Positions 1 to 25,315 of a stretch of DNA of 25,315 nucleotides are shown piece after piece. Below the pieces are notes generated by a model. That model saw only the letters and a list, made by a program, of their open reading frames with translations. It did no database searches and was not told the origin of the DNA. Source of the DNA: a virus; the IMG/VR virus record IMGVR_UViG_3300031758_000526, positions 1 through 25,315 of that record. One strand, 5' to 3'. How positions within the stretch are numbered: the first letter of the stretch is position 1; each line of letters starts with the position of its first letter. The translations under genes and the position numbers were made by a program.

Positions 1-634
1 CACCTTCAGCTGTAACAGCCTGAGCGAAAACTTCTTTCTTTGGCTCTTCTCCTCTGAAAAGGTCCCAAATACTTTTAGTTTGCTTGTTCATATTTGTTTT
101 AAAATTGATTTTGATTTTCTCAAACCATCCCTCCACTGAGAATCCTCCGAACTGCCCCTGCTTTACCTTCTCCCACAGCGCATCGTCTTCGATGAAGTAA
201 CTGCCTATCCATGAGCCATCCTGCAAATGCATAGCTTCAAATGCTTCAGGGATGTTGGGGAGCTTCGGATCACTATTTGATGCGATGTAGCTATCTACTA
301 AAACAGCACCTTTCTGCACCTTCTTAGGGTCATGCATCAGGTTTAGGTTCTGATTGAATCCATTCTTAAAGAATTTCTTCCTTATCAGTTCAATGGTTTC
401 AGCCTTGAAGATCACATAATGATCACCGAGGTCTTTATCCCATCGGTAGATTGGCTGATTAGCTGCAATCATTACACCTGTGACGATACGCTTTTCATCA
501 TTGAAAGAATAACGTACTGTGTCAGCATTGAAATAGATCATTCCCTTCATGTGAGCAGGGATATCGACAAAGGAATTGAAGTCAACTCCTGTCTGATCGT
601 TCTCGTTAACACCTATCCAAAAATACTGTGCCAT
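1..634 (-). CDS. Prohead protease, XkdF/Peptidase S78_2-like (3' end cut by window edge)
   Basis: This reading frame is open from ATG 634 to the left edge (211 codons), so the C-terminus is missing. Family knowledge: XkdF-like serine proteases mature the capsid and usually precede the major capsid gene. The resemblance is in the middle. LMHDP carries His101, a likely catalytic histidine. A GAVLVDSYIAS strand follows, then DGSWIGSYFIEDDALWEKVK and GFSVEGWF with Ser166, the expected catalytic serine. After about residue 180 the chain becomes charged (NMNKQTKSIWDLFRGEEPKK), as in proteases fused to or followed by a scaffold region. It begins 35 bases after the tape-measure stop. Capsid and portal would be expected beyond the left edge. 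The family call is by motif recognition only. Confidence 0.8.
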   Translation of the reverse strand, partial: MAQYFWIGVNENDQTGVDFNSFVDIPAHMKGMIYFNADTVRYSFNDEKRIVTGVMIAANQPIYRWDKDLGDHYVIFKAETIELIRKKFFKNGFNQNLNLMHDPKKVQKGAVLVDSYIASNSDPKLPNIPEAFEAMHLQDGSWIGSYFIEDDALWEKVKQGQFGGFSVEGWFEKIKINFKTNMNKQTKSIWDLFRGEEPKKEVFAQAVTAEG

Positions 635-669
635 ATCTATTAGAGTAAATTGTCAAAATATGTGCATTA

Positions 670-2697
670 TTACCCTCCGAACGTAGCCAGAGATGTCACC
701 TTTTGGCTCATGGTCTGCTGTGCTGTGATCTCTGAATCGAGGACATAGACCTTATTCCCTGCCTGAGATCCTGCTCCCGGTAATCCTGCTGTGAGTGTAG
801 TGTTGGCATTCACTTCAGGAGTAGGTACCGATGGCACTCCCTGCGATGGAGCTGGTACTGAAGCCTGTGACCCACCTCCTGAACTGCCGCTGAACTGAGT
901 CTGTGCTATCTTTGCGATGTTAGTCGCTGCGAATGCTGCTGCAAGTCCTGCCTGAATAGCTGGGTAAGCAGGGAATACTCCCGTGATAGGTGATCCCTGT
1001 GCAGTCTTATAGGCATTGATAGTACCTTCAATTCCTGCCATTGTTGCGGAGGAGATCTTTGCAGCCTTGTCCACATTGAATGCTATCTTTGCAGACTTTT
1101 CATTCTTCTTGCCGAATAGCTCAGTCACATTACTGATAAGGTCAAGAGCATCGAATGCAATCTGCTTCTTTGCTTCAGCTACTTCTTTATCGAGTTGTTT
1201 CTTTTTCTCAGCTGCTTCCTCTTCAAGCCTCATTTCTTCATCGAGCTTTGCATGAAGGGCTGCTATCTCTGCATCAAATAATGCTTGTTTCTGCTGAAAT
1301 TCTTTCGCTAATTGATCAGCAAATTCCTGATCATATTTTGCCTGTGCTGCATCCAGTTCGGCCTGTGTTTGTTTCTGCTCTTCAGCTATTCTCTTTGCTT
1401 CTTCTTCTGCCTTCTTTCTATTCTCAGCTGCTTTCTCTCCTTGCTGCCTGTTCAGGTCAATCTGCTCAGTCTTCAGATCGATCACCGCTTCACGTTGTGC
1501 CTTCAGTTCTGATGTCCTCGCCTTGAGCTGTTCATTGATAGCTCCGATCTGCTCGTTGCTCTCCTTGTCGATGTTCTTCAGTTCCTCACCGAGCTTGTTA
1601 ATCTCCTTCATGTGATAGGCCTTCTGTATATCAGTTACAGATCCCGCCCATGCCATGTATTCCTGCCTGATCATCTGAGCAATCTCCAGCTTCGCCTGTT
1701 CCTGAGATAGCTTCAACTTCTCCTTCTGAGCATTCAATGCCCTCACAGCTGCTGCATCCTGCTGTATTGCAATCTCAAGTTCCTTGATTTTCTGAGCATT
1801 GATGTCCTTCTGCACCTTGATGGCATCCTCACCCATAGCCTTCCTTCGGGCTGCTTCCTGGTCAAGCCTTTTCAGGTTAGCATTCAGGCTCTTGTTCTGC
1901 TCTTCGTTGGCCTTTGCAAGGCTCTTGCGATAATCTTCCGCTGCATCACCTTGCTTCTTGAAGGCTGCTGTCACCTTCGCCCCTTCAGATTCCATGCTCA
2001 TGAAGAGCGAAACCAAAGCTGTTACCCCTGCGATGATGGCAACAATAGGGAGAGCAAGCATGGCAAGTCTCAAAGCCTTCATTGCTCCCGTAGTTCCTCC
2101 CACAGCTGCTGTGTAAACAGTCTCAAGGGCTGTCATCACCTGAGTCTGCAAAGCCCTTGCCTTCATCATCAGGAATGATTCCTTCTCAAGGGCTGATCTT
2201 ATCTGCTCGACAGATGAAAGCAGGGTCTGAACTGCCATCAGCTTCTGAAGGCTCTTCTCAAGCTCTTCACTCTCAGAACCGAGTAAGGCCATAGTACCCT
2301 GCATCACCCCGTATCCTGCTGCTACAGATGATCCGAGCTGTAATGCTGCCTGCATACTTGCTCCATCAGTACCAGCATTCGTGATCTCAGTACGCAAATC
2401 ACCGATGGTATCCTTGAGTTCACCGGCTCTTTTGATAGCTTCCTGTCCAACAGGTGATTCACGCCCCGCCTGTAAAGCAATAGTCTGGTATTCCTTGACC
2501 GCTTTCTGAGCTTCCCTCATGTTCATCGTACCTGATGCGACCTTCTTATTCAGTGCATCAAATCGAGCTGCTACATCAGTGCCTATCCCGGAGGCTGCCT
2601 TGTCAATATCTCCGAGCTCCTTCTCTACTTTGTTAAGGTCATTGACCGAGTTACCCGTGTCAACACCTACCTTGAAAATTATTTCTTCAGCTGCCAT
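670..2697 (-). CDS. Tail tape-measure protein
   Basis: 675 aa. This protein would set tail length and be threaded through the tail tube. The N-terminus (FKVGVDTGNSVNDLNKVEKELGDID) is typical of tape measures. Residues about 60-190 are helical. A hydrophobic segment at about 205-235 (LAMLALPIVAIIAGVTALV) is followed by a long Lys/Glu/Gln-rich coiled coil to about residue 550. A Gly/Ala-rich stretch with PAYPAIQAGLAAAFAATN is typical of the C-terminal region, and a Ser/Gly/Pro linker precedes the end. The start ATG overlaps the stop of the upstream structural gene by one base (TAATG), which supports the start and coupling. At 675 aa it would suit a siphovirus tail of roughly 100 nm by the usual residue-to-length rule (inference). 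Confidence 0.88.
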   Translation of the reverse strand: MAAEEIIFKVGVDTGNSVNDLNKVEKELGDIDKAASGIGTDVAARFDALNKKVASGTMNMREAQKAVKEYQTIALQAGRESPVGQEAIKRAGELKDTIGDLRTEITNAGTDGASMQAALQLGSSVAAGYGVMQGTMALLGSESEELEKSLQKLMAVQTLLSSVEQIRSALEKESFLMMKARALQTQVMTALETVYTAAVGGTTGAMKALRLAMLALPIVAIIAGVTALVSLFMSMESEGAKVTAAFKKQGDAAEDYRKSLAKANEEQNKSLNANLKRLDQEAARRKAMGEDAIKVQKDINAQKIKELEIAIQQDAAAVRALNAQKEKLKLSQEQAKLEIAQMIRQEYMAWAGSVTDIQKAYHMKEINKLGEELKNIDKESNEQIGAINEQLKARTSELKAQREAVIDLKTEQIDLNRQQGEKAAENRKKAEEEAKRIAEEQKQTQAELDAAQAKYDQEFADQLAKEFQQKQALFDAEIAALHAKLDEEMRLEEEAAEKKKQLDKEVAEAKKQIAFDALDLISNVTELFGKKNEKSAKIAFNVDKAAKISSATMAGIEGTINAYKTAQGSPITGVFPAYPAIQAGLAAAFAATNIAKIAQTQFSGSSGGGSQASVPAPSQGVPSVPTPEVNANTTLTAGLPGAGSQAGNKVYVLDSEITAQQTMSQKVTSLATFGG

Positions 2698-3203
2698 TAT
2701 GCGTATACTCTTATTTCAATGGATGTATCCTCAAGTACTGCATTCGTTGCTACAAATGAGGTATTGAATGTCTCAATGACGATATCATTTGAATTAGTTC
2801 TGTGAACCTTAACAAGCCCCTGCTTCGGGAAATTATTCATGACTATGTAGGTCTTATCAGCAGTCCACTCCCCTGTGAGGGTGATCTTGTAATCACCTAC
2901 ACCTGTATAGCTGAAGGTAGGTGTACCGCTCAAGCTGTTCTCAAATACATCCGCTGTTGGAGCTGATGTTGATAGTTGTGTTAGGTTTGCCCTGTATACC
3001 TTGCATTGAGCTGTTGAACCTACGTTGTAAATAGTAGCACCGTTGCGAGTATACATCAATCCTGTGTCAGTATCCTGATATAGCTCCCCTTCGTAGATGT
3101 CCGTATCTATCCAGTCACCATTCCTATGGTCTGCGGATGCGGGGATGGTAGGTACACCTTGCCCCGTCTTAATGATCATTCTTGCATAATTATCACAGCT
3201 CAT
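2697..3203 (-). CDS. Putative virion structural protein
   Basis: 168 aa, not confidently assigned. The N-terminus (GVPTIPASADHRNGDWIDTDIYEGE, then YQDTDTGLMYTRNG) resembles the short repeat found at the start of many phage fibre and receptor-binding proteins, where a sample-like 'GDG/TDTG' motif precedes a beta-rich region. The rest is rich in Thr, Ser, Val and aromatic residues with predicted beta strands and no cysteine-rich or catalytic motif; it ends in IEIRVYA. It sits between the 766-aa tail protein (1 base gap) and the tape measure (1 base overlap), so it is very likely a tail component. A minor tail protein or small fibre/decoration subunit would both fit. The function is inferred from context only. 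Confidence 0.55.
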   Translation of the reverse strand: MSCDNYARMIIKTGQGVPTIPASADHRNGDWIDTDIYEGELYQDTDTGLMYTRNGATIYNVGSTAQCKVYRANLTQLSTSAPTADVFENSLSGTPTFSYTGVGDYKITLTGEWTADKTYIVMNNFPKQGLVKVHRTNSNDIVIETFNTSFVATNAVLEDTSIEIRVYA

Positions 3204-3204
3204 T

Positions 3205-5505
3205 TTATCCTCGTATTAATTTTGTAAACTTTCCATTATTTGCAGGGGGTGATGCAATCACCGGAACATCTATTCCTATATTACCTCCAGGTGATGTCAC
3301 AGGTGGATCAGCAAAGGGAATCGTTGGAGGTATCCTATCCGTTGTCACCTTCACAGTGCTTCGCTTCTTTGCAGCTATCACCTTTACCAGCTCGATCTCA
3401 GTTGTTGGCTGAACATCCGCTGAAAACTCCTTGATCTCATTCAATCGGAACAGGGCACCATCGATCATGAGTAGCTTTCTCCAGTCTCTATCCTTCACAT
3501 CGATCTCATCCCACTTAACTGACAGCGACCACATAGCAGCTGCCGGAGATGTCATCTCAGTGATGAACTGTGAATAATATTCCGAATAGCAGTTCGCAGT
3601 TGTCACAACAGATGCCGTATAGAATACCTCATTGACGAGCTTGAAAGACAGATCGAAGTCAGGATCCTGCCAGTCATCAAAGTGATGCACACATGGATAT
3701 GCTGTCACCGTTTCGCTGTCATTATCATTCGTATCCCTTAGAACAATGCTGCCAGTCTTTGAACCGTTGCGCAGCATTATTCGAGGGGGACCAGCTTGAG
3801 GTCTTATCACCCCTGCATCATTTTTGATGAATCGAGGGATAAGAATACCGGGAGCAATCTCATAAGGAATAATAGTACCCCATGCAAGCTCTGTCTTTTT
3901 TTCTCCTTTGGAATAATAGCTTCCCTGCTGGAAGGAATAATCACCGTAGCTCTCCTCCCACTTTGCAAGGTATCTCTCAGCATCATAATCCTTAATCTCT
4001 TTAAACTTCCAACTCAGAACCTTCTCATAATCGTTTGCGATAGGTTTGGTCTTGATGACCTTGCTATGATCTACCAGCTTTGTAATATCAGTGAACTGTG
4101 ATGTAGGTAGGTAGTAATCCATTAAAGGCTCCACCTTGACAACATTGTCAATATCGATCTCCCCGACATACAGATTAAACTGCCTGATCACGGAAAGAAG
4201 GAACTCATCAGCCCTCATTGCAGGAACAAATACCGACAGATCAACAGTATCCCCATCTGATACGGTAGTATTCAGGCAGGTCATGTCGATGGTTATCGGT
4301 GTATTCGTTGTGATGTCAACAGTCACAGGCTGAACTGCTATACCTGTACCGAGAGAGAACTCAGCGGAAGGTATCAATAGCCTGAAGGTGATCACATCAC
4401 CACTCTGAGCATTGAAATTGAAAGTAGTACCTACATTCAGGTTCCATGTACCTGTCGCAGTATTGCTGTATGTCGATGATGTTTTGATCCTTTGCCAAAA
4501 TACCCCGTTCTTAAATACCCTCAGTTCAGGGTTTGCAATCCTTGAGAATGTCATCGTGCCATAGTTCACGCTGTAATCAAGTACAGCATTCACCGTCATC
4601 TGATACGTTGCACTCTTTTGGATGGTAATCTCTCCATCATCCCACTGACCGAGGAGATCCTGAGTCATGGTATAGGTGAAGGTATCATCATCAAAAGGAT
4701 TCGATGCACTCCCTACAATACCGCTCAAGGTGACATTGCTCCCCTGAATGCCTCCGGGGAATAGTTGCATAGGATAGGTGAAGTTATAGTCACCATTGTC
4801 AAGATTGACCAGTACCTGGTTAATGAATGCAGGGCTGATGCTCTTGAGATCACCTCCTCCATATCCTATCAATAGACTCTTGAAAAGAGTAGTTTCAAGG
4901 AATGTACTATCCCACTCAATACCGATGTATTCAAAGCATTTTTGTAATGTTTCGTAAACATATACATAGGGCACAAAATCAATAGTTCTGAAGATCAGGT
5001 TTCCCGGTCTTCCGAGTCCACGCTCGATCAGTGGATAATAATACCCTGTACCGATTGATGCAGTCCATGAGTTCTTAATGTTGGTCCTTGTAAGTGTATG
5101 CTCATAAGCTGACCAGTCGAACTCATTGATACGGACCTGTGCAAGGAGCTGAAATACATCAGCGTTATCACTCAGGATCGTGACGTTGTATTTAATGACA
5201 CCATTCACAGCGTTAACCTCGTTGAGCTTCATTATTCCATCGAGCACCTTGATGCCTCGCTTTATGAGCTGAACAGTCGCCTTCGCTGTGGCATCGAAGT
5301 TAATGCCATTGGCTGTCGATGTCATTGAGAATGCACCCTGAAAGAATGCATTGTTATTCATCGTATCAGGAAGATCTACTTGCTTTGAGAATGACTGCTT
5401 TCTCTTTGTCGGGTCTTTGATATCTGCAATGCTGAAAGATATCGGTACCGGAATAGCCTCGAACAAGTCAAGCGAATACCCATCAACTATCAGTTCATCT
5501 GTCAT
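3205..5505 (-). CDS. Putative large tail / baseplate protein
   Basis: 766 aa. The first 60 residues (VDGYSLDLFEAIPVPISFSI, then KDPTKRKQSFSKQVDLPDT) match a start I associate with Bacteroidota phage tail proteins that form the distal tail or hub. The remainder alternates beta-rich segments with Thr/Asn-rich stretches. The region around residues 420-480 (VFVPAMRADEFLLSVIRQFN, then LYVGEIDIDNVVKVEP) looks like a hub-type fold in which a tail platform domain is built. No enzymatic motif is seen. Its ATG overlaps the stop of the 377-aa gene by four bases (ATGA). A distal tail or Tal-like role is likely, but the exact place in the baseplate is not shown by sequence. Confidence 0.6.
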   Translation of the reverse strand: MTDELIVDGYSLDLFEAIPVPISFSIADIKDPTKRKQSFSKQVDLPDTMNNNAFFQGAFSMTSTANGINFDATAKATVQLIKRGIKVLDGIMKLNEVNAVNGVIKYNVTILSDNADVFQLLAQVRINEFDWSAYEHTLTRTNIKNSWTASIGTGYYYPLIERGLGRPGNLIFRTIDFVPYVYVYETLQKCFEYIGIEWDSTFLETTLFKSLLIGYGGGDLKSISPAFINQVLVNLDNGDYNFTYPMQLFPGGIQGSNVTLSGIVGSASNPFDDDTFTYTMTQDLLGQWDDGEITIQKSATYQMTVNAVLDYSVNYGTMTFSRIANPELRVFKNGVFWQRIKTSSTYSNTATGTWNLNVGTTFNFNAQSGDVITFRLLIPSAEFSLGTGIAVQPVTVDITTNTPITIDMTCLNTTVSDGDTVDLSVFVPAMRADEFLLSVIRQFNLYVGEIDIDNVVKVEPLMDYYLPTSQFTDITKLVDHSKVIKTKPIANDYEKVLSWKFKEIKDYDAERYLAKWEESYGDYSFQQGSYYSKGEKKTELAWGTIIPYEIAPGILIPRFIKNDAGVIRPQAGPPRIMLRNGSKTGSIVLRDTNDNDSETVTAYPCVHHFDDWQDPDFDLSFKLVNEVFYTASVVTTANCYSEYYSQFITEMTSPAAAMWSLSVKWDEIDVKDRDWRKLLMIDGALFRLNEIKEFSADVQPTTEIELVKVIAAKKRSTVKVTTDRIPPTIPFADPPVTSPGGNIGIDVPVIASPPANNGKFTKLIRG

Positions 5506-6635
5506 AAGCTGATACCATTATGGTTATTTACAAGCTGAAGATCCACAGCCTCAGAGATCAGCTCCTCCCACCTTGCATATTGATACTTGCCTTGTGTGTT
5601 GGTGATCTTGACAGGTATCTCATCCCCTGAATCGAACAGATAGAACCTCGGTGCTTTGTAGCAAGTGAGTAGAAAATGCTGTTCAGTTTCCGTGATCCAA
5701 TCTGTGTATATGGTCATCTTGTCAGTTTGCTGTGTTCCCACTCTGACATTCCCGGCATCATTGAGATCATAACTGAATATACTACCATTCCAACTGCCGA
5801 ATTTACGTGTATAGCTCCGCTCAGTTACATCAAAAGACTCCTCAAGGTTATGAGCAAAGATAAAGCTATCCCACGCACCGAGCTGATTGATCCATTCTAA
5901 GGTGTATGCTGGATTGCATCCTATATCATAGAACCATATTGTATATTGTTTTGAACCGCCTATGTATACTTTAACTCTATCAGCTGAAGCAAGAGATAAA
6001 GGTGAAAATCCGCAATCATTCTGTAAGGTGTAGCTGTTGATATTCACCTGTGCCACAGTGAAATCCTGCGTATCGGTATAGGTATCAATTATACCTAATG
6101 GACCAATTAATTCAACAGTAAGCAGCTCAGAACCATCCTGAATGATGTTCAGGTAAAAATCATCGTCTCTGATCTTATACACCTTGCCATCACTGGAAGG
6201 TGCTCGATATGTCATGAATGAACCTCCTGATACTGTATATTGACCTGCATTCCAGCTCATCCAATCCCTATCTGATAGGCAACCTTTGAAAATGTTCGTC
6301 TCCGTGCTCGTTGCTGATGCCTGATTTACAGCAGGGGTGCCGTAGTTTTCCCAGACCTTGATCTTGATCTTGCCATCAATGCCTGCATCCTGCCATATCG
6401 TGTTGGTAAGTACCGGTACTGATAGCAGATTCTTAACAATGGGGCTGATGTCGATGTGAGCATATATTCCACTCTCAGGGAATACCCTATCTTCAGATAC
6501 CAGGGTGCCATCGAAATATGTTTCTACCACATAGCTGAAGTTTGCCTGTGCAGTTTGATTCGATGAGAATCGATACATCAGAGGGTTATCAGATGGTGAC
6601 CAGTCAGATGGTATGTCATGTATAGTTACTGCCAC
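5502..6635 (-). CDS. Putative tail protein
   Basis: 377 aa, rich in aromatic residues (W, Y, F) and predicted beta strands. The start (TIHDIPSDWSPSDNPLMYRF) followed by an immunoglobulin-like or beta-sandwich pattern is a style I know from conserved Bacteroidota phage tail proteins. There is no signal peptide, membrane segment or catalytic motif. It overlaps the gp10-like gene by 10 bases upstream and the 766-aa tail gene by four downstream, so it is translated within the tail operon. It may be a major tail or distal tail component. An exact function cannot be assigned. Confidence 0.55.
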   Translation of the reverse strand: MAVTIHDIPSDWSPSDNPLMYRFSSNQTAQANFSYVVETYFDGTLVSEDRVFPESGIYAHIDISPIVKNLLSVPVLTNTIWQDAGIDGKIKIKVWENYGTPAVNQASATSTETNIFKGCLSDRDWMSWNAGQYTVSGGSFMTYRAPSSDGKVYKIRDDDFYLNIIQDGSELLTVELIGPLGIIDTYTDTQDFTVAQVNINSYTLQNDCGFSPLSLASADRVKVYIGGSKQYTIWFYDIGCNPAYTLEWINQLGAWDSFIFAHNLEESFDVTERSYTRKFGSWNGSIFSYDLNDAGNVRVGTQQTDKMTIYTDWITETEQHFLLTCYKAPRFYLFDSGDEIPVKITNTQGKYQYARWEELISEAVDLQLVNNHNGISL

Positions 6636-7177
6636 GGCTCTACTATATTAATCGTTATTGCTCTACCTATTAGAGTGCTGATGGGTTCCGAAAGTGCATC
6701 GTAAAGTTTCTCATTGACAACATCCGTAAAGAATGGCCTCTTCTCCTGCCCTTTCTTTTCGATGTTCTTCATGATGGCCCATGCGAAGCTGTCATAGTTG
6801 CTGAAGTTCTCGGGGAGCGTTATCCCTCGGTTCCTTACCCAGTCCTTGATCGATGTGTGAAAGCTCTTATCTCTTGGAGGCTGAGATCCCCAATTAGGGG
6901 CACCCCTGCTGACCTCGGTACCGTTCACTCCATAGTTGACAAACTTCCAGTAAAAATCTGCCTCAGTATAAACAAAAAGCGTATCACCTTCAAGGTATGC
7001 CTTATCACTTGGCCTGATAGACTGCATCAAATTACCACTTGCCACAGCGTCATAATTTGAAAGGCTCTGAACAAGCTGATCAGTCACATCCTGCATCAGG
7101 TCCTGAAGCAGCTGTGCCAAAGGAGAGGATGGGTTACCCTTCAGGATATCCTTTGCAGTACCTAAGTCCTTCACCAT
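6626..7177 (-). CDS. HK97 gp10-like tail-completion/neck protein
   Basis: 183 aa from ATG 7177. I chose this start because a good Shine-Dalgarno match, GGAGGTGA, lies five bases upstream (7183-7190); the frame is open to a TTG at 7234 (202 aa), but that start has no support. The core DTLFVYTEADFYWKFVNYGV, an Arg/Pro-rich loop (RGAPNWGSQPPRDKS) and the end with KRPFFTDVVNEKL match the layout of HK97 gp10-family proteins: a small helical lead, Y-x-x-Y/F-V-(E/N)-x-G, then a P-F helix. Such proteins join the tail to the head. It overlaps the next tail gene by 10 bases. The use of a strong SD is unusual in this window. Confidence 0.6.
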   Translation of the reverse strand: MVKDLGTAKDILKGNPSSPLAQLLQDLMQDVTDQLVQSLSNYDAVASGNLMQSIRPSDKAYLEGDTLFVYTEADFYWKFVNYGVNGTEVSRGAPNWGSQPPRDKSFHTSIKDWVRNRGITLPENFSNYDSFAWAIMKNIEKKGQEKRPFFTDVVNEKLYDALSEPISTLIGRAITINIVEPWQ

Positions 7178-7182
7178 TGCTA

Positions 7183-7190
7183 TCACCTCC
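7183..7190 (-). promoter_or_regulatory. Strong Shine-Dalgarno site for the gp10-like gene
   Basis: GGAGGTGA lies five bases before ATG 7177. It decides the start of the gp10-like gene over the upstream TTG 7234. Most other starts in this window have no such motif, in keeping with Bacteroidota-type initiation. Confidence 0.6.
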
Positions 7191-7197
7191 GCCTCTG

Positions 7198-7395
7198 TCA
7201 ATTCTCGTTGTATTGATTTGTTGCTATTATACAATGATGCTCGAATTCATCCTTACTCAGCTCTTCCACGTTCAGGATGTTTTCATCACTGCACTCATAG
7301 ATGACATAGCTTCCATTCGTTGCCGTTATGCTACCCATGACAATTCTCGCCAAATGTATCATGCCATCACCGCAAAGAATGGAATAATATCTCAT
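7198..7395 (-). CDS. Small hypothetical protein in the tail operon
   Basis: 65 aa, from ATG 7395 to TGA 7198. The frame is open further upstream to 7545, but that extension lies on top of the coding -1 frame of the chaperone-like gene and looks like a shadow. The ATG at 7395 overlaps the stop of the -1 frame product by four bases (ATGA), which argues for the short start. The product (RYYSILCGDGMIHLARIVMG, then a Glu/Asp-rich tail) has no recognised motif. The gap to the gp10-like start is 20 bases. A small head-tail or chaperone-related protein is possible. Confidence 0.5.
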   Translation of the reverse strand: MRYYSILCGDGMIHLARIVMGSITATNGSYVIYECSDENILNVEELSKDEFEHHCIIATNQYNEN

Positions 7396-7643
7396 CGCTT
7401 TCTCTTTATCTGTTGGAGTTCCTTTTGTGTCTTGTGTGTAATGAACTTCAGCCTGTGATTGAAAGCATAGATGTTCAGCTTCATGGCCTTGTTCCAGTCT
7501 CCTCCATAGTATTCTTTTGCGATGATGTCGAATACTTCTTCCCACTGATACCGAGAAGGAGCAGCGACCTTGTCACTCTTTCTACTGTCATTTGCTTTAC
7601 CGTGGATAGCCTCATTGATCGTTCTGCTTTTCGCAAAAAAAAA
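7392..7643 (-). CDS. -1 frame extension of the chaperone-like gene (frameshift product)
   Basis: This is the segment read after a -1 slip in the T9 run (7635-7643) of the 8128 gene. It encodes about 81 residues after the slip, giving a fused product of about 245 aa. The segment looks like real coding: RYQWEEVFDIIAKEYYGGDW then NKAMKLNIYAFNHRLKFITH, ending in a Lys-rich tail. Its stop overlaps the next gene's ATG at 7395 (ATGA). The zero-frame continuation, by contrast, is Ser/Thr/Arg-rich and looks like a shadow. The layout recalls the G/G-T tail-assembly chaperones of long-tailed phages, in which a -1 shift makes a longer minor product. A missing or extra T from a sequencing error could explain it equally. 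Confidence 0.55.
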   Translation of the reverse strand, partial: FFFAKSRTINEAIHGKANDSRKSDKVAAPSRYQWEEVFDIIAKEYYGGDWNKAMKLNIYAFNHRLKFITHKTQKELQQIKRKR

Positions 7644-8128
7644 GCGCAAGCCTCCAAAAATACTTTCAATTCCATGTGATCCGCAAAGTCATTGTACCTC
7701 TCCCGAATAGGATTGAGTAAATTATCATTCTCATCCACATCACCATACACTGCACCCTTCGGGAAGTAGAACATACAGGCCAACTGAACAGGATCCCTGT
7801 TAATATCCATCTTTGAGAAATCAGCATGCCATGCCACCCCTACCTTCTCAGGATTGATGATCTCGTAACCCTTCCCTCCGAGGGTTATCTCCTTTGCAGG
7901 GTTACCCACATGAATGTCGGCATACAGCTCGATGATATGGTTACACATCCGCTGAATATCCATCGCATCGATAGTGTATGCCTTCTTCCGGGAAATCCCG
8001 AGAAAGTCAGCTACAAAATCAGCCCTCTCCATGATGCCCGTCAGGCTCTCAAGATCAGCCGATGCCATGTGAGGGAAATGCTTTATCCTCAGATCAGCCG
8101 ATGTCTTTGGTAATTTGTATGCTTTCAT
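7481..8128 (-). CDS. Tail-assembly-chaperone-like protein, zero-frame product
   Basis: 215 aa from ATG 8128. The first 162 residues are well-behaved coding sequence (FVADFLGISRKKAYTIDAMD, KGYEIINPEKVGVAWHADFS). Codons 163-165 (TTT TTT TTG) lie in a T9 run. After it the zero frame yields about 50 residues of low-complexity Ser/Arg/Leu character to TGA 7481, while the -1 frame gives a convincing protein. Tail chaperones of the lambda gpG/gpGT type use such a shift. The usual position, just before the tape measure, is not kept: here four other genes intervene. The name is inferred from the frameshift layout and the operon, not from recognised homology. Confidence 0.5.
   Translation of the reverse strand: MKAYKLPKTSADLRIKHFPHMASADLESLTGIMERADFVADFLGISRKKAYTIDAMDIQRMCNHIIELYADIHVGNPAKEITLGGKGYEIINPEKVGVAWHADFSKMDINRDPVQLACMFYFPKGAVYGDVDENDNLLNPIRERYNDFADHMELKVFLEACAFFLRKAERSMRLSTVKQMTVERVTRSLLLLGISGKKYSTSSQKNTMEETGTRP
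7637..7643 (-). promoter_or_regulatory. Candidate -1 ribosomal frameshift site (T TTT TTT G)
   Basis: On the minus strand the zero frame reads GCT TTT TTT TTG. The heptamer T-TTT-TTT is a classical X-XXY-YYZ slippery sequence, and a -1 slip joins the two long open frames. I did not identify a convincing downstream pseudoknot. If the run were one T longer the two frames would be continuous, so the raw read support for T9 matters. Confidence 0.5.
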
Positions 8129-8132
8129 ACTT

Positions 8133-8187
8133 ACTAAATCGGTTTAGTACTATTATTATTATTATTATTATTATATCTTCTTCTTCT
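8133..8187 (-). repeat. Trinucleotide microsatellite and small palindrome before the chaperone-like gene
   Basis: The non-coding gap between the large terminase and the next gene holds (TAT)8 at 8151-8174 followed by a TTC-type run at 8176-8187 (plus strand). Beside it is a perfect palindrome, ACTAAA-TCGG-TTTAGT, at 8133-8148. In the transcript this gives an AAG-rich stretch, AAT repeats and a short hairpin 5 bases before ATG 8128. Such a repeat can vary in length by slippage and could tune expression; that is inference. The gap has no obvious promoter with an exact TAnnTTTG box. Confidence 0.75.
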
Positions 8188-8197
8188 TTTAAAGATA

Positions 8198-9400
8198 CTA
8201 AATAGAAGCAAAATACTTACCTTTTGAAGGTAGATTCTTTCGTGCCTGGTTATACAATGCCATCGACATCACCGTGTCATCATGGATGCCTTCAGGAGCT
8301 GAATACTTTACTGATCTGCTCTTTGGATCGAAGACATAGGTGAACGCTTCAAGCTCATCGATCAGGTACTCCTCATCCGGGATCACCAGCTCCATCTGTT
8401 CAAAGCTCACAGCAAGGTCTTCGATCATGATGGGTTTACTCTTCGATGTGGTAGTGAAGGGATGTGCAAGGTTCCCTACCTTCTTTTGCAACATCTCAAA
8501 GAACACATCCCCTTGATTGTTGACCTCGACAAAGGTCCCGCAGTTGTATTGCCTTATCACCTTTGCCACCTTATCAATGATATTGGACCAGTCATCATGC
8601 CTCCATCTCTCCACATGACAGATGGCACCATTGCGATCTCCGATAGTGAGCACCGTATAGTCATCAGCTCTTCCGATGTCAAGCCCTGCGTACAGCTTCC
8701 CGGAAGGGGATGCCTTGCCGATGCACTCCCTGACATTCTTGAATAGACCACTTGCACCATCGATGAACTCAGCAAGGTATTCCTGTCTGAAGATATGCTC
8801 AGGAACATTTGTGCGGATGCTATCAATCTCTCGGGGATCGATCATAGGGTTATCATAGGAACTGAACCTGAAGAACCGGTACCTCTCATCCTGATGCCTG
8901 AGAAGGGATAACTTATACATCATCCGCTTTCCTTTGGGTGTTGAGATGAAGATCACCTTCTTACCCCTTACAAGGACCGTAGGCTGTAGCACCTCCTCCC
9001 AAGTGTTATTCTTCATGAAGTCGAACTCATCGAGAACTAAGAAGTCGAATGTGTTACCTCTGATGTTGTCAGGTCTTTCAGCTGAATAGAATGTGATCTG
9101 AGAATCGAACCCTTTGACGATGAGCTCTGAATCGTTGTATGTAAAGTATCCACTCTTCTGAGTAGCTTTCTTGAGATCATTGTAAACCTTCTTTGACTGC
9201 TTGTAGATAGGAGATACCCATCCGATATTGCACCCTTTGCTGTTTATGGCCCAGTATAGTAGTTGGTTAATGCAGAGCAGGGTCTTACCCCATTGACGGC
9301 CTATGCAGAGAACATAATACTTTGCATCCTCTGAATTGATGCTGTTGTGGATCTCTCTCTGCTTGCCATGTGGTTTATATCCCTTGACGGTGTTACTCAT
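8198..9400 (-). CDS. terL: Terminase large subunit
   Basis: 400 aa. The ATPase and nuclease of the DNA packaging motor. Walker A is GRQWGKT (34-40) and Walker B is FLVLDEFDF with Asp124/Glu125. The coupling motif is STPKG (153-157). The RNase H-like nuclease carries Asp241 in GLDIG, Glu292 in VEVNNQGD and the Asp374/Asp375 pair in HDDTVMSMAL. All expected motifs are present and in order, so the enzyme should be active. The start overlaps the small subunit by eight bases. Length is at the short side for the family but complete. This is the strongest phage marker in the window. Confidence 0.96.
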   Translation of the reverse strand: MSNTVKGYKPHGKQREIHNSINSEDAKYYVLCIGRQWGKTLLCINQLLYWAINSKGCNIGWVSPIYKQSKKVYNDLKKATQKSGYFTYNDSELIVKGFDSQITFYSAERPDNIRGNTFDFLVLDEFDFMKNNTWEEVLQPTVLVRGKKVIFISTPKGKRMMYKLSLLRHQDERYRFFRFSSYDNPMIDPREIDSIRTNVPEHIFRQEYLAEFIDGASGLFKNVRECIGKASPSGKLYAGLDIGRADDYTVLTIGDRNGAICHVERWRHDDWSNIIDKVAKVIRQYNCGTFVEVNNQGDVFFEMLQKKVGNLAHPFTTTSKSKPIMIEDLAVSFEQMELVIPDEEYLIDELEAFTYVFDPKSRSVKYSAPEGIHDDTVMSMALYNQARKNLPSKGKYFASI

Positions 9401-9803
9401 CGAAGTCGAACTTCTCTACTTGCTTCTGCTCAATGTGTTGCTTGTCATGCATTCCGAGTCTGTTCTTTGCATAGAAAATACCCTTCCCTTCGTTGGCTAC
9501 AATATCCTCTGCAAGTGCCTTGAAATCATCGTCAATGCTTTTTATAGTGTTCGATAAGGGGTGTGTTTCATCCCTCAATGCACCGTAGAATTGAGTCCTT
9601 TTGAGCATATAGAAATCAGGATGCTTTCTTCTTATCCAATGAAGCAGGAAGTATCTGATAGTAGGGATATGTCGATCCCTTACTTCAACTATCTTCCCGG
9701 AACCTGTAGCCACTTCATTGTGATTATTGATACATTCATCACAATACTCCATGGCGATCTCCGTCAATCTGTCAGTATCAATATCCTTAAAAGGTCTTCC
9801 CAT
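9393..9803 (-). CDS. terS: Terminase small subunit (DNA-packaging protein)
   Basis: 136 aa, directly before the large terminase and overlapping it by eight bases. The N-terminus is GRPFKDIDTDRLTEIAMEYC, of the type 'GRP-x(n)-L' common in small terminases, followed by a helical region with HIPTIRYFLLHWIRRKHPDF. The end (GIFYAKNRLGMHDKQHIEQK, then FDFDE) is the signature tail of the gp3-like DNA-packaging family, in which 'KN-xx-GW/MxDKQ-xxE' precedes an acidic end. It would recognise the packaging site and load the large subunit. The start is ATG 9803, one base past the stop of the HAD gene. Confidence 0.75.
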   Translation of the reverse strand: MGRPFKDIDTDRLTEIAMEYCDECINNHNEVATGSGKIVEVRDRHIPTIRYFLLHWIRRKHPDFYMLKRTQFYGALRDETHPLSNTIKSIDDDFKALAEDIVANEGKGIFYAKNRLGMHDKQHIEQKQVEKFDFDE

Positions 9804-9804
9804 A

Positions 9805-10233
9805 TCAAATCAATTTACCAACCTTACCCAGCTCTTTTATCACAGCTGAATTATTATCATAATGGTTCTTTAGCTTGAGCTTAATTACCGTTGCCACCTT
9901 ATTCTTATTCGATCCTGTAGCATAAATTCTGCTGTTAGGTATTCCTAATAACTGTGCCTTTGATCTAAGTAGTGTCTTATGTGACCTTGCAGAGATAATA
10001 TACAGAACATGACCTTTATCTCTGAGCTTCAGAGCGAGGTCCATTCCCTTCTTTGTAGTGAGCACCCCATCATAATCGAATGAGATGTGTTGAATAGGCT
10101 CGAACTGCTCCCACTTGTACTGGCATACGGCATACCGCTGACCTTCATCGGGATAAGTGTCCACGCTCTCCTGGTCACCCATGCAGCGATCTATCCAGTC
10201 CTCCTTAGTTTCCGTCCTCCTCGGTGTTGGCAT
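9805..10233 (-). CDS. HAD-like phosphatase with an N-terminal DRCM/AVC motif
   Basis: 142 aa from ATG 10233; the frame is open to a TTG at 10278, which I reject because it overlaps the upstream gene by more than 70 bases. The first 42 residues (EDWIDRCMGDQ, PDEGQRYAVCQYKWEQ) are a Cys-containing motif I have seen alone or joined to other domains in phage structural regions. From residue 49 a HAD-type phosphatase follows: DYDGVLTT with Asp53/Asp55, IISARS with Ser81, Lys112, then HYDNN with Asp126 near the end. It may act on nucleotides or small phosphates; the substrate is unknown. Its place before the terminase is typical of accessory genes. The start is about 29 bases inside the preceding gene. 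Confidence 0.6.
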   Translation of the reverse strand: MPTPRRTETKEDWIDRCMGDQESVDTYPDEGQRYAVCQYKWEQFEPIQHISFDYDGVLTTKKGMDLALKLRDKGHVLYIISARSHKTLLRSKAQLLGIPNSRIYATGSNKNKVATVIKLKLKNHYDNNSAVIKELGKVGKLI

Positions 10234-10393
10234 CTTTACCAAATGTTTGAATGAGATATCTCTTTGTTGCCTTTCCAAAGTCGGTCTTCTCTATCTGCCT
10301 TCTGAACTTACGGTTACGCTTCATCTCCATGATCAGAGAGTAGCCGATAGTAGCGAAGAACTCCTTCCGGGGGTCTTTAGTTTGCTGCTCCAT
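10205..10393 (-). CDS. Small basic hypothetical protein
   Basis: 62 aa, ATG 10393 to TAA 10205. Rich in Lys and Arg (MEMKRNRKFRRQIEKTDF) with a helical appearance and a Glu/Asp-rich end. No recognised domain. It overlaps the SAP-like gene by 17 bases upstream and the HAD gene by 29 downstream, and the dense packing supports a real gene. A DNA-binding or accessory packaging role is only a guess. Confidence 0.5.
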   Translation of the reverse strand: MEQQTKDPRKEFFATIGYSLIMEMKRNRKFRRQIEKTDFGKATKRYLIQTFGKDANTEEDGN

Positions 10394-10760
10394 TGAGGAT
10401 ATCGATTAATGTTTTCTTATTAGCTGTTGCTGGTGCTTCAAGACCTCTCTCCCTGAGCTGCTCCCACAGCTCACGCTTTGTGAGATCATTCCACTCGCTG
10501 ATCTGAACTGTGATCGGTTCCGGTGCTATCTCTTCAGGTGTTGTCAGCTGTAGGTAGTTGTAGACGATATTCACCGCTGAAGGGATGCATCCATTACATC
10601 CTTTGGAGAGGGTCAATCCTTTACCCCTTGATAGCTGAGTCACCTCATAGTATACAACTGACAGATGAGCGAATTCTATTTTATTGAAGTCAACAGCTCT
10701 GCGCAGTACTTTCTCTTTAATTGCATTCAGGGATGTCATTCCCTCTTGTGATAGTATCAT
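10377..10760 (-). CDS. Hypothetical protein with a C-terminal SAP/HeH-like helix-extension-helix motif
   Basis: 127 aa. The start ATG overlaps the stop of the membrane-protein gene by four bases (ATGA). The N-terminal half contains a Cys pair, KGCNGCIPSAVNIVYNYL, that may bind metal. The C-terminal 35 residues, LTKRELWEQLRERGLEAPAT then KKTLIDILN, match the pattern of SAP or HeH helix-extension-helix domains, small nucleic-acid-binding units also found in phage capsid and transcription proteins. The role is unknown; a nucleic-acid-associated protein of the packaging operon is plausible. Confidence 0.5.
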   Translation of the reverse strand: MILSQEGMTSLNAIKEKVLRRAVDFNKIEFAHLSVVYYEVTQLSRGKGLTLSKGCNGCIPSAVNIVYNYLQLTTPEEIAPEPITVQISEWNDLTKRELWEQLRERGLEAPATANKKTLIDILNGAAN

Positions 10761-11017
10761 GATTCTATTTTATCTATTAGAGTCGCAATAAGGTATGCTG
10801 ATGCACTTGTGACAGGTTCAAAGGTGAAAATTAATGTAGCCCACCATGTAATACATGGAGCGCAGTCGAGTAATTTAACGTACTCAGTCGGAGATATTCC
10901 GATAGCTTTCTTTATACGAAAGGACATATTCACCTCATGAGTAAGGATGTAAGCAATGAACCAACCTGTGATCATCAGCTCAGGAGTCCATATCAGCATA
11001 TCTGTGACGTATTTCAT
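10757..11017 (-). CDS. Small membrane protein with a CxxC-W motif
   Basis: 86 aa with two likely membrane segments: about 8-27 (IWTPELMITGWFIAYILTH) and about 55-81 (CITWWATLIFTF and SASAYLIATLI). Between them is a soluble loop with LLDCAPCITWW, a CxxC pair beside the second segment as in DUF1360-like membrane proteins. It is too far from the lysis cassette to be a clear holin. ATG 11017 overlaps the sigma-like gene by 38 bases; a shorter start at 10999 reduces this to 20. Function unknown. Confidence 0.5.
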   Translation of the reverse strand: MKYVTDMLIWTPELMITGWFIAYILTHEVNMSFRIKKAIGISPTEYVKLLDCAPCITWWATLIFTFEPVTSASAYLIATLIDKIES

Positions 11018-11438
11018 CTTCTATAAAGTTAATTATTTTTGAGATAGTTCTGCGATTCACACCTATTCTTTTGCTGACCTTGACAATGTTAGATGTTAAT
11101 CTCACCTCTTTGTACAGCAGTACCTCAGTATCAAAGCCTTCGATCTCAAGATCAAGGAGTATCTTATGAAGCAGGAATGAATCGTATTTTGCATGATTCT
11201 GAATGATCTCTTCCTGATCAGATGGATCGATGTAGTCCGGGATCCTGTATAGCTTATTGAATGAGCTCTTGTTATTGATCCATGCATTGAACATGGACTT
11301 GAAGATATAAGCATCCATGTGTTGAATATTATCGGGGAGCTCGCACAGGATGTGATGGAAGAGATCAGGGCCGAGATCACCAGCAATGCTCTGAGCATAG
11401 CCGTAGTATTTTGTGATCTGGTCATGGGTTAGGTTCAT
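10980..11438 (-). CDS. Sigma-factor-like regulator, candidate late activator
   Basis: 152 aa. An N-terminal helical part (LGPDLFHHILCELPDNIQ, then AYIFKSMFNAWINNKSSF) resembles the sigma-70 region-2 pattern D(L/F)xHxxLxxL...Y(I/L)xxxxxNxW. A C-terminal helix-turn-helix, SKRIGVNRRTISKIINFI, resembles region 4. Similar small sigma-like proteins occur in other Bacteroidota phages and often control late genes. Its position just ahead of the packaging and structural operon fits. Nothing in this window identifies its promoter, so target and polymerase partner are inference. An unrelated HTH regulator is the alternative. Confidence 0.5.
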   Translation of the reverse strand: MNLTHDQITKYYGYAQSIAGDLGPDLFHHILCELPDNIQHMDAYIFKSMFNAWINNKSSFNKLYRIPDYIDPSDQEEIIQNHAKYDSFLLHKILLDLEIEGFDTEVLLYKEVRLTSNIVKVSKRIGVNRRTISKIINFIEDEIRHRYADMDS

Positions 11439-11578
11439 CAGCTATTCTCAATGACGAACAACTCCTCTTCGAGTTGCTCTATTGCTTCGAGTTTCTCCTC
11501 ATGATCCCACTCTGTAAGTACCTCTTGAGCTTTGAGCTCTTCGATGCGATCTTTCAGGATGTCTGCCCTTGTTTTCAT
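11438..11578 (-). CDS. Small coiled-coil hypothetical protein
   Basis: 46 aa from ATG 11578 (an upstream extension to 11620 crosses the terminator hairpin and is rejected). The chain is a Glu/Leu/Lys-rich helix (RIEELKAQEVLTEWDHEEK, LEAIEQLEEELF), likely a coiled coil. TGATG couples it to the sigma-like gene. It opens the late operon directly after the hairpin at 11614-11632. A small partner or regulator of the sigma-like protein is possible, but unproven. Confidence 0.5.
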   Translation of the reverse strand: MKTRADILKDRIEELKAQEVLTEWDHEEKLEAIEQLEEELFVIENS

Positions 11579-11579
11579 G

Positions 11580-11587
11580 GGTGTGAA
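11580..11587 (-). other. Isolated partial iteron-like site (TTCACACC)
   Basis: The minus strand reads TTCACACC two bases before ATG 11578, matching eight of the ten bases of the iterons at 18393-18576. It may be chance, or a further binding site for the same protein. Listed only because of its location at the start of the late operon. Confidence 0.2.
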
Positions 11588-11613
11588 TATAGTGAAAAAA
11601 TAACAAAGTACAA

Positions 11614-11632
11614 ACGCCACATTTAGTGGCGT
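11614..11632 (-). terminator. Hairpin terminator between the small-gene block and late operon
   Basis: A perfect 7-base inverted repeat, ACGCCAC-TAAAT-GTGGCGT read on the minus strand, is followed by TTTGTACTTTGTTATTTTTT. The stem is GC-rich and the tail T-rich but broken, so it may be a partial rather than a complete terminator. It lies between the 11682 stop and the 11578 start. Confidence 0.6.
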
Positions 11633-11651
11633 CTATACAAGTGTTACCATA

Positions 11652-11676
11652 GAGTAACTTACCTATGAGTAACTTA
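11652..11676 (-). repeat. Tandem GAGTAACTTA repeat beside the terminator
   Basis: GAGTAACTTA occurs at 11652-11661 and again at 11667-11676, 15 bases apart, in the non-coding gap before the late operon. Two such sites beside a terminator and ahead of the late genes could bind a regulator. The function is not known and chance is possible. Confidence 0.45.
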
Positions 11677-11681
11677 AAAAA

Positions 11682-11882
11682 TCAAATCAACTCATCAGGA
11701 TTGATATTGTATTCTTCAAGGAGTTCATTGATTCTTTCCCACGCAGGATGATAATCATAATTAGTATCCTTGAATACCCTCCATCCGTTGTGTGTTAACT
11801 CCCAGATGAAAGATGCCATATCAGATGCCTTGCTCAACTGGATAATCTCTTTAGGATCATCAGTTTCAAATATTGCTTTCAT
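11682..11882 (-). CDS. Conserved small phage protein (MKAIFE / INPDELI family)
   Basis: 66 aa. The pattern MKAIFETDDPKE...SDMASFIWELTHNGWR and the end YNINPDELI match a small family I recognise from many phages, written as 'A/SxALWEIxxN...INPDxL'. It is all-helical and acidic, with no enzymatic motif. It overlaps the next gene start by one base (TAATG). Its role is unknown. Confidence 0.65.
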   Translation of the reverse strand: MKAIFETDDPKEIIQLSKASDMASFIWELTHNGWRVFKDTNYDYHPAWERINELLEEYNINPDELI

Positions 11883-12085
11883 TATGATTTAAAGGTTTCG
11901 TTGTAGTATTGTTCAAAAAATGGTTTTTCAATTTTATTTTCTTTGCCCCTCCAAAAAGATCCACATTCATAAAGATTATTTTTTTCCATTTGTTTGGCTT
12001 GTTCAAATTCATCGTACAAATCAATTCTAAGTCCGTGATTTTCTTTTAGTTTCTCTACTAACCATTCTACTGCTGTCTGTTTCAT
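11882..12085 (-). CDS. Conserved small phage protein (QTAVEWLVEKL / YYNETF family)
   Basis: 67 aa. MKQTAVEWLVEKLKENHGL, then EQAKQMEKNNLYECGSFWRG and the end FFEQYYNETFKS form a family common in Bacteroidota phages. The end resembles the KYNEIFKSE end of the gene at 12634-12804, suggesting a shared ancestor or module exchange. The ATG is preceded by the junction sequence shared with two other starts in this block. Function unknown; likely a small accessory or counter-defence protein. Confidence 0.65.
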   Translation of the reverse strand: MKQTAVEWLVEKLKENHGLRIDLYDEFEQAKQMEKNNLYECGSFWRGKENKIEKPFFEQYYNETFKS

Positions 12086-12106
12086 CTTACTCTGATTTAA
12101 AGGTTA
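12081..12106 (-). repeat. Cassette junction repeat, copy 1 (26 bases)
   Basis: A 26-base sequence containing TTTAAATCAGAGTAAGATGAA on the minus strand lies around the ATG at 12085. It is identical to 12261-12286 and, over 22 bases, to 12628-12649. Here it lies in the gap after the upstream TAA. It may be a translation-coupling element and/or a site for recombination between small gene cassettes. Confidence 0.8.
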
Positions 12107-12265
12107 ATAAGGTATTTCCATCCATTGTTTTACAACTCCTTTAAGTGTTGTTTCCCACATATCTAACCACTCATCACCATCCCAATAGCACATTTTTATA
12201 TATGCGTTGTCCATTCTACAAATGTATTCTCCTATTTTTTTAGGGTTTTCATTTTTCCATTTCAT
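12104..12265 (-). CDS. Small DUF551-like protein
   Basis: 53 aa, below 60 codons but clear. The pattern KWKNENPKKIGEYICRM...KMCYWDGDEWLDMWETT ending in QWMEIPY follows the DUF551 layout of a W-x(5)P-x(2)G-x-Y start and a W-x-x-(I/L)P end, a small beta-rich phage family of unknown function. It is preceded by the junction repeat TAAGATGAA, one base after the upstream stop, and ends in TAA 12104. Confidence 0.6.
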   Translation of the reverse strand: MKWKNENPKKIGEYICRMDNAYIKMCYWDGDEWLDMWETTLKGVVKQWMEIPY

Positions 12266-12286
12266 CTTACTCTGATTTAAAGGTTA
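12261..12286 (-). repeat. Cassette junction repeat, copy 2 (26 bases)
   Basis: Identical over 26 bases to 12081-12106. Here it encodes the end of the upstream protein (TFKSE), its TAA stop and the ATG of the next gene, so the same DNA is coding at one copy and partly non-coding at another. Confidence 0.8.
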
Positions 12287-12632
12287 GTTCTTCACCAGTC
12301 AATGCGAAGTATAGGTTTTGTAATTGGTGGACATATTCTATATATGTTCCTGTTGTTTGGTTCGTTTTTTGCCAATCATAAAAATAACCGTTTCGGTTTT
12401 CTGTTCTTAAAAACAAAACATCTGACCACCAACCAAACATTCTTTCTTCAAACCCAAACTTTAACAACCATTCTTCTGTTAGTGGGATTGGTTTAAAATT
12501 TTCATACTCCATGTAAGTAGTTTCTATTTCATCTTCACAATCTATTCCGAATTCATGAATACCAATCACTTTAAAAATCCCTCCCTCATTGTAATTGACT
12601 AAATTTCCAATTCTAAGTTCATTTGCTTTCAT
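12267..12632 (-). CDS. MKA-ELRIGN family protein, copy A
   Basis: 121 aa from ATG 12632; the frame extends further upstream but without support. MKANELRIGNLVNY, PIPLTEEWLLKFGF and VHQLQNLYFALTGEEL define a family common in Bacteroidota phages and prophages. A paralogue of equal length lies at 15109-15474. It is probably beta-rich, with no catalytic motif seen. The ends use the shared junction repeats. Its function is not known. Confidence 0.7.
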   Translation of the reverse strand: MKANELRIGNLVNYNEGGIFKVIGIHEFGIDCEDEIETTYMEYENFKPIPLTEEWLLKFGFEERMFGWWSDVLFLRTENRNGYFYDWQKTNQTTGTYIEYVHQLQNLYFALTGEELTFKSE

Positions 12633-12649
12633 CTTACTCTGATTTAAAG
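12628..12649 (-). repeat. Cassette junction repeat, copy 3 (22 bases)
   Basis: Matches the other copies over 22 bases (TTCATCTTACTCTGATTTAAAG on the plus strand is split here by the KSE-stop and the next ATG). It joins the gene at 12634-12804 to the MKA-ELRIGN gene. Confidence 0.75.
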
Positions 12650-12804
12650 ATTTCGTTGTATTTTTTGATAAAAAAATCATTTTTTAAATTTGAACCAATA
12701 TCTTTTGTGCTAAACATACATTGGATAGCAAAATTTATTATGTTCTCTTTCTCCATCTCTTTGTACATATCCCAATCGACAACCATCTTTGTTCCCAATT
12801 TCAT
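12634..12804 (-). CDS. Small hypothetical protein (KYNEIFKSE end)
   Basis: 56 aa from ATG 12804; a TTG further up (12831) is not needed. KLGTKMVVDWDMYKEMEKEN, FAIQCMFSTKDIG and KKYNEIFKSE resemble small Bacteroidota phage proteins; the end matches that of the 11882-12085 gene. Function unknown. It opens the AT-rich cassette block, with a 55-base gap behind it. Confidence 0.5.
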   Translation of the reverse strand: MKLGTKMVVDWDMYKEMEKENIINFAIQCMFSTKDIGSNLKNDFFIKKYNEIFKSE

Positions 12805-12859
12805 TTCATTTCTATTCAAGTTAAGTCCCAATTTTTACCACATATCACTTAATGAAATG

Positions 12860-13054
12860 TTACTTCTCGATAGCTTTCAGGATCTTATCAGCTGTATCCA
12901 GTCTCAGAGATGAGGCCCCCAAAAGGAAGCCTCTAATCCGGGAACTCGTCATCCCTAACCGGTGAGCGAAGGCTGTGATGCCCTCGCCCGAATGGTCAAG
13001 ATGATGCTGTATCTGTTTACGGGTGTATTCTGTTAATGTTTGTCTTTGATTCAT
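12860..13054 (-). CDS. XRE-type small DNA-binding regulator
   Basis: 64 aa. The helix-turn-helix ITAFAHRLGMTSSRIRGFL followed by LRLDTADKILKAIEK matches the small single-domain XRE/Cro pattern (G-x-S-x-x-x-L-A-x-x-x-G-x-S-x-x-x-x-x-x-x-x-G, then LxxDTAxKL). It starts in an ATGA overlap with the upstream gene. Such proteins repress or activate phage operons; the target here is unknown. It is the last gene before the AT-rich cassette block. Confidence 0.7.
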   Translation of the reverse strand: MNQRQTLTEYTRKQIQHHLDHSGEGITAFAHRLGMTSSRIRGFLLGASSLRLDTADKILKAIEK

Positions 13055-13329
13055 GACTCAAACAAATGAATGTATTTTAACTTCTCTTCCTTTGGCATCC
13101 ATCGGAGCTGATCTTTTTGATAGGTATATTCCTTAGATGAACCAGGATAGACTACATCAGCCTGAAACCTATTCGACCATACTTCCTTCACTACCTTTCC
13201 CGATGTGATCACCGTGTATAGTGTGATGTAATCAACCTCAGTAATCTGAGGCTGATGACAATGCACATAGTTCTCTGCGTTCACCTCTGCATCCCGCAGA
13301 TGGAGGAACAGTTCTGAGTTGTAACCCAT
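13051..13329 (-). CDS. Hypothetical protein in the replication operon
   Basis: 92 aa. MGYNSELFLHLRDAEVNAEN, EVDYITLYTVITSGKVVKEV and a Trp/Lys-rich end (LRWMPKEEKLKYIHLFES) show a compact alpha/beta protein with no recognised motif. It is coupled at both ends, TGATG upstream and ATGA downstream, between the SSB-like and XRE genes. Confidence 0.5.
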   Translation of the reverse strand: MGYNSELFLHLRDAEVNAENYVHCHQPQITEVDYITLYTVITSGKVVKEVWSNRFQADVVYPGSSKEYTYQKDQLRWMPKEEKLKYIHLFES

Positions 13330-14084
13330 CAGAACGGTAGATCGTCTTCGTCCATATCACTGATGGCATCCTCAATGAAGTTGCCCTCAATATTTCCTAC
13401 CTTCCCTTTGATATCTAACGGATCAGCCGGGAGCTTTGCATCAAGATTCTTAACAGCATCATTGACAGAGTTACGCTCATCAGCTCTCATCTTCAGGGCT
13501 GCGTGTAGCTTGTCATATGCTGCATCAGCTTGTGCAGCTTCTTCATCGGAAGTAACTCCATTGAATCTGAATACTGGAACGGTGTACGTTACTCTTCCCT
13601 TCTTGCGAGTATCCACCTTGTCAAGTGTTACCCACTCATCCGCGAATCTCTGCTGACATTTGTTAAACACCTCACCCCATTCCTGAACTACAGCACCTTT
13701 GATCTGAAGGTTCCAAACCTCACCGCTATCTACATTTACCATTATGTAGATGGACTTCGTATAGTGACCTCCGGCCTGCTGTACTCTCTCTTTGATGTCC
13801 TTGTATACACCCTTTGCGATCACTCCACCCTTGAATGCTTTGACCTCCATCTCTTCAGTGCTGATGATCTTTACTTCGTTGGACCATATAGCCGACTGTG
13901 AAGCATCATTCCATCCCTTGACGGTGTGATACTGTGCAAGGACAAGGAAACTCGGTAGATCAATGAGAATATTCTCACCTTTTGCCTTGTCATAATACTT
14001 GAACTTACCTTGTTCTGATGCCCACTCAAGGTACTTCTCTGCTGGTTTCTCTGAAACCGTTACAAATTGCTCTTTTCTGCTCAT
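13329..14084 (-). CDS. Single-stranded DNA-binding-like protein
   Basis: 251 aa. The end (DMDEDDLPF) is the classic acidic tip by which SSB proteins recruit partners. The body (KFKYYDKAKGENILIDLPSF, GGVIAKGVYKDIKERVQQAG, GHYTKSIYIMVN) looks like a single OB-fold as in phage SSB-like proteins. It lies in the same operon as VRR-NUC, HNH and primase-helicase genes. It is longer than cellular SSB, as phage versions often are. It probably coats single strands during replication and recombination. Confidence 0.65.
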   Translation of the reverse strand: MSRKEQFVTVSEKPAEKYLEWASEQGKFKYYDKAKGENILIDLPSFLVLAQYHTVKGWNDASQSAIWSNEVKIISTEEMEVKAFKGGVIAKGVYKDIKERVQQAGGHYTKSIYIMVNVDSGEVWNLQIKGAVVQEWGEVFNKCQQRFADEWVTLDKVDTRKKGRVTYTVPVFRFNGVTSDEEAAQADAAYDKLHAALKMRADERNSVNDAVKNLDAKLPADPLDIKGKVGNIEGNFIEDAISDMDEDDLPF

Positions 14085-14326
14085 AAATTTAGATTTATTT
14101 GGTTATTACTTGAATACAAAGATACATTTATTTTCTTTAATTGTTGTTCTTTTGTCTTATTTTTTTCTAAATATGTGACAAGTTTCATTCTTTCAATGGT
14201 CCTGATCTCTCCTGTGCTTTCATTCTTCAGCGTATCAATGACCCCCTCATCAGTGTCAGCTGTGCCGATGCACTTCCATTGCTGGCCCTTGATGGTCAGG
14301 TAGATGTCAGGTAATGGTGAGATCAT
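14081..14326 (-). CDS. Hypothetical protein
   Basis: 81 aa. MISPLPDIYLTIKGQQWKCI, DEGVIDTLKNESTGEIRTIE and a Lys-rich end. Small, probably beta-rich at first, then helical. ATGA overlap with the SSB-like gene downstream and a 20-base overlap with the HNH gene upstream. No function assigned. Confidence 0.45.
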   Translation of the reverse strand: MISPLPDIYLTIKGQQWKCIGTADTDEGVIDTLKNESTGEIRTIERMKLVTYLEKNKTKEQQLKKINVSLYSSNNQINLNL

Positions 14327-14648
14327 ATTCTAATTGCAAGTTATATTTAGATAATTCAAACTGAATTCTAATTTGCATAAAAGGAGCACCATCAATTATT
14401 TTTTCTTTTATGAATTCAGCTTTTTCTTTTGAATTGCTCCAATATTCCTGTAAATGATTATGGCAAAACTTACAAAGTAAAACTAAATTATCACACTTAA
14501 AAGTACCTCCATTCCATCTTGCTAATAAATGACATCTTTCTAATTGTAAATCAAACCCACATCCCCAACACATATCATCAGGAATACCCCAATAATCTGA
14601 TATTTCTTTTTTAGTCGGCATTAAAGCACGATGTTCTCTGTTAGTCAT
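14307..14648 (-). CDS. HNH endonuclease-like protein
   Basis: 113 aa. A zinc-ribbon HNH layout: CWGCG (Cys27, Cys30), ERCHLLARWNGG (Cys39, His40, Asn46), then CDNLVLLCKFCHNH (Cys59, Cys62, His65). These match the two metal-binding pairs and the H-N-H pattern of the family, so it may be an active nuclease. Such phage proteins act in packaging or recombination, or are homing enzymes. It is AT-richer than its neighbours, which could reflect separate origin. ATGA overlap with VRR-NUC. Confidence 0.7.
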   Translation of the reverse strand: MTNREHRALMPTKKEISDYWGIPDDMCWGCGFDLQLERCHLLARWNGGTFKCDNLVLLCKFCHNHLQEYWSNSKEKAEFIKEKIIDGAPFMQIRIQFELSKYNLQLEYDLTIT

Positions 14649-15112
14649 ATCTTCTCAATTAATTGATCATACCACTCTTTGAAGCTATCGAAGTCACGAG
14701 CTACATAATAGATGCCTCCAGCTGCAACAGTACGCTGTGCATATTCTTTCTGCGCCTCTGACATTCTGTCTTTTCCGTATTTTATTTCCAGCTTAATACT
14801 CAAGCCTCTAATTGTGGCAGAAATATCCGCAGAACCTTTCACCCCTGTAGTGGGAGTGTACTTACCCGGCATCTGCCTGATGCCTTCACCTACTTTGAGC
14901 TTCCTTCCTTGTCGGTAAGTTCCCTGAGTGTTGATCCTCTCAGCGAAGTGTCCTGACATATTCAGGAACCCGATGATGCTCTTGGTCAGTGCATTCGCTG
15001 AGTTATCCTGCCAGTTGGTTCCTGCAAGAGCGTGTTCCGGCATATTGGGATACTTCGCTCGCTGTTGTTCTCGCTCCATACGTTGAAGCATTGCTTTGTT
15101 TTCTCGGTTCAT
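14645..15112 (-). CDS. VRR-NUC nuclease (Holliday-junction resolvase-like)
   Basis: 155 aa. The core KGSADISATIRGLSIKLEIK then GKDRMSEAQKEYAQRTVAAGG has the nuclease signature: Asp96, Glu109-x-Lys111, and the downstream Q-K. The end GGIYYVARDFDSFKEWYDQL is typical of VRR-NUC phage proteins. It likely resolves branched DNA. ATGA overlaps with the genes on both sides. Confidence 0.82.
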   Translation of the reverse strand: MNRENKAMLQRMEREQQRAKYPNMPEHALAGTNWQDNSANALTKSIIGFLNMSGHFAERINTQGTYRQGRKLKVGEGIRQMPGKYTPTTGVKGSADISATIRGLSIKLEIKYGKDRMSEAQKEYAQRTVAAGGIYYVARDFDSFKEWYDQLIEKI

Positions 15113-15474
15113 TTGTCGTTAATTTTAAGTTCATCTCCTGTTAGTGCGAAATATAGGTTTTGTAGTTGGTGGACGTGTTTAAGTTGTATTCTTATATCAA
15201 TATCGCATAAAACAAAATCATTCTTTCTTATTATTACTCCATCAGAATGATGCTCTGTATTAAATTTTTTAATGTATGATTCATAATCTGATATATATTC
15301 AAATCCAAACTTTAACAGCCATTCTTCGGTAAGGGGGATTGGTTCAAAGAAATCATATTCTTCAGTTATTATTTTGATCATGTCATTATCATTAATTTGA
15401 GTATCCATATATAGACACCATGAATTAAATTGCATTCCTACCCAATTCCCGATTCTTAATTCACTTGCTTTCAT
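15109..15474 (-). CDS. MKA-ELRIGN family protein, copy B
   Basis: 121 aa, paralogue of the gene at 12267-12632, with MKASELRIGNWV, PIPLTEEWLLKFGF and HVHQLQNLYFALTGDEL shared, and a divergent middle. It lies between VRR-NUC and a small helical gene, with ATGA and TAATG overlaps. Copies of this family recur within a single phage, so it is useful evidence of gene mobility. The role is unknown. Confidence 0.7.
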   Translation of the reverse strand: MKASELRIGNWVGMQFNSWCLYMDTQINDNDMIKIITEEYDFFEPIPLTEEWLLKFGFEYISDYESYIKKFNTEHHSDGVIIRKNDFVLCDIDIRIQLKHVHQLQNLYFALTGDELKINDK

Positions 15475-15725
15475 TATTCCTCTGTTTTAAATCCTTCCTC
15501 CATCCACTGCCTGAATGCCAGCTGGATGTCATTCTGTTGCTGTACTGATTCCTGCGATGCTGTATCCATGAAGAGCTTGTCCATCTCTCTGATGTGAGAG
15601 ATCACCTTCGTTGCTTCCTGCTTTACCTTGAATCGGATCAGGCCATCCTCGATGCAGTCCTCAAGGAAGTCCGCAAGGACCGGAAGCATAGAAGTAGATG
15701 CGAGTATTTTTGCCTTTGGGGTCAT
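15474..15725 (-). CDS. Small helical hypothetical protein
   Basis: 83 aa, mainly helical (SMLPVLADFLEDCIEDGLIR, KQEATKVISHIREMDKLFMD). No known motif. Coupled by TAATG to the MKA-ELRIGN gene. Function unknown. Confidence 0.55.
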   Translation of the reverse strand: MTPKAKILASTSMLPVLADFLEDCIEDGLIRFKVKQEATKVISHIREMDKLFMDTASQESVQQQNDIQLAFRQWMEEGFKTEE

Positions 15726-16030
15726 TTCTTATTCAATTCTTGTTTAACATCATGTAGATATAACAATCTGTATGTAAGTTCAGATTTAATCTGTTGCTTT
15801 ACATGGTTTAGATTTTCATTGAAATCTTCATCAGTCTTAAATCCTGTAACAAGCTGAGTCAAAGTGTCTAATTTAGATAAAATACCCGTCAATTCATTCT
15901 CAGTTTTTTCTATTGAAATCAAAGCACACTGCCTTGCAAAATCAATATTATCTTCCTTGTCAAAATTTGGATCCTCAGTCCATTGAAAGAACTGTCCCAT
16001 TAATTCATTAGCTGTTTCTTTTGCTTTCAT
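15722..16030 (-). CDS. Hypothetical protein (ARQCALISIE family)
   Basis: 102 aa. KETANELMGQFFQWTEDPNF, FARQCALISIEKTE and a helical tail with LYHLHD-like YRLLYLHDVKQELNKK. It belongs to a type of small helical phage protein, not given a function. TAATG and ATGA overlaps with its neighbours support a real gene. Confidence 0.6.
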   Translation of the reverse strand: MKAKETANELMGQFFQWTEDPNFDKEDNIDFARQCALISIEKTENELTGILSKLDTLTQLVTGFKTDEDFNENLNHVKQQIKSELTYRLLYLHDVKQELNKK

Positions 16031-18267
16031 TACACTTCTTTTAAATAGTTAATAATAGTTCTCCTGGTCACATTCAGCAGTTCTGCCAGTTCCGTTCTGT
16101 TGAAGTCAGGATTGATCTTGTGAACTGCTAATGTCTTCTCCTTATTGGATGCTCCTTGCATCTCCTTGAGTATTGTTTTCATCGTTTGAAATTCACTGCT
16201 CTGGATCTTTATCTTTTTAGCCATATTGATAAAGTACTTGCTGAGCCTTTCAGCCTTCAAAATACTATCCTCTGAGATGTTCAAAACATTGCTCAGATAA
16301 ATATTCCCGGAATCAAAATAATAGCAGTCAAGTACATGAATAAGCAATGCAAAGCGTGGAATGTAGCTCTTTTGCTTTGGAAGCATACTCTTCATGTACT
16401 CATTCTCATCATTGCTGTTCTGTATTTCAGTGATCTCATTGAATATTCTTTTCCATTGCTCCTTTGCTTCAGGTGAGAATTTTGCGATTAAAGACTGTAT
16501 CTCCATATCGAAGTCATAATCTATCACCTTATCCTTTATCGTTCGATATAGCTTAATAATGAAAGCCTCAAACCATTCAAGAGCTGTTTGGTCCATCTCA
16601 TTATCATTGTATCCTTCGACATCTAAGTGAGGGAAGCAAGTGAGTATCCTGTCAACGAAACCGTTATCCTTATTCTCCTCAGTATAGAACTGATTGAGGA
16701 TGCCGGGCTGAACACCTCCGAGGATAGGGATCACAGGAGATTCAACAAAGGAGCTCTTCGCTGTCTTTCTGTTCAGAGCTATTCCCTTATTGGACCATGA
16801 AGATAGCCAAAACTCAAGATCAGAACCAGCTCTATACTTGTTCATATCTTTCAACCATCCTGCAAGCTCATCCTTGAATACAGCTACAGCATTTTTATTC
16901 TCTTCATGTAGCTCAACCAATGCTTCGATGGTGATATCAGATGCAATGAACTGAGTCTTTGAAGGCTTACTTATCTCCTCAGATACCTCTTTTTGTCCTT
17001 TGTCAAGGGATTGATATTTTTTGAAACGGTCCATCTGATCAATGTATTTCTTGATCTCATTGTTGTTCGCCTTCTGAAGAGGGAATATGACGTTGTTAAT
17101 GTTTGGAGTCTTCCCTACTCCCGGCCTTCCTACCAAAGCAATCCACAAAATGCCAGCCTCAACCCATCCTGTTTTAACCTGAACCTTTATCGAGTTTCCT
17201 ACTATCAATGAAAGCATCCAAAGCATTGAACATCCCATGTAATCAATTGATGAGTTCAGTGTAGTATTGCACTGGATGAGATAGCTCTGTATTGCTTCCG
17301 GGAAGATATCCAAAGGAAACTCCATCATCTGCTGATCTATTTGAATAGTCTCAGGCTGATCTTGTTGTTTCACTATCCTGGTCCCATATCCTTTAAGATA
17401 TACATCCTTTGCAGATGCTGAGAAATCTCCATGATGGTACCGGTATGTGTATGCTTGGAATGGATTGATAGGAGTCTCATGAGGATAATGAGTGCCTGTG
17501 CTGAACAGGTACATCAGCCCACTATCATCATAGATATATCCTGAATGCTCTGAAGATGCTCCATGCCTTCTGATTATCTTTTTGCCTCTGATGGATCTTA
17601 TTATCTCGAACTCGTCATGAACAATATCCCAAACATTATTCTTGTTGTTGAAGTCAGCCCATGGAGTGATCTCCTGCTCATTGTATTCTGTTTTCGGCTC
17701 TTCTATCTTTATAGGCTCTTTGTAATCGTACATCCTGCAGATGCTCAGGAGCACCTCCCGATCTTTAAGAGATACTTCCTGAACTGCTGTATATCCGTTC
17801 TTTGATACTCTTTTGGTATAGATGAACACATATCCTCCGGTACCTCTTGTTTCAATGATGGCTTCCTTGTGACCTTTAAGCTTTGCGAGTTTCTTATTAC
17901 CTTCGATCTGCTCACATCGGTATAGGATATGGTACCCGTTATTGATCGTTTTATAGATGACAAACTTCTCCTCGAAGTCTGCAATATTATCACATAGCAA
18001 AGAGTAGAATTCATTCCAAAAGTCCTGCTGGTCCTGAAGAGTTGGAAGTATCTTCAGATCAATATCAACTACTTCCAACCCATTAAACCCTGTGACTATA
18101 CCATAGCCTTTGGTAGTTGGATCATGATATACAAAAGCAAACTCCTCTTTACTGAATGCTTTTGTTTGATTATCCTTCCAGGGATGATTCGGTCTTTTCC
18201 CCTCACCGATACAGATCAGTGAGAATCCACTGTCGATCAGTCTGTTTAAATGCGTTAGCTCTATCAT
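16030..18267 (-). CDS. Replication protein: primase-polymerase domain plus DUF3987-type helicase
   Basis: 745 aa from ATG 18267 (an upstream TTG lies in the leader RNA and is rejected). An N-terminal prim-pol-like domain shows SLICIGEGKRPNHPWK, Asp68/Asp70 in GLEVVDIDLK, His113 in NNGYHILYR, then IETRGTGGYVFIYTK. The centre is a DUF3987-like ATPase: Walker A GRPGVGKT (380-387) and a Walker B-like FKDELAGWL (Asp466/Glu467). The C-terminus ends in a helix-turn-helix, FNRTELAELLNVTRRTIINY. It very likely starts and unwinds replication. It lies directly after the iteron origin and a promoter, and the HTH could bind the iterons; this link is inference. Confidence 0.85.
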   Translation of the reverse strand: MIELTHLNRLIDSGFSLICIGEGKRPNHPWKDNQTKAFSKEEFAFVYHDPTTKGYGIVTGFNGLEVVDIDLKILPTLQDQQDFWNEFYSLLCDNIADFEEKFVIYKTINNGYHILYRCEQIEGNKKLAKLKGHKEAIIETRGTGGYVFIYTKRVSKNGYTAVQEVSLKDREVLLSICRMYDYKEPIKIEEPKTEYNEQEITPWADFNNKNNVWDIVHDEFEIIRSIRGKKIIRRHGASSEHSGYIYDDSGLMYLFSTGTHYPHETPINPFQAYTYRYHHGDFSASAKDVYLKGYGTRIVKQQDQPETIQIDQQMMEFPLDIFPEAIQSYLIQCNTTLNSSIDYMGCSMLWMLSLIVGNSIKVQVKTGWVEAGILWIALVGRPGVGKTPNINNVIFPLQKANNNEIKKYIDQMDRFKKYQSLDKGQKEVSEEISKPSKTQFIASDITIEALVELHEENKNAVAVFKDELAGWLKDMNKYRAGSDLEFWLSSWSNKGIALNRKTAKSSFVESPVIPILGGVQPGILNQFYTEENKDNGFVDRILTCFPHLDVEGYNDNEMDQTALEWFEAFIIKLYRTIKDKVIDYDFDMEIQSLIAKFSPEAKEQWKRIFNEITEIQNSNDENEYMKSMLPKQKSYIPRFALLIHVLDCYYFDSGNIYLSNVLNISEDSILKAERLSKYFINMAKKIKIQSSEFQTMKTILKEMQGASNKEKTLAVHKINPDFNRTELAELLNVTRRTIINYLKEV

Positions 18268-18350
18268 ACAAAAATAAAAATCCACCCTTTCGAGGTCGTG
18301 CAACTCTACTCAGGTGGATCATAAATATCCTATTGTCCGCACGACTGGAC
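18268..18350 (-). ncRNA. Candidate structured 5' leader RNA (pseudoknot plus U-tract) of the primase gene
   Basis: The first 80 or so bases after the promoter hold two perfect 7-base inverted repeats that interleave. GUCGUGC (18345-18339) pairs with GCACGAC (18301-18295), and AUCCACC (18319-18313) with GGUGGAU (18286-18280). The order a-b-a'-b' is an H-type pseudoknot. A local GUCC:GGAC hairpin (18350-18347 and 18338-18335) presents GUCGUGC in its loop. GGUGGAU is followed by UUUUUAUUUUU and then the ATG. It could be a terminator-like attenuator, a translation switch or an independent small RNA. No known family is recognised. Confidence 0.55.
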
Positions 18351-18353
18351 TAT

Positions 18354-18384
18354 CAAATATACAAAGAATTTAAATACCTGCAAA
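18354..18384 (-). promoter_or_regulatory. Bacteroidota-type promoter of the replication operon
   Basis: On the minus strand TTTG (18381-18384) is followed by exactly 19 bases and TATATTTG (18354-18361), an exact match to the TTTG-N19-TAnnTTTG consensus of the Bacteroidota primary sigma factor. The expected start, about 18348, falls on the first bases of the structured leader. It would drive the primase-helicase and the genes behind it. Confidence 0.75.
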
Positions 18385-18392
18385 TTCTTATT

Positions 18393-18576
18393 TTTTCACA
18401 CCATTTTCACACCATTTTCACACTAATTTTCACACCTGAGAGCCTTGTAACTTATTGAATATCAAGCCTACTACGAGCAATTTTCACACTTTTCACACCT
18501 ATTTTGAAACTTTACTTTTTTTTTATAGGTATACCCCTCTATTTTTAGGTGTGAAAAGGTGTGAAAGGTGTGAAAA
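18393..18576. repeat. Iteron array TTTTCACACC, candidate replication origin
   Basis: Nine copies, 10 bases each. Forward: 18393, 18404, 18415 (T last), 18427, 18481 (T last), 18490. Reverse (GGTGTGAAAA type): 18548, 18558 (G last), 18567. The first four are 11-12 bases apart, on one helix face. The two groups form a long imperfect inverted repeat round an AT-rich core (18501-18545, with a T9 run). Iterons next to a replication gene, with an easily melted core, are the usual signature of a theta origin. An operator array for a phage regulator is the alternative. Confidence 0.8.
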
Positions 18577-18578
18577 GT

Positions 18579-18728
18579 TTACTCTGAATTACGCTCCACT
18601 TTAATAATTACTCCCGGCCACTTGTCTGCTTTACGGATGGCCTCTGTCCGTGTATCGGCTGTGACGGTGATAGTTTCCACGGTCCACCTGTTGCCGTACT
18701 TACTTCTGAATGTTATTGTCCAACTCAT
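18579..18728 (-). CDS. Small hypothetical protein
   Basis: 49 aa from ATG 18728 (the longer frame to a TTG is rejected). SWTITFRSKYGNRWTVETIT then TRTEAIRKADKWPGVIIKVE is a compact alpha/beta design with the EAIRKADKWPG motif that I associate with small phage proteins. Its stop is three bases from the last iteron. It overlaps the upstream 42-aa gene by 29 bases. Function unknown. Confidence 0.45.
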   Translation of the reverse strand: MSWTITFRSKYGNRWTVETITVTADTRTEAIRKADKWPGVIIKVERNSE

Positions 18729-18828
18729 AACTGTAAGGATTAATGATTCGTACTTCTTCCTTTCTCTGCTTCCTGAGATCCTGCACCGGAAGATGTGCAA
18801 GGATAATGATTAGAATTATTGATTTCAT
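18700..18828 (-). CDS. Micro-gene: short protein with a hydrophobic N-terminus
   Basis: 42 aa, not usually called because of its length. MKSIILIIILAHLPVQDLRK starts with a membrane-like run, then a basic and polar end. Its ATG overlaps the stop of the DUF7220-like gene by four bases (ATGA), a coupling seen along this whole operon, and this is the main support. The overlap with the next gene (29 bases) is unusually large. A small membrane or secreted peptide is possible. Confidence 0.4.
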   Translation of the reverse strand: MKSIILIIILAHLPVQDLRKQRKEEVRIINPYSYELDNNIQK

Positions 18829-19031
18829 GATATTCGATTAAATACCCTGCGAATGATATAACCTCGACCGATCGAAGCAATAAAGAATACAGCTGTAATG
18901 ATAATATTCTGGCCGATGGTAACTGGAATATTCAATGCAGGATAAATGATTAACTGAATTACAAAAGAGGTGACCAACCCCACTACAGTATTGGTCACGC
19001 TCTCGATTAGGCTGTTTCGCTTAGATTGCAT
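18825..19031 (-). CDS. DUF7220-like small membrane protein
   Basis: 68 aa from ATG 19031. MQSKRNSLIESVTNTVVGLV then VIQLIIYPALNIPVTIGQNI and FIASIGRGYIIRRVFN match the DUF7220 pattern (QSKRxSLIExxxNxxxG... plus a C-terminal R-x-x-R-R-x-F-N). Two membrane segments, about 15-35 and 43-58. This family is found in many phages and has no known role. It starts two bases from the helicase-methyltransferase stop. Confidence 0.75.
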   Translation of the reverse strand: MQSKRNSLIESVTNTVVGLVTSFVIQLIIYPALNIPVTIGQNIIITAVFFIASIGRGYIIRRVFNRIS

Positions 19032-19032
19032 A

Positions 19033-21534
19033 TTATAGAATGTCAAATAATGTAGGCACATTTACTTTATACTCGATAGCTTTCAAGTAATAAAGACCAT
19101 CATCATAATATTCAGGATTCAATTCAGTTGAAACAGCTTTTCTATTCATTTCTATTGCTTTGTATGCAGTTGAAAAAAGACCTCCAAAAGGATCATCGAT
19201 CAAATCTCCGGGCATTGTAAACCTATTAATAAGTCTTTCAATTAGATCAAGCTGCAATGGACAGATATGCTTTTCCTTCTTTCTGTTCACCTGATTTGCG
19301 TTCAGGGTTAGCATACGATTAATATCAGTCCAGACCATTTCTGAATTTGAATGATTCGGTAAGGTCATAAATAATGCGCTTAGCTTTTCCTGTTCTTCAA
19401 GTGTTTCACAAATGTTCAGATGCTCTTTGAATGAATATATTTTTTCAGAGTTATGTTTTTTCCAATATCCAACAATTCTATCTACATCCATTTGAAGAAG
19501 CTCTTTTGAAGAAAAGAATCTATTACCGTCACTTTTCCAGTATGCGTGTGCATCTAATTGCCAATTAGCTCTTGTGTATTCTTTTTTTGTCTTTGTGCAT
19601 GGCTCATCTGCATAAGCATTATTTGATTCGGTAGGTGCTTTCCTGAATAACAAAATGTATTCAGGTAAACCCACGCCCATCTTTGTCGCATCTTTACATT
19701 GTTCGGACCATCCTAAACGGTAGGTTTGATTATTCTCACGAACGACATCTGTTGTAACTGTGATCTTTCCGATGAGATAAAAGCCATGCTTAATAAAATG
19801 AGCTACTGTTTTTCCGCTAAAATCATCAATCGTTGTAAATGATGTGCCATTTTGATAACTGTAACGGATTCGATCTTTCACATGGATAGCTGCAATTTTG
19901 CCCGGTTTTAAAGTTCTCAAAAGGTTAGGAGTTAAAAAGTCCATCTGTTTAAAGAACTCATCATTTCCATGATTGTGACCCATGTCATTATAGTTGTCAG
20001 AATATTCGTAATGATCCCCGAACGGAATTGAAGTCAGGATCATGTCAGAATAGTTGTCCGGTAGTTCCTGATGAATTACTACCGTATCTTCATTGAATAC
20101 CGTACATCCTGCAATTTGAGAACTTCTACGGTTGTTAAAAATTTGTCTTTTCATATCGCTTTTTATTTTATCTGTATTAAGGCCGTATTCACGTACCAGG
20201 TTAATCATTTCAGTTTGTAGTTCAATGTGGTTTTTCCACTTTTCTTTTAGAGCTTTCAATACATCCTGCTCATTCTGGGTATAGATGGCATAAACATTTA
20301 CCTCTTCGGTTTGCTTAAATCGGTAGCATCTATGAATTGCCTGAATGAAATCATTGAACTTGTAATCAATTCCGACAAAGATCATGTTATGGCATGAATG
20401 CTGAAAGTTGCATCCGGATCCTGCGATCTTAGGTTTTGAAGAAAGAATCTGATATTTTGAATGCTTAAAGTCAATTAGTAGATTCTCCTTTTCTGCATTC
20501 GTTTGTGATCCGTAGACTGATTTAATATTGAACGATTTAAATTTACGTTCAATAGTATTTCTTTCAGCTTCCAAATGATGCCAAAGAATCCAATTCTTTT
20601 CTGATTCTTTTTCAACTATCTCGAATGCTTTATTAACTCGAAGATCAATCGACTCTGACTTTTCACGGCTAACATCTACAAGGCTCTTTGTATTGTCCTT
20701 AAATAATACTCTTTCACCTCTCTTATTAAATATTTCGCCATCTGTCAAATTCTCAACCAGGATTTCATTGAAGTTCAATTTAGGAAGTAGGTATCCTGTG
20801 TCATCGTAACCAAGATCGGAAGGCTTGTTAATGAACACCGCCCAAGTAGATACCCATTTCCAAAACTCCTCTTTTTTATTCGGGTAAAGCGTAAGATGAC
20901 CAGCTTTCGTTGAATCTCTTTGAAAAAATCGAGTAAGCGCATGACCTCGATCAATGACCCCTAAATAATCTGCGTAATTCAATATCTCAATAAAATCATT
21001 CGGGGTAGGAGTTGCAGTTGCAACAAATCTGTAATTAACGCTACTGAAATGCTTTAAAACGTAGTTCGTTGTTTCTGTTTTGAGATTCCTAAGAATTGAA
21101 GCCTCATCAAAGGAAACACCTCCGAAATAATCTGCTTTTACGTCACCTTTCCTGATTCTTTCATAGTTGGTAACGTAGATGGTATTAATGTCAACTGAAT
21201 CAATTACAGAATCATCTGTTATATACTTGATCTGTTTTTCAGGATATAAAAATTTAAGATCATCTTTAAACTCACCGACAACGCCTAACGGCATCACAAT
21301 TAGAAAAGGCTTATTTGTAATCTTTGAAACCTGAACAGCTAATTCAAGTTGCATCATTGTTTTACCCAAACCAAAGCTTGCAAAAATAGCCCTGCGCCCT
21401 CCAGCTATTGACCAGTGAACAATATCCTTTTGGTGAGGTAGTAACTTTTCATTGATATCTGAAATTTCAATTTCAGTTCCGTAATCTTTAGCGATCACAA
21501 TTTTAGATTCTAAAAATTCATGATAATCTTTCAT
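19033..21534 (-). CDS. SNF2-type helicase fused to a DNA methyltransferase
   Basis: 833 aa, two enzymes in one chain. Residues 1-450 form an SNF2/DEAD-like helicase: Walker A GLGKT (55-59), DEAS (143-146), TATPT (173-177) and motif VI QAIHRCYR (398-405). Residues 480-833 form a beta-class-like methyltransferase: catalytic TSIPF (501-505) followed by GDHYEYS, motif X HICPLQLDLIERLI, and motif I DPFGG (781-785). The canonical (D/N/S)PP(Y/F) is changed to SIPF, a variant I recall in phage helicase-methylases. It could modify phage DNA against host restriction or help replication. It is AT-richer than the structural genes. ATGA coupling with the micro-gene upstream. Confidence 0.85.
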   Translation of the reverse strand: MKDYHEFLESKIVIAKDYGTEIEISDINEKLLPHQKDIVHWSIAGGRRAIFASFGLGKTMMQLELAVQVSKITNKPFLIVMPLGVVGEFKDDLKFLYPEKQIKYITDDSVIDSVDINTIYVTNYERIRKGDVKADYFGGVSFDEASILRNLKTETTNYVLKHFSSVNYRFVATATPTPNDFIEILNYADYLGVIDRGHALTRFFQRDSTKAGHLTLYPNKKEEFWKWVSTWAVFINKPSDLGYDDTGYLLPKLNFNEILVENLTDGEIFNKRGERVLFKDNTKSLVDVSREKSESIDLRVNKAFEIVEKESEKNWILWHHLEAERNTIERKFKSFNIKSVYGSQTNAEKENLLIDFKHSKYQILSSKPKIAGSGCNFQHSCHNMIFVGIDYKFNDFIQAIHRCYRFKQTEEVNVYAIYTQNEQDVLKALKEKWKNHIELQTEMINLVREYGLNTDKIKSDMKRQIFNNRRSSQIAGCTVFNEDTVVIHQELPDNYSDMILTSIPFGDHYEYSDNYNDMGHNHGNDEFFKQMDFLTPNLLRTLKPGKIAAIHVKDRIRYSYQNGTSFTTIDDFSGKTVAHFIKHGFYLIGKITVTTDVVRENNQTYRLGWSEQCKDATKMGVGLPEYILLFRKAPTESNNAYADEPCTKTKKEYTRANWQLDAHAYWKSDGNRFFSSKELLQMDVDRIVGYWKKHNSEKIYSFKEHLNICETLEEQEKLSALFMTLPNHSNSEMVWTDINRMLTLNANQVNRKKEKHICPLQLDLIERLINRFTMPGDLIDDPFGGLFSTAYKAIEMNRKAVSTELNPEYYDDGLYYLKAIEYKVNVPTLFDIL

Positions 21535-21614
21535 CTGTCTTGTAGTTTATCGGTTATTAAATTTGGATTCACTTCATTGATCCATGTAATTAAAGTTTGT
21601 ATTCTCTTTTTCAT
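21531..21614 (-). CDS. Micro-gene, 27 codons
   Basis: 27 aa, beginning MKKRIQTLITWINE and ending in a polar stretch. It is far below normal calling limits, yet its ATG (21614) overlaps the preceding stop by four bases (ATGA) and its TGA (21531) overlaps the helicase ATG in the same way. Perfect coupling at both ends is unlikely by chance in such a short gap. No function is assigned; it may act chiefly as a translation relay to the helicase gene. Confidence 0.5.
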   Translation of the reverse strand: MKKRIQTLITWINEVNPNLITDKLQDR

Positions 21615-21901
21615 AGTTTATTAAATTGCTTCAGCTCCCATCCTTTGAGCTGATCTGGTGAATAATTAAGTTCTAACGCCTCGAATATCTCCTCTTCAGT
21701 ATTCCAGTACTTATACTCAGGCATACGCTCTCTGAGGGCATTTTCCTGCTTTACCCTGTGGATACACTGCGAATATATGTTATTCATCTGTGTGATACTG
21801 CACCCGTACTGAGCTGCAAGAGTTGAGATGCTGTGCTTCCTGAAGGTGAGATAGATCTCATCGATCTCTTCCGGGGATAGCTTCCTGTATTCCTTTTTCA
21901 T
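21611..21901 (-). CDS. Helix-turn-helix-like hypothetical protein
   Basis: 96 aa. SPEEIDEIYLTFRKHSISTL, then AAQYGCSITQMNNIYSQC, has the shape of a Trp-repressor/resolvase-type helix-turn-helix. The end has YSPDQLKGWELKQFNKL. It may be a DNA-binding regulator. ATGA overlaps at both ends. No operator is identified. Confidence 0.55.
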   Translation of the reverse strand: MKKEYRKLSPEEIDEIYLTFRKHSISTLAAQYGCSITQMNNIYSQCIHRVKQENALRERMPEYKYWNTEEEIFEALELNYSPDQLKGWELKQFNKL

Positions 21902-22086
21902 GGCTCGATCTCATCCATTAGCTTGACAATACTGCGAAGCATTTCTATTTGTTCCAGCTTGTTGCGTACCTGGTTCTCGATATAGGCCTCCATTGCAGGG
22001 CTGTGAGCTGTCATATTCTCATATCTGTTGATAGATTCCTGCTGTATCTTTATCAGGGAATCAATGTACCTTCTAACGTATCTCAT
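21898..22086 (-). CDS. Small helical hypothetical protein
   Basis: 62 aa, predicted helical (RYIDSLIKIQQESINRYENM, then NKLEQIEMLRSIVKLMDEIE), probably a coiled coil. No recognised family. ATGA coupled on both sides. Confidence 0.55.
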   Translation of the reverse strand: MRYVRRYIDSLIKIQQESINRYENMTAHSPAMEAYIENQVRNKLEQIEMLRSIVKLMDEIEP

Positions 22087-22307
22087 TTTTCAATGTTTAA
22101 AATTACCTCCTCTCCCGGTATTGCCTCAGAACAGAACTCACATAGCCATTCATAATCAACGAATGAAGCATTGAGCTTCTTATATGTGGAGATATACCCG
22201 ATGTTCATCTCCTTGCATACCCTTGTAAGGGTCTTTTCCTGCGATTTAAGAGCAGTTTTCACCCATTGGTATACATCACCATTCTCTTGCTTTAAAACTA
22301 TTCTCAT
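22083..22307 (-). CDS. Hypothetical protein with a possible Cro-like fold
   Basis: 74 aa from ATG 22307. A longer frame (to 22373) exists but overlaps the upstream 47-aa gene, so the shorter start, one base after that gene's TAA, is preferred. RIVLKQENGDVYQWVKTALK, then TRVCKEMNIGYISTYKKLNA, could be a short helix-turn-helix. Acidic end with EEVILNIEK. No known family. Confidence 0.5.
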   Translation of the reverse strand: MRIVLKQENGDVYQWVKTALKSQEKTLTRVCKEMNIGYISTYKKLNASFVDYEWLCEFCSEAIPGEEVILNIEK

Positions 22308-22308
22308 A

Positions 22309-22452
22309 TTATTTGAATTTAGCCTCACAATAAGCGAGGTATAGTTCCACATTAAATGAGCCTCCTTTGTCATTCTCTATTGACTGCTTTCTCCACCAGC
22401 GGATCTGCTTTACCAGTGGAAGCCTTAACGGTATGAATGTGTTCTTCTTCAT
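22309..22452 (-). CDS. Small basic protein, 47 aa
   Basis: 47 aa, ATG 22452 to TAA 22309: KKNTFIPLRLPLVKQIRWWR, then KGGSFNVELYLAYCEAKFK. It is basic with a Trp pair. Its ATG overlaps the stop of the upstream gene by four bases, and the next ATG follows after one base. This double junction is the evidence that it is real. Function unknown. Confidence 0.5.
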   Translation of the reverse strand: MKKNTFIPLRLPLVKQIRWWRKQSIENDKGGSFNVELYLAYCEAKFK

Positions 22453-22667
22453 ATTATTTCGCCTTGAATTATTTGCTCGATTGTTCTGATGGTCCTGAGA
22501 TAGGACCTGATCAGCTTTTGCATCTTGATCTTATGCTCTTTGATGAGCATATCCTTGTCGTATTGATCACCTTCGCCCTGTGATATTTGTGCGATGGTTC
22601 TCTCTTCAGCCTGTGCAAGTACTATCAGGTTTGTTGCTGCTGTGTGTAATTCCATTATCCGGTTCAT
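22449..22667 (-). CDS. Small helical hypothetical protein
   Basis: 72 aa from ATG 22667 (a GTG at 22688 gives 79 aa). MNRIMELHTAATNLIVLAQA, then KEHKIKMQKLIRSYLRTIRT. Helical throughout, perhaps a coiled coil. ATGA overlap with both neighbours supports the ATG start. Confidence 0.55.
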   Translation of the reverse strand: MNRIMELHTAATNLIVLAQAEERTIAQISQGEGDQYDKDMLIKEHKIKMQKLIRSYLRTIRTIEQIIQGEII

Positions 22668-22837
22668 GGTTTCTCGTTTAGTACCCACTTTAATACTTTG
22701 ATGTCTGCCTTGTAAGAGCTGATACAGTAATCAGCTGTATAGGCATCAATCTCACCATCTTCTAAGTTCTGCAATACCTTGAGTATTGTAGCTTCGAGTA
22801 CTGTGATCTCGAATCTGATCTCTTCTTCGGTTCTCAT
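22664..22837 (-). CDS. Small acidic hypothetical protein, 57 aa
   Basis: 57 aa, ATG 22837 to TGA 22664. RTEEEIRFEITVLEATILKV, then NLEDGEIDAYTADYCISSYK: an acidic helical hairpin. It has no recognised family. ATGA overlaps at both ends. Confidence 0.5.
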   Translation of the reverse strand: MRTEEEIRFEITVLEATILKVLQNLEDGEIDAYTADYCISSYKADIKVLKWVLNEKP

Positions 22838-22917
22838 ATCGCTGCAAAGATTAAGATTGAACCGATCACAAAGGCCATCATTGCCAGTGCTTGATTGAAT
22901 TGTTTCTTTTCTGTCAT
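22834..22917 (-). CDS. Micro-gene: 27-aa membrane peptide opening the early operon
   Basis: 27 aa: a polar start MTEKKQFNQALAMMAF then a hydrophobic VIGSILIFAAI segment, one likely membrane helix. It is the first frame after the promoter element at 22940-22947 and its stop overlaps the next ATG (ATGA). No Shine-Dalgarno. Very small membrane peptides of this type in phages often affect host functions, which is only a guess here. Confidence 0.45.
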   Translation of the reverse strand: MTEKKQFNQALAMMAFVIGSILIFAAI

Positions 22918-22939
22918 GGTTATTTGTTTAATGTTTAGG

Positions 22940-22947
22940 CAAATCTA
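22940..22947 (-). promoter_or_regulatory. Promoter -7 element TAGATTTG of the early operon
   Basis: TAGATTTG on the minus strand matches TAnnTTTG exactly. The expected start is close to 22933, giving a very short leader of about 16 bases. No good TTTG -33 box is seen, so activation by another protein is possible. The palindrome CTAATATTAG lies just upstream and could be the operator. Confidence 0.5.
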
Positions 22948-22968
22948 AAAATACTTTTTTATATTTTC

Positions 22969-22978
22969 CTAATATTAG
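22969..22978. promoter_or_regulatory. Palindrome CTAATATTAG upstream of the promoter
   Basis: A perfect 10-base palindrome located where the -33 box of the 22940 promoter would lie, a typical place for a repressor or activator site. No binding protein is known. Confidence 0.4.
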
Positions 22979-23044
22979 TAAATTTTTTTTCCTAAAAATT
23001 GAAAATAATTTTAATTAGCTTTATTTTACTGGGGTTTCAAGTGT

Positions 23045-23076
23045 ATATAAAAGTGCATTATATTATACTTTTATAT
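23045..23076. repeat. 10-base inverted repeat ATATAAAAGT / ACTTTTATAT
   Basis: ATATAAAAGT (23045-23054) and ACTTTTATAT (23067-23076) are perfect inverse copies with a 12-base spacer. Related TATAAAG-type sequences follow (near 23080-23115). Probably one or more operator sites; the protein is unknown. Confidence 0.55.
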
Positions 23077-23182
23077 GTAATCACGTATAAAAAGACTAAT
23101 ATTTTATACATAAAGTGCAGTATAGTGGACATTCTAAGGATAAAACCTGAAAGAATAGGTAAAGAATTAAGGGTATAGAATG

Positions 23183-23210
23183 AAAAAAACCCCTCGAAAT
23201 CGAGAGGTTT
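23183..23210 (-). terminator. Rho-independent terminator after the metallophosphoesterase
   Basis: On the minus strand CCTCTCG-ATTT-CGAGGGG is followed by TTTTTTT. Seven stem pairs, including one G-U, and a clean T-tract. It ends the lysis-side transcript before the early promoter. Confidence 0.8.
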
Positions 23211-23261
23211 CCTAACCATTGAACCTAATTACTACAGAAAAGACTATATAAATGTAATGAA

Positions 23262-24263
23262 TTATCTGATCTTACCGTCAACGATACGCATATTTTTTAC
23301 TTCGAACTCTCCTGAGCTGTCAGTATCCACCCAGCAAAAGCCATGATTCCACTTGTTGAAAGGGAAGTATTCCGGGGAAAGTCCACAGAGCGCACCCATG
23401 GACCAGGTAGTAACTACATTCCCTGCCATATCTTTCTCTGAATGCTCAGATGTTTGGTGATGATGTCCACAGATAGCTGATACCTTTGCCTTCATATACA
23501 ACCCCCTTGCAGGGTTAACTGGTGAGAATATCGCATGGCCCATCTCATGGCCGTGACAGATGGTCAGCTTCCCCGCCTTGATGATTTGCTTTGACTTGAC
23601 CTCAGTCACTCCGAACTCACCAAAGCGAAGCAGTGAGCTGAGATGGAACTCAGGGATGCCGAGAAGCTCAGGAGCTGACACCTTGAGATAGTTCTGCCAT
23701 CGATCCTCATGGTTACCCATCTTAAAGTATATCGGGCATGAGAACTCATGCTGTAATGCTTCAAGGAAGTCACGGGTCATATCAAGCTCCCCTGCAAGGT
23801 TTCTCAATGTCGGGTCCTTGATGAAGCGGGAGGCCTGATACATATCCATGGTATCACCATTCAAGATGATCGCATTCGGTTTGTTCCTGATGCCGTAATC
23901 AATAGCTATATCGAGGGCTCTCTCATCATGATAGGGAAGGTGAATATCACTCAGCACAAGGATGCGATTATTCCCGGTAGGCATCACGAACTCAGGGACC
24001 TCCTCATAATCACTCTTTGGAGCTCCCCTCCATCCGTTTGATTCTTTCTTTTGCTCTTCACTGCGGATCCCGACAGAATGAGAAGTATTTTGATTCTTAT
24101 CATGTTCCCCTCGATGATATCTCACAGCTGATCTTGCCTGTTCATAATTAGGAAACCATAGCGGATGAGTAGAATGAAGCAGCTTTGCGATAGTATTGGT
24201 CCCGAGTTCAGGATTTTCCAATATGACCTTTTTAACGAGGTCGCCTTTAGGGTTAGAACTCAT
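23262..24263 (-). CDS. Metallophosphoesterase with an N-terminal helical domain
   Basis: 333 aa. The calcineurin-like signature is complete: LSDIHLP (Asp106, His108), NGDTMD (Gly136, Asp137), MGNHEDRW (Asn184, His185, Glu186), CHGHE (His237, His239) and CGHHHQ (His267, His268). The first 52 residues form a small helical domain (GTNTIAKLLHSTHPLWFPNY, ARSAVRYHRG) that recurs in phage proteins of this type. The substrate is unknown; DNA or nucleotide ends are plausible. It follows the lysis genes and is closed by a terminator. It overlaps the lysin-candidate gene by 11 bases. Confidence 0.85.
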   Translation of the reverse strand: MSSNPKGDLVKKVILENPELGTNTIAKLLHSTHPLWFPNYEQARSAVRYHRGEHDKNQNTSHSVGIRSEEQKKESNGWRGAPKSDYEEVPEFVMPTGNNRILVLSDIHLPYHDERALDIAIDYGIRNKPNAIILNGDTMDMYQASRFIKDPTLRNLAGELDMTRDFLEALQHEFSCPIYFKMGNHEDRWQNYLKVSAPELLGIPEFHLSSLLRFGEFGVTEVKSKQIIKAGKLTICHGHEMGHAIFSPVNPARGLYMKAKVSAICGHHHQTSEHSEKDMAGNVVTTWSMGALCGLSPEYFPFNKWNHGFCWVDTDSSGEFEVKNMRIVDGKIR

Positions 24264-24831
24264 TGAGTAAACAGTAAGTAATGGATGTGTTTGCAGGAAC
24301 CAAGTTAATAAATTTCCGATATTTCTCCATATTATTCACCACCTGACATCCCGCTGACCATCCATTTACAAGTGATCCTGTGCTCTTTGCATTGATATCA
24401 TAGGTATTGGGATGGAAGTTAATACCAAAGAATCCCTCCTGCTGGATCAGTGATTCCTCAGATTGATCATCCTTATCTCCATCCCTCCACACCTTGATCT
24501 GTGCTCCTATCTGAATGAGTGCTGTGATCTTGCCCTGATGCTTTCCTTTCCTCCATACGCCATAATACCACTGATCAGCGACCACTACAGCTGCTCCCTT
24601 TGCATTGAACTTAGAGTAGTTACGCAGTACGGTAGTACCGGGGTTCGTTGTACATGAGGTCACATCCACGAACTGCTCACCTTTGAAGAGGTATATCTTG
24701 TCATCAAATCGATTAGGCTCATCCTCTGAGGACCTAACTCCGAGCAGCCAGTACCCGGAAGGGATGTCCTTGAAAGAATCGAGCTCCTTCACTCTTTGAA
24801 GCAGCTCTTTGTCTGTATATGCTCTTACCAT
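24253..24831 (-). CDS. Lysin candidate with an L,D-transpeptidase-like His/SAGC motif
   Basis: 192 aa. The end of the protein has GFFGINFHPN with His140 and GWSAGCQVV with Cys162, the spacing and residues of YkuD-like L,D-transpeptidase or related peptidoglycan-cleaving domains (H-x(about 20)-S-x-G-C). GYWLLGVRS and VWRDGDKDD occur earlier. No signal peptide or membrane segment, as expected for an enzyme that needs a holin. It lies between the candidate spanin and the metallophosphoesterase. The family call is inference from the motif; other lysin types cannot be excluded. Confidence 0.5.
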   Translation of the reverse strand: MVRAYTDKELLQRVKELDSFKDIPSGYWLLGVRSSEDEPNRFDDKIYLFKGEQFVDVTSCTTNPGTTVLRNYSKFNAKGAAVVVADQWYYGVWRKGKHQGKITALIQIGAQIKVWRDGDKDDQSEESLIQQEGFFGINFHPNTYDINAKSTGSLVNGWSAGCQVVNNMEKYRKFINLVPANTSITYCLLNEF

Positions 24832-25250
24832 CTTTTAATCATGTATATCGCAGCGAGTGCCATTGCTGCCATTGCTACCCATATCCACAGCTTCCTGTCA
24901 TCATTACGCTTCTCTTTCCACTGGTACCTGATCTCCTTCTCTTTGATTCGGAGCGTATCCCTGCGAAGCCTCTCATCGTATCTGATCTCACGGATTGTTT
25001 TCGGGACCACTCTATCATTTACTATCACAAGTGAATCCTTTGTATAGTATCTCCAAATGATAGTATCTTTTTGGATAATCGGAAAAGAATCGACTATCTG
25101 TATTGCATCTATCACTCCACAGATTCCCCCTTTATCCTGGTACTTTCTCAGGTGATACTGAGCTGAACACCCATAAAGGAATATTATCGCAATAAATGAG
25201 ATGCAGAAAGCAAAAAATAAAGCAATAAGGTGATCAATATTAATTTTCAT
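24825..25250 (-). CDS. Candidate unimolecular spanin (lipoprotein with C-terminal membrane anchor)
   Basis: 141 aa. An N-terminal signal (residues 8-27, LIALFFAFCISFIAIIFLYG) ends in Cys28 of LYGCS, a lipobox-like site. The middle (about 60-118) is charged and likely helical or coiled coil (RYDERLRRDTLRIKEKEIRY). The C-terminus, 121-138, is a clear membrane helix (LWIWVAMAAMALAAIYMI) ending in KRW. This is the layout of T1 gp11-type u-spanins: outer-membrane lipid, periplasmic rod and inner-membrane anchor. The lysin candidate follows directly (7-base overlap). The alternative is a membrane lipoprotein of other use. Confidence 0.55.
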   Translation of the reverse strand: MKINIDHLIALFFAFCISFIAIIFLYGCSAQYHLRKYQDKGGICGVIDAIQIVDSFPIIQKDTIIWRYYTKDSLVIVNDRVVPKTIREIRYDERLRRDTLRIKEKEIRYQWKEKRNDDRKLWIWVAMAAMALAAIYMIKRW

Positions 25251-25315
25251 CAGTGAAGAAATTCGTGAGGAACTTACCTACTACACCACACACAAAGATG
25301 CTCACAGCAATGTAT
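25240..25315 (-). CDS. C-terminal end of a holin-like membrane protein (5' cut by window edge)
   Basis: Only 24 residues are inside the window, ending in TAA 25240. They read YIAVSIFVCGVVGKFLTNFF, then TDEN: one hydrophobic segment followed by a polar end, fitting the tail of a holin or similar membrane protein upstream of spanin and lysin. The overlap with the spanin ATG is 11 bases. The identity is uncertain because nearly the whole gene is missing. Confidence 0.4.
   Translation of the reverse strand, partial: YIAVSIFVCGVVGKFLTNFFTDEN

Follow-up and report, generated by a model that had tools for sequence, protein, structure and literature searches.

A putative attenuator leader RNA of two kissing hairpins upstream of early genes in Bacteroidota phages

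The primase-helicase gene in a 25,315-nt stretch of viral DNA (IMG/VR record IMGVR_UViG_3300031758_000526; the whole stretch is referred to here as the window) is preceded by a leader predicted to fold into two hairpins whose loops pair with each other, the second hairpin having the shape of an intrinsic terminator. The fold and its family are well supported, and the regulatory outcome is inferred. Our main reading, to which we assign a probability of roughly 55%, is that the region encodes a phage attenuator leader of ~70-80 nt. It probably represents an undescribed class of RNA brake, in which the same fold is written with different letters in many Bacteroidota phages, and the likeliest role is that of a self-limiting, gene-private brake on early genes. 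The predicted fold, its conservation by covariation, the order of promoter, terminator and ORF, and a third copy of the loop sequence in some relatives are all read from sequence.

Architecture of the leader

The minus-strand leader has the layout TTTG-N19-TATATTTG-ata-GUCC-a-GUCGUGC-GGAC-(14 nt)-GAUCCACCU-gaguaGAG-uu-GCACGAC-CUC-gaaa-GGGUGGAUU-uuuAUUUUUGU-AUG (Table 1). A perfect TTTG-N19-TATATTTG promoter adjoins hairpin 1 (GUCC/GGAC), the loop of which, GUCGUGC, is complementary to GCACGAC, the apical loop of hairpin 2. Hairpin 2 takes the shape of an intrinsic terminator through its lower stem (GAUCCACC/GGUGGAU) and the U-tract that follows, and a gap of 12 nt separates this stem from the primase-helicase ATG at 18267. 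The downstream gene product matches Pfam Prim-Pol (9.2e-7) and DUF3987 (1.2e-54), and the PHROG annotation DNA helicase and primase. The sigma-A box of Flavobacterium psychrophilum, TAnnTTTG, occupies -12 to -5 (PMC9723704), and transcription is therefore expected to start near 18349, in the first bases of hairpin 1. This hairpin has only 4 bp in the window, and its first base lies at or before the expected +1. The order of promoter, stem-loop with U-tract, and gene is present in the window and conserved in relatives.

Table 1. Positions of the leader elements and of the downstream gene in the window
Feature	Position	Strand	Basis
-33 element TTTG, Bacteroidota sigma-A type promoter	18381..18384	-	sequence; 19 nt from -7 box
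-7 box TATATTTG (TAnnTTTG consensus)	18354..18361	-	sequence; PMC9723704 consensus; same box before relatives
Hairpin 1, 5' arm GUCC, at or adjoining expected transcription start	18347..18350	-	sequence; flanking stem in relatives
Hairpin 1 loop, kissing strand a (GUCGUGC)	18339..18345	-	sequence; covariation
Hairpin 1, 3' arm GGAC	18335..18338	-	sequence
Single-stranded A/U-rich linker, hairpin 1 to hairpin 2, 14 nt	18321..18334	-	sequence
Hairpin 2 (putative terminator), lower stem 5' arm b (GAUCCACCU)	18312..18320	-	sequence; shuffle score; covariation
Internal loop 5' side GAGUA (AGUA/GAA, fits loop E / bulged-G consensus)	18307..18311	-	sequence; relatives
Hairpin 2, upper stem 5' arm GAG	18304..18306	-	covariation
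Hairpin 2 apical loop, kissing strand a' (GCACGAC)	18295..18301	-	sequence; pattern set; covariation
Hairpin 2, upper stem 3' arm CUC	18292..18294	-	covariation
Internal loop 3' side GAAA	18288..18291	-	sequence; relatives
Hairpin 2, lower stem 3' arm b' (GGGUGGAUU)	18279..18287	-	sequence; shuffle score; covariation
U-tract after stem (UUUUUAUUUUU), intrinsic-terminator-like	18270..18280	-	sequence; U-tract conservation in alignment A1
Primase-polymerase / DUF3987 helicase gene, 745 aa	16033..18267	-	Pfam, PHROG

An earlier note on this DNA had described the region as interleaved inverted repeats, and its reading is correct base for base: GTCGTGC and GCACGAC interleave with ATCCACC (18319-18313) and GGTGGAT (18286-18280), GTCC and GGAC flank the first 7-mer as the claimed hairpin, GGTGGAT leads into the T-rich tail ahead of the ATG, and the leader begins at the start expected from an exact Bacteroidota promoter. 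The interleaved pairing of the pseudoknot proposed there stands; a simple H-type form was dropped for two kissing hairpins, hairpin 1 and the upper stem of hairpin 2 (GAG/CUC, next to the AGUA/GAA internal loop) both being conserved.

Taken alone, the window's sequence supports this layout only narrowly. The best score for the interleaved a-b-a'-b' order with a T-run, within the 150 nt before the ATG, was 32.9, as against a maximum of 32.5 in 300 dinucleotide shuffles, a comparison that leaves out hairpin 1, the promoter and conservation. The nested-only fold of the leader is unremarkable (z -1.44) because the signal sits in the non-nested pairing, and the loop of hairpin 2, at more than 8 nt, is too long for a simple terminator scan to detect the hairpin. 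With the covariance model R1 the window's leader scores 56.5 bits, the training set including a near-identical copy.

An in-frame TTG at 18303, within the terminator loop, could lengthen the primase ORF into the leader (757 aa); conservation argues for the ATG at 18267 as the start and for RNA structure in the region of the TTG. Directly upstream of the promoter lies an iteron-like array (18393-18577) of TTTTCACACC-type 11-mers on a phase of ~11 nt (18393-18437, 18479-18500), with inverted copies AGGTGTGAAAAG at 18547-18577; these are likely origin or repressor sites. Elsewhere in the window, an 833-aa protein (19033-21534) combines a Helicase_C helicase and an N6/N4 DNA methylase in a single chain, and its apparent homologue in two relatives (L086, L082) is itself preceded by a kissing leader.

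Covariation of the paired segments

Conservation of the fold was examined in an alignment of 41 leaders made with MAFFT (A1) and headed by a copy of the leader in the window. Across the proposed pairs 88.5% of cells are paired, with 209 double-sided changes as against 66 in shuffled data, and when the partners were shifted by 1-3 bases at most 47% of cells remained paired. The kissing helix is paired in 93.9% of cells, with compensatory changes in all six pairs; the lower stem of hairpin 2 has changes on both sides in all nine of its pairs; and the upper stem is 97.5% paired, with compensatory changes in two of three pairs and the third invariant. The rows of A1 were picked for strong kissing, which inflates the percentage for that helix, and leaves the swap and reversed-pattern tests described below unaffected. 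Hairpin 1 was weakly aligned by MAFFT (59% paired); taken sequence by sequence, at least four flanking pairs are found in 52 of the 59 kissing leaders among the matches listed in the pattern search below, as against ~26% in shuffled flanks. At four A1 columns of the U-tract, T is nearly invariant, though a T-run was absent from the search pattern. The window's leader family thus has a covarying loop-loop helix between hairpin 1 and the terminator apical loop.

Compensatory changes across relatives were the test that the earlier note had set for its proposal, and it is clearly passed. Its suggestion of a structured, regulated leader (an attenuator or switch) before the primase-helicase gains support from the covariation and from the terminator stem with U-tract that separates the promoter from the gene in nearly all relatives, regulation itself being inferred.

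Relatives of the leader in viral genomes

Viral contigs contain several hundred relatives of the primase, and the regions upstream of these show the same order of elements in sequences otherwise unlike that of the window. A descriptor scan found dozens of leaders. Almost every one shares the strand of its gene, follows a TAnnTTTG box and has an ATG shortly after it; 37 plus-strand matches score at least 40, where local shuffles gave none. In this set the linker between the hairpins has a median of 17 nt. Linker length was also tried as a ruler for the full fold; the correlation was negative, probably since linker and stem share a descriptor border, and it was not used.

Any descriptor enriches for the very features written into it, and three tests that escape this circularity were therefore added. 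Among 1303 promoter sites in the window and 20 related phage genomes, 10 real sites score at least 48, compared with a mean of 0.1 after the 5' and 3' hairpin halves were swapped. Viral contigs were then searched with a pattern that contained only the promoter, GAGTAG and CGAAA, with no kissing information and no T-run, which gave at least 77 distinct viral sites. Among the matches listed, complementarity of the 5' region to the loop of hairpin 2, scored as loop-loop stacking and counted from 10 kcal upward, is present in 59 of 77 sites, as against 16% with swapped partners and 2 of 51 among the matches listed for a reversed-pattern control; the raw counts for the pattern and its reverse are both lower bounds and not comparable. 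An ORF starts just downstream in 57 of these 59 kissing leaders. Finally, a covariance model without the kissing helix found leaders outside its training set, at L203:7725 (84.9 bits), in a Psychroflexus prophage (L240, 76.9) and in Flavobacterium phage 11b (L242, 51.6), all three of which have matching kissing loops too. Coincidence is ruled out by the swap tests, the reversed-pattern control and the covariation.

The AGUA/GAA internal loop of the window recurs in L132, L135, L155, L026, L036:5516 and L240:14651, as well as in the pattern set. Only one near-identical relative of the window's exact leader was found, and a nucleotide search of the leader against known phages returned short chance matches only. 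In the next closest primase relatives (L003-L010, 61-64% identity), coding sequence runs up to the primase start without a leader there, and the leader therefore comes and goes between close phages. A variant layout is seen just before the primase start in L042-L048 (AATCAGG...GTTATACGTTA...CCTGATTTTTTT...TAACGTATATAA), with a T-run after the first helix and a second helix that reaches into the region before the ATG.

Hosts and downstream genes

The leader is present in two isolated phages, Flavobacterium phage 11b and Croceibacter phage P2559S. In host genomes it is nearly absent: the pattern had 2 matches in 199 Flavobacteriaceae genomes, one of them a prophage, as against 5 for the reversed control, and the covariance model found only that same prophage in 148 Bacteroidota genomes, both searches being directed at the AGUA/GAA branch only. 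On these two methods, capture of a host leader by phage was rejected.

Representative downstream genes encode DnaD-like and replication-initiation proteins, DUF6291 proteins, primases, ERF, a DUF3127 protein, and HNH/NUMOD4 and GIY-YIG endonucleases. Among the matches listed for the pattern set, about two thirds of leaders stand before replication genes and about a fifth before homing endonucleases, shares that were sorted by eye from the first residues of the products. In some genomes more than one leader occurs, each with a different loop (L012 has three). A single sequence type, with GTTACGG, GTTGCGG or ATTGCGG loops, precedes different HNH/NUMOD4-type endonuclease genes (L249, L262, L264, L275, L277, L303, L358 and L203:7725), as if leader and homing endonuclease travelled together. 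Kissing leaders also occur at L137:9461 and L132:10381; the sequence downstream of the former, GGTGGCGGAATTGGTAGACGC..., resembles the start of a tRNA-Leu gene and not a protein gene.

A third copy of the loop sequence in one branch

In 23 of the 59 kissing leaders among the matches listed, the loop sequence recurs directly before the start codon (a''), for example as GTTGCAG-ATG, GTGCAG-taag-ATG and GGGCAG-taaat-ATG. Nearly identical orthologous genes have GTGCAG/CTGCAC/GTGCAG in one phage and ATGCAG/CTGCAT/ATGCAG in another, and a similar coordinated shift of a, a' and a'' is found at a second gene; these joint changes mean that the three segments are kept in step. The window has a and a' only, GTCGTGC not being repeated on the leader strand. 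Outside the one branch, a third copy was found in 5 of 80 leaders of a wider set (~2 expected), and it was rejected as a general feature of the family.

Proposed mechanism and alternatives

In the attenuator that we propose, the host sigma-A polymerase would start at hairpin 1 and would then meet an intrinsic terminator, formed by hairpin 2 and the U-tract, between the promoter and the replication gene. Many transcripts would end at this point, each freed as a compact RNA that is folded at its two ends, and the remainder would read through as primase-helicase mRNA. Kissing of the hairpin 1 loop with the terminator apical loop would unite the two hairpins in a single fold, and this fold would determine how strong the terminator is. 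In the branch with three copies, a'' would cover the region before the start codon, and hairpin 1 and the ribosome-binding region would be alternative partners for the terminator loop; the device would then also gate translation, with hairpin 1 as a competing decoy that frees the start codon. The presumed purpose is self-limiting, gene-private control of DNA-replication and homing-endonuclease genes. In the absence of transcript, termination or reporter data, we only infer that termination occurs, which way kissing affects it and what purpose the leader serves.

It is quite possible, if short of probable, that these leaders form a regulatory RNA class of a categorically new kind in Bacteroidota phages. 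Each would be a switch that carries its own address, 6-9 nt of freely chosen sequence. This address would be written two or three times: in the hairpin 1 loop, in complementary form in the terminator loop and, for one branch only, in the ribosome-binding region. The switch would couple transcription termination and translation of early genes, each gene having a private, non-cross-reacting address.

The same short RNA could instead act in trans, an alternative that we consider unlikely without setting it aside. The terminated leader would be a small RNA, and its loops would kiss further copies of this leader as they are being transcribed, in copy-number control or superinfection immunity like that of P4 CI or plasmid antisense RNAs, with the private loop as the source of specificity. 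A compact RNA folded at both ends, the replication genes downstream, and loop sequences that differ between the leaders of one genome and between relatives are all consistent with such a role, and the order a, a', a'' parallels seqA, CI and seqC of P4 (PMC4825925). Intramolecular kissing, however, would strongly compete with pairing in trans, homing endonuclease genes would be odd targets for immunity, and further copies of the loop target near other genes on the same contigs were not enriched (8 vs 6.9 expected).

More doubtful is an antiterminator role for the kissing fold, which would arise ahead of the 3' arm of hairpin 2 and either hinder the terminator or modify RNA polymerase in the manner of put RNA, allowing the gene to be read. 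With the segments in the order a, b, a', b', a could pair with a' before b' is made, and the fold stands at the transcript 5' end, adjoining early promoters. Against this, all the helices can coexist, the kissing helix with the terminator stem included, and each is conserved, as are the lower terminator stem and the U-tract; no alternative pairing that would exclude the terminator is common to the leaders inspected.

A metabolite riboswitch or protein-binding leader, with a ligand acting on the kissing fold, is improbable. Kissing loops and internal loops of the AGUA/GAA kind are common in ligand- or protein-binding RNAs, but no nucleotides are conserved beyond that internal loop, which many members lack, the loops and stems vary freely, and there is no Rfam match. 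A replication primer or origin RNA is the least credible alternative and can hardly be sustained: the promoter does abut the array of five TTTTCACACC-type repeats, four of them on the ~11-nt phase directly upstream, and its inverted copies, but the same leader also precedes homing endonucleases and other early genes that do not adjoin a primase, and the tie to the origin fails.

Comparison with known systems

In Rfam release 15 the window has no match at the gathering threshold and no credible match at a relaxed threshold, and none was found in the loci of 14 relatives; a known RNA family was thereby ruled out, in line with the earlier note, which knew of no family with this layout. No published description of such a leader was found in the open literature searched, and one elsewhere is not excluded. 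Recognition through variable loops controls replication in ColE1 RNA I/RNA II and in the antisense-induced attenuation systems of pT181 and pIP501, the latter by attenuating transcription of a replication gene. Those systems act between two RNAs from opposite strands, whereas both loops of the phage leader lie in one sense-strand RNA. The put RNA of HK022 and EAR of Bacillus are structured RNAs at the transcript 5' end that act on RNA polymerase; they have conserved sequence, and a terminator stem with U-tract is not a defining part of them.

In satellite phage P4, the CI RNA comes from an untranslated leader that precedes the replication genes (alpha, a primase-helicase) and is regulated by premature termination, with one segment complementary to the upstream seqA and the downstream seqC (PMC4825925). 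The window likewise has its leader before a replication primase-helicase (Prim-Pol and DUF3987). The window has no segment with complements on both of its sides. Such a segment occurs in 23 of the 59 listed relatives, the three-copy branch having the same order a, a', a''. By contrast, P4 CI is cut out of a longer leader, in an enterobacterial host. In the phage leader the antisense segment is the terminator apical loop and has as its upstream partner the loop of the 5'-terminal hairpin, and a third copy, where present, sits at the start codon; the two leaders are not known to be related in sequence. At the IsrK locus of prophage Gifsy-1, a single promoter and a terminator give rise to a short RNA and also to a read-through mRNA with identical sequence, and translation is controlled by pairing among segments of the RNA itself (PMC4825925). 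The phage leader is likewise proposed to yield two such products from one promoter and terminator. IsrK differs in being a single Salmonella locus of other structure that activates translation of an antiterminator pathway, and kissing of a 5' hairpin with a terminator loop is not described for it. By the features compared, the leader appears to belong to none of P4 CI, IsrK and the plasmid antisense systems; it resembles the first two in logic and the last in using kissing loops.

Significance

Searches by primary sequence miss this leader RNA, in which almost no nucleotide is conserved and only the pairing logic is kept. Where three separate copies change in step at orthologous genes, they provide unusually direct evidence of selection on RNA pairing. 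Since the leader is widespread in Bacteroidota phages, the isolates 11b and P2559S among them, the proposed attenuator can be tested at once. If it is correct, the family would offer a ready-made set of mutually orthogonal attenuators, and these phages would throttle their replication and homing-endonuclease genes without a protein repressor.
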